Shown one piece after another: positions 1 to 64,000 of a DNA stretch of 64,000 nucleotides. The position numbers were made by a program, and so were the translations under genes. Every line of letters begins with the position of its first letter. Position 1 is the stretch's first letter. The stretch lies in the NCBI GenBank assembly GCA_007713595.1, contig VMRY01000003.1:248001-312000 (forward strand), read 5' to 3'. The notes beneath the pieces were generated by a model. That model was not told the DNA's origin and made no database searches. It saw only the letters and a list, made by a program, of their open reading frames with translations. This DNA comes from Sedimenticola thiotaurini. Lineage in GTDB: Bacteria; Pseudomonadota; Gammaproteobacteria; Chromatiales; Chromatiaceae.

Positions 1-422
1 CGCTTGTCATAAACGCCCGCATTCTTCAGAACTTCAGCAGCAATGGCCACAGTGGAGTTCACAGGATTGGTGATAATTCCGTAGCAGGCATTTGGACAAA
101 CCTTGGCACCTGTCTCAACCAGGGTTTTCACAATACCGGCATTAACATTGAACAGATCGTCACGGGACATACCGGGCTTACGTGGCACACCTGCAGGGAT
201 GATTACGATATCGCAATCCTTCATGGCCGCTTCCAGCTGATCAGCACCATGTCCGGTAACCTTTACGGGCGTGGGGATATGGCTGAGATCGGCAGCAACA
301 CCAGGCACCATAGGATTAACGTCGTACAGCGCCAGCTCTGAACCAGCGGGCATAGCGTTTTTGAGTAAGAGGGCCAGTGGTTGGCCAATGCCGCCGGCGG
401 CGCCAAGTACGGATACCTTCAT
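1..422 (-). CDS. mdh: Malate dehydrogenase (C-terminus outside window)
   Basis: NAD-dependent malate dehydrogenase of the TCA cycle, interconverting malate and oxaloacetate in the cytosol. The visible 140 N-terminal residues begin [20 protein letters not shown], the E. coli-type Rossmann dinucleotide loop GAAGGIGQ at residues 7-14. They continue through the [20 protein letters not shown] segment, which carries substrate-binding arginines, and the ITNPVNS motif. The start ATG at 422-420 is preceded by AGAGGA on the minus strand at a good distance. The gene runs off the left edge, so about 170 residues are missing. It diverges from the malic enzyme gene maeB, so the two malate-consuming enzymes share a 294-bp intergenic region. 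Confidence 0.96.
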
Positions 423-611
423 GAGATTAATCCTCTGCAGTAGTGTTAAGTAATAACTTAGAATAGCTGAAAATCGGACGAAATCTTACGGCATTTTCTC
501 CAAAGAATCCATTCTGACCTAAAAAAACCTCTCAATTAATGGGACAATCGTACTATTCATGACTAAAATTCCAGTAATATCATAAAAATATAGCCAAGGC
601 CCGCAAAAATC

Positions 612-640
612 GGGTTACTATCTACCAATATTGGTATAAT
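612..640 (+). promoter_or_regulatory. Extended -10 promoter candidate for maeB
   Basis: TGGTATAAT at 632-640 is a perfect extended -10 element (TG, one base, TATAAT). It lies in an AT-rich stretch 77 bp upstream of the maeB start. The -35 region at about 612-617 is poor, as is usual for extended -10 promoters. The assignment rests on sequence match alone. Confidence 0.5.
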
Positions 641-716
641 CTATTCAATAATTCTATATTCAGTATTTGTTTTTTAAATTACGTTTTTTATAACCCGTAT
701 ATATAAGGAATAAAGC

Positions 717-3005
717 ATGTCAGACGACTTGCGCGAGGCAGCACTTGATTACCATCGTTTTCCAAAACCAGGAAAAATGGAAATCGTCGCAACAAAAAAG
801 ATGGTCAACCAACGCGATCTTGCTCTTGCTTACTCACCCGGCGTCGCGGCAGCCTGTGAAGAGATCGTCCGTGATCCAAATGAAGCGGCCAACCTCACCT
901 CACGGGGCAATCTTGTTGGCGTTATTACCAACGGTACAGCTGTCCTTGGCCTGGGCGCTATAGGACCGCTTGCTGCAAAACCGGTAATGGAAGGTAAGGC
1001 AGTACTTTTCAAGAAGTTTGCCGGCGTCGATGTCTTTGATCTTGAATTGGATCTAACCGATCCGGAAAAGATAATTGAGACTGTCGCTGCACTCGAACCC
1101 ACCTTTGGTGGCATCAATCTTGAAGATATCAAATCACCCGAGTGTTTTGAGATTGAGCGGCGCTTACGCGAGCGCATGAACATCCCCGTTTTCCATGACG
1201 ATCAGCACGGCACAGCAATTGTTGTAGCCGCAGCCGTCCGAAACGGCTTGCGGGTCGCCGGAAAAAATATCGAGGATGTGAAACTGGTCTGCACCGGCGC
1301 GGGTGCTGCAGCACTGGCCTGTTTGAACTTGCTCGTCAGTATGGGCCTCCAGAAGGAAAACATACGGGTTGTCGACCGGGATGGCGTTGTCTATCAAGGC
1401 CGTAAGGCAGACATGGATCCCTATAAGGCCGTCTATGCAGTTGATACAGATGAGCGCACCCTGGACGACGTGATTGTAGGTGCGGATATCTTCATGGGGC
1501 TATCCGGGCCGGGTGTAATCAAGAAACACCAGATCGCCAAGATGAACAATCCGCCCTTTGTGCTGGCACTCGCCAATCCGACACCGGAGATCACACCAGA
1601 AGAGGTTTTGGAAGTTGCGCCCGATGCCATCATTGCTACCGGACGTTCCGACTATCCTAACCAAGTGAACAATGTACTCTGTTTTCCCTTTCTGTTCAGG
1701 GGCGCTCTCGATGTAGGAGCCACCACCATTAATGAACAGATGAAGATTGCCTGCGTTGAGGCACTCTCTGACCTGGCGATGAAAGAGGCCTCAGATCAGG
1801 TGCAGGCAGCGTATGGCGGCCAGGCATTGCAATTCGGTCGGGAGTATCTGATCCCAAAACCGTTTGATCCCCGACTGATGACCGATCTTCCTCCTAAGAT
1901 TGCACAGGCTGCGATGGATTCAGGTGTAGCCACCCGGCCCATCAAAGACTTCCACGAGTACAGACGTACACTGCGTGAGTTTGTGTTCCGCTCTGGCCTT
2001 GTCATGAAGCCTGTCTTCGAGCGCGCGATTTCCAATCCACAAAAGGTCGTTTTTGCTGAAGGCGAGGCCTCGCGGGTTCTGCTGGCAGTGCAAGTTCTTG
2101 TCGATGATGGTATCTGCAAACCTATCCTGATCGGCCGTCCGGAGGTGATTGAGGAGAAGGCCCGTGACCTGGGACTGCGCTTCACCCTGGGCCATGATGT
2201 GACTGTCGTCAATATGAATGACAATCCAAACTTTGATCGGGATTGGCAGCTCTATCATGAGATGGAGGGACGTAACGGCGTATCACCGGCCTTTGCCCGC
2301 GGTGTTGTTAGAACACGCTCAACCGTACTGGCAGCACTGCTGACCATACAGGGCGATGCCGATGCCATGATCTGTGGTGTAGAGGGTGCCTATATTCAAC
2401 ATCTGAAATATGTTCGGAATGTGATCGGCATGCGGCCCGATACCACTGACTGCTCTGCCGTTACCATGTTGATCTTGCCGAAGGGGACATTCTTCCTGAC
2501 TGATACCCATGTAACGACCGATCCATCGCCGCAGCAGATCGCCAAGAAAACCGCCATGGCGTCTGATATCGTACGGCGTTTTGGCATGTCGCCCAAGGCA
2601 GCATTGTTATCACACTCCAACTTTGGCAGTCGCAATAATGACTTTTCACGCAAGATGAAAGAGGCCAGACAGATCCTGCATGAACAGTATCCCGGTGTTG
2701 TGGTAGAGGGTGAAATGCACGCAGATGCTGCACTCTCAGATGAGATCAGGGATAAGATTTTCCCACACTCACGCTTCAAAGGCGCGGCCAATCTCCTGGT
2801 CATGCCCAACCTCGATTCAGCCAATATTGCCTACAACATGGTCAAGATGCTGGGTGAAGCGGTACCGGTAGGGCCAATGCTGACGGGCTTAAAATACCCC
2901 GCACACGTGGTCTCTGATTCCATCACCGTAAGAGGTATCGTTAATATGAGTGCGGTTGCCGTAGTGGATGCCATTGACTGGAAGACCAGTAAAGCTTCTG
3001 GCTGA
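717..3005 (+). CDS. maeB: NADP-dependent malic enzyme fused to a phosphotransacetylase-like domain
   Basis: Decarboxylates malate to pyruvate, producing NADPH. The 762-residue length is that of the large bacterial MaeB class. Residues 1 to about 430 form the malic enzyme, with the FHDDQHGTA motif near residue 160 and the nucleotide loop [15 protein letters not shown] near 190. Residues about 430-760 form a PTA_PTB phosphotransacetylase-like domain, which in E. coli MaeB is regulatory (acetyl-CoA sensing) rather than catalytic. The ATG at 717 has an AAGGAA ribosome site 7 bp upstream. It is monocistronic: a divergent mdh lies upstream and a strong terminator downstream. Together with mdh and the two TRAP acid transporters it suggests growth on C4 and C3 acids. 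Confidence 0.96.
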
Positions 3006-3040
3006 CAAAGCAAACCACTAAGACTATAACGCATCACTCT

Positions 3041-3075
3041 GCGCAACCGGTTCTTTGCCGGTTGCGCATTTTTTT
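3041..3075 (+). terminator. Intrinsic terminator after maeB
   Basis: A perfect 10-bp stem (3041-3050 with 3058-3067) and a 7-base loop are followed after one base by seven T residues. This is a classic rho-independent terminator 35 bp beyond the maeB stop. Confidence 0.93.
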
Positions 3076-3258
3076 CGGCTGTTTTAAACAGCGGTAAGGC
3101 AGCGCCTTATAATTGACCTAAAGCCGTATATCCCTACGAATTATAAAGATTTAAATTAGCGATAGTATTTGCACTCCCCTTGTCGATCGCATATATATAG
3201 ATCTCTGAGCTGTTCAGAACAAACCGATAATAACTCTACCAAACCAGAGGAGATCCAG

Positions 3259-4332
3259 ATGAAGCGTCGTGATTTTCTAAAAAAGGCAGCCGTTGGAGCC
3301 GTGGCTGCTGGCACCGCTCCGGCAGTACTAGCCCAGAGCAATAAAAAAATTCGATGGAGAATGGCCACCAGTTGGCCCAAGGCATTCGACACCATCTATG
3401 GTGGTGCTGAAACGGTCGCTGCACGAGTAAAGGCCATGACCGGTGGCCAGTTTGAAATCATCCCCTATGCAGGTGGTGAGTTGGTAGGTGGTCTTGAAGT
3501 ATTCGATGCTGTATCCCAAGGCACGGTACAGATGGGGCATACCGCCTCCTATTATTACATCGGCAAAGATCCATCACTTGCCTTTGACACCGCTCTGCCG
3601 TTTGGCCTCAACTACCGGCAGCAAAATGCCTGGCTGTACAACGGTGGCGGTATGGAGAGACTGCGCAAAGTCTTTGCAAAGCACAATATCGTCAATTTCC
3701 CCGCCGGTAATACCGGTGTTCAGATGGGCGGCTGGTTCCGAAAAGAAGTGAATACTGTAGCTGACCTACAGGGCCTTAAAATGCGTATCCCCGGGCTGGG
3801 TGGCAAGGTAATGAGCCGCTTGGGTGCCACGGTACAGGTACTGCCTGGTGCAGAGATCTATCCAGCGCTGGAGCGTGGTGTTATCGATGCGACCGAGTGG
3901 GTAGGACCTTATGATGATGAGAAGGCCGGCTTCTATAAAGTCGCCAAATTCTACTATCACCCTGGATGGTGGGAGCCAGCACCAACCCTCAGCCTCTATG
4001 TTAACCAAAAGGCATGGGACAGCCTGCCCAAAGAGTTTCAGGAGATTGTCGCTTCAGCCGCCGCTGAGGCAAACCTGAATATGATGGTCGACTATGACTC
4101 AAAAAATCCAAAAGCCCTGAAGAGCCTATTGGATAAGGGTGTCCAGATGCGCGAATACTCCAAGGAGATCTTGGATGCTGCGCGGAAAGAAGCTTTCGTG
4201 CTATACAACGAATTGTCAGCCGGTGATGCTACGTTCAAGGAGATCTTCGAAAACTGGAAGGCCTTCAAGTCTGAATCTGATGCTTGGTTCAGTACGGCTG
4301 AAACATCCTATGCAACCTTTAATTTTAAATAA
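3259..4332 (+). CDS. TRAP transporter substrate-binding protein, Tat-exported (TakP/LctP-like)
   Basis: Periplasmic binding protein of a tripartite ATP-independent (TRAP) transporter, 357 aa. The N-terminus MKRRDFLKKAAVG is a twin-arginine (Tat) signal, followed by an Ala-rich h-region and an AxA-type cleavage site near residue 25. I chose the ATG at 3259 rather than the upstream in-frame ATG at 3169 because AGAGGAGA lies just before it and the Tat motif then sits at the N-terminus. The TEWVGPYDDEKAGFYKVAK segment resembles the Glu-Trp-Val-Gly-Pro-Tyr motif I associate with the TakP/LctP group, whose studied members bind 2-oxo acids or lactate; the substrate here is therefore inferred. Its likely membrane partners face it tail to tail at 4415-6348, and an FAD-linked lactate/glycolate-type dehydrogenase lies beyond them. 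Confidence 0.9.
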   Translation: MKRRDFLKKAAVGAVAAGTAPAVLAQSNKKIRWRMATSWPKAFDTIYGGAETVAARVKAMTGGQFEIIPYAGGELVGGLEVFDAVSQGTVQMGHTASYYYIGKDPSLAFDTALPFGLNYRQQNAWLYNGGGMERLRKVFAKHNIVNFPAGNTGVQMGGWFRKEVNTVADLQGLKMRIPGLGGKVMSRLGATVQVLPGAEIYPALERGVIDATEWVGPYDDEKAGFYKVAKFYYHPGWWEPAPTLSLYVNQKAWDSLPKEFQEIVASAAAEANLNMMVDYDSKNPKALKSLLDKGVQMREYSKEILDAARKEAFVLYNELSAGDATFKEIFENWKAFKSESDAWFSTAETSYATFNFK

Positions 4333-4354
4333 CTCGTTCTGACAAGACGTATCA

Positions 4355-4389
4355 AAAAAGCCCCATCTCCAAAAGAGATGGGGCTTTTT
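4355..4389. terminator. Bidirectional intrinsic terminator between convergent TRAP genes
   Basis: The stem AAAAAGCCCCATCTC pairs perfectly with GAGATGGGGCTTTTT around a 5-base loop. It offers a T-tract in both directions and so serves the rightward binding-protein gene and the leftward dctQM-like pair. Confidence 0.93.
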
Positions 4390-4414
4390 CATATCACCTT
4401 ATTTTGCAAAAACG

Positions 4415-5794
4415 TCAGTAGGATTGGCCAATCCCTGCACTCAACAGCCCGGTGACCAATTGCGGGTAATAGAACAGTGCCAGCAATCCAATCAGCTGAA
4501 TGATAATGAAGGGTATGGCACCCCGATAGATATCCGCGGTGGTAACCGACTTGGGTGCCACACCGCGCAAGTAAAACAGTGAGAAACCAAATGGCGGTGT
4601 CAGAAACGATGTCTGGAGGTTCATGCCGATCATTACACCGAACCAGACCAGCGCCATACGCCCGGGCTCATCAAACTCAGCAAACATAGGCGAAAGAATT
4701 CTCACCACTACCGGCGCTAACAAGGGCACGATGATAAAGGCGATCTCAAAAAAATCGATGAAAAAGCCCAATATAAACACCGTAAGGTTCACCAGTATCA
4801 GGAAACCAATTTCACCACCAGGCAGGGAGGTGAGCAGATCTTCCACCCAAAGATCACCGTACAGTCCGCGAAACACCAGTGAAAACGCTTGAGAGCCAAC
4901 CAGGATAAACATCACCATACTGGTCAGTTTTGCAGTCTCGGTCATACTCTCAAGCACTGAACTCAGCGTCAAACGCCGTTTGAAAATTGCCAGTACCATC
5001 GCACCCACGGCACCAAAAGCCCCAGCTTCCGTCGGCGTGGCCCAACCGGCAAAGATGCTCCCCAGTACAACCACGATCAGTGCCAGTGGCGGAATCATCA
5101 CCATACCGATCTCTCGGCTCAGTTTCTTATCGCCCAGATCCCGCGCCGCCAAAGGCATGGCAGGTGCCAATTTGGGACGGGTGATGGCAATAAGACCGAT
5201 ATAGGCCATGTACATTCCAGAAAGCATCAAGCCGGGAATCAGTGAACCGACAAACAGATCACCCACCGGCGCACCCAGCTGATCCGCGAGAACAATCAGT
5301 ACGATACTGGGCGGGATCACCTGCCCGAGAGTACCAGATGCCGAGATGATCCCGCAGGCAAGGGACTTGGAATATTTGTACTCCAGCATAATGGGCAAGG
5401 CTATAAGACCCATCGCCACGACCGTAGCGCCCACCACACCTGTTGCAGCAGCCAATAAGGTACCCACAATTACAACCGAGAAGCCCAGACCACCACGCAC
5501 CCGACCAAAGGCAATACCCATGGTTTTTAGCAGATCCTCCGCCAGTCCTGTTCGCTCCAATAACATACCCATCAGGATAAAGAAGGGAACCGCCAACAGG
5601 GTGTAATTCTGCATCACCCCAAAAATACGTTGCGACATAGCCTGCAGCAGAGCAAAGTCCAGCAGCTCCATGTTGATGCCGATAGCAGCAAAAGCCAATG
5701 CCGTACCACCCAGTGCGAAGGCGACTGGATAACCCATAAAGATCAGCAGCAGTGCTCCCCCAAACATGATGGGGCCTAATAGATCAGGATTCAT
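4415..5794 (-). CDS. TRAP transporter large permease subunit (DctM family)
   Basis: The large inner-membrane subunit of the TRAP transporter, responsible for Na+-coupled translocation. It has 459 residues, nearly all hydrophobic helices with short loops, in the two-repeat DctM arrangement. Typical motifs include PFFILMGMLL near residue 70, the GTLGQVIPPSIVLIVLADQL segment near 155-175, and near the C-terminus the LQTSFLTPPFGFSLFYLRG loop, which corresponds to the second hairpin motif of DctM. Its ATG overlaps the stop of the upstream dctQ-like gene by four bases (ATGA), implying translational coupling. It is clearly distinct from the second DctM encoded at 23476. The partner binding protein is probably the Tat-exported one at 3259, on the opposite strand. 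Confidence 0.92.
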   Translation of the reverse strand: MNPDLLGPIMFGGALLLIFMGYPVAFALGGTALAFAAIGINMELLDFALLQAMSQRIFGVMQNYTLLAVPFFILMGMLLERTGLAEDLLKTMGIAFGRVRGGLGFSVVIVGTLLAAATGVVGATVVAMGLIALPIMLEYKYSKSLACGIISASGTLGQVIPPSIVLIVLADQLGAPVGDLFVGSLIPGLMLSGMYMAYIGLIAITRPKLAPAMPLAARDLGDKKLSREIGMVMIPPLALIVVVLGSIFAGWATPTEAGAFGAVGAMVLAIFKRRLTLSSVLESMTETAKLTSMVMFILVGSQAFSLVFRGLYGDLWVEDLLTSLPGGEIGFLILVNLTVFILGFFIDFFEIAFIIVPLLAPVVVRILSPMFAEFDEPGRMALVWFGVMIGMNLQTSFLTPPFGFSLFYLRGVAPKSVTTADIYRGAIPFIIIQLIGLLALFYYPQLVTGLLSAGIGQSY

Positions 5795-6348
5795 ATGCCT
5801 TCCTCATGTTCTTCGGCGTGGGGATAGGGGATGAACCCTCGGAGAAAGGCTACCTGCTTTATCAACTCACTCAAGCCCTGAGTCATCAGTAGAATAAAAG
5901 CGATAGGTATGGCCGACTTGATCAGGTAACGGGGCAAGCCACCGGGATCAGGCGAGCCTTCCATCGTTGCCCAGGAGTCTGCAGCGTAGGTATAACTGAC
6001 CCAAATAATCAAGGCAGAAAGGGGGAATAGAAACAGACAGGTGCCGATAACATCAATCCAAGCCTTGGCCCGCTCCGACACACGTGAATAGAGAATGTCC
6101 ACACGCACATGGGCCTGATGTTTTAATGCATAACCAGCTCCCCACAGAAACACCAGGCTGAACATAAACCATTGTCCCTCAATATAGGCATTGGAACTCA
6201 GATCCACACCAATCGTCTGGCTCAACTTTCGAGTGACAGCATTATAGACGCCCAGCAACACCATGATTAAAACCAGCCAGGATATCAACCGGCCAACTCG
6301 CTCATTCATAGCGTCTATTTTGCCGGAAAGACGTAAAAGCTTTTGCAT
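5791..6348 (-). CDS. TRAP transporter small permease subunit (DctQ family)
   Basis: The small membrane subunit of the same TRAP transporter, 185 aa. It has four predicted transmembrane helices (around residues 18-38, 62-80, 100-120 and 145-165) and the HQAHVRVDI segment characteristic of DctQ after helix 2. A longer reading frame extends to 6417, but the ATG at 6348 has a GAGGGG ribosome site 9 bases upstream and gives the usual family length. It overlaps the dctM-like gene by four bases. The two genes form a leftward pair divergent from the dehydrogenase gene at 6640, so the 290-bp gap between them can hold both promoters. Confidence 0.88.
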   Translation of the reverse strand: MQKLLRLSGKIDAMNERVGRLISWLVLIMVLLGVYNAVTRKLSQTIGVDLSSNAYIEGQWFMFSLVFLWGAGYALKHQAHVRVDILYSRVSERAKAWIDVIGTCLFLFPLSALIIWVSYTYAADSWATMEGSPDPGGLPRYLIKSAIPIAFILLMTQGLSELIKQVAFLRGFIPYPHAEEHEEGI

Positions 6349-6508
6349 AGAGTCAAACCCCTCAGGGTAATTATTATGTGTTACGGCAATTAATCCACTG
6401 AACAATACAAGATTCAACCGACAGAAACCACCTCCATCAGAAAAACGTAACTCTATGAAATACCCCTACAAACACGCGCTATAACTAAACAATGCCAGAT
6501 AGTTACAA

Positions 6509-6536
6509 TTGATACTAATTAGCGCTTGGGTATAAT
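6509..6536 (+). promoter_or_regulatory. Sigma-70 promoter candidate for the FAD-linked dehydrogenase
   Basis: TTGATA (6509-6514), a 16-bp spacer and TATAAT (6531-6536), 104 bp upstream of the chosen start at 6640. It is a near-consensus match by inspection, with no experimental support. Confidence 0.6.
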
Positions 6537-6639
6537 GTTTATTATTATACTATCCTACGGTTATATTATGTCTGCATACTGAATAATGTGTAGATCAAAT
6601 ATTAGCAAAAACCCTTCAAACATTAAGGTACACATCATC

Positions 6640-8028
6640 ATGAGCGCTCCTTACGGCCCAGTAGACCATGCAATCACCCAACTAACAGAACTGCTGGGGG
6701 ATCGACTCTCAACATCGGCAGCAGTAAGGGAACACCATGGGCACGATGAGTCCGGCTTCAAGCCATTACCGCCCGATGCGGTGGCATTCGCACAAAGTAC
6801 AGAAGAGGTCAGTGAGATTGTTAAGGTCTGCGCACAGCACAATGTACCCATTATTGCCTACGGCACTGGAACGGCTATCGAAGGGCATGTGCAGGCGATC
6901 CATGGTGGCATCTGCATTGATATGAGCCAGATGGACCAGATTCTGGCGGTCAATCAGGAAGATATGGACTGTACCGTACAAGCAGGCGTCACCCGCCTGC
7001 AACTGGAAAGCCATCTGCGGGATACCGGTCTTTTCTTCCCGGTTGATCCCGGCGCAGATGCATCGCTGGGCGGTATGGCTGCAACCAGCGCCTCCGGTAC
7101 CAACGCGGTCCGTTACGGCACCATGAAAGAGAATGTGCTGTCACTCAAAGTAGTACTGGCCGATGGGCGTATCATTAAAACCGGTACCCGGGCGAAAAAG
7201 TCATCTGCTGGATACGACCTGACTCACCTATTTATCGGCTCAGAAGGGACCCTGGGCATCATCACTGAGATAACCCTGCGCCTGCACGGACTGCAGGAGG
7301 CTATATCCTCCGCCGTCTGCAGCTTTCCGACCGTGGATGATGCCATCAACATGGTCATTCTCACCATCCAGTCCGGCATACCCATTGCCCGTATTGAGCT
7401 ACTCGATAGCTTGATGATGCACGCTATAAACGGCTATTCAAAAACGACTTATGCGGAACAGCCTCATCTGTTTCTGGAATTCCACGGCAGTGAGGCCGGG
7501 GTGATCGAACAGGCTGAAGCGGTGCAGGAGATTGCCAACGAATTCCACGGAAGCGACTTCACCTGGGCTACTCGGTCTGAAGATCGTAATCGACTCTGGA
7601 AGGCACGCCATGATGCGTATCCATCGGCACTACAGCTGCAACCGGGAACCCGTGCCATTACCACTGATGTCTGTGTACCCATTTCACGTCTGGCCGAGTG
7701 CATACGGGAGACACGCAAGGATATCGACGCCGCCAGCATGCCTATTGTGATGCTGGGCCATGTTGGCGATGGTAATTTCCATCTCGCCATCCTGCCACAC
7801 CCTGATCGGCCGGAGGATATAGATGAAGCCGAGGAACTGAATCATCGCCTGGTGCATCGTGCACTGGCGATGGATGGCACCTGTAGCGGTGAGCACGGAA
7901 TCGGCCAGGGTAAAATCACCTTCCTGGAGGAGCAAAACCCTGAGGGGGTGATTTTGATGCGACAGATCAAGCAGGCGATGGATCCTGACAACCTGCTCAA
8001 TCCGGGCAAAGTGTTGTGCATGGATTAA
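6640..8028 (+). CDS. FAD-binding oxidase, D-lactate dehydrogenase (cytochrome) / GlcD type
   Basis: Flavin-dependent oxidase of the FAD_binding_4 plus FAD-oxidase_C family, 462 aa. It is predicted to oxidise a 2-hydroxy acid such as D-lactate or glycolate and pass electrons to the respiratory chain. The N-terminal half has the FAD-binding segments PIIAYGTGTAIEGH and DPGADASLGGMAATSASGTN. The C-terminal half has MLGHVGDGNFH and CSGEHGIGQGK, typical of D-LDH/GlcD. No glcE or glcF lies nearby, which favours a single-subunit D-lactate dehydrogenase over glycolate oxidase. The start at 6640 rather than 6586 is chosen because AAGG lies about 11 bases upstream and the extra residues look non-conserved. 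The neighbouring TRAP genes suggest uptake of the same substrate (inference). Confidence 0.88.
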   Translation: MSAPYGPVDHAITQLTELLGDRLSTSAAVREHHGHDESGFKPLPPDAVAFAQSTEEVSEIVKVCAQHNVPIIAYGTGTAIEGHVQAIHGGICIDMSQMDQILAVNQEDMDCTVQAGVTRLQLESHLRDTGLFFPVDPGADASLGGMAATSASGTNAVRYGTMKENVLSLKVVLADGRIIKTGTRAKKSSAGYDLTHLFIGSEGTLGIITEITLRLHGLQEAISSAVCSFPTVDDAINMVILTIQSGIPIARIELLDSLMMHAINGYSKTTYAEQPHLFLEFHGSEAGVIEQAEAVQEIANEFHGSDFTWATRSEDRNRLWKARHDAYPSALQLQPGTRAITTDVCVPISRLAECIRETRKDIDAASMPIVMLGHVGDGNFHLAILPHPDRPEDIDEAEELNHRLVHRALAMDGTCSGEHGIGQGKITFLEEQNPEGVILMRQIKQAMDPDNLLNPGKVLCMD

Positions 8029-8040
8029 TGGGTGAAAGAG

Positions 8041-8682
8041 ATGGTTGAGAAAGTTTTCTGGGATGATCCCTACCTAACCCACCTTGAGGCCGAGGTCAGG
8101 ACTGTCGATGCAGATGATGTCACCCTCGACCGCACTCTCTTTTATGCCTTCTCTGGTGGTCAGGAGAGTGACACTGGAACCATCGCGGGTCAGCCGGTAT
8201 TGAACGCCCGTAAAACGGGGCCAGAGATCATCTACACGCTGGCCAAAAATCACGGATTAACCCCCGGACAGAGGGTCTGGATTGAGATCGACTGGCCACG
8301 ACGCTATCGCCTGATGCGACTCCATTTTGCCTGCGAGATCACCCTGGAGCTGGTCTATCAGGCGATCCCGGGTATTGAAAAGATTGGGGCGCATATTGCA
8401 GAAGATAAGGCACGGATTGATTTCCAATATGCGCAAAACATGAGCCCCTTATTAGATGATCTTACACAGCGCATAACAGCGCTCATCGAACAGAACCGTC
8501 CGATTTTCAGTGAGTACAGTGACGAGGATGGCGAGCGCCGTTTTTGGCGCATTGACGATTTTGCCCAAGTGCCCTGTGGTGGCACCCATCTGCGGAAAAC
8601 GGGTGAGATCGGCCAGGTCACACTGAAGCGCAAAAATCCGGGAAAAGGCAAGGAGCGGATCGAGATCACCGTGGACGATTGA
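8041..8682 (+). CDS. AlaX-like alanyl-tRNA editing domain protein with altered zinc ligand
   Basis: Stand-alone relative of the alanyl-tRNA synthetase editing (second additional) domain, 213 aa, expected in the AlaX family to hydrolyse mischarged tRNA(Ala). The N-terminal half shows the FYAFSGGQESDTG motif (usually FYPxxGGQ). The RLMRLH segment is the first metal site, and the late VPCGGTHLRKTGEIG gives the second site (CxxxH). The canonical HxxxH is here H-F-A-C-E, so the second histidine is replaced by glutamate. The ATG at 8041 is preferred to the in-frame GTG at 8032 because GGGTGAAAGAG precedes it. It starts 12 bases after the dehydrogenase stop and is probably co-transcribed with it. 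Confidence 0.85.
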   Translation: MVEKVFWDDPYLTHLEAEVRTVDADDVTLDRTLFYAFSGGQESDTGTIAGQPVLNARKTGPEIIYTLAKNHGLTPGQRVWIEIDWPRRYRLMRLHFACEITLELVYQAIPGIEKIGAHIAEDKARIDFQYAQNMSPLLDDLTQRITALIEQNRPIFSEYSDEDGERRFWRIDDFAQVPCGGTHLRKTGEIGQVTLKRKNPGKGKERIEITVDD

Positions 8683-8779
8683 ATGCACTTCAAGAAAAAC
8701 TTCAGCATATCTGGCATAAGGCGGCAGGACAAAATGTCATCCACTCTAATGTGCAGTCATCCACTGGTACGAATCTGAC

Positions 8780-9454
8780 ATGTCACTTACCGATCAGCTG
8801 GGTGAATACACCCCACCCCTGGATGAGGGGCTGGATATTATCTACCAGGATGACGCCATCCTGGTCTTGAACAAGCCCAGCGGACTCCTCTCTGTGCCCG
8901 GCAGGGGAGAAGAGAAACAGGACTCACTGGCAACCCGCGTCCAGGCCCGAATACCCGATGCATTGATCGTACATCGGCTTGATATGTGTACCTCTGGGAT
9001 CATGCTGATGGCACGGGGCATTGAGGTACACCGAACCCTCAATCGGATGTTCCAGGAGCGGCGGATTAGCAAGCGTTACATTGCCCTTGTTGATGGCCAC
9101 CTTGATCCACAATCGGGCACACTCAACCTCCCGCTTATTTGTGACTGGCCCAATCGCCCTCGGCAAAAAGTTGATCATGAAATTGGCAAGCCCTCCACCA
9201 CCCGCTACCGGTTTCTAAACTATGATCCGGTTACGGACTGCAGTCGAGTTGAGCTGATCCCGGAAACCGGTCGTTCACATCAGCTCCGGGTACATATGTT
9301 CGCTATCGGACATGCCATCCTCGGGGACAATCTTTATGGGAAGGAGACCAGTCGTGAAAAGGCCTCCAGATTGCAACTGCATGCCGTTGAACTGGCATTT
9401 GAACACCCAACGACAGGTGAGTTGGCCTCATTTAAATCCGACCCGGCCTTCTAA
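8780..9454 (+). CDS. rluA: Dual-specificity RNA pseudouridine synthase RluA
   Basis: Isomerises uridine to pseudouridine; the E. coli enzyme acts on 23S rRNA U746 and tRNA U32. The protein is 224 aa and follows E. coli RluA closely throughout. It has NKPSGLLSVPGRGEEKQDSL near residue 31, the catalytic HRLDMCTSG with Asp68, LPLICDWPNRPRQKV near 117-131, and the TGRSHQLRVHMFAIGHAILG block near 170-190. There is no separate S4 domain, as expected for RluA. The start ATG has only a weak ribosome site. It lies 97 bp after the AlaX-like gene on the same strand. Confidence 0.93.
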   Translation: MSLTDQLGEYTPPLDEGLDIIYQDDAILVLNKPSGLLSVPGRGEEKQDSLATRVQARIPDALIVHRLDMCTSGIMLMARGIEVHRTLNRMFQERRISKRYIALVDGHLDPQSGTLNLPLICDWPNRPRQKVDHEIGKPSTTRYRFLNYDPVTDCSRVELIPETGRSHQLRVHMFAIGHAILGDNLYGKETSREKASRLQLHAVELAFEHPTTGELASFKSDPAF

Positions 9455-9558
9455 CGAGTATCGCAAAGCTGGCGACACCACGCTATAAATTCTGCCATAC
9501 TCAGCATGGACGTATTTGTCAGCGCCTTCTGGCCAACAATTGAAAAAAGGATAGATCA

Positions 9559-9936
9559 ATGGCCTCTAATACCATACTGCTATTGGAAGACGATCAGCCC
9601 CTGCGGGAGTACTACAGCCTGAACCTGGAGGCTAACAATTATGAAGTGATACAAGCAGAGAACAGTGAACAGATTATTGAATTGATCGAGAAGCACCAAC
9701 CCGCCCTGATCATAACCGACCTGGTGATGCCCGACCATGACGGCCTGGAAGGCATCTTCAAGCTGATCGGCAAATACCAGATCCCGGTGATGGTGATATC
9801 CGCCTATCCTGAATTTATTCAGCTTTCCAAGCCGGTTGTAGCAGCCACTTATCTGAAACCACTCTCGGCAGAAGAGTTTATCCGTGCCGTTGCTAACCTG
9901 CTAGCACCGCCCACCGCATCAAACACCGTCAGATAG
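9559..9936 (+). CDS. Single-domain response regulator (CheY-like receiver)
   Basis: Phosphorylatable receiver domain with no output domain, 125 aa. The acidic pocket is E10-D11-D12, the phosphoacceptor is Asp54 in LIITDLVMPDHDG, the switch Ser81 lies in VISAYP, and the conserved Lys100 is in YLKPLS. AAAGGA sits 7 bases before the ATG. No histidine kinase is adjacent; the nearest is DctB at 27-28.8 kb. The stop overlaps the end of uvrD by eight bases tail to tail. Its partner and output cannot be told from the sequence. Confidence 0.9.
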   Translation: MASNTILLLEDDQPLREYYSLNLEANNYEVIQAENSEQIIELIEKHQPALIITDLVMPDHDGLEGIFKLIGKYQIPVMVISAYPEFIQLSKPVVAATYLKPLSAEEFIRAVANLLAPPTASNTVR

Positions 9937-12094
9937 GTTGCAGATTGGCATAGGCTACCACCAGCCACTTGGCACCGACCTGCTCAAAATTGACATGTAC
10001 CCGGGCACTGCCTCCCTGGCCTTCGGCATTTAAAACCACCCCTTCGCCAAATTTGGCATGCAGCACCCGTTGTCCCAACTGATAGCCACTTTCATGGCTG
10101 GCAAAGCCGGTTGCTGCCGGGGCATAAGCCGGACGACTGATCTGCGGACGTGAGCGCACCTCGCGCACCAGATCAACGGGAATCTCACGCAGAAAACGTG
10201 ATGGCATGGGGTAGGACTCACTACCATGCAGTCGACGACTCTCTGCATAGGTAAGGTAGAGCTGCTCCATGGCCCGGGTCATTCCGACATAACAGAGTCG
10301 CCGTTCCTCCTCGAGTTTTTCCGGATCATCTGCCGACATACTATGGGGGAACAGCTTCTCTTCTACACCGGCAATGAACACCAGCGGAAACTCCAGCCCC
10401 TTGGCTGAGTGCAGCGTCATCAGCTGGACGCAGTCCTCAAACTGATCGCCCTGGGTATCGCCGGCCTCCAGTGCCGCATGGGCAAGAAAGGCGGACAGCG
10501 GTTCCATCTCATCCTCCTCGGCAGAGAGCTCATAACTGAACTCGCGTGTGGCATTGACCAGCTCCTCCAGGTTTTCCACCCGATCCTGGCCCTTGCCATC
10601 CCGGCTCTTGCGAAAATGGTCTGCCAATCCAGCCGCTGAGATGACCTGATCCGCCATCTCATGTAGCGCCAGCCCCTGGGTACCGACCTGCTGCTCAGCG
10701 ATCAATTCCAGAAAAGCATTAAGGGCGGAAGAGGCACGTTTCGCCATGGCACCACCCTGTATCAATTCATGGGCCGCCTGCCAGAGGGAACAGCCGAAAT
10801 CCCGTGCATGGGCACGTACTGCATCCAGAGTACGGGGGCCAATGCCACGGGGTGGCTGATTGACTGCCCGTTCAAATGACGGATCTTCCTGTGGATTGGC
10901 CATCAAACGGAGATAGGCGAGGGCATCCTTGATCTCTGCACGCTCGAAAAAGCGCAGCCCGCCATACACCCGGTAAGGCAGTTGCGCCTGAATCAGGGCC
11001 TCTTCAAACTGGCGTGACTGGGCATTGGAACGGTAGAGAATGGCGCACTCATCCCGACGATGTCCTTCGCTGGTAAAGTGTCTTATCCGTTCGACCACAA
11101 AGCGTGCCTCATCCACCTCGTTGAAGGCGTTGTAGAGATTGATCGGCTCACCCTCGCTGCCATCGGTCCAGAGCTCCTTGCCCAAGCGTGAGGGGTTGTT
11201 GGCAATCACCGCATTGGCGGCCTTAAGAATTGTCGCCGTAGAGCGGTAATTCTGCTCCAGACGCACTAAAGGGGAGTCATTGAAATGTTTGTTGAAATCC
11301 CGAATATGCTCCACCCGTGCACCGCGCCAACCATAAATCGACTGATCATCATCGCCTACGGCAAACAGGTTATTGCGTTCGCCTGCGAGGAGTCTTAGCC
11401 AGGCATACTGGATGGTGTTGGTATCCTGAAACTCATCCACCAGAATATGCTGAAAACGCTCCCGATAGTGATGCAGAATATCCGCTCGGTCACGCAACAG
11501 CTCATGGGCACGCAGCAGCAGCTCGGCAAAGTCCACCACGCCACCGCGTTCACAGGCCGCCTGGTATTCACTGTAGATACGGATCATGGTGCGCTGATAG
11601 GGATCACCCCCATCATCCATATGCTGCGGCCTGACGCCTTCATCCTTACGACCATTGATGAACCACTGCGCCTGACGGGGCGGCCAGCGGGCCTCATCCA
11701 GATCCATCGCCTTAAGCAGGCGCTTGATCATGCGGAACTGATCATCTGAATCAAGGATCTGAAAAGTCTGCGGCAGATTGGCATCTTTCCAGTGGGCACG
11801 AAGCAGTCGGTGAGCCAGACCATGAAAGGTACCAACCCACATGCCTCCCACCGGATGCCCCAGCAGCACCTCAATACGGCCTTTCATCTCTTTGGCCGCT
11901 TTATTGGTAAAAGTAACTGCCAGGATATTCCAGGGTGCAGCCCCAACCACCTGCAGCAGCCAGGCGATACGGTGCACCAGCACCCGCGTCTTACCGCTGC
12001 CGGCACCCGCTAACACCAGCATGCCACCGGGAGGGGCAGAGACCGCTTCCCGCTGGGCGTCATTCAAGCCTTCAAGTATATGTGATACATCCAT
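9929..12094 (-). CDS. uvrD: DNA helicase II UvrD
   Basis: Superfamily 1A 3'-5' DNA helicase acting in nucleotide excision and mismatch repair, 721 aa (E. coli UvrD is 720). The start MDVSHILEGLNDAQREAV matches E. coli UvrD nearly residue for residue. Walker A is GAGSGKTR near residue 32, motif Ia is TFTNKAAKEM, motif II is ILVDEFQDTN, motif III is GDDDQSIYGWRGA, motif V is TLHSAKGLEF, and motif VI is YVGMTRA. The C-terminal LGQRVLHAKFGEGVVL segment is the Tudor-like domain that contacts RNA polymerase. The ribosome site is weak. The 3' end overlaps the convergent response regulator by eight bases, so no terminator separates them. Confidence 0.97.
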   Translation of the reverse strand: MDVSHILEGLNDAQREAVSAPPGGMLVLAGAGSGKTRVLVHRIAWLLQVVGAAPWNILAVTFTNKAAKEMKGRIEVLLGHPVGGMWVGTFHGLAHRLLRAHWKDANLPQTFQILDSDDQFRMIKRLLKAMDLDEARWPPRQAQWFINGRKDEGVRPQHMDDGGDPYQRTMIRIYSEYQAACERGGVVDFAELLLRAHELLRDRADILHHYRERFQHILVDEFQDTNTIQYAWLRLLAGERNNLFAVGDDDQSIYGWRGARVEHIRDFNKHFNDSPLVRLEQNYRSTATILKAANAVIANNPSRLGKELWTDGSEGEPINLYNAFNEVDEARFVVERIRHFTSEGHRRDECAILYRSNAQSRQFEEALIQAQLPYRVYGGLRFFERAEIKDALAYLRLMANPQEDPSFERAVNQPPRGIGPRTLDAVRAHARDFGCSLWQAAHELIQGGAMAKRASSALNAFLELIAEQQVGTQGLALHEMADQVISAAGLADHFRKSRDGKGQDRVENLEELVNATREFSYELSAEEDEMEPLSAFLAHAALEAGDTQGDQFEDCVQLMTLHSAKGLEFPLVFIAGVEEKLFPHSMSADDPEKLEEERRLCYVGMTRAMEQLYLTYAESRRLHGSESYPMPSRFLREIPVDLVREVRSRPQISRPAYAPAATGFASHESGYQLGQRVLHAKFGEGVVLNAEGQGGSARVHVNFEQVGAKWLVVAYANLQPI

Positions 12095-12185
12095 GGGATT
12101 ATCTTAACAGTGGTTGCGCTGGATCACGACCACCAGCTAACAGATAGTCACTGCAGATAGCGTCATACCCGTTTGATACCCCACT

Positions 12186-13751
12186 TTATGCCGATAGCAT
12201 GATGCCGTAACGCTCACGCAATTTTGGCTTCTCAATCTTGCCTGTCGCATTGCGGGGAACTTCATCGAATAAAATTCGCCGGGGACGTTTATAGCGCGGC
12301 AGTTGCTCTACAAAGAGCGTCACCTCCTGTTCCGTCAGATCACAACCCGGCTTCAGTTGAATAATCGCCGTCACTACCTCACCCAGGCGCTGATCGGGTG
12401 TACCGATCACCGCAACATCCTGAACGTGCCGATGTTCCATCAGGAAATGTTCAACTTCGACGGGTGAGACATTTTCACCGCCGGTGATGATCAGATCCTT
12501 TTTACGATCCACCAGCCAGATAAAACCGTCCTCATCCTCCCTGGCGATGTCCCCGGTGTGCAGCCAGCCATCCCGGATAGTCTCGGCTGTCGCTTCCGGG
12601 TTGTCATGATAGCCCCGCATGACACCAGGACCTTTAACAATCAGCTCACCTAGTTCACCGGTCGGCAGGCGCTGGAGATTCTCATCAACGATAGACGCCT
12701 CCCAGTCAAAACCGGGTTTACCGATGGAACCAATTTTATGGGTATTGCCCAAGCCAAGATGAATACAGCCAGGTCCGGTGCTCTCGGTCAGGCCATAATT
12801 GGTGTCGTACTCATGGTGTGGGAAAAGTTTCCGCCACGCCTTGATCAGGTTCGGTGGTACGGGTTGCGCACCAATATGCATCAGCCGCCACTGATCAAGT
12901 TTGTAGCGGCTAAAGTCGATGTCGCCACTCTCCCATGCAATCAGGATGTCATGTGCCCACGGCACCAGTAACCAGACGATCGTCGCCTGCTCTTCTGATA
13001 TCGCCTCCAGAATCCACTCCGGCCTTGCTCCCTTCAGAAGTACCGCTTTGGCGCCTACCACAAAATTGCCAAACCAGTGCATCTTGGCACCGGTATGGTA
13101 GAGCGGGGGTATGCAGAGAAAGTTATCCTCATGGCTCTGCCTGTGGTGTTGATTTTCCACATAGCAGGCGTGTTCGAGATTTCTGTGGGACAGACTGACA
13201 GCCTTCGGTTGGCCTGTAGTGCCTGAGGTAAAATAAAGTGCTGCTTCATCCATCAGGTCAAACGAGACAGCTGGTAGAGCAGGGGCCATATCACGAACAA
13301 AGTCTGCGTAGGTGATTGCATATTCTGGGCAATCGCTCTCGGGGCCGATATAGATATAGTGCTCTATGGTGCCATCAAGGGCATTTTTTATAGCATTAAC
13401 CCGTTCAACAAACTCCACTCCAAACAGCAGGACTTTGGCCTTCACAATCTCATTACACGTTTGAATGATCTCAGCTTCGAAACGAAAATTGAGGGGTGCG
13501 ACAATGGCCCCTGACCTGATAATGCCAAAATAGCTCGGTAACCACTCGAGGCTATTCATCATCAAATGAAGTACCCTGTCACCCTTGGTCACACCGTGGG
13601 CGAGCAGGGCATTGGCAAAACAGTTGGCTTGGGCATCAAAGGTTCGCCAGCTGATCTCGCGGCGACTATGGGTGAGAGGATCGCGCTCTATCAGGGCAAT
13701 CTCGTCAGCATACATACGTCCATTGCGGGACAAAATTTCGGTAATCAACAT
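12186..13751 (-). CDS. Acyl-CoA synthetase / AMP-dependent ligase
   Basis: Adenylate-forming ligase (AMP-binding family) that activates a carboxylic acid to its CoA ester through an acyl-AMP, 521 aa. The P-loop-like motif YFTSGTTGQPKAVSLSHRN is near residue 175. The A5 motif YGLTESTGPG is near 310, GWLHTGDIAREDEDG is near 390, and the A10 motif PRNATGKIEKPKL with its catalytic lysine is near the C-terminus. It most resembles medium/long-chain fatty-acyl-CoA synthetases, but the chain length cannot be read from the sequence. The ATG at 13751 lacks a clear ribosome site. It is followed, 91 bp on, by uvrD on the same strand. Confidence 0.88.
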   Translation of the reverse strand: MLITEILSRNGRMYADEIALIERDPLTHSRREISWRTFDAQANCFANALLAHGVTKGDRVLHLMMNSLEWLPSYFGIIRSGAIVAPLNFRFEAEIIQTCNEIVKAKVLLFGVEFVERVNAIKNALDGTIEHYIYIGPESDCPEYAITYADFVRDMAPALPAVSFDLMDEAALYFTSGTTGQPKAVSLSHRNLEHACYVENQHHRQSHEDNFLCIPPLYHTGAKMHWFGNFVVGAKAVLLKGARPEWILEAISEEQATIVWLLVPWAHDILIAWESGDIDFSRYKLDQWRLMHIGAQPVPPNLIKAWRKLFPHHEYDTNYGLTESTGPGCIHLGLGNTHKIGSIGKPGFDWEASIVDENLQRLPTGELGELIVKGPGVMRGYHDNPEATAETIRDGWLHTGDIAREDEDGFIWLVDRKKDLIITGGENVSPVEVEHFLMEHRHVQDVAVIGTPDQRLGEVVTAIIQLKPGCDLTEQEVTLFVEQLPRYKRPRRILFDEVPRNATGKIEKPKLRERYGIMLSA

Positions 13752-13922
13752 CGCTGGAACTGGCCCGGGCTTAAAGTCGTCTCACCCTGCCGAAAATCTC
13801 CAACGCAACGCTTCCAGCAAGAAGCAGTCCGAAGAGTATCAGCACAGGTCTTGTGGGATTAATTTATCACATAAGCCAATGCTGATGCGCCTTTTGTACA
13901 ACAAACGGGGATGTTGCCTCAC

Positions 13923-14489
13923 TCAGAGTTCGAATGTTGCAATGGGCCCCAGGGCCGCCTCTATCTCACTGTAGGTAGGCCGTAGTGATTCAGACAGATC
14001 TGCCATCGCACCATAGCAGGTCAGTCGCATCACATTCGGCTGCTGTGAAGAGGTGAGCCAGAGATGATAGAAACTTGCCACTAGCGGCTCCCCGCCATCC
14101 CATGCTGAGAACCCCAGACTCCGCAGACCGATATTCCAACCGGCCAGCTGCAGCGCAGGAATCGAAACAATCTGGCTATTCCCCAACTCAACCCGAACCA
14201 CGACGAACGTATCTGGCCTGACCTGCTGCGGCTCCTGGCTCAGGTCACGCACTTCAAAACTGCAACTGGGAAAGTACTGATCCAGATCGGAATGATCTGT
14301 AACCGCACCGCGCTGAATAAACAGCCGCGTGTGTCCGGGTTTTATAGTTAACGTATCATGCAGAACCAGGCTGCTCCCAACCGGGACCTGATAGAAAGCA
14401 GAATTACGATCTCTAATCGGCTGCTGAACGCAGGCTGCGAGAAGAATTACGGCGATCAACACTACACTTGTTTTCAAAAAAGAACTCAT
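13923..14489 (-). CDS. Predicted lipoprotein of unknown function
   Basis: 188-aa exported protein I do not recognise. The N-terminus carries a type II signal peptide ending in the lipobox LLAAC, with Cys20 as the lipidation site, so it is probably anchored in the outer membrane. The mature part is polar, begins QQPIRDRNSAFYQVPVGSSL, and holds two cysteines (in FPSCSFEV and LTCYG) that could form a disulfide. A GGAGG ribosome site is correctly placed before the ATG at 14489. It diverges from the small exported Lys/Glu-rich protein at 14662 across a 172-bp gap. Confidence 0.75.
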   Translation of the reverse strand: MSSFLKTSVVLIAVILLAACVQQPIRDRNSAFYQVPVGSSLVLHDTLTIKPGHTRLFIQRGAVTDHSDLDQYFPSCSFEVRDLSQEPQQVRPDTFVVVRVELGNSQIVSIPALQLAGWNIGLRSLGFSAWDGGEPLVASFYHLWLTSSQQPNVMRLTCYGAMADLSESLRPTYSEIEAALGPIATFEL

Positions 14490-14661
14490 CCTTCACCTCC
14501 ACAATCCCACTTACCCCATAGACAAATCTAATCTCATTGGGTTTCAACGCCAAACAAAGGTATTGGCATCTGAGCAATATTTGCAATAGTTAACCATCTT
14601 AAATTAATTCTCTGGTTTATACTGATACTTATTGATCTATCACGAAAATGAGGAATACCCG

Positions 14662-14907
14662 ATGAAATCAATGTTAGCAGTAATCTTGAGCACCTTACTT
14701 TTCATTACGGCAGGCAATGCATTAGCCGCCAAGAAAGAAGGTAAAGCCTACGGGGCCGGTGGTGTATCCGAAGAACATATGAGTGAAAGTGCCGCTGAGC
14801 ACCGCAAGGCCTATGCTGGTGAAAAAGAGAAAAAAATGGAAGAAGAGATGGCTGGAGAAAAAGAGAAAAAAGAAAAGAAAGAGAAAAAGACGAAGAAAGA
14901 AAAATAG
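14662..14907 (+). CDS. Small exported Lys/Glu-rich low-complexity protein
   Basis: 81-aa protein of unknown function. The first 23 residues (MKSMLAVILSTLLFITAGNA then LA) form a Sec signal peptide with an ALA cleavage site. The mature part starts AKKEGKAYGAGGVSEEHMSE, and its last 30 residues are almost only Lys, Glu, Gly and Met, with GEKEKK occurring twice, probably helical or disordered. The ATG at 14662 with AGGA upstream is preferred to an in-frame ATG ten codons earlier. It may bind anionic surfaces or metals, but that is only a guess. A long perfect hairpin follows 24 bases after the stop. Confidence 0.65.
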   Translation: MKSMLAVILSTLLFITAGNALAAKKEGKAYGAGGVSEEHMSESAAEHRKAYAGEKEKKMEEEMAGEKEKKEKKEKKTKKEK

Positions 14908-15460
14908 ACAGCACCCCTGCCTCTTGTCAAACCAAGCTGTGGGCTCAGCCCGCAGCTTGGACAGAACCAGTGCCAAGGAATGATGCGAATGCAGATCATC
15001 AACAAGTACGTTGGTACGATCTACTCCTGGCTTTAGAAAGAGTTATTTACAGTGTCTCGCCTTCGAGGGGTTTTTGGAGTCCCTCATCCTAACAGGCTGA
15101 CTAAATATCCATCAAACCTTTCCGCTCATCGCATACAAATATTCAAGTACACGTATAAGGCAAGGTACGGATTTCACCTGCTCCACAGGTGCACCTACCG
15201 TATGAAAATTCTGCGTGTGCATTCAATGCTTCAGTTGATATTTCTGCACACCGGCCAGGACATAAAGAGTGCAGTAGACACGGATCAGTAACGGTGCCAA
15301 CTCGCCCGTCTTAGATTTTAGATCAACGCCCGCCCAACGAAACGACTTACAATCGTCGGCCAACAATTACGCCCATCTCATCGAGCGGGAAAACCCGGAC
15401 GCAGAATAATGAGTGGCAATCGATAACGGAGAGAGGGTGTGACATTATTGCCGTTAAAAC
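14908..15460. other. 553-bp non-coding gap between convergent genes
   Basis: Apart from the hairpin at 14932-14960 I see no convincing gene. A GTG-initiated 79-codon frame at 15052-15291 has no ribosome site and an amino-acid composition unlike a folded protein. A small CACCTG/CAGGTG dyad lies near 15177-15193. No tRNA or terminator with a T-tract is apparent. Confidence 0.5.
14932..14960. repeat. Intergenic hairpin, 13-bp stem
   Basis: The segments 14932-14944 and 14948-14960 pair over 13 bases (one T-G wobble) around a TCA loop. It lies just after the Lys/Glu-rich gene but lacks a following T-tract. It may stabilise the mRNA 3' end or act with Rho. Confidence 0.6.
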
Positions 15461-15790
15461 TTACGTCGCTTTCCAAAGACGGTAGATACGATCAACCTGG
15501 CTCGATAATTCCATCAGGCTAAAACCCCGCACCAGCTCCATGTACATCTGGCCTTCGATATACATTTTTATTACGGGCAAAGTGAATACGCTTTGCTGTC
15601 CACAAATATCCGGACTCTGTTCACAGTCAACATAGGCCAGCGTGATATCGGGGAACTGCTGTGCCATTAAACTTTCGATCTTGGGTTTTATAGTATTACA
15701 AACACCACAATGCTCTCCACCGAACAGGATGAGTGAAGCACCGGTGGATTTAAGATGATCAAACTGGTTGGCAGAGGAGATGGTTTGCAT
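15461..15790 (-). CDS. Thioredoxin-family protein
   Basis: 109-aa thioredoxin-fold protein with no signal peptide, so probably a cytoplasmic thiol-disulfide protein. The redox motif is C-G-V-C in GGEHCGVCNTIKP (canonical thioredoxin is CGPC), and the cis-proline loop is TLPVI near residue 72. Two further cysteines lie in YVDCEQSPDICG. The length and fold match thioredoxin, but the valine in the active site and the extra Cys pair mark it as a divergent paralogue. There is no clear ribosome site at the ATG (15790). The methyltransferase gene lies 73 bp upstream on the same strand. Confidence 0.83.
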   Translation of the reverse strand: MQTISSANQFDHLKSTGASLILFGGEHCGVCNTIKPKIESLMAQQFPDITLAYVDCEQSPDICGQQSVFTLPVIKMYIEGQMYMELVRGFSLMELSSQVDRIYRLWKAT

Positions 15791-15863
15791 GGTGGTGATG
15801 ACTCGTTAGCCTGAGTGAATATTCAGCGAAGATATTACGGTAAATTCACGTGAAACGATCGGG

Positions 15864-16463
15864 TTACATGTCACTCTTATTTTTCTTTCTGAAATTAACC
15901 GTATAATTGAGCTTGCTGCCAAATATATCACTTGCTTCAAAACCATGTGCAGTGACTAGCGATTGAAGCTCCTCAATACTCAGTTTGTCAGGATCACCCG
16001 CCAACTCTGAAATGGACAATACACCATCTTCCTTCAAGATCCTGTTTATTTCATTTAAATAGTTACTTTGGTTATCAACCTCTCCGATAACCGTCACCAT
16101 AAAAATTCTATCGAAATCGTCACTTTCAAGGTCAATACTCACGCCATCCGTTAATTTGTATTCCACATTTGTTATTTTTCTTTTATCAAGTCGTTTCTTT
16201 GAGAAATCTAGCATTTCACATTGAATATCGAGTAAGACGAGCCTACCTCTTTTCAGCTTCTTTGCGACATGTGTACTGAAATACCCCGGCCCCGGGCCTA
16301 TCTCTAAGACTTTATGGTCCTCTTTTAGATCTAATCTTTGAATTAACTTCCTTGGAGAGAGGAAGATGTTCCTGAAAGGAATGAGCAAGGTAAAGGCATA
16401 CTTAGGTGGGAATACACCTTTGCCTGAAAAACTATTTTTGTATTGCTTCTCTTTGGTTATCAT
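15864..16463 (-). CDS. SAM-dependent methyltransferase (class I), AT-rich
   Basis: 199-aa class I methyltransferase. Motif I is VLEIGPGPGYFS near residues 52-63, followed by the acidic LLDIQ end of strand 2. Motif II/III are around FDRIFMVTVIGEV, and post-III is LKEDGVLSISE. The substrate is unknown; the fold resembles UbiE/ArsM-like enzymes. Codon use is visibly more A/T-rich than in neighbours such as glmS (many AAA, ATT and TTT codons). No ribosome site precedes the ATG, and the REP-like palindrome pair lies just upstream. Together this suggests a recently acquired gene. Confidence 0.8.
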   Translation of the reverse strand: MITKEKQYKNSFSGKGVFPPKYAFTLLIPFRNIFLSPRKLIQRLDLKEDHKVLEIGPGPGYFSTHVAKKLKRGRLVLLDIQCEMLDFSKKRLDKRKITNVEYKLTDGVSIDLESDDFDRIFMVTVIGEVDNQSNYLNEINRILKEDGVLSISELAGDPDKLSIEELQSLVTAHGFEASDIFGSKLNYTVNFRKKNKSDM

Positions 16464-16485
16464 TTTTAAATCATATAGCTTAGTA

Positions 16486-16512
16486 AGGTGGGCATGTTTT
16501 TAGTGCCCACGC
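16486..16512 (+). repeat. REP-like palindrome, left copy
   Basis: GTGGGCA (16488-16494) pairs with TGCCCAC (16504-16510) around a T-rich loop and is followed by GC. The GGTGGGCA...TGCCCACGC form is typical of extragenic palindromes common in gammaproteobacteria. An inverted relative lies at 16709-16735. Confidence 0.55.
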
Positions 16513-16708
16513 TGTCATTTACCAAATATCTTGATCGAGCAAATAATATCCCATACCAAACAAAGCAGAGTGACTCCTATCTGGATATTCTTATCGTATT
16601 AGTGATAACTCTCCTACATTACTCAAACCATGGGAAATGTAGTAACTGCCGTTTCGTTAATCGCCCTGGATCTTTTAGTTTATGAATTATTTAATAACCG
16701 TTTGGTAC

Positions 16709-16735
16709 GCGTGGGCGCATAAATCGCACCCTACC
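16709..16735 (-). repeat. REP-like palindrome, right copy (inverted)
   Basis: Read on the minus strand, this segment is GGTAGGGTGCGATTTATGCG followed by CCCACGC, with the same GGGTG...GCCCACGC frame as the left copy. The two copies face each other across about 195 bp of AT-rich sequence with no supportable gene. Confidence 0.5.
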
Positions 16736-16759
16736 TGGCTAATTATAAAGTGTGTACGA

Positions 16760-17356
16760 TTATTTCGGTTCATACATTACTTTCCCATTACAGACCGCCT
16801 TCAGTACATAATCTGGTATTGATCCAGGCTTCGAATATTCACGTTGAATATCATCTACATTTATTGCGCGTGAAGAATTTAACTTCACCCCGCCTACAGG
16901 GCGAGAGTAGTAATTAATATTGCCTATGCCAATCTCATTATGCACGCAATCGATGGTATAAGTTACTTTTTGACTACGGTATTTCTTGCCATCCTTGAGT
17001 GCTTGATCTCGGAAATAAACGCGATAAGCATCAACAATGATCACTTCAACCTCGACAGGTGCCAACAAAGCTACGTACATTCCCTTTCTCGCATGCGTAG
17101 ATGAGGTATCCAGGAACAAAGCACTCGCGATTCCTATGTCTTCATTAAAATGATCTGGTCGCAGAAAAAGCGCGATGATCGGGTCGCGACTGTCATTCGC
17201 TTGGATTACTATAGTACGTTTAAGATCACTCAGAGAGTTCGGTGTCCATGGATCTGTTGTGTTTTTTTGCTCAGCCGCTGCTGCACCGAAACTCGCCATA
17301 CTCATTGATATTGATATTATTATTAATGCCGCAAGCAATGGGGATTTATTTGTCAT
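16760..17356 (-). CDS. Exported protein, possibly surface-adhesin-E-like
   Basis: 198-aa secreted protein. A Sec signal peptide (MTNKSPLLAALIIISISMSM, continuing to GAAAA) ends near residue 30. The ATG at 17356 is chosen over the longer frame to 17479 because GGAG lies 8 bases before it and the signal peptide is then N-terminal. The mature part has a DCVHNEIGIGNINYYSRPVG segment near residues 126-145 and a late VCNGK. One Cys in a strand followed by a tail ending PGSxxxxxxxxVC resembles the surface-adhesin protein E domain, but the match is by eye and weak. Both cysteines could form a disulfide. No function is assigned. Confidence 0.65.
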   Translation of the reverse strand: MTNKSPLLAALIIISISMSMASFGAAAAEQKNTTDPWTPNSLSDLKRTIVIQANDSRDPIIALFLRPDHFNEDIGIASALFLDTSSTHARKGMYVALLAPVEVEVIIVDAYRVYFRDQALKDGKKYRSQKVTYTIDCVHNEIGIGNINYYSRPVGGVKLNSSRAINVDDIQREYSKPGSIPDYVLKAVCNGKVMYEPK

Positions 17357-17523
17357 ATATTTACTCCTCTCTGAAGCTATGGAACCTGAATTTATTGTTA
17401 ATCTCTGATTATGCGGCTTCTTCCCTGCCTTAAGTAAGAAATGCAACAAGCTCGCTCGGTTAAGTAAATTAAGTGACATATTGTTCTATGCCTGATTTGG
17501 TGTAACGCCTGGTAATCGAATGA

Positions 17524-17555
17524 GTGCAGGGGTAGGTACTGATCTACCCCTGCAC
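17524..17555. repeat. Strong hairpin downstream of glmS
   Basis: A 12-bp perfect stem (17524-17535 with 17544-17555) encloses an 8-base loop, 28 bases beyond the glmS stop. There is no T-tract on the minus strand, so it is not a canonical intrinsic terminator. Confidence 0.65.
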
Positions 17556-17582
17556 AATAAACAGATGAACTAATTTGGACGA

Positions 17583-19409
17583 TTACTCAACCGTTACCGA
17601 CTTGGCCAGGTTTCTTGGCTGATCGACATCGGTGCCTTTAAGCAGGGCTACGTAATAGGAGAGTAGTTGTAGTGGCACGGTATAGACAATCGGCGCGGTG
17701 GTGGGGCAGATATCATCCAGGGTCAGGCTCTGGTAGTTATCCAGTTCGATCTTCACCCGTTTGTCACTGAACAGGAACAGTTCGCCCCCCCGTGCGCGAA
17801 CTTCCTGTAGATTTGAGAGCACCTTATCTAATAACGGATCATCCGGCAGCGCACAGACGACGGGCATTTCAGCATCCACCAGTGCCAGTGGGCCGTGTTT
17901 CAGTTCACCAGCAGGGTAGGCCTCGGCATGGATGTAGGAGATCTCTTTGAGTTTCAGTGCACCTTCCATGGCGATCGGGTAGAAGGGGCCGCGACCAAGA
18001 AACAGGGCGTTGCTACGGTCGGCAAATCCTTCAGCCATTTTTTCGATGGCATCATTCAGTTGCAATACCACTTCCATCTGGCGGGGTAGGGCATGCAGCT
18101 CTTCGACCCACTCCTTGAGTTGCGCCTCATCAATTCCCTGTCGGCGGGCCATGGCCAAGACCAGGAGTCGCAGGGCAACCAACTGGGTCGTGAAGGCCTT
18201 GGTGGAGGCCACGCCAATCTCTGGTCCGGCGCGGGTCATCAACGCCACATCGGATTCCCGTACCAGTGAACTCTCCGGCACATTACAGATCACCAGGCTT
18301 CCCAGAAATCCCCTCTGCCGACTGCTGCGCAGTGCCGCGAGGGTATCGGCCGTTTCACCGGACTGCGAGATGGTGACAAACAGGGTATCCGGAGGAACCA
18401 CGGTTTTGCGATAGCGGTATTCACTGGCAACTTCCACATTGCAGGGGATACCAATCTCTTCAAACCAGTATCGGGCCACCATGCCCGCATGATACGAAGT
18501 ACCACAGGCAATAATCTGTACTCGTTTGGTCTTATCCAGCAGTGCCTTTGTTTCATAACCGAAGCTCTCTTCCAGCAGTCGGCCATTATGGATACGGCCC
18601 TCCAGTGTCTCCGCTACCACGGCCGGCTGTTCGAAGATCTCCTTCAGCATGTAGTGCCGATAGGGGCCTTTATCCGCAGCGGTGGCGTTGAGCTTGGATG
18701 AGACAACAGGACGTTCTACCGGTTGACCGCCGCTATCAAATACCTGCACCCCTTCACGCCGCACATCCGCCATATCGCCCTCTTCGAGAAAGATAAAGTT
18801 TTGTGTCTCGGTGAGTAGTGCAAAGACATCGGAAGCGACGAAGTTTTCACCGTCACCCAAACCCACGACCAAAGGCGAACCAGCACGCGCGACCACGATG
18901 CGATCAGCGTCATCGGGGCTGGCGACAGCCAAAGAGTAAGCACCGACCAACCTTGAAACTATCGACTTGAAGGCTTCAAATAGATCACTGGTCTTTTTGA
19001 GTGCTTCCGCCATCAGGTGCGCGATGACTTCGGTATCGGTTTCCGATGTGAACTGATAGCCCTTGGCCAACAGCTCTTCCCGAAGCTCTACATGATTTTC
19101 GATAATACCGTTATGCACCACCGCTATCTGTTCACCACTCATGTGGGGGTGTGCATTACGCTCAGCAGGCATACCGTGGGTGGCCCAACGGGTATGGGCA
19201 ATTCCCAACTCTCCCTCAATGGGATTGTCGGCCATACGCTCCTGCAGCGAGGCCACTTTGCCAACGGAACGAATCCTCTGTATATGACCCGATGCATCAC
19301 GAATCGCGATGCCCGCAGAGTCATAGCCACGATACTCCAAACGACGCAGCCCTTCGATCAGTATCGGCGTGATATTCCGTCTTGCAACAGCACCTACAAT
19401 GCCACACAT
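17583..19409 (-). CDS. glmS: Glutamine--fructose-6-phosphate aminotransferase (isomerizing)
   Basis: Makes glucosamine-6-phosphate from fructose-6-phosphate and glutamine, the first step towards UDP-GlcNAc for peptidoglycan and LPS. The protein is 608 aa (E. coli 609). The catalytic N-terminal Cys follows the initiator Met (MCGIVGAVARRN), and the glutaminase domain holds HTRWATHG near residue 73. Two SIS sugar-isomerase domains follow, with ACGTSYHAGMVARYW near 300 and SQSGETADTLAALR near 345. The C-terminus ends in the conserved NLAKSVTVE. It lies 74 bp downstream of glmU on the same strand, the usual glmU-glmS pairing. Confidence 0.98.
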   Translation of the reverse strand: MCGIVGAVARRNITPILIEGLRRLEYRGYDSAGIAIRDASGHIQRIRSVGKVASLQERMADNPIEGELGIAHTRWATHGMPAERNAHPHMSGEQIAVVHNGIIENHVELREELLAKGYQFTSETDTEVIAHLMAEALKKTSDLFEAFKSIVSRLVGAYSLAVASPDDADRIVVARAGSPLVVGLGDGENFVASDVFALLTETQNFIFLEEGDMADVRREGVQVFDSGGQPVERPVVSSKLNATAADKGPYRHYMLKEIFEQPAVVAETLEGRIHNGRLLEESFGYETKALLDKTKRVQIIACGTSYHAGMVARYWFEEIGIPCNVEVASEYRYRKTVVPPDTLFVTISQSGETADTLAALRSSRQRGFLGSLVICNVPESSLVRESDVALMTRAGPEIGVASTKAFTTQLVALRLLVLAMARRQGIDEAQLKEWVEELHALPRQMEVVLQLNDAIEKMAEGFADRSNALFLGRGPFYPIAMEGALKLKEISYIHAEAYPAGELKHGPLALVDAEMPVVCALPDDPLLDKVLSNLQEVRARGGELFLFSDKRVKIELDNYQSLTLDDICPTTAPIVYTVPLQLLSYYVALLKGTDVDQPRNLAKSVTVE

Positions 19410-19483
19410 ATTCCGTTATCCTTTTTTTTAGCTATACGCGCAGGATCAGGTCAAATTGAAAATCTGACTCCAAGCCTTGATTG

Positions 19484-20848
19484 TTAGTTACTCTTTTTTT
19501 CCGGTCGCTTCCAGCCCTGCATTGAGATCTGCTTGGCGCGACTGAGGGTCAAGGTCTCTTCCGGTGTATCCCGTGTTATGGTGGAACCAGCACCGATCGT
19601 TGCACCCGCACCGACCGTGACGGGAGCAACCAACTGCGTATCAGAACCGATAAAGGCATTGTCACCGATCACGGTACGGAACTTGTTCACGCCATCGTAA
19701 TTACAGGTGATGGTGCCCGCACCGACATTGACTGTGCGGCCAATGGTCGCATCGCCAATATAGCTGAGGTGATTGATCTTGCTGCCCTCAGCCACATCAC
19801 TCTTCTTGATCTCAACAAAATTACCCACATGAACGCGCTCTGCCAAAACAGTCGCCGGACGCAGCCGGGCGAAGGGGCCGATAATGGAGTCACGCCCGAC
19901 TACAGCATCTTCGATAACGCAGTTCTCTTTAATCCATACACCAGCAGCAATCTGGCTGTTACGTATAACGGTGTTGGCACCAACACGTACCCGATCACCC
20001 AGGGAGACTTCTCCTTCGATCAGAACATTGATATCCAGTTCGATATCCTGACCTGCGGTGAGTTGGCCACGCAGATCAAAGCGTGCCGGATCACGCAGGG
20101 TCACGCCCTGACGCATCAATTGGTCTGCCTGGTTTTTTTGGTGCTGTCGTTCCAGCGTGGCAAGCTGCAACCGATCATTGATCCCTTCCACTTCATAGGG
20201 CGCAGACGGGTGGGCGGTGGCAACATCAATGCCTTCGGCTACTGCCATGGCGACAATATCAGTGAGGTAGTATTCGCCCTGCGCATTATTACTCTCCAGC
20301 CGTGTCAGCCAGCCTGCCAACTTTTCCCGATCGGCGATTAAGATGCCGGTATTGATCTCGCAGATTTCCAGCTCAGAAGGGGAGGCGTCTTTCTGCTCTA
20401 CAATACGGGTTACCTGGCCGGCTTCACGAACGATTCGACCATAACCGGACGGATTCTCCAAGGTAACCGTCAGCAGTGACAGAGACGTTTCGGCAGATCG
20501 CTTGATCAGGTTGTTGAGCGTTTCAGTGCTGGTGAGTGGAACATCGCCATACAGCACCAGAACACGATCCATATCTGCCATGGCAAACATCGCCTGTTCA
20601 ACAGCGTGGCCGGTGCCCAGCTGTTCTGCCTGCTCGGCCCAGATCAGTGAACCATCCGTTATCTTCTGCTGAACTAACTCACCGCCATGCCCATAGACCA
20701 CGGCTACCTTGTTGGCCCCCAGACCTTGGGCGGTTTCGATAACATGTGCCACCAGTGGCTTTCCAGCAATGGTGTGAAGCACTTTGGGGAGTGACGATCG
20801 CATCCGTGTACCTTGCCCGGCGGCAAGAATCACAACACCCAATTTCAT
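19484..20848 (-). CDS. glmU: Bifunctional GlcNAc-1-P uridyltransferase / GlcN-1-P acetyltransferase
   Basis: Acetylates glucosamine-1-phosphate, then couples it to UTP to give UDP-GlcNAc. The protein is 454 aa (E. coli 456). The N-terminal pyrophosphorylase has the signature LAAGQGTRMRSSLPKVLH at residues 7-24. The C-terminal left-handed beta-helix acetyltransferase starts near residue 250, with hexapeptide repeats and the HLSYIGDATIG and TITCNYDG segments that hold the catalytic His and acetyl-CoA contacts. The ATG at 20848, rather than a frame reaching 20950, puts the signature at the N-terminus as in E. coli. It starts 34 bp after the SlyD-like gene, so the three genes may be one operon with glmS. 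Confidence 0.97.
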   Translation of the reverse strand: MKLGVVILAAGQGTRMRSSLPKVLHTIAGKPLVAHVIETAQGLGANKVAVVYGHGGELVQQKITDGSLIWAEQAEQLGTGHAVEQAMFAMADMDRVLVLYGDVPLTSTETLNNLIKRSAETSLSLLTVTLENPSGYGRIVREAGQVTRIVEQKDASPSELEICEINTGILIADREKLAGWLTRLESNNAQGEYYLTDIVAMAVAEGIDVATAHPSAPYEVEGINDRLQLATLERQHQKNQADQLMRQGVTLRDPARFDLRGQLTAGQDIELDINVLIEGEVSLGDRVRVGANTVIRNSQIAAGVWIKENCVIEDAVVGRDSIIGPFARLRPATVLAERVHVGNFVEIKKSDVAEGSKINHLSYIGDATIGRTVNVGAGTITCNYDGVNKFRTVIGDNAFIGSDTQLVAPVTVGAGATIGAGSTITRDTPEETLTLSRAKQISMQGWKRPEKKSN

Positions 20849-20882
20849 AGCATTCTCTCTTTGTGGATATACAGTATTTGAA

Positions 20883-21362
20883 TTAGTTGATGGAACAGCT
20901 GCCATCGGCAGGTGCCATATCATCAATTGTAGCGTCACGTACCTCAACAATCTTTATCATTACCTTGAGGGTTTTACCTGCCAATGGGTGATTGCCATCA
21001 ACCGTCAGCTTGTCGCCCTCAATCTTGCTGACATAGAAGGTCTTGGTCTCCCCCTCCTGATTCTGCATCTGCACCTCTGCTCCCAGCTGGCGGAACTGGG
21101 GTGGCACATTTTCGATATCATCGGTAAAAGTGAGCTCGGGATCATGCGCGCCAAAACCATCTTCTGGTTGAACTTCCATCTCAACTTCGTCACCCACACC
21201 CTTACCAGCAATGACCTTATCCATACTGCCTATCAGTTCGGTATCACCTCCGTGAACATAACTGACTGGAATGTCATTCTGTTCGAGCACATTTCCATCC
21301 ATATCGGTGATGTGATAGGTGAGTGAGACAAATTTTCCGGGTTTTATGACTTCGCTGGACAT
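20883..21362 (-). CDS. FKBP-type peptidyl-prolyl isomerase, SlyD-like
   Basis: Cytoplasmic proline cis-trans isomerase and chaperone, 159 aa. The FKBP part is split as in SlyD. The first part contains YVHGGDTELIGSMDKVIAGK and the acidic PEDGFGAHDPEL stretch. The inserted IF chaperone domain lies around residues 75-125 (FRQLGAEVQMQNQEGETKTF), and the last FKBP strand is VDGNHPLAGKTLKV. Only a short tail ending GSCSIN remains, in place of the His/Cys-rich nickel tail of E. coli SlyD. The ATG at 21362, with GTGGAG nine bases upstream, is preferred to an in-frame GTG at 21377. A small hairpin plus TTTT lies in its leader near 21386-21405. Confidence 0.88.
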   Translation of the reverse strand: MSSEVIKPGKFVSLTYHITDMDGNVLEQNDIPVSYVHGGDTELIGSMDKVIAGKGVGDEVEMEVQPEDGFGAHDPELTFTDDIENVPPQFRQLGAEVQMQNQEGETKTFYVSKIEGDKLTVDGNHPLAGKTLKVMIKIVEVRDATIDDMAPADGSCSIN

Positions 21363-21544
21363 AGCATACTGCTCCACTTGATTAAAAGACCCCCTGCCAG
21401 GGGCAGCTGATTATAACATCCACGTCAGCAAGCTGCGTTAAAACCGTCTGGGTTAGCTGCGCCCGACAATAAATCATCGGCACAGCCTTGTGCGAAGCCT
21501 GCTATTGTTTGAAGAGTGGCGGTACACCACACGCCGATAGATGG

Positions 21545-21568
21545 AAATGGGTGGATTTCCACCCATTT
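21545..21568. promoter_or_regulatory. Perfect 10-bp dyad, candidate DctD upstream activator site
   Basis: AAATGGGTGG and CCACCCATTT are exact inverted repeats around ATTT. The dyad centre lies about 95 bp upstream of the -24 element, where sigma-54 activators usually bind. It could instead be a terminator-like hairpin, but no T-tract follows it. Confidence 0.5.
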
Positions 21569-21649
21569 ACTAAAAGTGCTTTAATTTCTTTATCAGACAA
21601 TAGCCATAATAATTAATGGGTTATCGCACCAGCGGTGTTTACACTCATT

Positions 21650-21666
21650 CTGGCACTGCCTTTGCA
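21650..21666 (+). promoter_or_regulatory. Sigma-54 (-24/-12) promoter of dctPQM
   Basis: CTGGCACTGCCTTTGCA contains TGGCAC (21651-21656), a five-base spacer and TTGCA (21662-21666), matching the sigma-54 consensus at every invariant position. It lies 85 bp before the dctP start. The NtrC-family regulator encoded by dctD at 25487 is the natural activator. Confidence 0.88.
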
Positions 21667-21751
21667 GTATAGAGGGAACCAGCCCAGCTCCTCACATCAA
21701 GGAGGGGTAAGGAGCCTGGACCACCAAAGACAACGCAACCGGAGGAATCCA

Positions 21752-22753
21752 ATGCACAAAACTCTGATCGGCCTTGCCGTTACTGCAGCTATCTCCCTGT
21801 CATCTTCTGTGGCTTTCGCAAACTGTGATCCCGGTGAAATGGTGATCAAGTTCAGCCATGTAACCAACACTGACAAACACCCCAAGGGTATTGCGGCTTC
21901 GCTGCTCGAATCCCGTGTCAACTCCGAGATGAATGGCAAGGCCTGTATGCAGGTCTATCCAAACTCAACCCTGTACGATGACAACAAGGTACTGGAAGCC
22001 ATGTTGAATGGTGACGTGCAGTTGGCGGCTCCTTCGCTCTCCAAGTTTGAGAAGTTCACCAAGAAGTTCCGTATTTTTGATCTACCGTTCCTGTTTGAGG
22101 ATGTTGAGGCAGTGGATCGCTTCCAGAACTCCCCTGCTGGTGAGAAGCTGAAGAACTCCATGAAGAAACGCGGTCTGCTGGGTCTCTCCTACTGGCACAA
22201 CGGCATGAAGCAGCTTTCAGCAAACAAGCCATTGATCAAACCGGAAGATGCCAAGGGACTGAAATTCCGTGTACAGGCCTCTGATGTGTTGGTCGCTCAA
22301 TTTGAGCAACTCGGTGCAAACCCACAAAAGATGTCTTTCAAAGAGGTTTACGGTGGCCTTCAGACCAAGGTTATCGATGGCCAAGAGAACAGCTGGTCCA
22401 ACATCTATGGCAAGAAATTCTTTGAAGTACAAGACGGTGTAACCGCCAGTAACCACGGCATCCTGGATTATCTGGTTGTTACCTCCGACGAGTGGTGGAA
22501 TGGCCTGCCAGCCGATATTCGTGGTCAGCTAGCACAGATCCTGCAGGAAGTAACCGAGACCCGTAACTCTGAATCCGCCAAGGTGAACCAGCAGAGCATG
22601 CAACGTGTGATTGAGGCAGGTGGCGTGGTACGCACCCTGACCCCAGAACAGCGTCAGGCATGGGTTGATGCGATGAAACCTGTCTGGAAAAAGTTTGAAG
22701 GTGATATCGGCGCAGACCTGCTTGAGGCTGCCGAGGCTTCAAACAAAAAATAA
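21752..22753 (+). CDS. dctP: C4-dicarboxylate TRAP transporter binding protein DctP
   Basis: Periplasmic receptor for succinate, fumarate and malate in the DctPQM secondary transporter, 333 aa. It has a Sec signal peptide (MHKTLIGLAVTAAISLSSSV, cleaved after the AFA motif near residue 24). The FKFSHV-like start of the mature protein reads VIKFSHVTNTDKHPKG. The KGLKFRVQASDVLVAQFEQL segment holds the arginine that clamps the substrate carboxylate in DctP proteins, and QENSWSNIY follows. The ATG at 21752 has GGAGG eight bases upstream. It is transcribed from a sigma-54 promoter and followed by dctQ and dctM. A strong hairpin separates it from dctQ, which would let the binding protein be made in excess. 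Confidence 0.94.
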   Translation: MHKTLIGLAVTAAISLSSSVAFANCDPGEMVIKFSHVTNTDKHPKGIAASLLESRVNSEMNGKACMQVYPNSTLYDDNKVLEAMLNGDVQLAAPSLSKFEKFTKKFRIFDLPFLFEDVEAVDRFQNSPAGEKLKNSMKKRGLLGLSYWHNGMKQLSANKPLIKPEDAKGLKFRVQASDVLVAQFEQLGANPQKMSFKEVYGGLQTKVIDGQENSWSNIYGKKFFEVQDGVTASNHGILDYLVVTSDEWWNGLPADIRGQLAQILQEVTETRNSESAKVNQQSMQRVIEAGGVVRTLTPEQRQAWVDAMKPVWKKFEGDIGADLLEAAEASNKK

Positions 22754-22776
22754 TCTGTAGTGACGTTGTAGCATTA

Positions 22777-22804
22777 CCAGACGACCGTCTTTACGGTCGT
22801 CTGG
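22777..22804 (+). promoter_or_regulatory. Hairpin between dctP and dctQ
   Basis: A perfect 12-bp stem (22777-22788 with 22793-22804) with a CTTT loop lies 24 bases after the dctP stop. No T-tract follows. In binding-protein operons such a structure commonly protects the upstream mRNA or reduces read-through, giving more receptor than permease. Confidence 0.7.
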
Positions 22805-22846
22805 TCTGTGATCAAACCGCGTTTTAGTGCCTTCGAGGAGGCTGTA

Positions 22847-23473
22847 ATGGATTCCGCACCCATGTCCCGGTTCAGTAGAGCCATGGATCAGATAGAGGAG
22901 ACTGCCATAGCGGTCTGCCTTGGTCTTATGACCCTGATCACCTTTGCCAATGTGATCGCCCGTTATGTATTTAATAACAATATCCTCTGGGCCCTGGAGA
23001 CCACTGTATTTCTGTTTGCCTGGCTGGTGTTGATGGGCTGCTCCTACGGGGTCAAAAAGCAGTTCCATATTGGTGTTGATGTGGTGATCAATATGGTTTC
23101 GCCCAAGGCACGCCGGATGATGGCCATACTCTCTGTGACCGCCTGTCTGGCATTCGCCATCTTGTTACTGATCGGTTCCTGGGACTACTGGTATGCATTC
23201 GCCAGCAAGCGCGCATTCCTTGAAACAAATGATGTACCGATGCCCGATTTCCTGCAGTTCTTTGCCACCTGGCTGAATGATGGCGAGCTGTACGAAAAAA
23301 TGCCCCGCTTCATACCCTATCTGGCTTTGCCATTAGGCATGGCGCTGCTCACCCTACGCTTCCTGGAGATCGCATGGAAGGTGATCAAGGGCGAAAAGGA
23401 CTCTATTATCGCCAGTCACGAGGCCGAAAGTGCCGTCAGTGAAAACCCACACCATCCTGCAGGAGAGAACTGA
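22847..23473 (+). CDS. dctQ: C4-dicarboxylate TRAP transporter small permease DctQ
   Basis: Small inner-membrane subunit of DctPQM, 208 aa. There are four hydrophobic helices, around residues 22-42, 52-70, 92-112 and 155-175, and the KKQFHIGVDVVINMV segment typical of DctQ after helix 2. The ATG at 22847 is preceded by GAGGAGG, a far better ribosome site than that of the in-frame GTG at 22808. The protein has a longer loop between helices 3 and 4 and a polar C-terminal tail than the DctQ at 5791. It ends two bases before dctM, so translation is probably coupled. Confidence 0.92.
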   Translation: MDSAPMSRFSRAMDQIEETAIAVCLGLMTLITFANVIARYVFNNNILWALETTVFLFAWLVLMGCSYGVKKQFHIGVDVVINMVSPKARRMMAILSVTACLAFAILLLIGSWDYWYAFASKRAFLETNDVPMPDFLQFFATWLNDGELYEKMPRFIPYLALPLGMALLTLRFLEIAWKVIKGEKDSIIASHEAESAVSENPHHPAGEN

Positions 23474-23475
23474 GC

Positions 23476-24834
23476 ATGGATATCTTATTCCTCTTCTCCA
23501 TGGTGATAGGTCTGATGCTGATCGGTGTGCCGATCGCCGTCTCATTAGGTCTCTCCAGTATTATCTTTCTCTTTGTCCACTCAGATGCTTCACTGGCATC
23601 CGTTGCCCAGACACTCTTTTCAGCGTTTGAAGGACACTACACCCTGTTGGCGATTCCCTTTTTCATTCTCGCCTCCAGCTTTATGTCTACAGGTGGCGTA
23701 GCGCGCCGTATCATCCGATTCGCAATATCTGTTGTTGGATGGTTCCCCGGCGGCCTTGCTATGGCATCGGTCTTCGCCTGCATGATGTTCGCCGCACTCT
23801 CAGGCTCTTCACCTGCTACCGTGGTTGCCATTGGTAGTATCGTTATTGCCGGTATGGTCAAGGCCGGATACACCAAGGAGTTTGCCGCCGGTGTTATCTG
23901 TAATGCAGGTACCCTGGGTATTCTCATACCGCCATCCATCGTTATGGTGGTCTATGCAGCTGCAACCGATGTTTCGGTTGGCCGCATGTTCCTGGCCGGT
24001 GTCGTGCCAGGCACTCTGGCTGGTGTAATGCTGATGATCGGTATCTATATCGCAGCCAAGGTAAAGGGCCTGCCGGCACAACCGTTTGCCGGTTGGGGCG
24101 AAGTACTGGAATCAGCCCGCGACGCGGGTTGGGGTCTGATGCTGATTGTTATTATCCTGGGTGGTATCTACGGCGGCATCTTCACGCCGACCGAGGCCGC
24201 AGCCGTGGCTGCTGTCTACGCCTTCTTCATCGCCAATTTTATCTATAAGGACATGGGTCCACTGGCTGACAAAACAAAGGGTAACCTTTTTACTGCCCTG
24301 TTCACTGTCTTCTGGCACAAGGATACAAAGGACACCCTTTATGATGCGGGTAAGCTCACCATCATGCTGCTCTTCATCATCGCCAATGCGCTGATCCTCA
24401 AACATGTACTGACTGAAGAGCGAATTCCACAGATGATCACTGAGGCCATGTTATCAGCAGGCTTCGGACCGATTATGTTCCTTATAGTGGTAAACGTGCT
24501 GCTGCTGATCGGTGGTCAGTTTATGGAACCTTCAGGTCTTTTGATCATTGTTGCACCATTGGTCTTCCCGATCGCAATGACACTGGGTATTGATCCAATT
24601 CATCTCGGTATCATCATGGTGGTTAACATGGAAATTGGGATGATTACACCGCCTGTAGGTCTGAACCTGTTCGTAACTGCGGGTGTCTCACACATGTCCA
24701 TGATGCGTGTGGTCAAGGCGGCAGCACCCTGGCTCGGCATCATGTTCCTGTTCTTGATTATCGTCACTTATGTGCCGGCCATCTCCACCTGGTTACCTAC
24801 CCTGATGATGGGACCAGAGATCATTACCAAGTAG
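23476..24834 (+). CDS. dctM: C4-dicarboxylate TRAP transporter large permease DctM
   Basis: Large transport subunit of DctPQM, 452 aa, almost entirely hydrophobic. Family landmarks are LLAIPFFILASSFMSTGG near residue 58, SGSSPATVVAIGS near 110, NAGTLGILIPPSIVMVVYAA near 140-160, and the second repeat MEIGMITPPVGLNLFVTAG near 395. The ATG at 23476 follows the dctQ stop by two bases and has AGGAGAG upstream. The uspA gene follows 67 bp later on the same strand, possibly in the same transcript. Confidence 0.94.
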   Translation: MDILFLFSMVIGLMLIGVPIAVSLGLSSIIFLFVHSDASLASVAQTLFSAFEGHYTLLAIPFFILASSFMSTGGVARRIIRFAISVVGWFPGGLAMASVFACMMFAALSGSSPATVVAIGSIVIAGMVKAGYTKEFAAGVICNAGTLGILIPPSIVMVVYAAATDVSVGRMFLAGVVPGTLAGVMLMIGIYIAAKVKGLPAQPFAGWGEVLESARDAGWGLMLIVIILGGIYGGIFTPTEAAAVAAVYAFFIANFIYKDMGPLADKTKGNLFTALFTVFWHKDTKDTLYDAGKLTIMLLFIIANALILKHVLTEERIPQMITEAMLSAGFGPIMFLIVVNVLLLIGGQFMEPSGLLIIVAPLVFPIAMTLGIDPIHLGIIMVVNMEIGMITPPVGLNLFVTAGVSHMSMMRVVKAAAPWLGIMFLFLIIVTYVPAISTWLPTLMMGPEIITK

Positions 24835-24845
24835 TGCAGGAAGTT

Positions 24846-24874
24846 AGGCGTCGGGTGCTACGGCACCTGCGCCT
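24846..24874 (+). repeat. Bulged hairpin between dctM and uspA
   Basis: AGGCG/CGCCT and GGTGC/GCACC nest into one bulged stem with a TACG loop, 12 bases after the dctM stop. No T-tract follows, so it is at best a weak or Rho-assisted terminator. Confidence 0.4.
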
Positions 24875-24901
24875 TCTCTAACCACATATGAGATTCAGAC
24901 C

Positions 24902-25384
24902 ATGAGCATTCCTACCTTAAAAACTATTCTTTATGCGACAGACCTGGGAAAAAATATGCGGCCGGCATTTCGACACGCTATTGGTCTTGCCCAGCAGTAT
25001 CAAGCCAAGATCATCATGCTGCATGTTGCAGAACCAATCGGTAATACCGGGATGGCCGTGCTTGAACTCTATGTTCCCGACATGAGCGATGACTTTGAAC
25101 ATGAAGAGTTAAGAGAGATTCTTACAAAGATGGAGAAGCGCCTCGAAGATTTTTATATCGAGGAACTTGGAGAAGATTCAGATTTGGTTTCAGATGTTAC
25201 TGTAGTAACAGGTCGACCAGCTGAGGAGATTAAAAAATATGCCACTGCCAAAGACGTCGATCTGATTGTGATGGGCACCCACACCAATTCAAGCTTTGGT
25301 GCAGCACTGCTGGGATCAACTGCGCGTAAATTAATCAATATCATCGATCGGCCAGTGCTGGTTGTCCCTGTAATAACTAAATAG
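24902..25384 (+). CDS. Universal stress protein (UspA family)
   Basis: Cytoplasmic stress protein of the UspA fold, 160 aa. It starts KTILYATDLGKNMRPAFRHA, the usual first strand and helix. The ATP-binding type signature is near the C-terminus: IVMGTHTNSSFGAALLGSTA, fitting G-2x-G-9x-G-(S/T) loosely. It closes with VLVVPV. Such proteins often lie beside TRAP transporter genes and, as with TeaD in Halomonas, may regulate the transporter by binding it in an ATP-dependent way; that role here is inference from position just after dctPQM. The ribosome site is weak (GAGA). Confidence 0.88.
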   Translation: MSIPTLKTILYATDLGKNMRPAFRHAIGLAQQYQAKIIMLHVAEPIGNTGMAVLELYVPDMSDDFEHEELREILTKMEKRLEDFYIEELGEDSDLVSDVTVVTGRPAEEIKKYATAKDVDLIVMGTHTNSSFGAALLGSTARKLINIIDRPVLVVPVITK

Positions 25385-25411
25385 TTGGATTGCAAAATCC
25401 ATCCATTATAA

Positions 25412-25440
25412 CGCAGGCTGTTTCGACGCCTGCGCTATTT
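25412..25440 (+). terminator. Weak terminator-like hairpin after uspA
   Basis: CGCAGGC (25412-25418) pairs with GCCTGCG (25428-25434) around a nine-base loop, followed by CTATTTA. It is a moderate hairpin with a poor T-tract, between the convergent uspA and dctD. Confidence 0.5.
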
Positions 25441-25486
25441 ATGGAATACTGTAATTAATCAAAGCAATCGATAGCTTAGCTGTCAC

Positions 25487-26845
25487 TTATTTATATTCGC
25501 TTTTATCCAACCCTAACTTCTTCATCTTGTCATAGAGCGTTTTGCGAGGCACACCCAGGGTGATCATAGTCTCCTTGATATTGCCTTTATGATTAGCCAG
25601 TGTCTGAGCGATGATACTTTTTTCAAAACACTCTACTTGTTCAGGGAGGGTTATTGCAGAGGTACCTTCAGTGCCATGCATCAACTGTTCAAGACGATAA
25701 CCGCAGCTCTCACCCAGCAATACATAGCGCTCTGCAACATTGCGCAGTTCACGTACATTGCCCGGCCAGGAGTGCGTCAACAGGACGCGGATCTGATCTG
25801 GTGAAGGTGCAGGAGCCTCACGCAGATAGCGGGCATTAGCTACCAGCAGGAAGTGATGAAACAGTAGTGGAATATCGTCCCGTCGTTCACGCAGTGGTGG
25901 AATATCTATAGTCACGACATTAAGCCGATAATAGAGATCCTCGCGAAACTCGCCAGCATCTGCCGCTTCTCTCAGATCAATCTTTGCCGCCGCCACAACA
26001 CTCATGTCGAGAGGAATAAGTTTATTCGAACCTATGCGTTCGATAACCCGTTCCTGCAACACCCGTAACAATCGCACCTGAACTGGCAGGGGCATGCTTT
26101 CAATCTCATCCAGAAACAGCGTACCACCGGAGGCATGTTCAAACTTACCGATCCTTCGCTCCTGAGCACCGGTAAACGCACCTGCCTCATGGCCGAACAG
26201 TTCACTCTCGATTAAATTTTCAGGTACTGCGCCACAATTCACTGCAACAAAGTTATTGTTACCACGGCCCGATGATTCATGCAGTGATCGTGCTACCAGC
26301 TCTTTACCTGTGCCTGTTTCACCTACAACCAAAATATCAGCACCCGTATTTGCCACACTGGCGATGGTGGCTCTGAGGTGTTGCATTACAGACGTCCGTC
26401 CGATGATACGTGGCCCCGGTGCGCTTTGCGCTTCCAACTCCTGGCGGAGGGTTCTGTTTTCCAAAGTCAGCGCTCTTTTATCCAGCGCTCGGCGAACCGT
26501 GTCGATCAGTTTCTCAGCTGCAAATGGTTTTTCAATAAAATCATAGGCACCATCCTGAATAGCACTTACTGCCATGGTAATGTCACCATGTCCGGTAACC
26601 AGGATAATGGGTATATCACGATCAATTTGTAGCGCTTTATTAAGAAATGTGAGGCCATCCATGCCGGGCATTTTAATATCGCACACGACTACGCCATTCC
26701 ATTCCAACGATAAAAGTTGTAAAACTTTTTCCGCCCCATTGAAGCTCTGCACTTCGAAGCCCGCCAACTCCAGTGTCTGATGATTGGCCATGCGAATATG
26801 CTTTTCATCATCTATAAAATAGACAATCGGTTTTGAATTGTTCAT
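25487..26845 (-). CDS. dctD: C4-dicarboxylate sigma-54 response regulator DctD
   Basis: NtrC-family activator that, when phosphorylated by DctB, turns on dctPQM through sigma-54 RNA polymerase. The protein is 452 aa. The receiver domain has D12-D13 and phosphoacceptor Asp56 ([13 protein letters not shown]). The AAA+ domain has Walker A GETGTGKE near residue 170, the sigma-54-contacting GAFTGA loop near 218, Walker [11 protein letters not shown], and the DLYYRLNVV and WPGNVREL motifs. A Fis-type helix-turn-helix ends the protein ([20 protein letters not shown]). The ATG at 26845 is chosen; the frame extends to a TTG at 26896 right after the dctB stop. It follows dctB in one operon. Confidence 0.93.
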
Positions 26846-26896
26846 GGTTTCAGTAACTGTTCCCGCCAGATTTAACCTATTTAAACTCACCAGCAA

Positions 26897-28771
26897 TCAC
26901 TCAATCATTGCACTCTGTGTTAGCTTGTTTTCATCCAAAACCGCAAGATCCAACAGAAGAGTAAACACGGCGCCACCGGAATCATGGTTGTCTGCGGTTA
27001 GGGTACCGTGCATCATCTCAACAATCCGATAAGATATGGAGAGACCCAATCCAAGTCCTCTATCTTCAGATTTTGTTGTGAAAAAGGGGTCGAATATTTG
27101 ATCCAGATTTTCAAACGCTATGCCGGGGCCGTTATCCAGAATCTGGATTGAAGCTTTTCCATTATCTGTACTGACCATGAGCTGTATCCAACGTTCCGAT
27201 TGTTGCTCTACCGCATGTACTGCATTGGTGATCAGGTTTACTAACACCTGCTCCAGTTGAATCATATCTGCCTGAACATAAATATCGTCTGCAGGTACAA
27301 TGCGCCGGAAATCGGTCTCTGTGTCTTTGAGCTGAGGCCCAACAATCTTCATCGCGTTGTCTATAACTGCTTGCAGTGAGACTGTCACTAACTGACCCGT
27401 AGTCTTGCGGGAAAACACTTTTAGCTGGCGACTGATTGTTGCCATTCGTTCCGTCAGTTCGGCAATCTGTTCGAGATTCCAACTGGCATCATCTTTTCTA
27501 TCACGAACCAGATAAGCTCGTGCATTGTCGGCATAGGATCGTATTGCCGCCAAGGGTTGGTTGAGCTCATGATTGATGCCCGAAGAGAGTTGACCGAGTG
27601 CAGCCATCTTGGCCGCCTGTATCAATTCATCCTGTGTTTTACGCAGTGTTTCATCGGTACGCCGGTGCTCTTCAATCTCTCGAAGCAGGCGAATATTGGC
27701 TGAGGTGAGGTCAGCTGTCCGCTCCTTTACGCGCTGTTCCAGAACACGCTTGGCTCTTTTCTCATAGCGTTCGCGTTCTTTCAGGCGTCTGCTTCGCTGT
27801 ATAAAGTAGAAAAACAAAAATACAATGGCGACATAGACAATGGTTGTAATCAACAGCGATTTTAGGACCTGCGAGTTAACCACCCCAAGACTGGAAAAGA
27901 TATGCACCTTCCAGCCAGCCTCAGGCATTTCTCTGACCAACATTAGATGATCACTTTGACGGGGATCCCCAATATTTACTACCTTAGCCTGCTCTGTGAG
28001 TTGGTCCTTTTGGGATACGTTCAATGTACCAATCTCTGCCTTACCATAGCGTTTGCTATCCTGGACCCGATTAATAACTGCTTGATCCAGTGGGTACAGA
28101 CTTTTATAGCGCCACTCATCTTTGGTTGAGATAAAGATCACACCATCGGGATCTGTAACAGCAAACTCTTCTTTCAACTCGCGCCAGCTCTGTTCAAATC
28201 CCTGTAACTCAATCTTGATGACAACGGCACCGAGAATACCGCTGTCATCCTTTACCGGGTAGGCAAAATAATAACCGCGTTTGTTTGAGGTGGAGCCAAG
28301 CGCAAAATAGCGGCCCAGTTTTCCCTGCATCGCTTCCTGGAAATAAGGACGATAGGCGAAGTTCCTGCCGATAAAGGGTCGTTCTGAAAGCCAGTTTGAT
28401 GCGGCTATCGTCCAACCTTCCGCATTCATCAGATAGGTATCAGAAGCATTGGCAACTTCATTTATGGTTTCAAGATAGCGGTTTAAGGCGTTTATACTTT
28501 TTACATCATTGGGGTTATGTAAAAAGTTTATCAGCAGACTGTTCGTTGCCAGTAATTCAGGTAAAAATTCATATTTCTGCAGTTCCCCCTGCAAGTTGGC
28601 TACAAACAGTCGCAATTGATGCTGACTCTGCTGTTGTAGATTTTCCAGGGCGAGCTGGCGCGACCAGTGCCCTGTCTGCCAGAGCAGGAAAATAAGGAGG
28701 AGTCCCATCACTAAACTCAGCAGCTGCTGAATCATTCTGGAACGTTTGCTATGTGTGTTGTTTTTATCCAT
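26897..28771 (-). CDS. dctB: C4-dicarboxylate sensor histidine kinase DctB
   Basis: Membrane sensor kinase that detects dicarboxylates in the periplasm and phosphorylates DctD, 624 aa. The topology reads TM1 at about residues 14-32, a periplasmic double-Cache/PAS-like region of about 270 residues, and TM2 near 305-325 (LLITTIVYVAIVFLFFYFIQ). A coiled coil follows, then the HisKA domain with phosphoacceptor His401 in SGINHELNQPLAAIRSYADN. The HATPase domain has N-box LVNLITNAVHAV, G1 QILDNGPGIAFENL and G2 GLGLGLSISY. The dctD gene begins within 51 bp after its stop. It lies directly downstream of the atp operon terminator, with its own weak ribosome site. Confidence 0.92.
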   Translation of the reverse strand: MDKNNTHSKRSRMIQQLLSLVMGLLLIFLLWQTGHWSRQLALENLQQQSQHQLRLFVANLQGELQKYEFLPELLATNSLLINFLHNPNDVKSINALNRYLETINEVANASDTYLMNAEGWTIAASNWLSERPFIGRNFAYRPYFQEAMQGKLGRYFALGSTSNKRGYYFAYPVKDDSGILGAVVIKIELQGFEQSWRELKEEFAVTDPDGVIFISTKDEWRYKSLYPLDQAVINRVQDSKRYGKAEIGTLNVSQKDQLTEQAKVVNIGDPRQSDHLMLVREMPEAGWKVHIFSSLGVVNSQVLKSLLITTIVYVAIVFLFFYFIQRSRRLKERERYEKRAKRVLEQRVKERTADLTSANIRLLREIEEHRRTDETLRKTQDELIQAAKMAALGQLSSGINHELNQPLAAIRSYADNARAYLVRDRKDDASWNLEQIAELTERMATISRQLKVFSRKTTGQLVTVSLQAVIDNAMKIVGPQLKDTETDFRRIVPADDIYVQADMIQLEQVLVNLITNAVHAVEQQSERWIQLMVSTDNGKASIQILDNGPGIAFENLDQIFDPFFTTKSEDRGLGLGLSISYRIVEMMHGTLTADNHDSGGAVFTLLLDLAVLDENKLTQSAMIE

Positions 28772-28822
28772 AACCCGGAAATAAGTATAGGCTCTGGTAC
28801 AAAATTATTCCCCCGTATAAAC

Positions 28823-28854
28823 AAAAAAACCCCGCCATCCGGCGGGGTTTTTTT
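28823..28854. terminator. Bidirectional intrinsic terminator, end of atp operon
   Basis: CCCCGCC pairs with GGCGGGG around ATCC, flanked by seven A on one side and seven T on the other. On the minus strand it terminates the atp operon 14 bases after the atpC stop and isolates dctBD. Confidence 0.95.
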
Positions 28855-28867
28855 GCACAGCAAACAC

Positions 28868-29293
28868 TCAGGATTTTTTAATTTTCCGGAGCTTCTCGAT
28901 TGCTCGTAGTTGAGCCACTGCTTCGGCAAGTTCCGCTTGCGCCTTGGCATACTCAAACTCTTCTTTTTGACCTGCCAACGCCTCTTCAGCTCTTTTCTTC
29001 GCATCAATAGCCGCTGCTTCATCAATATCTTTTGCACGGATAGCCGTATCCGCCAGAACAGTCACCATATGCGGCTGGACCTCAAGGATGCCACCGGAGA
29101 CATAGAAGTGTTCCATCTCTCCTTTACCCGTATCCACTCGAACGTCACCTGGCTTCAGGCGAGTTACAAGGGGAGTGTGTCTTGGTGCAATACCGAGTTC
29201 ACCCATCACACCAGGCGCATAAACCATCTCTGCCTGGCCTGAATGGATTGCTCCCTCCGCACTGACAATGTCCACATGAATAGTCATGGCCAT
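28868..29293 (-). CDS. atpC: ATP synthase F1 epsilon subunit
   Basis: Central-stalk epsilon subunit of F1Fo ATP synthase, linking rotor to c-ring and inhibiting ATP hydrolysis, 141 aa. The N-terminal beta-sandwich begins [19 protein letters not shown], matching E. coli AtpC, and has the [19 protein letters not shown] segment near residues 31-49. The C-terminal Ala/Glu-rich helical hairpin runs from about residue 88. A GGAG ribosome site precedes the ATG. It is the last gene of the atp operon, 19 bp after atpD, and a strong terminator follows. Confidence 0.96.
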
Positions 29294-29312
29294 TTAGATT
29301 CTCCGGAGTTGA

Positions 29313-30728
<1,416 letters not shown>

Positions 30729-30758
30729 TTAAAATCTTAACCTGTTCTACACAAGGGC

Positions 30759-31619
30759 TTATACTGCTGCGGCGCCAGCCACGATCTCGGAGATCTCTTG
30801 GGTAATGGCTGCCTGGCGTGCCTTGTTATAGACCAGCTGTAGTTCATCAATAAGGTCACCTGCATTATCGGTTGCTGATTTCATTGCAACCATTCGTGCA
30901 GATTGCTCACAGGCTCCATTTTCTACGACTGACTGATAGACCAGTGACTCAATGTAGCGAGTCAATAATCCATCCAGAACATCTTTCGAATCAGGCTCGT
31001 AAATATAGTCCCAGTGATGTTTCAGCTCTTTGTCTGCCTCACCTGAGATTGGAACTAACTGCTCAATCGTTGGATCCTGGGTCATGGTATTAACAAAGCC
31101 GTTGTAGGCAATGTATATACGATCAATCTCACCCTTCTCGTATGCATCAAGCATTACCTTGACCGTACCGATCAACTGCTCGATATGTGGTGCATCACCA
31201 AGATGGGTAGACTGAGCCAGTACCTTGCCACCAAAGCGCTTGAAAAAGCCCAGTGCCTTGGAGCCAATAGTGCAGAAGTCGACCTTAATCCCTGCTTCCT
31301 GCTGAGCTCGTATCTCCTTCACCAACTTACGAAACAGATTGCTGTTCAAGCCACCACAGAGTCCACGATCAGAAGAGACGACAATGTAGCCGACCCGGCT
31401 GATGTCCCGCTCCTTCATAAAGGTGTGGGTATACTCTGGATGCGCGTGATACAAGTGACCGATAACATTTCGCATCTTGTCCGCATAGGGACGCGTTGCA
31501 TCTTTTCGGTCCTGTGCCTTACGCATCTTGGCAGCTGCCACCATCTCCATCGCAGAGGTAATCTTCTGCGTATTTTTGATGCTGGCAATCTTGGTGCGTA
31601 TCTCTTTTGCGCCTGCCAT
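30759..31619 (-). CDS. atpG: ATP synthase F1 gamma subunit
   Basis: Central rotor shaft of F1, 286 aa (E. coli 287). The N-terminal helix [20 protein letters not shown] and the C-terminal helix [20 protein letters not shown] with [14 protein letters not shown] form the coiled coil inside the alpha3beta3 ring. The middle domain has [17 protein letters not shown] near residue 83. It lies 37 bp after atpA and 69 bp before atpD in the operon. Confidence 0.97.
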
Positions 31620-31656
31620 GATTAAACCTTATCTTTCTGCTGAATGAACGTCATGC

Positions 31657-33198
31657 TTACCAGGTGTGGTTCGCTTTGAAGTCCTTGATGGCATCATGCA
31701 GTGACTTGGCAATCTCGTCATTGTAATCAGCCGATTCATTGATCTGCTCGCTTAACTCTTTCTGACTGCTACGCATATAGGAGTGCAGCGCTGCCTCAAA
31801 ATCTACAATCTTATTGGCAGGAACATCATCCAGGTAGCCTTCATTCGCCGCAAACAATGACGTAGCCATTTCAGCAATCGAGAGAGGTGTATATTGCGGC
31901 TGTTTCATCAGCTCAGTTACACGCTCACCACGCTCCAGCTGCGCACGGGTTGCATCGTCAAGATCTGATGCAAACTGCGAGAATGCTGCAAGCTCACGGA
32001 ACTGGGCCAGGGCCAGTCGAACACCGCCACCCAACTTCTTAATGATCTTGGTCTGTGCAGCACCGCCCACACGAGAAACCGACAGACCAGCGTTAATGGC
32101 TGGACGGATACCCGCGTTGAACAGATCCGCTTCAAGGAAGATCTGACCATCAGTAATGGAGATCACGTTGGTCGGTACGAAGGCCGATACGTCACCACCC
32201 TGGGTCTCAATGATCGGGAAGGCGGTCAGTGAACCGGTCTTGCCCTTAACTTCACCGTTGGTGATCTTCTCAACAAATTCGGCATTAACTCGTGCAGAAC
32301 GCTCCAGCAGACGAGAGTGAAGATAGAATACGTCACCTGGATAGGCTTCACGACCCGGTGGACGACGCAGCAGCAGTGATACCTGACGATACGCCCAAGC
32401 CTGCTTGGTCAGATCATCGTAAACAATCATTGCGTCTTCACCACGATCACGGAAGTATTCACCCATGGTGGCGCCCGCATAGGGTGCGATAAACTGCATG
32501 GCCGCAGAATCAGCAGCGGGTGCAGCAACGATGATGGTGTGCTCCATAGCGCCGTGCTCTTCGAGCTTGCGGACTACCTGGGCAATGGTAGAGTTTTTCT
32601 GACCAATCGCCACATAGATACACTTAACGCCGGTGCCTTTCTGATTGATGATGGCATCAATAGCAATGGCAGATTTACCGGTTTGGCGATCGCCAATGAT
32701 CAGCTCACGCTGTCCACGACCTACCGGAACCATCGCATCAATAGCTTTCAGTCCGGTTTGAACCGGCTGATCAACCGATTTACGATCAATAACGCCTGGT
32801 GCCACTTTCTCGATGGGAGAGGTCTGGGTGTATTCAACCGCGCCCTTTCCATCAAGAGGATTACCCAGAGAATCAACCACACGACCGAGCAGACCTTCGC
32901 CGATCGGCACCTCCAGTACGCGGCCAGTACATTTGACTGCATCGCCTTCTGAAAGATGGGTATATTCGCCCAGGATTACCGCACCTACGGAGTCACGCTC
33001 CAGGTTAAGAACCAGACCGAATGTGTTACCCGGAAATTCCAGCATCTCGTAAGACATGGCGTCTTCAAGACCGTGAATACGGGCAATACCGTCGGTTAGA
33101 CTGATAATGGTGCCCTCATTGCGGGCTTCAGTCTTTAGATCGAATTTCTCGATCTTATTTTTGATCAGCTCGCTGATCTCGGATGGATTGAGTTGCAT
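31657..33198 (-). CDS. atpA: ATP synthase F1 alpha subunit
   Basis: Non-catalytic alpha subunit of F1, 513 aa, the same length as E. coli AtpA. The start is [20 protein letters not shown]. Walker A is [18 protein letters not shown] near residue 169. The arginine-finger region [20 protein letters not shown] is near 373. The operon order atpH-atpA-atpG is standard, with a 13-bp gap from atpH. Confidence 0.98.
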
Positions 33199-33211
33199 GT
33201 TGGCTTCTCGC

Positions 33212-33751
33212 TTAGATTCCTAATTCGTTCGCCAGTTGCTGCAGCTGCCCGCTGACGGAACCGTCGATTACCATATCACCTGCGCGAATATGAATGCCGC
33301 CAATTAATTCAGCATTCTCTTCACTTGTAATGGTAATCTCATATCCCAGTTTGGCTTTCAGCGCATCGGCTATTTGAGTTACCTGATCCGTTTCCAAGGC
33401 GTAAGCAGAGGTCACATGCACATGCATTGTCCGCTGGCTCTCGGCCTTGAGTTGCTCATAAAGAGTGGCTATCTCACCCGCCAGGGCAAGTCGACCATTC
33501 GCTACCAGCACTTGGATCAGATTCTGGCCCTCTTTGTTGAAGCGGTCACCACCAATCTCCAGTACAAGATCAGCCAGGCTGTTCCTGTCAAACTTTGGAT
33601 TTGTGATAACCCCGGCCATGGTTGAATCACCAACCACTGCCGCAAGAAACTCAAGAGTTTCAGACCATTGACCTAGAGTATCGGTCTCGTTGGCCCGGCT
33701 AAATACCGCTTCAGCGTAAGGACGGGCTATTGTGGTTGTTTCTCCAGCCAT
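33212..33751 (-). CDS. atpH: ATP synthase F1 delta subunit
   Basis: Delta subunit (OSCP homologue) that ties the peripheral stalk to the top of F1, 179 aa (E. coli 177). The N-terminal helical domain begins [20 protein letters not shown]. The C-terminal domain ends in [20 protein letters not shown] followed by a short helix, the typical family ending. It lies nine bases after atpF. Confidence 0.96.
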
Positions 33752-33760
33752 AGCTGTGCC

Positions 33761-34231
33761 TTAGATCTGTTGGGCCAGTTGTTCGACGATATCTTTATGA
33801 GCCGCGACGTTGATCTCCTTACGAAGAATCTTTTCCGCACCCGATACCGCCAGCTCAGCTACCTGTTGACGCAAATGTTCACGAGCACGGTTTACTTCTT
33901 GCTCGATCTCCGCCTGGGCAGCAGCAATGATGCGCTCACTTTCTGAACGTGCATTGCCCTTGGATTCATCAACAATTTCAGAAGCACGCTTCTGAGCCTG
34001 ATTAACGATTTCTGCTGCTTGGCCTTTTGCTTCGCGGATGACCTCTTTAGCGCGTTCCTTGGCCAACTCCTGTTCGTGTTGTCCATGTTCCGCGGCCGCC
34101 AAGCCGTCTGCGATCTCCTTGCGGCGTGTTTCGAGCGCGCCCATGATGGGAGTCCATACGAACTTCATCGTGAACCACACGAACACAGCGAAAGAGAGAA
34201 GCTGACCAATAAGAGTCAGATTTATGTTCAT
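33761..34231 (-). CDS. atpF: ATP synthase Fo b subunit
   Basis: Peripheral-stalk b subunit, 156 aa (same as E. coli). The single N-terminal transmembrane helix is [21 protein letters not shown] long charged coiled-coil follows, rich in Ala, Glu, Gln and Lys, ending [11 protein letters not shown], which contacts delta. Only one b-type gene is present, so the stalk is probably a homodimer. It lies 58 bp after atpE. Confidence 0.96.
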
Positions 34232-34289
34232 CCCGGATTTACCTCGCTTTTGACGAGATGAAAGTCAGTATGTTCGAGAGAAGCCAAAA

Positions 34290-34532
<243 letters not shown>

Positions 34533-34586
34533 CTATCTCCCGTTTGTCGTGAGGTTGTTAAGTTAAACCAAAAAAGCTAAAAAATA

Positions 34587-35848
<1,262 letters not shown>

Positions 35849-35892
35849 AACGATTCCCAGCAGTTAAAAAACCGCACTTAAAAAGCCGGCGC

Positions 35893-35921
35893 AGTATAAA
35901 TGCTGCGCTGCATAAGGTCAA
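35893..35921 (-). promoter_or_regulatory. Sigma-70 promoter of the atp operon
   Basis: On the minus strand TTGACC (35921-35916), a 17-bp spacer and TATACT (35898-35893) give a near-consensus promoter upstream of atpI. The -10 lies in a GCGCAG/CTGCGC inverted repeat (35889-35908), which could be an operator or simply form a leader hairpin. Confidence 0.75.
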
Positions 35922-35993
35922 ACGATGGGCGAATAAATTTTTTGATTATCCACTGAAACAGACTTAATGGTTTTCCCGTAAATCGGATTCAAC

Positions 35994-36878
35994 CTACTGA
36001 ATATGCTCAAGAATACCGTCAAGCTCATCCAGGCTGTTGTAACTGATAACTAATTTTCCTTTGCCCCCAGCACCCTGTTGAAGCTTCACTCTGGCTCCCA
36101 GACGCTCGGTGAGGTCGGTCTCCAATGAGCGGACGTTTGGATCTTCCTTGGCAGCCGTCTTGCTCTTCGGTCCTTCCAGGCCTTCACCCTGTAGCCGGCG
36201 AACCAGCTTTTCTGTCTCGCGTACCGAAAGCCCCTGCAAGCTGACTTGACGCGCCGCCTCGCTCTGCAGGGCACCTTTCAAACCGAGCAGCGCGCGGGCG
36301 TGGCCCATTTCGATGCGGCCCTCTTCAATCATAGTCTTTACTTCGGGGTTGAGCTCAAGCAGTCGCAAGAGGTTGGTAACCGTGGTACGGGATTTACCCA
36401 CAGCCCGGGCAATCTCCTGATGCGTCAGTTCAAACTCATTCAATAACCGATGCAGTGCACCGGCCTCTTCCAGGGGGTTAAGGTCATCCCGCTGAATGTT
36501 TTCGATTAGCCCCATGGCCATGGCGGTCTGATCATTTACATCCCGGATGACTACTGGGATTTCACTCAGGCCGGCCTGTTGCGAGGCACGCCAGCGCCGT
36601 TCACCGGCGATGATTTCGTATTTATTCTCTCCGACTGGGCGAACGACTATTGGCTGGACCACGCCTTGGGCCGCAATAGAATCGGCCAATTCTTGCAGAC
36701 TGTCGGGATTAAAATCCCGCCTGGGTTGATAGCGGCCGCGCTGGATCAGGTCTACCGGTAAAGATGTGAGATTATCGGGCGACCGTAACTCGGCCGGTGC
36801 ATCCTCTGATTCTTTACTAACGGCGTTGCCCAGGAGGGCATCCAGTCCGCGTCCGAGGCCTCTTTTTTTTGCTGCCAT
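35994..36878 (-). CDS. parB: Chromosome partitioning protein ParB
   Basis: CTP-dependent DNA clamp that loads at parS and spreads to organise the origin region, 294 aa. After a short KKRGLGRGLDALLG N-terminus comes the CTPase domain. Its motif EIIAGERRWRASQQAGLSEI near residues 108-127 contains the GERR nucleotide-binding box. Then the parS-reading helix-turn-helix LTHQEIARAVGKSRTTVTNLL is near 150-170. The C-terminal dimerisation domain ends in SLDELDGILEHI. It lies 50 bp after parA on the same strand. The two parS palindromes at 60483 and 61150 are its likely targets. Confidence 0.97.
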   Translation of the reverse strand: MAAKKRGLGRGLDALLGNAVSKESEDAPAELRSPDNLTSLPVDLIQRGRYQPRRDFNPDSLQELADSIAAQGVVQPIVVRPVGENKYEIIAGERRWRASQQAGLSEIPVVIRDVNDQTAMAMGLIENIQRDDLNPLEEAGALHRLLNEFELTHQEIARAVGKSRTTVTNLLRLLELNPEVKTMIEEGRIEMGHARALLGLKGALQSEAARQVSLQGLSVRETEKLVRRLQGEGLEGPKSKTAAKEDPNVRSLETDLTERLGARVKLQQGAGGKGKLVISYNSLDELDGILEHIQ

Positions 36879-36928
36879 GTTCTGGTTCCAAAATGCGCGT
36901 GCCGCTGTGCGGCAGGGTCTTTTCGTTA

Positions 36929-37714
36929 TTAGGCCTGTGCTGCTACCCGCTTTTCCTGTCTACGCAAAAGTTCACTGGCCATAGCCAGATAGGAAACTGC
37001 ACCCCTAGAGCTCTTATCATACAGTAAAACCGGTAATCCGTGGCTCGGTGCTTCGGCTACCCGAACATTCCGCGGAATGATGGTACGGAACACTTGATCT
37101 CCGAAGTGTTGGATCAGTTGCGCTGAGACTTCATTGGTCAGATTGTTTCTCGGATCATGCATCGTGCGCACAATACCGTCGATCACCAGGTGGTTGTTGC
37201 GGCTGCCCTGGATCTGCTTGATCGTGCTGATCAGCGCCGACAGACCTTCCAATGCATAGTATTCACACTGCAGGGGAATCAATACGCCATCGGCTGCCAC
37301 CAGTGCATTAACGGTCAACATGTTCAGGGAGGGAGGACAGTCGATAACAATATAGTCATAGCGATCCTTGGCACCAGCCAGCGCCAGACTGAGCCGTTTC
37401 TCTTTCAATGGCACATTCATCAGGCCGACTTCAGCGGCAGTCAGATCGGCATTGGCCGGCAGCACATCAAAACCCGACGCGGTTGCCTTAACCACTGCAT
37501 CGGAGAAGGTTGATTCACCGAGCAGAACGTCACAACTGGAATTCACCAGATTATGCTTATCGACACCGCTGCCCATGGTAGCGTTGCCCTGTGGATCCAG
37601 GTCCACCAGCAACACCTTGCGTCTGAATGAGGCCAATGAAGCAGCCAGATTGACTGCGGTTGTGGTCTTCCCCACGCCACCTTTCTGATTTGCGACACAA
37701 ATTATCCGACCCAT
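36929..37714 (-). CDS. parA: Chromosome partitioning ATPase ParA (Soj)
   Basis: Deviant-Walker ATPase that moves ParB-bound origins, 261 aa. The N-terminus MGRIICVANQKGGVGKTTTA holds the deviant Walker A with its signature lysine. VLLVDLDPQGNATMGSG follows near residue 34, and the Walker B strand YDYIVIDCPPSLNMLT is near 118. The C-terminal DNA-binding region is around NVRVAEAPSHGLPVLLYD. It has no N-terminal DNA-binding extension, so it is the chromosomal Soj type. It forms an operon with parB, and the small 8-Cys protein gene lies 152 bp upstream. Confidence 0.97.
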   Translation of the reverse strand: MGRIICVANQKGGVGKTTTAVNLAASLASFRRKVLLVDLDPQGNATMGSGVDKHNLVNSSCDVLLGESTFSDAVVKATASGFDVLPANADLTAAEVGLMNVPLKEKRLSLALAGAKDRYDYIVIDCPPSLNMLTVNALVAADGVLIPLQCEYYALEGLSALISTIKQIQGSRNNHLVIDGIVRTMHDPRNNLTNEVSAQLIQHFGDQVFRTIIPRNVRVAEAPSHGLPVLLYDKSSRGAVSYLAMASELLRRQEKRVAAQA

Positions 37715-37866
37715 AACCTAATTTCCACGCTCGTTAACCGGCTGTGCCAGGTATACCAAATCCTTATCTCCCCTCGAAATCTCGAGTGAGCCGTTGAGAA
37801 TATCAGAAAGCAGGGGAGATGCACGACCTTTGCCGATGAATCAGCCAAAATATCTGCCGCTGGTGA

Positions 37867-38160
37867 TCACTTGAAGAGGTCTTCTGCAGACTGACGCAGA
37901 CTCTGACTGGCGGTGGTACCCTCCGATTGCAGATCCATGGTTGGCTCAAAGAACTCGCAATAATTTGCCCGCTCTTTTTCCTGAATTCGCTCCGCCATTG
38001 GCTCCTGGCACTGATTGGTCCGGGCAATATCATACCAGCGACAGTTTTTACAGACGCGGGACGGCTTTCCACAGGAGAGGCAGCTGGTCTCTCTGCCAAA
38101 ATCTGCGGCTGACAATTCTGTTCCGCAGTGCCAACATTTCCCAATAACCGCTTTTGTCAT
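37867..38160 (-). CDS. Small protein with two probable zinc sites (8 cysteines)
   Basis: 97-aa cytoplasmic protein of unknown function. An N-terminal zinc-ribbon pair is C9-x2-C12 and C27-x2-C30. A second module is C37-x2-C40, C51 and C68, in CKNCRWYD, NQCQEP and KERANYCEFFEP. The second module, with an aromatic run after the last Cys, is a pattern I recall from small conserved bacterial proteins, but I have no name for it. The tail from residue 72 is polar and probably disordered. The reading frame is well closed, and it sits between parA and yaeH, transcribed with parA. Confidence 0.75.
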   Translation of the reverse strand: MTKAVIGKCWHCGTELSAADFGRETSCLSCGKPSRVCKNCRWYDIARTNQCQEPMAERIQEKERANYCEFFEPTMDLQSEGTTASQSLRQSAEDLFK

Positions 38161-38271
38161 CTCCCCCCCGTTGATTCTGTGTGCCGGTTTTCGCGGCTCG
38201 TTCAGTCTCCTGGCAGATCAGTCTACCTTAAAATCCGTTCGGCGAAGAGTGATCCGTTATGGGTTCTAACC

Positions 38272-38300
38272 TTGAAGTTAGGCCACGAGTGACGCATATT
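38272..38300 (+). promoter_or_regulatory. Sigma-70 promoter candidate for yaeH
   Basis: TTGAAG (38272-38277), a 17-bp spacer and CATATT (38295-38300), 56 bp before the ATG. It is a moderate match to consensus. Confidence 0.4.
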
Positions 38301-38356
38301 TACCAGACACGGGCTATTTACCCTGATTCGTCACAGCCAGTGACAAAGGACTATCT

Positions 38357-38737
38357 ATGTATGACGCATTGCGGGAACTGGGCATTACAGATATCGAGCG
38401 AATTGAAAAATATACCCTCAGGCAAGAGGGTGATGAGGATATTCTGAAAATCTATTTTAAACGCAAGAAAGGTGATCTGTTCGCCCATAGCATGAAGTTC
38501 CGCCATGGCCGTTCCAAAAAGATGGCAAAGATTGACAGCGGCACCCACAAATTTAAAGAGGTGAGCGAAATATCGCCCACCATACAGAAGCTGACCCAGG
38601 AGCTGGATCAGGTGGTCGGTCGTGATGAGAGTGTGGCTGATTTTAAAAAGCGCATACTCAACGACATCGATCACATGGAAACAGTTATGAAAAGAAAGCT
38701 GGATCAACTGAGGAGCGACATCGACACTCTCGATTAA
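38357..38737 (+). CDS. yaeH: DUF3461 / UPF0325 family protein YaeH
   Basis: 126-aa conserved gammaproteobacterial protein of unknown function. The start MYDALRELGITDIERIEKYT and the following LRQEGDEDILKIYFKRKKGD align with E. coli YaeH (MYDNLKSLGIT, SLRQEANNDILKIYF). The VSEISPTIQKLTQELDQVVG and LNDIDHMETVMKRKLDQL segments also match. The second half is predicted helical and charged. AAAGGA lies six bases before the ATG. It is the only rightward gene in this stretch, sitting between the leftward 8-Cys gene and yaiI. Confidence 0.92.
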   Translation: MYDALRELGITDIERIEKYTLRQEGDEDILKIYFKRKKGDLFAHSMKFRHGRSKKMAKIDSGTHKFKEVSEISPTIQKLTQELDQVVGRDESVADFKKRILNDIDHMETVMKRKLDQLRSDIDTLD

Positions 38738-38757
38738 TCTGGGCAGCCGCAGGCCCT

Positions 38758-39210
38758 CTATTCAGGCCGACTTTTTGCCAGAAAACGATCCAGCTGATTG
38801 GCAAATGCCTGTCGATCACGTTTATCCAGGGCAGGGGGTCCGCCGGTATTGACCCCGCTGCCACGCAGTTCATCCATAAAATTCCGCAGGGAGAGTCGCT
38901 CGCGGATATTCTCCCGGGTATAAAACTCCCCTCGGGGGTTGAGCGCATAGGCTCCCTTCTCGATGGCACCGGATGCCAATGGGATATCCGCTGTAATCAC
39001 CAGATCATTCGCTGAAGCCAGCTGGATAATCTCGTTGTCCGCCACATCAAAACCGGCCCCTACCTGAATGGTCCGAATGAACGGAGAGGGAGGAACCTTG
39101 ACCGGCTGATTCGCTACCAGAGTGAGCTGAATACTCAGCCTTTCTGCCACCCGAAATAGAATCTCTTTGATCACATTAGGGCAGGCATCTGCATCAACCC
39201 AAATCTGCAT
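38758..39210 (-). CDS. yaiI: UPF0178 (DUF188) protein YaiI
   Basis: 150-aa protein of the YaiI/YqxD family, of unknown biochemical role; the fold is PIN/NYN-like. The N-terminus [20 protein letters not shown] is the family signature with its Asp pair. Then [39 protein letters not shown] and [15 protein letters not shown] match E. coli YaiI. GGGAGAG lies five bases before the ATG. It starts 15 bp after the rsmG stop and is probably co-transcribed with mnmG-rsmG. Confidence 0.93.
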
Positions 39211-39225
39211 AGCACTCTCCCACTG

Positions 39226-39867
39226 TCATGTTGCCGACCTCACCCGCAGAGCATGTCGTTCACCGTCACTGTCTGGAACCATCAATGGATCGACAACAAT
39301 CTGGTAACCGCTGACTTCAAGCTCTGCCATCTCATCCCTGGGAATCATTCCCTTCATTGCCAGGAGCTGACCATTCTCAGCGAGCAGATGTTGTGTTAGT
39401 TGGACAATCCTGGGCAGTGCGGCAAAGGCGCGAGAGGTAATGGTGTCAAACTTATCCGTCGTCTGGTACGCCTCTACCCTTGTCTGCAAGACCACGACAT
39501 TTTTCAGCCCCAGGGTCGTTATCGCCTGCTGTACAAAGCGGGTCTTTTTTCCATTTGAATCGATCAGGGTAAATTGACACCCTGGCCGTGCCACCGCTAA
39601 CGGAATACCCGGCAGGCCCGGGCCTGTTCCCACATCCAGAATCCGGCGCCCTTCCAGTAGATGCACGATCGACAGGCTATCCAGCAGCTGCCTGGAGACC
39701 ATCTCATTCACATCCCGGATCGCCGTCAGGTTATAGGCCTGATTCCATTTAGTCAGCAGGCTCAGAAAATCCACCAGCAGACACTGCTGCTGTTCTGAAA
39801 GCGTGATGGCCATACGTTGCAGACCGGCACTGAGCTGTTTCTGCCATAACGATCTGTCGGTATTCAT
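39226..39867 (-). CDS. rsmG: 16S rRNA (guanine527-N7)-methyltransferase
   Basis: Methylates G527 of 16S rRNA (formerly gidB), 213 aa. The SAM-binding motif is [20 protein letters not shown] near residues 75-94, preceded by the family segment [20 protein letters not shown]. It is followed by [15 protein letters not shown] and, near 140, [15 protein letters not shown]. It overlaps the mnmG stop by four bases (ATGA), as in many gammaproteobacteria. Confidence 0.97.
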
Positions 39868-41735
39868 GATTTGCGTTTCAGGTGAATCAATAGCAACGAA
39901 ATAGCGGCCGGTGTCATGCCCGGTATCCGGCCGGCTTGTCCAATAGTGGCTGGCTGGCTTTTGATCAGTTTTTCTCTCACTTCTGTCGAGAGACCACGTA
40001 CCTGGGCAAAATCAAAGCTGTCCGGCAGTTTCAAACTCTCATTTGCCCGCAACCGCTCAATCTCAACCTCCTGGCGCTTGATATAGCCGGCATACCGGGC
40101 CTGGATCTCCAGCTGCTCCGCGGCGGCTGAATCGGTAATCCCCGGACTCAACTGGGGCAGGCTGCAGAGTTGCAGATAATTCACATCCGGACGTGACAGC
40201 AGATCCAGCGCACGGGTCTCTTTCGAGATAGGCGTGCCAAATGTCGCCGTTACTTGCTCAGCAAGTGATGAATTCGGTTGGACCCAGATGTCCCGCAGCC
40301 GCTGCTGCTCCCGCTCAATCGCTTCCCGTTTCTGTTCAAAGCGGTGCCAGCGCTCATCTGGCACCAACCCCAACTTGCGCCCCCGTTCGGTGAGACGCAG
40401 ATCGGCATTATCTTCACGCAACATCAGTCGGAATTCGGCGCGACTGGTAAACATTCGGTAGGGCTCCTGAGTCCCCTTGGTGATCAGATCATCTACCAAC
40501 ACACCCAGATAGGCCTCATCACGCCGTGGAGACCAGGCGGCCTGACCACGAATCTTCAATACCGCGTTCAGACCCGCCAGCAGACCTTGTGAAGCCGCCT
40601 CTTCATAGCCGGTCGTGCCATTGATCTGGCCGGCAAAAAACAGCCCTTCGATAAAGCGCGTTTCGAGGCTCGGCCGCAGATCCCTGGGATCAAAAAAATC
40701 ATACTCAATGGCATACCCGGGCCGCATGATCCTGGCCTGCTCAAAGCCCACCATCGATCGAACCAACTCATACTGCACATCAAAGGGGAGGGAGGTGGAG
40801 ATGCCATTGGGATAGACCTCGTTACAATCCAACCCCTCCGGTTCGATAAAGATCTGATGGGCATTTTTATCCGCAAAGCGCACCACCTTGTCCTCAATGG
40901 AGGGACAATAACGCGGACCCACCCCTTCAATCACACCGGTATACATGGGGGAACGGGACATGCCCCCGCGGATAATCTCATGGGTTCGCTCATTGGTGTG
41001 GGTGATGTGGCAACTCACCTGGCGCGGATGCTCATCCCGCGATCCCATGAAAGAGAAAACCGGGGCAGGATCATCTCCCGGCTGGGCCTGCAACTGGGAA
41101 TAGTCGATCGTCCGGCTGTCGATGCGGGGCGGGGTGCCGGTCTTGAGCCGGGACACATTGAACGGCAATTCCCGTAATCGCTGTGACAGGGCGTTGGCGG
41201 GAGGATCTCCGGCACGGCCACCCTCATAGTTATTCAAACCGATATGGATGCGACCGCCCAGAAAGGTACCAGTCGTCAGCACCACCGACCTGGCCTTGAA
41301 CTTGAGCCCCATCTGGGTCACCACGCCGGTGACCTGTTCATTCTCTACCATCAGGTCATCCACCGCCTGCTGGAACAGATCCAAATTGGGCTGGTTCTCC
41401 AGCGCATATCGGACGGCGGCCTTGTAGCGAACCCGATCAGCCTGGGCGCGGGTCGCTCGAACCGCGGGGCCCTTGCTGGCATTGAGTATGCGGAACTGAA
41501 TACCGCCACGATCCGTGGCCCTGGCCATGATGCCACCCAGGGCATCGACCTCTTTCACCAGATGGCCTTTGCCAATCCCGCCAATCGCCGGATTACAGCT
41601 CATCTGCCCCAGGGTTTCGATATTGTGACTGAGTAACAGGGTACGCGCGCCCATACGAGCCGCCGCCAGTGCGGCCTCTGTACCGGCATGACCACCACCC
41701 ACTACAATCACATCATAACTATCGGTATAAAACAT
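39864..41735 (-). CDS. mnmG: tRNA uridine-5-carboxymethylaminomethyl(34) synthesis enzyme MnmG
   Basis: FAD-dependent partner of MnmE that modifies the wobble uridine of certain tRNAs (formerly gidA), 623 aa. The N-terminus [20 protein letters not shown] is the FAD Rossmann motif exactly as in E. coli (MFYPDPFDVI...). The second signature [11 protein letters not shown] is near residue 270, and [15 protein letters not shown] is near 365. The ATG at 41735 is preferred over an in-frame GTG at 41753 by homology and by TGGAA five bases upstream. It heads the mnmG-rsmG-yaiI run. Its partner mnmE is 11 kb away at 53-54 kb. Confidence 0.97.
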
Positions 41736-41816
41736 GCTATTCCAGCTATTCACGCTATCAGACTGGATAGTTTACTCTTGCGACCATCTGTCTGAAACCT
41801 TGGAATAACATGAATT

Positions 41817-41843
41817 GGGTAGGGTAGTACCCCGTGCACCAAC
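41817..41843 (+). repeat. Possible degenerate REP-like sequence
   Basis: TGGGTAGGGTAGTACCCCGT followed by GCACCAA recalls the GTAGGGTG...GCCCACC extragenic palindromes seen at 16.5 and 16.7 kb. The stem is imperfect and the assignment tentative. Confidence 0.3.
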
Positions 41844-41972
41844 CTGCAGAGACCGCCTTTGCGGCTATCTCTTTTCGATCAAACGACCCAATGATTTCGA
41901 TAGCCGCCAAACTTTAATGGAACAAGGGAAAAATCGCGACAAATCAAAACGCTGAAAACGGGGAGGGGGGCC

Positions 41973-42008
41973 AAGCCTCCTGATCAGCATGCACTGATCA
42001 GGAGGCTT
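41973..42008. repeat. 15-bp perfect hairpin downstream of the 75-aa gene
   Basis: Bases 41973-41987 pair exactly with 41994-42008 around a six-base loop, 10 bases beyond the stop of the 75-aa gene (minus strand). No T-tract follows; the minus strand continues with a C-rich run. It is the longest hairpin stem noted in the window. Confidence 0.75.
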
Positions 42009-42018
42009 GATGAACGGC

Positions 42019-42246
42019 TCAGTCGCCTGCCAGCTCTTCGTGCCAGCCGGTGTCGAGGCCAAATTCAAAGGTGTGCATGCGATAGCCTTCCGGGAATGCT
42101 GCATTCAAGCGTCTTTCAAATTCAGCATAGACCTCTTTCTTGTGCTGCTGGACATCATAGTCACGCGTATCGATATCGACATCCGGAACTTCCAGTTCCA
42201 TCTTGAATTCGATCTCAGGTGCCATTTGAATTCTGACTTTACCCAT
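42019..42246 (-). CDS. 75-aa acidic protein of unknown function beside hppA
   Basis: A small cytoplasmic protein I cannot assign. It starts MGKVRIQMAPEIEFKMELEV, continues with an acidic PDVDIDTRDYDV stretch, then a helical HKKEVYAEFERRLNAAFPEG segment and a WHEELAGD end. There are no cysteines, signal peptide or membrane segment. GAGGAG lies eight bases before the ATG, and the start, the stop and the strong hairpin after the stop are tidy, so I consider it real. It lies 61 bp after the pyrophosphatase gene on the same strand and is probably co-transcribed with it. Confidence 0.7.
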   Translation of the reverse strand: MGKVRIQMAPEIEFKMELEVPDVDIDTRDYDVQQHKKEVYAEFERRLNAAFPEGYRMHTFEFGLDTGWHEELAGD

Positions 42247-42307
42247 CTCTATTCTCCTCTATCTGGAGTTGTGGCCGGGTATCTCCGGCCACAATCAACT
42301 GAACTGT

Positions 42308-44329
42308 TTACATCAAAGGTATAATCATTAATGCAACAATGTTAATGATCTTGATCAACGGATTAATCGCAGGCCCTGCCGTATCCTTGTAGGGGTCGCC
42401 TACGGTATCACCCGTTACCGAAGCTTTATGTGCCTCTGAGCCTTTGCCGCCATGATTATCGTCCTCAATAAACTTCTTGGCATTATCCCAGGCACCGCCA
42501 CCGGTAGTCATCGAGATGGCCACAAAAAGCCCGGTGATAATGGAGCCTAGCAAGACACCACCCAGTGCCTGTGGTCCCAACAATAAACCCACTGCAATCG
42601 GTACAGCAATAGGTAGCAGCGAGGGCAATATCATCTCCTTGATCGCCGACTTGGTAAGCATATCCACGGCCCGTGAATAGTCCGGCTTGGCCGTTCTGTC
42701 CATGATCCCGGGGATCTCTTTAAACTGGCGACGCACCTCAACGACAATTCCGCCCGCCGCACGGCCCACGGCCTCCATCGCCATGGCACCAAACAGATAG
42801 GGAACCAAGCCACCAATAAACAGACCCACAATCACCAGATGATTGGACAGATCAAATGTCATATCCATGCCCGTATGGTGAGCCAACTCACGGGTATAAT
42901 CTGCAAACAACACCAGTGCCGCCAACGCAGCTGAACCAATAGCGTAGCCCTTGGTCACCGCCTTGGTGGTATTACCCACGGCATCCAGTTCATCCGTTGT
43001 ATTGCGTATCTCATTGGGCAGCTCTGCCATCTCGGCAATGCCACCGGCGTTATCGGTAATCGGCCCATAGGCGTCAATGGCAACAATAATACCGGTCATG
43101 GAGAGCATCGCTGTTGCGGCAATCGCAATACCGTAGAGTCCCGCCATGCTGTAGGAGAGAAGAATACCGGCACAGATCACAATCAGAGGAGCTGCAGTTG
43201 AACGCATGGAGAGCGCCAGACCTGCGATGATATTGGTACCGTGTCCGGTGGTGGAGGCCGCAGCCAACAGACGGACCGGCTTGTAATCCGTTGAGGTGTA
43301 GTAATCCGTGATCACTACCAGTGCAGCCGTGATAACCAGGCCGATCAGTGCTGCACCATAGATATCGAGTATGGCATAAGTCCCGTTATCTCCCATCAGC
43401 CATTGAGTCACCGGGAAGAAGGCCAGGGCAGAGAGCACCGCCGATACACCGAGTGCGCGGTAGAGGGCATTCATGATCTTGCCGCCGGGTTTTACCGATA
43501 CAAAGAAGGTGCCGATAATCGAAGTAATAATCGAGATACCACCCAATACCAGAGGCAGTAACGCAGCGTTCGGATTCTCGGTAAACATCAGCGCGCCCAG
43601 CATCATGGTAGCGATGGTGGTAACGGCATAGGTCTCAAACAAGTCGGCCGCCATACCTGCACAGTCGCCTACATTATCACCCACGTTATCCGCGATTACA
43701 GCGGGGTTGCGTGGATCATCTTCTGGAATGCCGGCTTCAACCTTGCCAACCAGATCAGCGCCCACATCGGCACCCTTGGTGAAGATACCGCCACCGAGAC
43801 GGGCAAAGATGGAGATCAGTGAACCACCAAACGCCAGCCCTATAAGCGGTGCGAGTTTTACCGGCTCACCTGCAGGGGTCATCTCCACCAGCATCCCATA
43901 AAAACCCGCTACGGACAGGAGACCCAAGCCAACCACCAGCAGGCCGGTGATTGCACCACCGCGAAACGCCACAGCTAATGCAGGATTAAGACCCTGTTTG
44001 GCTGCCTCTGTGGTACGGGAATTCGCCCGTACTGAAACATTCATTCCGATGAAACCTGCCAGGCCCGACAGGATCGAACCAATGGCAAAACCAAGGGCTG
44101 TTAAAGATCCAAGTAGCGCATATATCACGCCAAACAGGATCACACCCACGATCCCAATGGCCATGTACTGACGATTAAGATAGGCGGTTGCCCCCTCTTG
44201 AATCGCCAGACTGATATTGCGCATCTCTTCAGAACCCTCCGGCTTGGCTAACAACCAACGGATGGAATAGGCGCCATAGGCAATTGCACCTACCGCACAC
44301 AGTAGTGCAAAAATGAGACCCGATGTCAT
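42308..44329 (-). CDS. hppA: Membrane-bound proton-translocating pyrophosphatase, K+-independent type
   Basis: Integral-membrane pyrophosphatase that couples PPi hydrolysis to cation pumping, 673 aa with about 16 hydrophobic helices. The catalytic loops are [20 protein letters not shown] and [19 protein letters not shown] near residues 185-230. The third is near the C-terminus ([14 protein letters not shown], then [19 protein letters not shown]). The segment [20 protein letters not shown] has Lys and Thr at the positions that distinguish K+-independent H+ pumps from K+-dependent ones, which have GNTTAA; this points to an H+ pump. The ATG at 44329 with GGAGG upstream is clearly better than a TTG at 44341. 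Confidence 0.95.
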
Positions 44330-44859
44330 GTATACCTCCAAAAATCGTTATTGATTTCAGGCCGGGCCACTCTAGTTTTTGGTCATGTTTATATAACCCG
44401 GCAACTGCTTGCCAGGCAGGGTAACTTGCAGTATCAATTTGTTTTAAGACTGCAAGCGTGGTGGAACACATTCTCTGAGCTAACTGAACCTGCCACTGAC
44501 AAACGGGCCCATCGTAGACCTGCTTATGCCGTGCGGATAATCAGAATTCACTTTGCAACAATCAAAAAAAGCTATGTTGCGCTAGCAGCATATTAATAGT
44601 TTAAGATGTGCTAAATTCAGTGCTGGTAAGGCTTTGTAGTACTGCTGCTTTGCAGTAAAGCCGGGGACACGATTGCTTTACAACCCCACAAGGATTCATC
44701 AGATTTTATTAAGTTAAAAACAACTTTTTCTTATATTTGACAAATGGCAGGTTTAACACCACTTTCCAGTAATCTGACGTCTCACTACCGACACTTTTCG
44801 GAACCATCCCAAAAGCTAATACTCTGTAAAATGAAGAGCCAACAATAACAGGATATGCC
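44330..44859. other. 530-bp AT-rich gap between divergent hppA and moxR
   Basis: It contains no supportable gene. A bulged hairpin (GGCTTT/AAAGCC with ACTGC/GCAGT, 44630-44662) lies near the middle, and an isolated TTGACA at 44737-44742 has no good -10 partner. The promoters of both flanking genes must lie here. Confidence 0.5.
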
Positions 44860-45777
44860 ATGAAGGAACTGCTGGATCAGGTTATCAAAGAAGCCGGACG
44901 TATTATCGTGGGAAAAGAGCAGACACTACGCCTGGCTCTGACCTGCATGCTGGCCAATGGGCATCTTTTAATCGAAGATCTGCCTGGCGTCGGCAAGACC
45001 ACCCTGGCACATACCCTGGCCAAACTTATCGGTCTTCAGTATCAGCGCATTCAGTTTACCAGTGATCTTCTGCCGGCCGACATTATCGGCGTCTCCGTCT
45101 ATCATCGAGGTGACGAAACCTTTCAGTTTCATCAGGGGCCAATATTTACTCAGCTGCTGTTGGCTGATGAGATCAACCGGGCCACACCGAAGGCACAAAG
45201 TGCACTGCTCGAAGCCATGGAAGAGCGGCAGGTAACGACGGATGGAAAGACCCGCGCACTGCCGCAGCCGTTCTTTGTCATTGCCACACAAAATCCGGCA
45301 CATCAGATCGGCACCTTTCCACTACCTGAATCACAGTTAGATCGATTCCTGATGCGACTGCATATCGGCTATCCGGACGAGGCGGCGGAGCGCACTCTGC
45401 TAAGTGGTGAAGATCGCCGACATCTGCTTGAACAGATGGACCCCTGCCTGACTATCGAGCAACTGAAACAGTTGCAGCAGCAAGTTCCCCGCATTCATGT
45501 GGCCGATGCCCTGCTCGATTACATTCAGGACCTGCTCAAATTCAGTCGTACCAGCCCGCGATTCAATCACGGTCTTTCACCCCGGGCTGGGTTGGCACTG
45601 ATAAACAGTGCCCGTGCCTGGGCACTGCAAGCAGGTCACCATGAAGTCTTGCCAGAGGATGTTCAGGCAGTACTGGCAGCAACGGTTGGTCATCGTCTGC
45701 ACTCCAGCGGGGATACTGGAATTGATGAAGGCTCGTCACTGGCGCAGTTTCTGTTGCAGTCAGTCCCGTTGCCATGA
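44860..45777 (+). CDS. MoxR-family AAA+ ATPase
   Basis: MoxR AAA+ ATPase, a chaperone-like protein usually acting with von Willebrand/DUF58 partners, 305 aa. Walker A is DLPGVGKTTLAHTLAKLIG near residues 40-58, and Walker B is LLLADEINRATPKAQSALLE near 105. VIATQNPAHQIGTFPLPESQ near 145 holds sensor 1, followed by LDRFLMRL. The C-terminal lid has SPRAGLALINSARAWAL. Its last four bases overlap the DUF58 gene start (ATGA), so the two are translationally coupled. The substrate of this MoxR is not known. Confidence 0.93.
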   Translation: MKELLDQVIKEAGRIIVGKEQTLRLALTCMLANGHLLIEDLPGVGKTTLAHTLAKLIGLQYQRIQFTSDLLPADIIGVSVYHRGDETFQFHQGPIFTQLLLADEINRATPKAQSALLEAMEERQVTTDGKTRALPQPFFVIATQNPAHQIGTFPLPESQLDRFLMRLHIGYPDEAAERTLLSGEDRRHLLEQMDPCLTIEQLKQLQQQVPRIHVADALLDYIQDLLKFSRTSPRFNHGLSPRAGLALINSARAWALQAGHHEVLPEDVQAVLAATVGHRLHSSGDTGIDEGSSLAQFLLQSVPLP

Positions 45778-46724
45778 GGCTTAATTTGCCAGATCGATTT
45801 ATCCGGCGATGTCACAGCAACAGGCTTGGTGAGGCCACGATCGGAAGGCAGCAGATCTACATTATCCCCACGCGCTATGGCTTTGGTTTTGCACTACTGC
45901 TAATGCTGATGTGGATTGGCTCTATCAACTACGCCAACAACCTCGGACTCATGCTGACCTTTCTGCTCGCTGGGCTCGCCGTTGTAACCATGCTGCACAC
46001 CTGGCGCAATTTGCTCGGTCTCAGTTTCCGGGTGAGTCGGGCAAGCCAGGTATTCAAGGGTGAAACTGCCTGCTTTTATCTACAACTGATCAACCCTCGG
46101 TCTGACGAGCGACCAACCATCGGCCTGCATTTCAAAAACGGCGATGTGATTTATTCTGACCTGCCTCCCGACTGTGATCAGCAGGTAAAACTCTGTATCA
46201 CCACTGAAAGAAGAGGGCGACTTAGTATCCCCCGGGTTCAGGTATTCACCACCTATCCACTGGGTCTTTTTTACGCCTGGAGCTATCTCGATCTGAGCGG
46301 CGAGGCACTGGTTTATCCAGCCCCTGGACCCCGGCCGCAAATAACAAACCTGCCCAGTTATCAACTCAACGCCCAGGGCGACAAAGGTGTCGGAGCAGAT
46401 GATTTTGTCGGACTGCGCAGTTATCGACCCGGCGACTCGCCCAGACAAATCGACTGGAAAGCCCAAGCAAGAGAGCAGGGTCTCCACACCAAGCAGTTTG
46501 GCGGTGACCGGGCTGATCTCTGCTGGCTCGAGTGGGATCACTATCCCCACCTGGGTATCGAGGCACGATTGAGCGCACTCTGCCGGGGCGTGCTGGATGC
46601 CGTTGAACAACAACAAGCATTCGGCCTGCGACTGCCCAATCTGACACTCAAGCCGGCTCGTGGCGAAACACAACGCCAGGCGGCACTGCGTGCTTTGGCA
46701 CTGTTTGCTGAGGCAGAACAATGA
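45774..46724 (+). CDS. DUF58 domain protein
   Basis: Membrane-anchored DUF58 protein, 316 aa. It has two hydrophobic segments near residues 35-80 (FGFALLLMLMWIGSINYANN and LTFLLAGLAVVTMLHTWRN). A cytoplasmic domain follows with the DUF58 core motif VGLRSYRPGDSPRQIDWKAQ near residue 215. It is the usual partner of the MoxR ATPase, with which its start overlaps by four bases. It in turn overlaps the transglutaminase gene by four bases. The three-gene cassette is widespread, and its role in the envelope is poorly understood. Confidence 0.9.
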   Translation: MRLNLPDRFIRRCHSNRLGEATIGRQQIYIIPTRYGFGFALLLMLMWIGSINYANNLGLMLTFLLAGLAVVTMLHTWRNLLGLSFRVSRASQVFKGETACFYLQLINPRSDERPTIGLHFKNGDVIYSDLPPDCDQQVKLCITTERRGRLSIPRVQVFTTYPLGLFYAWSYLDLSGEALVYPAPGPRPQITNLPSYQLNAQGDKGVGADDFVGLRSYRPGDSPRQIDWKAQAREQGLHTKQFGGDRADLCWLEWDHYPHLGIEARLSALCRGVLDAVEQQQAFGLRLPNLTLKPARGETQRQAALRALALFAEAEQ

Positions 46725-48694
46725 ACTCGGCCAACCAAATAAAACCGGCCGTGCTGTATCACCTCACCCTGGTAACCGCCCTGGTTGTTGCACCCCATTT
46801 TCAGCGGCTGGATCTGCGCATCACGCTGGCCTTTCTGGCGGTTCTTTTTTTGCGCTGGATGACACTCTATTTTGCACAATGGAAAACGGGGCGACTGCTG
46901 CTGTTTGCTGTCACGATCATCAGTGCCGTTTTGATCTTCACCGTTTATCCGTTGTTGATGGGACTGGAGGCCAAGATTGCCCTGCTGTCGTTGATGCTCG
47001 GTCTCAAACTGATGGAGTGTCGTAGACGGCGTGATCTGATGGTGGTGCTGTTACTGGGTTACTTCACCCTCATTACCCATTTCCTGTTTGATCAGGAGAT
47101 CCTGCTGGTCGGTTATGTTTTTATCATGGTGATCGCATTGACCGGCCTGATGATCGAGGCCAGTCGCTCGACACACACTACCGGCTTCCGGCTAAACTCG
47201 CTACGCTACGCAGCCTCACTGGTGGTGCAGTCCCTGCCGATAATGCTGGTGCTGTTTTTTCTCTTTCCCCGTAGCAGTGGTCCACTCTGGAATCTTGGTG
47301 TAGATAACTCCACAGGTCAGACAGGTCTCAGTGACAACATCACTCCCGGTAGTATCAGTAATCTTATCCGCTCTCGTGCTGTGGCCTTCCGCGTTGATTT
47401 TGATCAGGACGCGCCCCCGCCACGACAACGTTATTGGCGCGGCCCGGTACTCTGGCATACCGATGGTAATCGCTGGACAAGAACAACGGCTCTACAGGCG
47501 AAGCAGATAACCTATCAAAGCCTGTCACCACCCGTTAGTTATCAGGTGACACTGGAGCCCTCGCCCAATAATTGGCTCTATGCCCTCGACTTGCCAGAGA
47601 TTCTGCCGCCCGAGGCGACACTGCTGCCTGACTTTCAGATTACCGCAAAGGATATTCGTAACCGCCGCCACCGCTACAGCATGACCTCACGGCTTGAGTA
47701 TCACACCGGCCCACTCAGCCGCAGGGAGAGACAGCTTGGCCTACAGGTACCGGACAATATCACCCCGCGTATGCGTGACCTGGTCAGTCAGTGGCGCAGT
47801 GAATCGACCTCTGATCGTGAACTGGTGAATCACGCACTCAGATTTTTTCGCACAGAACTGTTCTATTACACCCTCACCCCACCGCTGATGGGGGAGAATC
47901 CCAGTGACCAGTTTCTATTTGAAAGTCGGCGCGGCTTTTGCGAACACTACGCCACCAGCTTTACCAGCCTGATGCGGGTAGCCGGTATCCCGAGCCGGGT
48001 GGTCACCGGTTACCAGGGTGGTGAGTTGAATCCCCTTGGTAATTATCTGATTGTGCGACAGTCTGATGCCCATGCCTGGAGTGAGGTGTGGCTGGAGGAG
48101 AGCGGCTGGACCCGGGTGGATCCTACGGCGGCAGTAGCTCCGGAACGCATAGAGCAGAGCTTTGATTTCGATCTGGAAGAGAACAACATCCTGGGTATCC
48201 CGGTTATCTTCTCTACCGCTGACAGTAGCCTGCTAAAACAGTTCGCTAAACAATTCCGACTGGGTATCGACGCAGCAAATGCCTCCTGGCATCGCTGGGT
48301 CCTGGGTTACTCCAAGGAGCAGCAACAAAAGCTGCTGCAACACTTGGGGCTGGGTGCTCTCTCCGCGCTAAAACTGGCGCTGGCAATGATCCTGGCCACT
48401 GCCGTTTTGATACCCTTACTGCTCTTCCTGCTACGGCTGGGGAGTCAGATCAAACCCGACCCGGTTGTCAGAGACTATCAACGGTTTTGTAAACAGCTGG
48501 ATCGCAAAGGGATAAACCGCTTTCCCTACGAGGGCCCGCTCGACTTTGCCCGCCGGGTAGTACGTAAACGACCCGATCTGAAACAACCGGTGAATGCGAT
48601 CACCCAACACTACATCAAGCTACGTTACGGTAAAGCAGACGGCCCGCAACTGCGCAAAGCATTTCATCAACTGGTACGACAGTTTCGGGCCTGA
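46721..48694 (+). CDS. Membrane transglutaminase-like protein (DUF3488 plus transglutaminase core)
   Basis: 657-aa inner-membrane protein. The first 180 residues hold about six membrane helices (DUF3488). A large periplasmic part contains the transglutaminase/cysteine-protease core with catalytic Cys407 in RRGFCEHYATSF, His451 in SDAHAWSEVW and Asp467 in TRVDPTAAV. A further membrane helix lies near 545-570 (LKLALAMILATAVLIPLLLF). A DUF4129-like C-terminus ends with LRKAFHQLVRQFRA. All triad residues are present, so it is probably active. It is the third gene of the moxR-DUF58 cassette and converges on rubrerythrin with only 15 bp between. Confidence 0.93.
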   Translation: MNSANQIKPAVLYHLTLVTALVVAPHFQRLDLRITLAFLAVLFLRWMTLYFAQWKTGRLLLFAVTIISAVLIFTVYPLLMGLEAKIALLSLMLGLKLMECRRRRDLMVVLLLGYFTLITHFLFDQEILLVGYVFIMVIALTGLMIEASRSTHTTGFRLNSLRYAASLVVQSLPIMLVLFFLFPRSSGPLWNLGVDNSTGQTGLSDNITPGSISNLIRSRAVAFRVDFDQDAPPPRQRYWRGPVLWHTDGNRWTRTTALQAKQITYQSLSPPVSYQVTLEPSPNNWLYALDLPEILPPEATLLPDFQITAKDIRNRRHRYSMTSRLEYHTGPLSRRERQLGLQVPDNITPRMRDLVSQWRSESTSDRELVNHALRFFRTELFYYTLTPPLMGENPSDQFLFESRRGFCEHYATSFTSLMRVAGIPSRVVTGYQGGELNPLGNYLIVRQSDAHAWSEVWLEESGWTRVDPTAAVAPERIEQSFDFDLEENNILGIPVIFSTADSSLLKQFAKQFRLGIDAANASWHRWVLGYSKEQQQKLLQHLGLGALSALKLALAMILATAVLIPLLLFLLRLGSQIKPDPVVRDYQRFCKQLDRKGINRFPYEGPLDFARRVVRKRPDLKQPVNAITQHYIKLRYGKADGPQLRKAFHQLVRQFRA

Positions 48695-48709
48695 TCAAAA
48701 CGTTACAAA

Positions 48710-49288
48710 TTACCAGTTCTCTGCCAGCAGTTCGAAATGGGCCTGCGGATGCAGGCAAGCTGGGCAGACATTGGGCGCCGCCTCGGCCTCATGCAGATAA
48801 CCGCAGTTACGACAGCGCCAGACCACCTTGCCATCGCGTTTGAACACCTTGCCTACCTCAAGATTATCCGCCAAAGTTTTATACTGCTTGCCGTGCTGCT
48901 TCTCCGCAATACTGATGGCATCAAAGGCAGCTGCCACCTGTTTAAAACCCTCTTCACGGGCGACCTTGGCAAAAGCGGGATACATCTCGGTCCACTCATG
49001 CTCTTCTCCCGCTGCCGCCGCACGCAGGTTTTCAAGGGTTGTCCCAATCATTCCTGCAGGGAAGGTCTCCGTAATCTCCACATCGCCGCCTTCAAGAAAT
49101 TTGAAGAAGCGTTTGGCGTGCTCCTTCTCCTGATTGGCGGTCTCTTCAAAGATGGTGGCGATCTGTACCAGACCCTCTTTACGCGCCGCACCTGCAAAGT
49201 AGGTGTAGCGATTCCTCGCCTGAGATTCGCCGGCAAAGGCGATCAGCAGATTCTTTTCTGTTTGCGAACCCTTGATACTTTTTTCCAT
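48710..49288 (-). CDS. Rubrerythrin
   Basis: Non-heme diiron peroxidase protecting against hydrogen peroxide, 192 aa. The ferritin-like four-helix domain supplies the diiron ligands in FAGESQARNRYTYFA (near residue 17), EETANQEKEHAKRF (near 48), EEHEWTEMYPAFAKVA (near 94) and IAEKQHGKQYKTL (near 126). The C-terminal rubredoxin-like domain has WRCRNCGY and NVCPACLHPQAHF, giving the Fe(Cys)4 site. A GGGAG ribosome site precedes the ATG. It is typical of organisms living at oxic-anoxic interfaces. Confidence 0.95.
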   Translation of the reverse strand: MEKSIKGSQTEKNLLIAFAGESQARNRYTYFAGAARKEGLVQIATIFEETANQEKEHAKRFFKFLEGGDVEITETFPAGMIGTTLENLRAAAAGEEHEWTEMYPAFAKVAREEGFKQVAAAFDAISIAEKQHGKQYKTLADNLEVGKVFKRDGKVVWRCRNCGYLHEAEAAPNVCPACLHPQAHFELLAENW

Positions 49289-49333
49289 GCTATAACTCCC
49301 AAAACCATATGATGCTTCAGGTTTATAGTAACG

Positions 49334-50248
49334 CTAAATTCGACGTGAATACCACTTGGAGAGATAAGTAGCCAACAGAATCCCGAAGAAGATGGTGACC
49401 ATGCCAACAACATGATACGGCCGGAATGCCTCACCCAGAAAGATTACCGCCAGCAGACTGGCAAAGACGGAAATCAGATTGCAGTAAAGCCCCGCCTGAT
49501 TGGCACCACCAATCAAGACCGCTTTGTTCCAGAAATAGTAGGAGAGGATAGAGGGGAAGATCGCCACATAACCAAGTATCAGCAGTGTATCCCGGTTCAG
49601 GCTCAGAGTTTCACGGCCACTGATATCCCAGAGGTAGAAGGGCAGAATCCCTATGGTACCCATAAAAATCAGTAGTAGCAGCAGGCCCAGCTTATCCAGT
49701 TCAGCGGGTAGTTTTTTCACCAGTACCGAGTAGAGCGCAAAACCAAACACCGCTGTCAGCATCAACAGATCGCCAGGGTTGAGTTGCAATCCCAGCAACA
49801 GATTCCAATCACCCTTTGATATCACTACAGCGACACCAATCAGCGCCAGCAGCATACCCAACTTCTGCAACCCATTTGCCCGCTCCTGACCAAACAGCCA
49901 GGTGAGCAGAAAGACATCCAGCGGCATGGTGGCACTCACTACACCCACATTGATGGCCGTTGTCCATTGCAGCGCCAGATATTGAAACGAGTTGTAGAGT
50001 GAGACACTAAGAAAGGCGAGCAAGCAGAGTAACCCGATATGTTTTCGGTAATAGGCAAAATCCCGCAGACACACCCGCCAGGCAAAGGGCAACAGGATAA
50101 AAAAGGCCAGCACCCAGCGCCAGAAAGAGAGTTCAATCCCTGACATAAAATTCAGCGCATACTTTCCCACCACCGCATTGCCACCCCAGAACAGGGTAGT
50201 CAGGACCAGCAGTAGCGCAGGCTGCTCAAGCAACCGTAAGGATTTCAA
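49334..50248 (-). CDS. EamA/DMT-family transporter
   Basis: Drug/metabolite transporter superfamily protein, 304 aa. There are ten predicted membrane helices in two EamA repeats: repeat 1 from TLFWGGNAVVGKYALNFMSG, repeat 2 from GDLLMLTAVFGFALYSVLVK. The substrate is unknown; metabolite or amino-acid export is usual. The first in-frame start is a TTG at 50248, overlapping the stop of the upstream dehydrogenase-like gene by four bases (TTGA), with only a weak ribosome site. Translational coupling would explain the poor start. Confidence 0.87.
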   Translation of the reverse strand: MKSLRLLEQPALLLVLTTLFWGGNAVVGKYALNFMSGIELSFWRWVLAFFILLPFAWRVCLRDFAYYRKHIGLLCLLAFLSVSLYNSFQYLALQWTTAINVGVVSATMPLDVFLLTWLFGQERANGLQKLGMLLALIGVAVVISKGDWNLLLGLQLNPGDLLMLTAVFGFALYSVLVKKLPAELDKLGLLLLLIFMGTIGILPFYLWDISGRETLSLNRDTLLILGYVAIFPSILSYYFWNKAVLIGGANQAGLYCNLISVFASLLAVIFLGEAFRPYHVVGMVTIFFGILLATYLSKWYSRRI

Positions 50249-51354
50249 CAGGCACCTGACTCAAAGTCCGCAACACTCACTTCAATTAAGGCGGAGGCCT
50301 GTATCGCTTCGGGCAAAGAGGCGACACAATCTGCTATCACCAGTGCCGCATTGGCTGCAAATGCCCCATGCTCACTCATGAATTGGTCCAACCCGGCACT
50401 CTGCTGCCTGATCATCTCCCGTACTATGGAGTGGGTACCCAGGGTCTCCCCGGGAAATTTATGCAGCAGATAGGCAAACGCAAAGGCGATGTTGGTCATA
50501 CCCTGAATTGAAATTCTTGGCAGGCCAGCTGCCACCGCCAGCCTGGCCGCATAGACCGCATCGATCACCGCGTGATGAATACTGAAACCCTGGTCCCAGC
50601 AATCCTGCGCGATCCCTTTACTCAAACCCACATCCCATTGACGGGTACCACCGGCACCGCCGTTGAGAAAACTCAGATAATCGGTTTGGGCAGCGCCGCC
50701 CAACTTGCCCTGGTTGAAGCAATCTGCATGGATAGCAGCCGCAGTGGCGATACCGTTCAAACCATTAAACACCATGTGATGACCAATCAGTTTCGTGACC
50801 GCTCCGGCGGAGGGGGAGGGACCAAAAAATTTCGGGTGACCGAGCCGTTTCAATAACGGCAACAGGCGCTGGTAGATTGACTCATCTCCACTGGCCAGAA
50901 TCAACATTCCTTTGGGATCGGCACCCCCCAGCTGGGCCCCCAGAGGCCCACCCGTGAGCGGGTAGTTGATGTAATCCACCTGCTGATCAGAGCAGAACTG
51001 AAAGGCCGCTTCGGCAAAATCGGGGCTCACCGTCGAGAGATGCAGAATAAAGGGTCGCCCGGTGGAAACCTGCTTCAGCCGTTGGGTCAGTTCAGCAATA
51101 ATCTGAACATCGTCACCGTTCTTGCCGGCACAGACCACCACGCCATCCAGATCGCCCTCACCGACAAGCCCTTCTAGGGTGGCTACCAGCTCAGCCCCAT
51201 GATTTCTCCAGTCAGCACGGTACTGATCACGACTGCCGCCTCGGGTACCCCGGTCCTGAACGCGCAGCACGGCAGCTGGGCCACCCTGTTCCAGATGGGT
51301 TGCGGCGGGTCCCGCCATCATTCCCAAGCCACCTACATACGCGAGTTTCAACAT
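50245..51354 (-). CDS. NAD(P)-dependent dehydrogenase, 3-hydroxyisobutyrate dehydrogenase family-like
   Basis: 369-aa protein resembling the beta-hydroxyacid dehydrogenase family. The N-terminal Rossmann loop is YVGGLGMMAGPAATHLEQGG, and the NAD-binding part continues to about residue 150 with LHLSTVSPDFAEAAFQF and YINYPLTGGPLGAQLGGADP. The latter resembles the substrate-binding GGxxGA motif. GPSPSAGAVTKLIGHHMVFN near 185 contains the family's catalytic lysine. It is longer than usual (about 290-300 aa), mostly from an expanded first domain and a helical C-terminus. The ATG at 51354 with AGGA upstream is chosen over a frame reaching 51414. Substrate unknown; co-transcribed with the EamA gene. 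Confidence 0.78.
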   Translation of the reverse strand: MLKLAYVGGLGMMAGPAATHLEQGGPAAVLRVQDRGTRGGSRDQYRADWRNHGAELVATLEGLVGEGDLDGVVVCAGKNGDDVQIIAELTQRLKQVSTGRPFILHLSTVSPDFAEAAFQFCSDQQVDYINYPLTGGPLGAQLGGADPKGMLILASGDESIYQRLLPLLKRLGHPKFFGPSPSAGAVTKLIGHHMVFNGLNGIATAAAIHADCFNQGKLGGAAQTDYLSFLNGGAGGTRQWDVGLSKGIAQDCWDQGFSIHHAVIDAVYAARLAVAAGLPRISIQGMTNIAFAFAYLLHKFPGETLGTHSIVREMIRQQSAGLDQFMSEHGAFAANAALVIADCVASLPEAIQASALIEVSVADFESGAC

Positions 51355-51479
51355 ACTGGTTTTCCTAGTCACTGAAGGGTCTTTTAAAAAACGCATCTTA
51401 GCAGAACTTTGCACGCGGTATCCGTTACAGATAGGGTGGGTTTTGGCAAGTTTGCAATTGCAGGGGAATCACCGATAGA

Positions 51480-52382
51480 GTGAGCGGTCATAATCACAAC
51501 AGCACACCAGGGATAAAGGGAAAAGCATTGATCATTAAGCCGGTTAAGTGGTTACTGTTGAGCCTGCTTCTGCTGGGTATGATTGGCTGTGCCTGGAAGA
51601 CTTGGGAACAGGCGACTGCCTATGAACACCAAACCCTGCAAATCATTCAGCAACTGCAGGCAGAGACACAACTGGAGAACAGCGGGCGAGAACTACTTGA
51701 AGCGCTTAGCTTCGGTCTGTATGACGGTTATTCCAAACAGCTGGAACAGTTGAATCAGCAAAAGGAACTGCAGGCCGCCTATAAAACATCCGTCGAGCAA
51801 TTAACTGCCCTGTTTCTACTCTTTGCCGGCAGTTTCATGTTGATTGCCTGGCTGGCTCAACGCAAGGCCGGTGATCTCGGCTACGCCATGCTGACCATCT
51901 CGGTAATCGCCCTGGCAGTAGGCCTCACTACGCCGATCCTGTCGGTCGAAGCGAGTAAGGAGCTGCCTGTACTGGGTGATACGGTACTGCAGTTTCAATC
52001 CAAGGGTATCCTGACAACAATCACAGGACTCTGGGAACATGGTAATCAGTGGTTGGCGCTGTTGTTACTGATGTTCAGTGTATTACTGCCGCTTTTGAAA
52101 ACCACTGTTGCCTGGTTAACCCTGTTCAGCCGTACTCATCACATCTCACTGCAGGGTCTGCACCTGAGCCGACATCTGGGTAAGTGGTCGATGGCAGATG
52201 TATTTGTGGTCGCCATCCTGGTGGTGTTTTTTTCCAGCAACCAGGGGGGTTTGACGCAGGCCGAGGTTCAGGCTGGGCTCTGGTTCTTCGCGATCTATGT
52301 TGTCCTGTCGCTACTAGGTTCCCAACTCATCGCAAAAGCACTGAAACAACTACCTGAGCTGAACAAACCCTCAATGGAATGA
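51480..52382 (+). CDS. PqiA-like membrane protein
   Basis: 300-aa inner-membrane protein that I place near the paraquat-inducible protein A (PqiA) family. One helix lies at about residues 22-38. A Gln/Glu-rich, probably coiled-coil periplasmic stretch (residues 45-105) follows. Then four helices come in the PqiA pattern, including LGYAMLTISVIALAVGLTTP and WLALLLLMFSVLLPLLKTTV, then KWSMADVFVVAILVVFF, a motif I associate with PqiA. The start is the GTG at 51480 with AGGGGAA 11 bases before; no better start is seen. The 3' end overlaps the convergent NERD-like gene by 12 bases. Confidence 0.8.
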   Translation: MSGHNHNSTPGIKGKALIIKPVKWLLLSLLLLGMIGCAWKTWEQATAYEHQTLQIIQQLQAETQLENSGRELLEALSFGLYDGYSKQLEQLNQQKELQAAYKTSVEQLTALFLLFAGSFMLIAWLAQRKAGDLGYAMLTISVIALAVGLTTPILSVEASKELPVLGDTVLQFQSKGILTTITGLWEHGNQWLALLLLMFSVLLPLLKTTVAWLTLFSRTHHISLQGLHLSRHLGKWSMADVFVVAILVVFFSSNQGGLTQAEVQAGLWFFAIYVVLSLLGSQLIAKALKQLPELNKPSME

Positions 52383-52940
52383 GAGCATCTTCGCCTTGGT
52401 CAAAAGCAAATCCCAAGTCAGTTCATAGCTGGATGGAACCACCTGCTTGCGCCGCTGTTTAGGTAGATCACTCAGCAGGCAGGCACCCTCCGGCTTATCC
52501 TTAGGAAAGGTACAATCGCCGGCGAACAGCACAATACCGCTGACGGGAATGGCCGGAACCAGGGATTTGACAGTGGCACAGAGGAGGTGAATTTCATGCA
52601 ATGGATTGGTAAATCGGTGTGAACTACCCCGTAGCATCTGGGTCCACTGGTCTGTGTCCTTGCCGCCAAAGATGTTGCCATCGAACCAGTTCAGTGTAAT
52701 GAGCAGGATCCCCTTATGGGTCAGCACCACATAGTCCGCCGCGACTACCCCATCGATGCCGTCTGGAACCAGGAGTCCCTGATGGACTTTTGGACCTAAC
52801 CGTTTTACCGCCCGACGAATCTGTCGCTGTTTAAGTGCCACCCCCAGTTTTTTCCGCGCAAAGAAGAGCAGTAGCAGGCTAGTCAGCAGAGCCACAGCGA
52901 TAAACAACCAAAGGCTTTGTGCAGGAGTCAGGGCAGACAT
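52371..52940 (-). CDS. Membrane-anchored NERD-like protein, catalytic motif missing
   Basis: 189-aa protein with one N-terminal membrane helix (residues 8-27). The soluble part resembles the nuclease-related (NERD) domain: IDGVVAADYVVLTHKGILLI near residue 63, then a GNIFGGKDTDQW segment and later PVSGIVLFAGDCTFP. In active NERD proteins the strand after the HKG turn carries E-x-K (IETKN); here it reads ITLNW, so both catalytic residues appear replaced. It is therefore a degenerate or non-nuclease relative. The ribosome site is weak. It overlaps the PqiA-like gene by 12 bases tail to tail. Confidence 0.68.
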   Translation of the reverse strand: MSALTPAQSLWLFIAVALLTSLLLLFFARKKLGVALKQRQIRRAVKRLGPKVHQGLLVPDGIDGVVAADYVVLTHKGILLITLNWFDGNIFGGKDTDQWTQMLRGSSHRFTNPLHEIHLLCATVKSLVPAIPVSGIVLFAGDCTFPKDKPEGACLLSDLPKQRRKQVVPSSYELTWDLLLTKAKMLSFH

Positions 52941-53093
52941 GGGAATTTAAAACAGTCCATCAAGAGAGTACAGACCCATCAATCGATCAGGTAAAAGGGT
53001 TTCAGTAGCCGGCAAGTTTGGCCAACTACGTCGGCCAGAACAACCTTTTTTTCGTCTATATCACAACCAGCGCCCACTCTGACAGATTGCTGG

Positions 53094-54473
53094 TTATTTA
53101 CCAATACAAAAACTGCTGAATATCTCTCCGAGTAGATCATCGGAGGTGAACTCACCCGTAATCTCACTCAGGGCATGCTGCGCCTGACGAAGATCCTCTG
53201 CCAGGAGTTCACCAGAACCACTCCCTTCTAAAGCTGACTTGCCTGTAAGTAGGTGCTGACTAGCACGCTTGATTGCATCCAGATGCCGACGTCGGGCAAT
53301 AAATTCGCCCTCCTGCCCGGAACTGAACCCCATGCACTGCTTCAGGTGCTCGGTGAGCAGTTCAACACCCACGCCAAGCTTCGCCGATAGGGCAATCTCG
53401 CTGCTGCCACCGCTCTCCCGGATCCCGGGTTCGGTGCCACTCTGATCAATCTTGTTGCGTATGAAGGTGACGGGAATAGCAGCTGGCAGCAGGGCAGGAT
53501 CAAAACCGCTGTGGTCTGGATCAAGATGATCATCAAAGATCCAGAGGATACGATCCGCCTTGGCAATCTCGGCCTTGGCCCGACGGATGCCTTCCTGTTC
53601 CACCTGATCCAGACTCTCCCGCAAGCCTGCGGTATCAATCAGGTGAAGGGGCATGCCATCGATCTGAATCTGCTCACGCAGCAGATCCCGTGTGGTGCCG
53701 GGAATAGCCGTAACAATGGCGGAGTCCCGACCGGCCAGGGCATTCAGCAGACTCGATTTACCGGCATTGGGCCGACCCGCAATTACCAGGGTCATACCAT
53801 CCCGCATCAGGCGTCCGAGCTGGGCACTCTTTTCCACATTCTGAACAGCCTGGATGATCTCAGCGAGGTCACCCGCCACCTTGCCGTCGGAGAGGAAATC
53901 GATCTCCTCTTCTGGAAAATCGATGGCTGCCTCTACATACATACGCAGCAGGATAAGCTGCTCAACCAGCAGATGAACCCGTTTGGAAAATTCGCCCTCC
54001 AGCGAACGTACTGCCAGACGTGCGGCAGATGCTGTTCCACTCTCAATCAGATCGGCTATCGCCTCGGCCTGGGTCAAGTCGAGTTTACCGTTGCTGAATG
54101 CGCGCTGGCTGAACTCACCTGGATGCGCCAGGCGTACACCGCAATTGAGTACCTGTTGCAGCAACAGATCCAGTACCACAGGTCCGCCATGACCTTGCAG
54201 TTCCAGCACGTCCTCCCCGGTGAATGAGTTGGGGCCCGGGAAAAACAGAACCAAGCCCTCATCCAGCACTTCACCTTCCTGATCGCGAAATCGGGAAAAC
54301 TGGGCATAGCGTGGTTTGGGGGGGGTTGCGGTTATCTGTCTGGCGACCTTGGAAACCAGTGGACCCGATATCCGGATAATGCCCACCCCGCCGATTCCAG
54401 GCGGGGTGGCAATAGCAGCGATGGTCTCCTGTGTCACCACAGGTTGATCACCATCAGGACTTAGCGGTGGCAT
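53094..54473 (-). CDS. mnmE: tRNA modification GTPase MnmE
   Basis: GTPase that with MnmG modifies wobble uridine, 459 aa. The folate-binding N-domain carries [20 protein letters not shown] at residues 18-37. The inserted G domain has [20 protein letters not shown] near 231, DTAGLRES near 278 and the NKID box near 343. The C-terminus ends in FCIGK, with the conserved Cys of the C-I-G-K motif. The ATG at 54473 overlaps the end of yidC by 20 bases; internal GTG codons 12 and 13 could also start it. It continues the rpmH-rnpA-yidC-mnmE order. Confidence 0.97.
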
Positions 54474-56145
54474 TCTCTATCTGGCGGGTGATATACCACT
54501 GCTGGGCAATCGAGAGGGTGTTATTGGTCACCCAGTAAAGCACCAACCCTGAAGGGAAGAAGGCAAAGAAAACGGTAAATACAAACGGCAAGGCCATCAT
54601 AATCTTGGCTTGCATGGGATCCGGTGGGGCCGGGTTCAGCTTCTGCTGAATGAACATGGTGATACCCATGATCAGCGGCAACACGAAATAGGGATCTTTG
54701 GTCGCCAGATCCTCTATCCAGAAGATGAAGGGTGCCTGACGCATCTCGACACTCTCCAGCAATACCCAGTAAAGCGAGATAAAGACGGGGATCTGCACCA
54801 GAATAGGAAGACAGCCACCAAGCGGGTTGATCTTCTCTTTTTTGTAGAGCTCCATCATGGCCGCATTCAGGCGGGTTTTATCCTCACCGAAGCGATCCTT
54901 CAGTGCCTGAATGCGCGGGGTCATGCGACGCATGTTGGCCATGGATTTGTAGCTGGCCTCAGAGAGCTTGAAAAAGGCCAGCTTGATCAGCAGAGTCAGC
55001 AGGATAATGGACAGGCCCCAGTTAACAACTACTGCCTGGATATGTTTCAACAGCCAGAAAATAGGTTGTGCAATCACCGTCAGCCAGCCGTAGTCCACGC
55101 TGAGATCCAACCCTTTAGAGATCGCCTTCAGCTCATCCTGAAGTTTTGGGCTGGCAACAAAACCGGTTGTAAAGTTATACCCTGATCCACTTGCAACTGA
55201 AACTGAGGGTGTATAGGCACCCAATACATAACGATTACCCGGCAGGGTATTGGTATAAAAGGTCCCCTGCTGATCTTGCGGTGGAATCCATGCGCCCAGG
55301 AAGTAGTGCTGCAGCATGGCGATCCAGCCGCCTTTCACTGACCGCTCCAGCTTGGACTCTTCCATCGCATCAAATTTGATCTTTTCGTATTTGTTCTCTT
55401 CGCTGTAAATGGCGCCGCCGGTGTAGGTATAGATCAATTTAGAAGTGGCACCCTTACTTTCTGGGGGTGTACGCATCAGCTGACGATACTCACGACCTAC
55501 CCAGGGTTTATCAGATCCATTTTCAACCATGTGTTGCACGGTCACCAGATAAGTGCCACGGTGATAAGTAAAGCGTTTGGTGACCTTCACCCCATCCGGA
55601 CTGGTCCAGAAGAGATCAACCTGCAATTCGTCTTGACCGTCGGCCATCGTAAAACTATTGGCACTGACCTGATACGGGGTCTCATGACTGGGGGCACTGC
55701 TTCCTTCCCCGCCAATCAACCCGGATTGGGCTACAAAAAGATCCGGTATATCCGGTTTCATCAGCTGGAAACTGTTCTTTTTATCTCCGAGGCTGGCGGG
55801 ATATTTATTCAAGAACACCTTGCGGATATTGCCGCCTACCGTACCGATTTCCATCGTATAGAGGTCAGTTTTGACGGAGACAGAAGGTACGGAAAGAGGT
55901 GTTGCGGATGCTGACTGGGGAACCACCGAGTTTGAAGAGATAACCGGGACGGCCGTGCTGCTACTCTCTGTCCCGGGTACCGCGGTAGTCGGAATGCTGC
56001 TTGGCGTAGAGTTACTCGCCGCAGATTGAGTGGTAGTGGTCGCTGCTATCTGCGGTTTCGGACCATAGTCCTTTTCCCATGCCTGCCAAATCATCATCAA
56101 AATGAAGGCCAATGAAAAAAATAGTATCAGGCGAAGGTTATCCAT
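54454..56145 (-). CDS. yidC: Membrane protein insertase YidC
   Basis: Inserts and folds inner-membrane proteins with or without Sec, 563 aa. The N-terminal anchor [20 protein letters not shown] is followed by a Ser/Thr/Pro-rich linker of about 60 residues. The large periplasmic domain runs from about 85 to 335. The conserved five-helix insertase core is at about 350-555, including [20 protein letters not shown] and [23 protein letters not shown] 56145 is chosen over a TTG at 56157 by comparison with E. coli YidC and a GAGAG site. The gap to rnpA is 97 bp and contains no yidD frame. Confidence 0.97.
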
Positions 56146-56242
56146 GGATTCTCTCAAACTCGAATTTTGGAAATGGTGTCTGCTGATCGGGCAAAAGCAG
56201 TATTATGAACTGAAAAGCCAATTTAGCGGAGATTTTTTGATC

Positions 56243-56614
56243 TCAGCTCCTGGCGTCCGATAAAGTCTGTAGCGCACGCGACCAATGCTTGTCCAGAGAT
56301 TCACGGAGTCGCTGCTTATCATCCAGCTTGACACCGCGTCCGCACAAGACAACAAAATCGAAACCTGCCAACTCCTGCTGTCGCAGTCGAAAACTCTCTC
56401 GTACGACCCGCTTGACCAGATTTCTATCAACGGCTCTTTTCAGGATTTTTTTCGCAATCGCCGCACCCAGACGGGCATGACTCTTGCCATTGGCCAGAAA
56501 GAGAACAGTAAAGTTTCGGTCTGATGATCTGCGGGACTTTTGGAAGACCTGCTTAAACTCCGCTGGTTTAAGTAACCGCAGATCCCGACCAAAACTCGCT
56601 TTGCTATTGGGCAA
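56243..56614 (-). CDS. rnpA: Ribonuclease P protein component (TTG start)
   Basis: Protein subunit of RNase P, which matures tRNA 5' ends, 123 aa. It starts at a TTG (56614) giving LPNSKASFGRDLRLLKPAEF; the frame is stopped seven codons upstream and no ATG lies in the first part, so TTG is the only sensible start. The central basic motif KRAVDRNLVKRVVRESFR near residues 58-75 is the family's RNR signature. AAIAKKILKRAV precedes it. It lies 20 bp after rpmH on the same strand. Confidence 0.95.
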   Translation of the reverse strand: MPNSKASFGRDLRLLKPAEFKQVFQKSRRSSDRNFTVLFLANGKSHARLGAAIAKKILKRAVDRNLVKRVVRESFRLRQQELAGFDFVVLCGRGVKLDDKQRLRESLDKHWSRALQTLSDARS

Positions 56615-56634
56615 AGAAGATCGTTGGCTCTATT

Positions 56635-56769
56635 TTAGAGTCCGAGACGATCACGGCCCTTAGCACGACGTGCGCTGATGACCTTACGACCGTTGCGCGT
56701 TGCCATACGGGCACGGAAACCGTGGGTACGTGCACGCTTCAGATTGCTGGGCTGAAAGGTTCTTTTCAT
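56635..56769 (-). CDS. rpmH: 50S ribosomal protein L34
   Basis: 44-aa ribosomal protein L34, very basic: [20 protein letters not shown] followed by [20 protein letters not shown] and RLGL. It is the usual neighbour of rnpA at the origin, and the ATG is at 56769-56767. The sequence matches the family along its whole length. Confidence 0.98.
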
Positions 56770-56851
56770 GACTTGATACCGGTTAAATTGGGTTATTAAA
56801 GCTCTTCTCAACCGAAATCGGTAGAAAAATGCCCCTGATAAAAGGGCGCGT

Positions 56852-56881
56852 ATGTTACGATGCGCAGAGGGTTGATGTCAA
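56852..56881 (-). promoter_or_regulatory. Sigma-70 promoter of rpmH-rnpA
   Basis: On the minus strand TTGACA (56881-56876), an 18-bp spacer and TAACAT (56857-56852), about 85 bp upstream of rpmH. The -35 is perfect and the -10 moderate. Confidence 0.7.
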
Positions 56882-57097
56882 CCTAAACAGGCCGCTGCTG
56901 ATCACGCTAAGTTCATGATTTAGCACAAACTATATACAAAGAAATGTGCGCTCATTTAAATGGGTAAAAAAGTGTACAGTTTTACCAGGATAAACATTTT
57001 TTGAAAGAGGAAAAAACTAATAAATACAGTTATATATATAGATTATTTGCACATAGCAGACCAAATAAAAAATCCCCTACTTTTGATCAAAACAAGC

Positions 57098-57106
57098 TGT
57101 GGATAA
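57098..57106 (-). promoter_or_regulatory. DnaA box (perfect), upstream of dnaA
   Basis: TGTGGATAA on the plus strand is the exact complement of the TTATCCACA high-affinity DnaA box. Confidence 0.85.
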
Positions 57107-57311
57107 GTCAACTAAAGCAGAGTAAACTCACGCCAGCGCCTACGAACTACCGTACCTAAGACAGGATAAATAAGCCCAGGAATATTGGGGCTTACAAATA
57201 ACAGTTGCCTGTTAAAACGGAATAAATGAAATACCGCGCATCATCCTCAGAGACTGACATTAATTTTCAGTAATGGTCCACTCACTTCAGTAACAGCAAA
57301 GCGGGTAGCAT

Positions 57312-58670
57312 GTGAATTTTTGGAGCAAGTGTACAGATCGTCTTGAAAATGATCTTCCTCAGCAGCAATTCAATACCTGGATTCGCCCGCTTCAATCGGT
57401 GGAGGATGGTCATTCCATACGTCTGTTAGCGCCTAATCAGTTTGTCCTCAATTGGGTGCAGAACCATTACTTGAATGATATCACGGAGTACCTGCAGAAC
57501 ATTGCAGGAACCAATGCGCCCACTATCTCGCTTGAAATTGGCTCACGCAATACAACGAAAAGTGGCGGCCCGGAAACTGGACACATCCAGGGACAAAAAA
57601 GAGAGTCTGCAAAACGCATTCGGCTGGTCGACGAACAACCCCCCATGCCAAGCAATCTTAATCCAAACTTCGTTTTTGAAACCTTTGTTGAGGGTAAATC
57701 GAATCAACTGGCCAGGGCAGCCTCTATTCAGATTGGCGAAAATCCAGGCACCGCCTATAACCCTCTCTTTATCTACGGTGGCGTCGGTTTGGGAAAGACC
57801 CATCTGATGCATGCTGTCGGTAATATGATTGTTAAGACCAACCCCAGTGCCCGGGTCGTCTATGTTCACTCCGAGGGCTTTGTGGCACAGATGGTTAAGG
57901 CTTTGCAGCACAACACCATTGATGACTTCAAACGACGGTTTCGTGGAGTCAATGCGCTTCTTATCGACGATGTTCAATTCTTCGCGGGAAAAGAACGTTC
58001 TCAAGAGGAATTTTTTCATACCTTCAATGCTCTGTTTGAGTCCCAACAGCAGATCATCCTCTCAAGTGACCGCTTTCCAAAAGAGGTTACAGGCTTGGAG
58101 GAGCGGCTGAAATCCCGTTTTGGCTGGGGCCTGACCGTTGCCATAGAACCACCCGATCTCGAGACCCGTGTCGCTATTCTGAAAAGCAAGGCTGACCAGC
58201 TGTTTGGGGTTGATCTACCCAATGAAGTGGCCTTTTTCATAGGCAAGCGGGTACGCTCCAATATTCGCGAACTGGAGGGCGCACTGAGAAGAATCATTGC
58301 AAATGCAGAGTTTACCGGTCGTGCCATAACCCAGGAATTTGCCAAGGATGCCCTGCGCGATATGCTGGCAGCACAAGATAAGCAGGTCACTATAGAAAAT
58401 ATTCAAAAGACCGTAGCAGAATACTTTAAGATACGTACTTCTGAGCTGCTTTCAGCAAAGCGGAGTCGGACCATTGCCAGACCGAGACAGATTGCCATGG
58501 CCCTGGCCAAAGAGTTAACCAATCACAGTCTCCCGGAGATTGGCGAGGCCTTTGGCGGACGTGATCATACAACTGTGCTGTATGCGACACGTAAAATTGC
58601 TGAATTGAAGGAGAGTGATCACCGGGTGGAAGAGGACTATGCAAACCTGTTAAGAACCCTCACCAGTTAG
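57312..58670 (+). CDS. dnaA: Chromosomal replication initiator protein DnaA
   Basis: ATP-dependent initiator that binds DnaA boxes and opens the origin, 452 aa. Domain I begins [20 protein letters not shown]. The linker domain II runs about 85-115. Domain III (AAA+) has Walker [17 protein letters not shown] near 155 and Walker [21 protein letters not shown] near 218. Domain IV has the DnaA-box-reading signature near the C-terminus ([14 protein letters not shown]). The start is a GTG at 57312; the ATG two bases earlier is immediately followed by a stop. Perfect DnaA boxes on both sides suggest autoregulation. Confidence 0.98.
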
Positions 58671-58679
58671 TGTGGATAA
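58671..58679 (-). promoter_or_regulatory. DnaA box (perfect), directly after dnaA stop
   Basis: TGTGGATAA immediately follows the dnaA TAG stop codon; it is an exact high-affinity box in the inverse orientation. Confidence 0.85.
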
Positions 58680-58716
58680 ACTGTTGATGTTTTCACAACA
58701 AAACAGCATGCTTAAG

Positions 58717-58725
58717 TTATCCACA
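58717..58725 (+). promoter_or_regulatory. DnaA box (perfect), dnaA-dnaN gap
   Basis: TTATCCACA, an exact consensus box in the direct orientation, facing the inverted box 37 bases upstream. Confidence 0.85.
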
Positions 58726-58893
58726 GATCATAAACAATTCCTTCATGAGATATACGGCTGTTATCAACAACAAAAATAGGTTACAACCTATTGAAAATAC
58801 AAGTAATTATTATACTTATCAACCGTTTTATGGCTGTGTAATAACAATAATAAATCTATATAAATAATCTATATCTATTAAGAGTGCTTTGAC

Positions 58894-59994
58894 ATGAAGA
58901 TCGTTACATCAAGGGATAATCTGCTAAAACCTCTCCAACAAGTTGGTGGAGTAGTAGAGAGAAGACAGACCCTTCCGATTCTTGCCAATGTCTTGATTAA
59001 TGCTGCGAACGGAAGAATCAATATCACTGCAACTGATCTCGAAGTTGAGATGAAAACTTCAGCTAACATTGAGTGTGATGGTGAAATAGATTTCACACTA
59101 CCTGCAAGAAAGCTTTTGGATATCTGTAAATCACTGCCTGAAGATGCACAGATAGAATTTACCGTTGATAGTGAAAGAACGGTAATCAAGTCAGGAAGAA
59201 GTAGATTCACATTGGGTGTTTTACCGGCAATTGACTATCCATCCATAGAGCCTTCTGTCAGTAGCCATAAGTTTTCAATTACACAAAGCCTTCTAAAACG
59301 CCTGATTGAAAAAACCCAGTTTGCTATGGCACTGCAGGATGTGCGTTATTATCTTAATGGCTTATTAATTGAGATGAGTGGCGGTATGATCCGTGCGGTT
59401 GCCACAGATGGCCATAGACTTGCTCTCAGTGAGGCAGAGTGTGCTATTGATCAGGAAGCTGGAATTCAGGTAATTCTTCCCAGAAAGGCTGTACTTGAAC
59501 TAGCGAGGTTACTTTCCGACAGCGACGAACAAGTAGAGATCGATGTCAGTAGTAATCACATCCGCTTTACACTCGGTGAAACAAGCTTCACCTCAAAACT
59601 GATTGATGGTAAGTTCCCGGATTATCAGCGGGTAATACCCGCAAATCCTGATAAAGAGGTCATTGCTGACCGTGAAGTACTCAAGCAGGCACTGACTAGA
59701 ACCTCAATTTTGTCGAATGAGAAATACCGAGGTATACGTTTTCAAATCAACCCTGGTCTCTTACAGCTTCTGGCACACAATCCTGAGCAGGAGGAAGCTG
59801 AGGATGAAATGGAGATTGACTATCAAGGTGATGAGCTAGTAATAGGCTTTAACGTTGGATATCTAATAGAAGTTCTTAATGTCATTGAGAGTCAAACAGT
59901 ACGGATGTCGCTAAGTGATTCGAATAGTAGTTGCCTGATACAAAACATGGACAGTGATCAGAGTCGATATGTCATCATGCCAATGCGCCTCTAG
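58894..59994 (+). CDS. dnaN: DNA polymerase III beta subunit (sliding clamp)
   Basis: Ring-shaped processivity clamp of the replicative polymerase, 366 aa (same as E. coli). The start is MKIVTSRDNLLKPLQQVGGV, with three repeated clamp domains of about 120 residues. LIEMSGGMIRAVATDGHRLA near 158-177 is the family signature. The C-terminus ends YVIMPMRL, matching the E. coli VVMPMRL end. Codon use is more A/T-rich than in upstream genes. It is part of dnaA-dnaN-recF-gyrB. Confidence 0.98.
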   Translation: MKIVTSRDNLLKPLQQVGGVVERRQTLPILANVLINAANGRINITATDLEVEMKTSANIECDGEIDFTLPARKLLDICKSLPEDAQIEFTVDSERTVIKSGRSRFTLGVLPAIDYPSIEPSVSSHKFSITQSLLKRLIEKTQFAMALQDVRYYLNGLLIEMSGGMIRAVATDGHRLALSEAECAIDQEAGIQVILPRKAVLELARLLSDSDEQVEIDVSSNHIRFTLGETSFTSKLIDGKFPDYQRVIPANPDKEVIADREVLKQALTRTSILSNEKYRGIRFQINPGLLQLLAHNPEQEEAEDEMEIDYQGDELVIGFNVGYLIEVLNVIESQTVRMSLSDSNSSCLIQNMDSDQSRYVIMPMRL

Positions 59995-60006
59995 ATATTA
60001 ATCCGG

Positions 60007-60030
60007 GGGGCTGATCCAAAGATCAGCCCC
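60007..60030 (+). repeat. Hairpin between dnaN and recF
   Basis: GGGGCTGATC pairs exactly with GATCAGCCCC around CAAA, 12 bases after the dnaN stop. No T-tract follows, so it is probably an attenuating or stabilising hairpin within the operon. Confidence 0.6.
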
Positions 60031-60070
60031 ATCTCACTTGCTCTGCCAAATCAAATAACGGGAACATCCC

Positions 60071-61138
60071 GTGTCAATTAAGTATCTCAAAGTAGAAAAC
60101 ATTCGCAATATCGCTGTTGCTGAGCTCGATTTCTCAAGACATTTTAATTTGATATCCGGAGCTAATGGTTCTGGAAAAAGTACTCTACTCGAAGCCATCT
60201 ACATGATAGCCAGGGCAAGATCTTATCGTTCAAATCGATTTGGCTCGGTGGTTAAAAGTGGCGAACGACAGCTCAACGTCTTTGCAAAAACAGAGAATAA
60301 GCAACAGCACAGTATCGGTGTTGAAAAAACACCTTCAACTACAAAAATAAGAGTCGATGGAAATAATGTTCTAAGGGTATCTGAAATTGCCCGTATAACA
60401 CCTTTGCAAATTATTACACCAATGTCCCATGAGATACTTGATCGAGGTCCTGAGTATAGAAAGCGTTTCGTTGAGTGGGGCGTGTTCCACGTGGAACATG
60501 AGTACTTCGATATCTATAAACGCTTCTTTAGAGCATTAAGACAGAGAAATGCCCTATTAAAGAAGAATCAGAAATTGGCCAGCTGGAATAATATATTGGG
60601 TGAGGCTGGTGAAAAAGTTGATGATGTTAGATCGAATTACGTAAGAGAATTATCTCGGCACATAAAGACAGAGTGCCACAATCTATCATTCAATCAATCC
60701 GTTGAAATAGCATGGAAAGCTGGTTGGGACAGATCAGAATCTTTGGAAAGTGTTTTAAGTGCAAGTACTAAAAGTGACTTCACTAGAGGATTTACCCAAC
60801 ATGGACCACAAAGAGCTGATCTTCGCATCATGGTTGAGGGTCAAAATGTCGGTCAAATATTCTCTCGTGGGCAACAGAAAATGTTAATCGCAGCGATGCA
60901 TCTGGCTCAAGGGGCTCTGCTAAAGGAGAAAACTGGTTACTCACCTATTATATTAATCGATGATTTGATCTCTGAGCTTGATAGAGAAAACAGAGAGAAG
61001 ATCCTCAAAAGACTTCTGGACCATCAATTCCAGATCTTCACAACCAGTATAGAGCCAATTGAGGCGTTTTCAGTAAGTGGTGCTGAAAGAAGAGATTTCC
61101 ATATTCACAAGGGAAGCGTTGGTATCAAGACAGTTTGA
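60071..61138 (+). CDS. recF: DNA replication and repair protein RecF
   Basis: SMC-like ATPase that helps load RecA at gaps, 355 aa. Walker A is SGANGSGKSTLLEAIYMIAR near residues 29-48. The WGVFHVEHEYFD segment is near 136-147. The ABC signature-like region is FSRGQQKMLIAAMHLAQGAL near 262, and Walker B is PIILIDDLISELDREN near 293. The start is a GTG at 60071. A perfect parS palindrome is embedded in codons 138-143 (VFHVEH). The gene is noticeably A/T-rich. Confidence 0.97.
   Translation: MSIKYLKVENIRNIAVAELDFSRHFNLISGANGSGKSTLLEAIYMIARARSYRSNRFGSVVKSGERQLNVFAKTENKQQHSIGVEKTPSTTKIRVDGNNVLRVSEIARITPLQIITPMSHEILDRGPEYRKRFVEWGVFHVEHEYFDIYKRFFRALRQRNALLKKNQKLASWNNILGEAGEKVDDVRSNYVRELSRHIKTECHNLSFNQSVEIAWKAGWDRSESLESVLSASTKSDFTRGFTQHGPQRADLRIMVEGQNVGQIFSRGQQKMLIAAMHLAQGALLKEKTGYSPIILIDDLISELDRENREKILKRLLDHQFQIFTTSIEPIEAFSVSGAERRDFHIHKGSVGIKTV
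60483..60498. promoter_or_regulatory. parS site within recF
   Basis: TGTTCCACGTGGAACA is a perfect 16-bp palindrome identical to the parS sequence known from Pseudomonas. It is predicted to be bound by the ParB encoded at 35994. It lies inside the recF coding sequence. Confidence 0.92.
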
Positions 61139-61149
61139 AATGATATTCG

Positions 61150-61165
61150 TGTTCCACGTGGAACA
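61150..61165. promoter_or_regulatory. parS site between recF and gyrB
   Basis: A second exact copy of TGTTCCACGTGGAACA, 11 bases after the recF stop and 667 bp from the first. Two sites so close to the origin are typical for chromosomal ParB loading zones. Confidence 0.92.
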
Positions 61166-61231
61166 TAATTGCTAAAGGTAAACTAGAAAGGCCTGATCAG
61201 TGTATAATAGGTCGTTCTTATTCAGGAGTGA

Positions 61232-63640
<2,409 letters not shown>

Positions 63641-63671
63641 CTGGCAGCTGGCACGGACTCTGACAAATTAG

Positions 63672-63695
63672 AAAGGGCCAATATTGGCCCTTTTT
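63672..63695. terminator. Bidirectional terminator between gyrB and plsC
   Basis: AAAGGGCCA pairs with TGGCCCTTT around ATAT, followed by a run of five T. It serves gyrB and, by symmetry, can serve the convergent acyltransferase gene. Confidence 0.92.
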
Positions 63696-63725
63696 ATTTG
63701 GATAATATTCATAGTAAGTGAGTAC

Positions 63726-64000
63726 TTACTTAGCCGGTTGTATCTTTTCCATGGTACTTTCTATCCACTGTTCAACCTCTTGATTGATCTTTGCCGCCTT
63801 CTTGCCAGCAGACTGGATCGGGTCACCAACTATCACAGTGATAATCCCGGGGTATTTTCTTATATCGCGGCGCTTCCAGAAGCTCCCTGCATTGTGGGCT
63901 ATAGGAATCACGGGGACACCGCTCTTTTCCGCCAGCAGGGCGCCGCCCATGCCATAACGCTTGCGCTCCCCAGGGGCTACCCGAGTGCCTTCAGGAAAGA
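63726..64000 (-). CDS. plsC: 1-acyl-sn-glycerol-3-phosphate acyltransferase (N-terminus outside window)
   Basis: C-terminal fragment of a lysophosphatidic acid acyltransferase, which makes phosphatidic acid at the inner membrane. The 91 visible residues begin in the family motif FPEGTRVAPGERKRYGMGGA (block III). They continue with KSGVPVIPIAHNAGSFWKRR (block IV) and IITVIVGDPIQSAGK. The catalytic HX4D block is outside the window. The open frame continues to the window edge, so the ATG at 63950 is internal. It converges on gyrB across a shared terminator. Confidence 0.88.
   Translation of the reverse strand, partial: FPEGTRVAPGERKRYGMGGALLAEKSGVPVIPIAHNAGSFWKRRDIRKYPGIITVIVGDPIQSAGKKAAKINQEVEQWIESTMEKIQPAK

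Follow-up and report, generated by a model that had tools for sequence, protein, structure and literature searches.

The analysis of the intergenic region upstream of dctP suggests that the dctPQM operon, which encodes a TRAP transporter for the uptake of C4-dicarboxylates, is switched on by DctB-DctD together with RpoN and probably IHF, a reading to which we assign a probability of roughly 0.88 on the basis of sequence comparison. This 392-bp region lies within the window (i.e., the whole stretch of DNA analyzed, 64 kb of a 3.86-Mb genome), and an alignment of the sequences upstream of dctP from nine genomes of the genus, all of which carry this gene, revealed four conserved blocks separated by diverged spacers: a distal activator site (UAS2), a proximal activator site (UAS1), an IHF-like site, and a sigma-54 promoter. 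A sigma-54/DctD switch for dctPQM had already been proposed in the first-pass annotation of this DNA. This proposal is well supported, but the second of the two dyads that it named was most likely wrong, and both UAS2 and the IHF-like site were missed.

Genes of the dct locus

On the plus strand, the genes dctP, dctQ, and dctM are followed by a universal-stress-protein gene (24902-25384), and dctD and dctB are located on the minus strand, convergent to dctPQM, with the ATP synthase genes beyond them. The dctP gene (21752-22753, plus strand) encodes the TRAP solute-binding protein, as indicated by matches to TIGR00787 (273.8 bits, cut-off 175.05) and PF03480. Its product is 97% identical to the DctP proteins of the two closest named relatives, both Sedimenticola (L048 and L049), and its best solved chain is 9dsy, a C4-dicarboxylate-binding periplasmic protein DctP. 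The large TRAP permease is encoded by dctM (23476-24834, plus strand; TIGR00786, 436 bits, cut-off 268.45). The small permease was assigned to dctQ (22841-23473, plus strand; the start at 22841 was used in the search, the first GTG in the open reading frame list being at 22808) by the placement of this gene between dctP and dctM and by a match to the YiaM small permease, which at 42.6 bits is below the cut-off of 260.

The product of dctD (25487-26845, minus strand; PF00072, PF00158, and PF02954) is composed of a receiver, an AAA+ domain with the GAFTGA motif, and a Fis-type helix-turn-helix (HTH). This domain set and the relatedness of the receiver to the solved DctD 1qkk (6.5e-47; the query protein, P0002, had one extra residue preceding the ATG) place it among the NtrC-type (Group I) response regulators, and it is the single DctD match at E ≤ 1e-150 in its genome. 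The dctB gene (26897-28771, minus strand) encodes a sensor histidine kinase with a dCache domain (PF02743, HisKA, and HATPase). The sensor part is similar to the solved dctB 2zbb (4.6e-31) and to 3by9 (1.2e-50), named only as "Sensor protein", which we take to be a DctB; the protein combines a double-Cache sensor related to solved DctB with a kinase core, as expected for a member of this group. Both genes, previously placed 4-7 kb away from the proposed switch, were indeed found 3.8-7.1 kb downstream of it.

Several other elements of the locus were recorded. The UspA-family gene that follows dctM has the orientation of dctPQM and may share its transcript. Between dctP and dctQ (22776-22805) there is a hairpin with a 13-bp stem and a loop of 4; a strong hairpin is predicted at a similar place in all nine genus members with a different sequence, hence the stem has been rewritten on both sides, and it is possibly an mRNA element setting dctP expression apart from that of dctQM. 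Further long dyads are present in the window at 41972-42009, 4355-4389, and 28822-28855, the latter two having A/T runs and looking like intrinsic terminators; the last of them sits between atpC and dctB.

The sigma-54 promoter and the main activator site

The sigma-54 (-24/-12) promoter indicated in the first-pass annotation, TGGCACTGCCTTTGCA (21651-21666, plus strand), was confirmed as an exact match to TGGCAC-N5-TTGCW, and it is the sole exact match on both strands of the 64-kb window. It was aligned in all nine genus members (eight exact, one with TGGCAT), with a mean pairwise identity per column of 0.802. The cognate sigma factor is encoded in the same genome, in which one PF04552 match (rpoN, 236.8 bits) was found. 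Transcription from sigma-54 promoters starts about 12 nt downstream of the GC of the -12 element, which places the expected start at 21677 (plus strand).

Upstream of the promoter, UAS1 is a perfect dyad, AAATGGGTGGATTTCCACCCATTT (21545-21568, plus strand), which can be written as AAATGGGTGGA-TT-TCCACCCATTT. It had been described as a perfect 10-bp dyad about 95 bp from the promoter; both the place and the distance stand (94.5 bp from the centre of UAS1 to the start of the promoter match), but the arms in fact pair over 11 bp around a 2-nt centre. Among 500 dinucleotide-shuffled versions of the 392-bp region, none contained a dyad of at least 10 bp with a loop of 0-8, and AAATGGGTGGATTTCCACCCATTT is unique in the whole genome at up to 3 mismatches. 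The core operator within it, TGGGTGGATTTCCACCCA (21548-21565, plus strand), has the form TGGGTGG-N4-CCACCCA.

The dyad is also conserved in the relatives, the check that had been suggested for it: UAS1 aligned in all nine genus genomes with a mean pairwise identity of 0.831, the pattern TGGGYGG-N4-CCRCCCA was present within 1 mismatch at 9/9 genus loci (shuffle mean 0.01), and the UAS1-to-sigma-54 spacing in the genus is 103-105 bp. The UAS-to-promoter distances cluster near 80-81, 91-95, 102-105, 111-114, and 126-128 bp, with one at 58 bp. Helical phasing of these distances is suggestive only, as the statistics (R of 0.71 for period 11; 0.52, p = 0.004, for 10.5; 0.32, p = 0.13, for 10; best scanned period 11.5) are based on 20 values collapsed by eye from clades that are not independent.

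Distribution of the operator and its association with DctD

The occurrence of the operator was followed beyond the genus using family loci, defined as the best 30 of the listed dctP matches (86 of 194 genomes matched), and a set of named loci, from the counts of which the duplicates L048, L049, L050, and L052 were left out. With up to 2 mismatches allowed, TGGGYGG-N4-CCRCCCA was found upstream of dctP at 9/9 genus loci (shuffle mean 0.08), at 12/21 other family loci (shuffle mean 0.32), and at 20/76 named loci outside the genus (shuffle mean 0.40). A DctD orthologue (E ≤ 1e-150) was detected in 23 of the 30 family genomes (in G005 covered over residues 2-354 only), and the operator was present in 19 of these 23 genomes, compared with two of the seven lacking such an orthologue (Fisher p = 0.014, uncorrected for relatedness). 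With the genus itself excluded, the corresponding numbers were 10/14 and 2/7 (p = 0.16). By the criterion used, four of the 23 DctD-bearing family genomes have no operator.

This association bears on the main competing explanation, namely that the dyad is bound by a different regulator, either another NtrC-type activator or a repressor. Candidates are not scarce, as 17 strong PF00158 (sigma-54 activator) matches were found in the genome, and two family genomes have the operator (perfect in G160, locus L022; weak in G089, locus L011) with no DctD orthologue found. We nevertheless regard this explanation as improbable, given the difference between genomes with and without DctD, the retention of DctD alongside the operator in six genomes in which the two are unlinked, and the dyad frame and tandem layout, both of which match the known DctD site as given in the accessible part of its description (see below). 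In those six genomes, all of the sister genus (L012-L016 and L018), strong tandem operators are accompanied by one DctD orthologue each, the gene for which lies on a different contig from dctPQM or, in the case of G049, at a distance of 3.4 Mb; in five of them neither dctD nor dctB was found within about 8 kb on either side of dctP. As regards the two exceptions, the G160 contig stops 320 bp upstream of dctP, where its genus-mate G171 carries dctD, thus an assembly gap is possible in G160. A looser search of the seven genomes without DctD gave in each a best match 42-45% identical to DctD, and the best full-length-scored activators of G160 and G089 are about 43-44% identical to it.

It is very hard to reconcile with the comparative data that the dyad terminates transcription or controls the divergent FKBP gene (20883-21362, minus strand): the dyad does lie between divergent genes and 9/9 genus members have the FKBP gene as their upstream neighbour, but no FKBP match was found in up to 1.5 kb upstream at any of the 21 other family loci (623 bp for L020 and 320 bp for L022), 12 of which keep the site upstream of dctP, so that the site follows dctP and not the FKBP gene, and, moreover, no U-run follows the dyad and its spacing to the sigma-54 promoter is 103-105 bp in the genus.

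The exact pattern TGGGTGG-N4-CCACCCA was also tried, and rejected, as a genome-wide marker. It matched in six of 369 genomes of the class, versus eight for the reversed control, and none of the five hits outside the genome analyzed here had dctP, dctD, or dctB in up to 1.5 kb on either side; the pattern is therefore informative only upstream of dctP. Within the genome itself, TGGGYGG-N4-CCRCCCA with up to 3 mismatches occurs at 563 places (three of them at 1 mismatch) versus 490 for the control, and additional DctD targets therefore cannot be claimed.

The second activator site

The best partner of UAS1 in this region is UAS2, a degenerate distal site, GTGGCGGTACACCACACG (21516-21533, plus strand), located 32 bp upstream of UAS1 and differing at 3 of the 14 scored positions. 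Taken alone it is a weak site, since other matches with 3 mismatches are present in the window. Its mean pairwise identity in the nine genus genomes is 0.599, versus 0.342 for the sequence upstream of UAS2. The spacing was analyzed for 58 of 106 dctP upstream regions, i.e., those having a site with up to 2 mismatches when T or G was allowed at base 3. A second site (up to 5 mismatches, 19-70 bp away) was found in 54 of these 58 operator-bearing regions, and for 46 of the 54 the best partner fell exclusively at 31-34 bp, with a tie in four and another position in four (L005, L020, L090, and L108), the offsets 31-34 constituting 8 of the 104 tested. At offset -33 the 58 loci showed a mean of 5.69 mismatches, versus 9.55 (sd 0.65) across all offsets. 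The region thereby has the layout of a DctD operator in the broad sense, with tandem GG-N4-CC dyads about three turns apart upstream of a sigma-54 promoter. Sites separated by three helical turns face the same side of the DNA, an arrangement that fits the cooperative assembly of NtrC-type activators.

The first-pass annotation had instead paired UAS1 with a GCACA-GCCT-TGTGC dyad, which is indeed present at 21480-21493. Its columns are not conserved in the genus, however: the mean identity in the nine genomes is 0.357, essentially the background of 0.342 upstream of UAS2. Dyads with arms of at least 5 bp and a loop of 4 number three in the region (the GCACA dyad, UAS1, and an ACTGC/GCAGT pair that overlaps the promoter at 21655-21668), versus a shuffle mean of 0.37, with 0.4% of the shuffles reaching three; as the GCACA dyad is one of two extra 5-bp dyads of this kind, one extra is not striking. 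With an alternative partner of conserved spacing available, there is very little to recommend the GCACA dyad and UAS1 as the two activator sites.

A probable IHF-binding site

The remaining conserved block, AATTAATGGGTTA (21611-21623, plus strand), differs by one mismatch from WATCAANNNNTTR, the IHF consensus. Between UAS1 and the promoter, an IHF-like match with up to 1 mismatch was found at 8/9 genus loci (shuffle mean 1.1) and at 17/33 other loci (shuffle mean 3.84). At six of the nine genus loci this is a plus-strand match situated 27-28 bp upstream of the promoter; the match of L010 at the same position has 2 mismatches. The identity of this block in the nine genomes is 0.669, versus 0.368 for the gap towards UAS1 and 0.300 for the gap towards the promoter, and the genome encodes both IHF subunits, each above the NCBIfam cut-offs. 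Binding of IHF at 21611-21623 is graded as probable, and not higher, because the matches in the sister genus are poorer (2-3 mismatches).

Comparison with known DctD systems

The DctD site of Rhizobium meliloti, TGTGCGgaaatCCGCACA (TGTGCGG-N4-CCGCACA), belongs to a system with at least two sites upstream of dctA, and according to a reference title in the same source the affinities of the tandem dctA sites differ 50- to 100-fold (PMC11077940, excerpt). As far as the excerpt describes it, this site and TGGGTGGATTTCCACCCA have in common the 18-bp frame, the GG-N4-CC centre, and 12 of 18 bases, as well as the tandem arrangement upstream of the target and an NtrC-type DctD. They differ at bases 3 and 5 in both halves, at two central bases, and in the target, which is dctA in R. 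meliloti and dctPQM (TRAP) here. The exact rhizobial half-site TGTGCGG is absent from the operator described here, the half-sites of which are TGGGTGG. Base 5 is T in the locus analyzed, and within the genus it is T, C, or once G; because it varies, the steady difference from the rhizobial site in that excerpt is base 3 (G here, T in R. meliloti). The earlier suggestion of a different DctD operator was consequently overstated, for the site keeps the register of the rhizobial one and is altered steadily at one base per half.

Among the alphaproteobacterial dctP loci in the set, three (L085, L121, and L127) carry the rhizobial form in tandem, and many others have no operator by the criterion used. 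Vibrio sites are often mixed. The dctP operators of L055-L057, L060, L063, L065, L067, L069, L079, L086, and L111, all Vibrio, are asymmetric, with TGTGTCA on one side and CCACCCA on the other, and most are accompanied by another, half-similar site at a distance of about 33 bp.

A functional counterpart is the DctBD system of Pseudomonas aeruginosa, which, according to the part of the source available, controls dctA and dctPQM, i.e., the same two-component system acts on the same TRAP target under RpoN (PMC7962211). Another activator of the DctD family, AauR, is described in the available parts of two papers as recognizing TTCGG-N4-CCGAA (PMC7962211, PMC7386598); it shares the GG-N4-CC centre with the operator described here and differs from it in the outer half-site bases and in its target, an acidic amino acid ABC transporter. 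IHF is reported to stimulate DctD-dependent activation of dctA in Rhizobium leguminosarum and not to do so in Sinorhizobium meliloti in vitro (PMC9827912, excerpt); the role of IHF is experimental for R. leguminosarum dctA, whereas here it is indicated by a consensus-like conserved block. In the open-licence literature searched, no DctD operator of the TGGGTGG type was found to be described, which is weak evidence of absence, and neither PA5166 nor dctD occurs in the main text of PMC8041468 and PMC13086498.

A further, tentative idea, less likely than not, is that the dctPQM operons of Gammaproteobacteria have a separate, co-evolved type of DctD operator with TGGGYGG half-sites, recognized by DctD proteins whose helix-turn-helix has the form IK.TM...RKTLYDKM. 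The clearest TGTGCGG operators (those of the three alphaproteobacterial loci named above) go with an RKT[FY]YDKL HTH. Against a co-evolved class, L107 and L117 have halves of the TGTGCGG or CGTGCGG type and yet RKTLY, and the pairing of operator and HTH is confounded with taxonomy. If the idea were true, base 3 of the operator and a few helix residues would together act as a natural switch of specificity among DctD proteins, and the Vibrio sites (TGTGTCA...CCACCCA) would be mixed intermediates.

Proposed mechanism and significance

According to the preferred reading, in which DctB-DctD controls dctPQM, DctB would sense external dicarboxylate and phosphorylate DctD, which would then bind the strong UAS1 (21545-21568) and the weak UAS2 (21516-21533), two sites facing the same way on the helix, and presumably form an active AAA+ oligomer on them. 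IHF may bend the DNA around 21611-21623, bringing DctD to the RNA polymerase-sigma-54 complex at 21651-21666, and DctD would open the promoter, with transcription predicted to begin near 21677. The sequence elements with their conservation and spacing, the gene identities, and the tendency of the operator to co-occur with DctD were observed directly, and the binding, phosphorylation, bending, and oligomer assembly as well as the start site are inferred.

The best reading of these elements is that the mechanism as such is already known and that the half-site is a modest lineage-specific variant; the understanding of sigma-54 activation is unchanged. The analysis provides a testable layout for the regulation of a TRAP transporter by DctD, with two activator sites, a probable bend, a promoter, and the spacings between them. 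It also suggests that in Gammaproteobacteria each half-site of the rhizobial operator is altered at one or two bases, and this altered half-site would help annotators to seek DctD sites upstream of gammaproteobacterial dctP genes.
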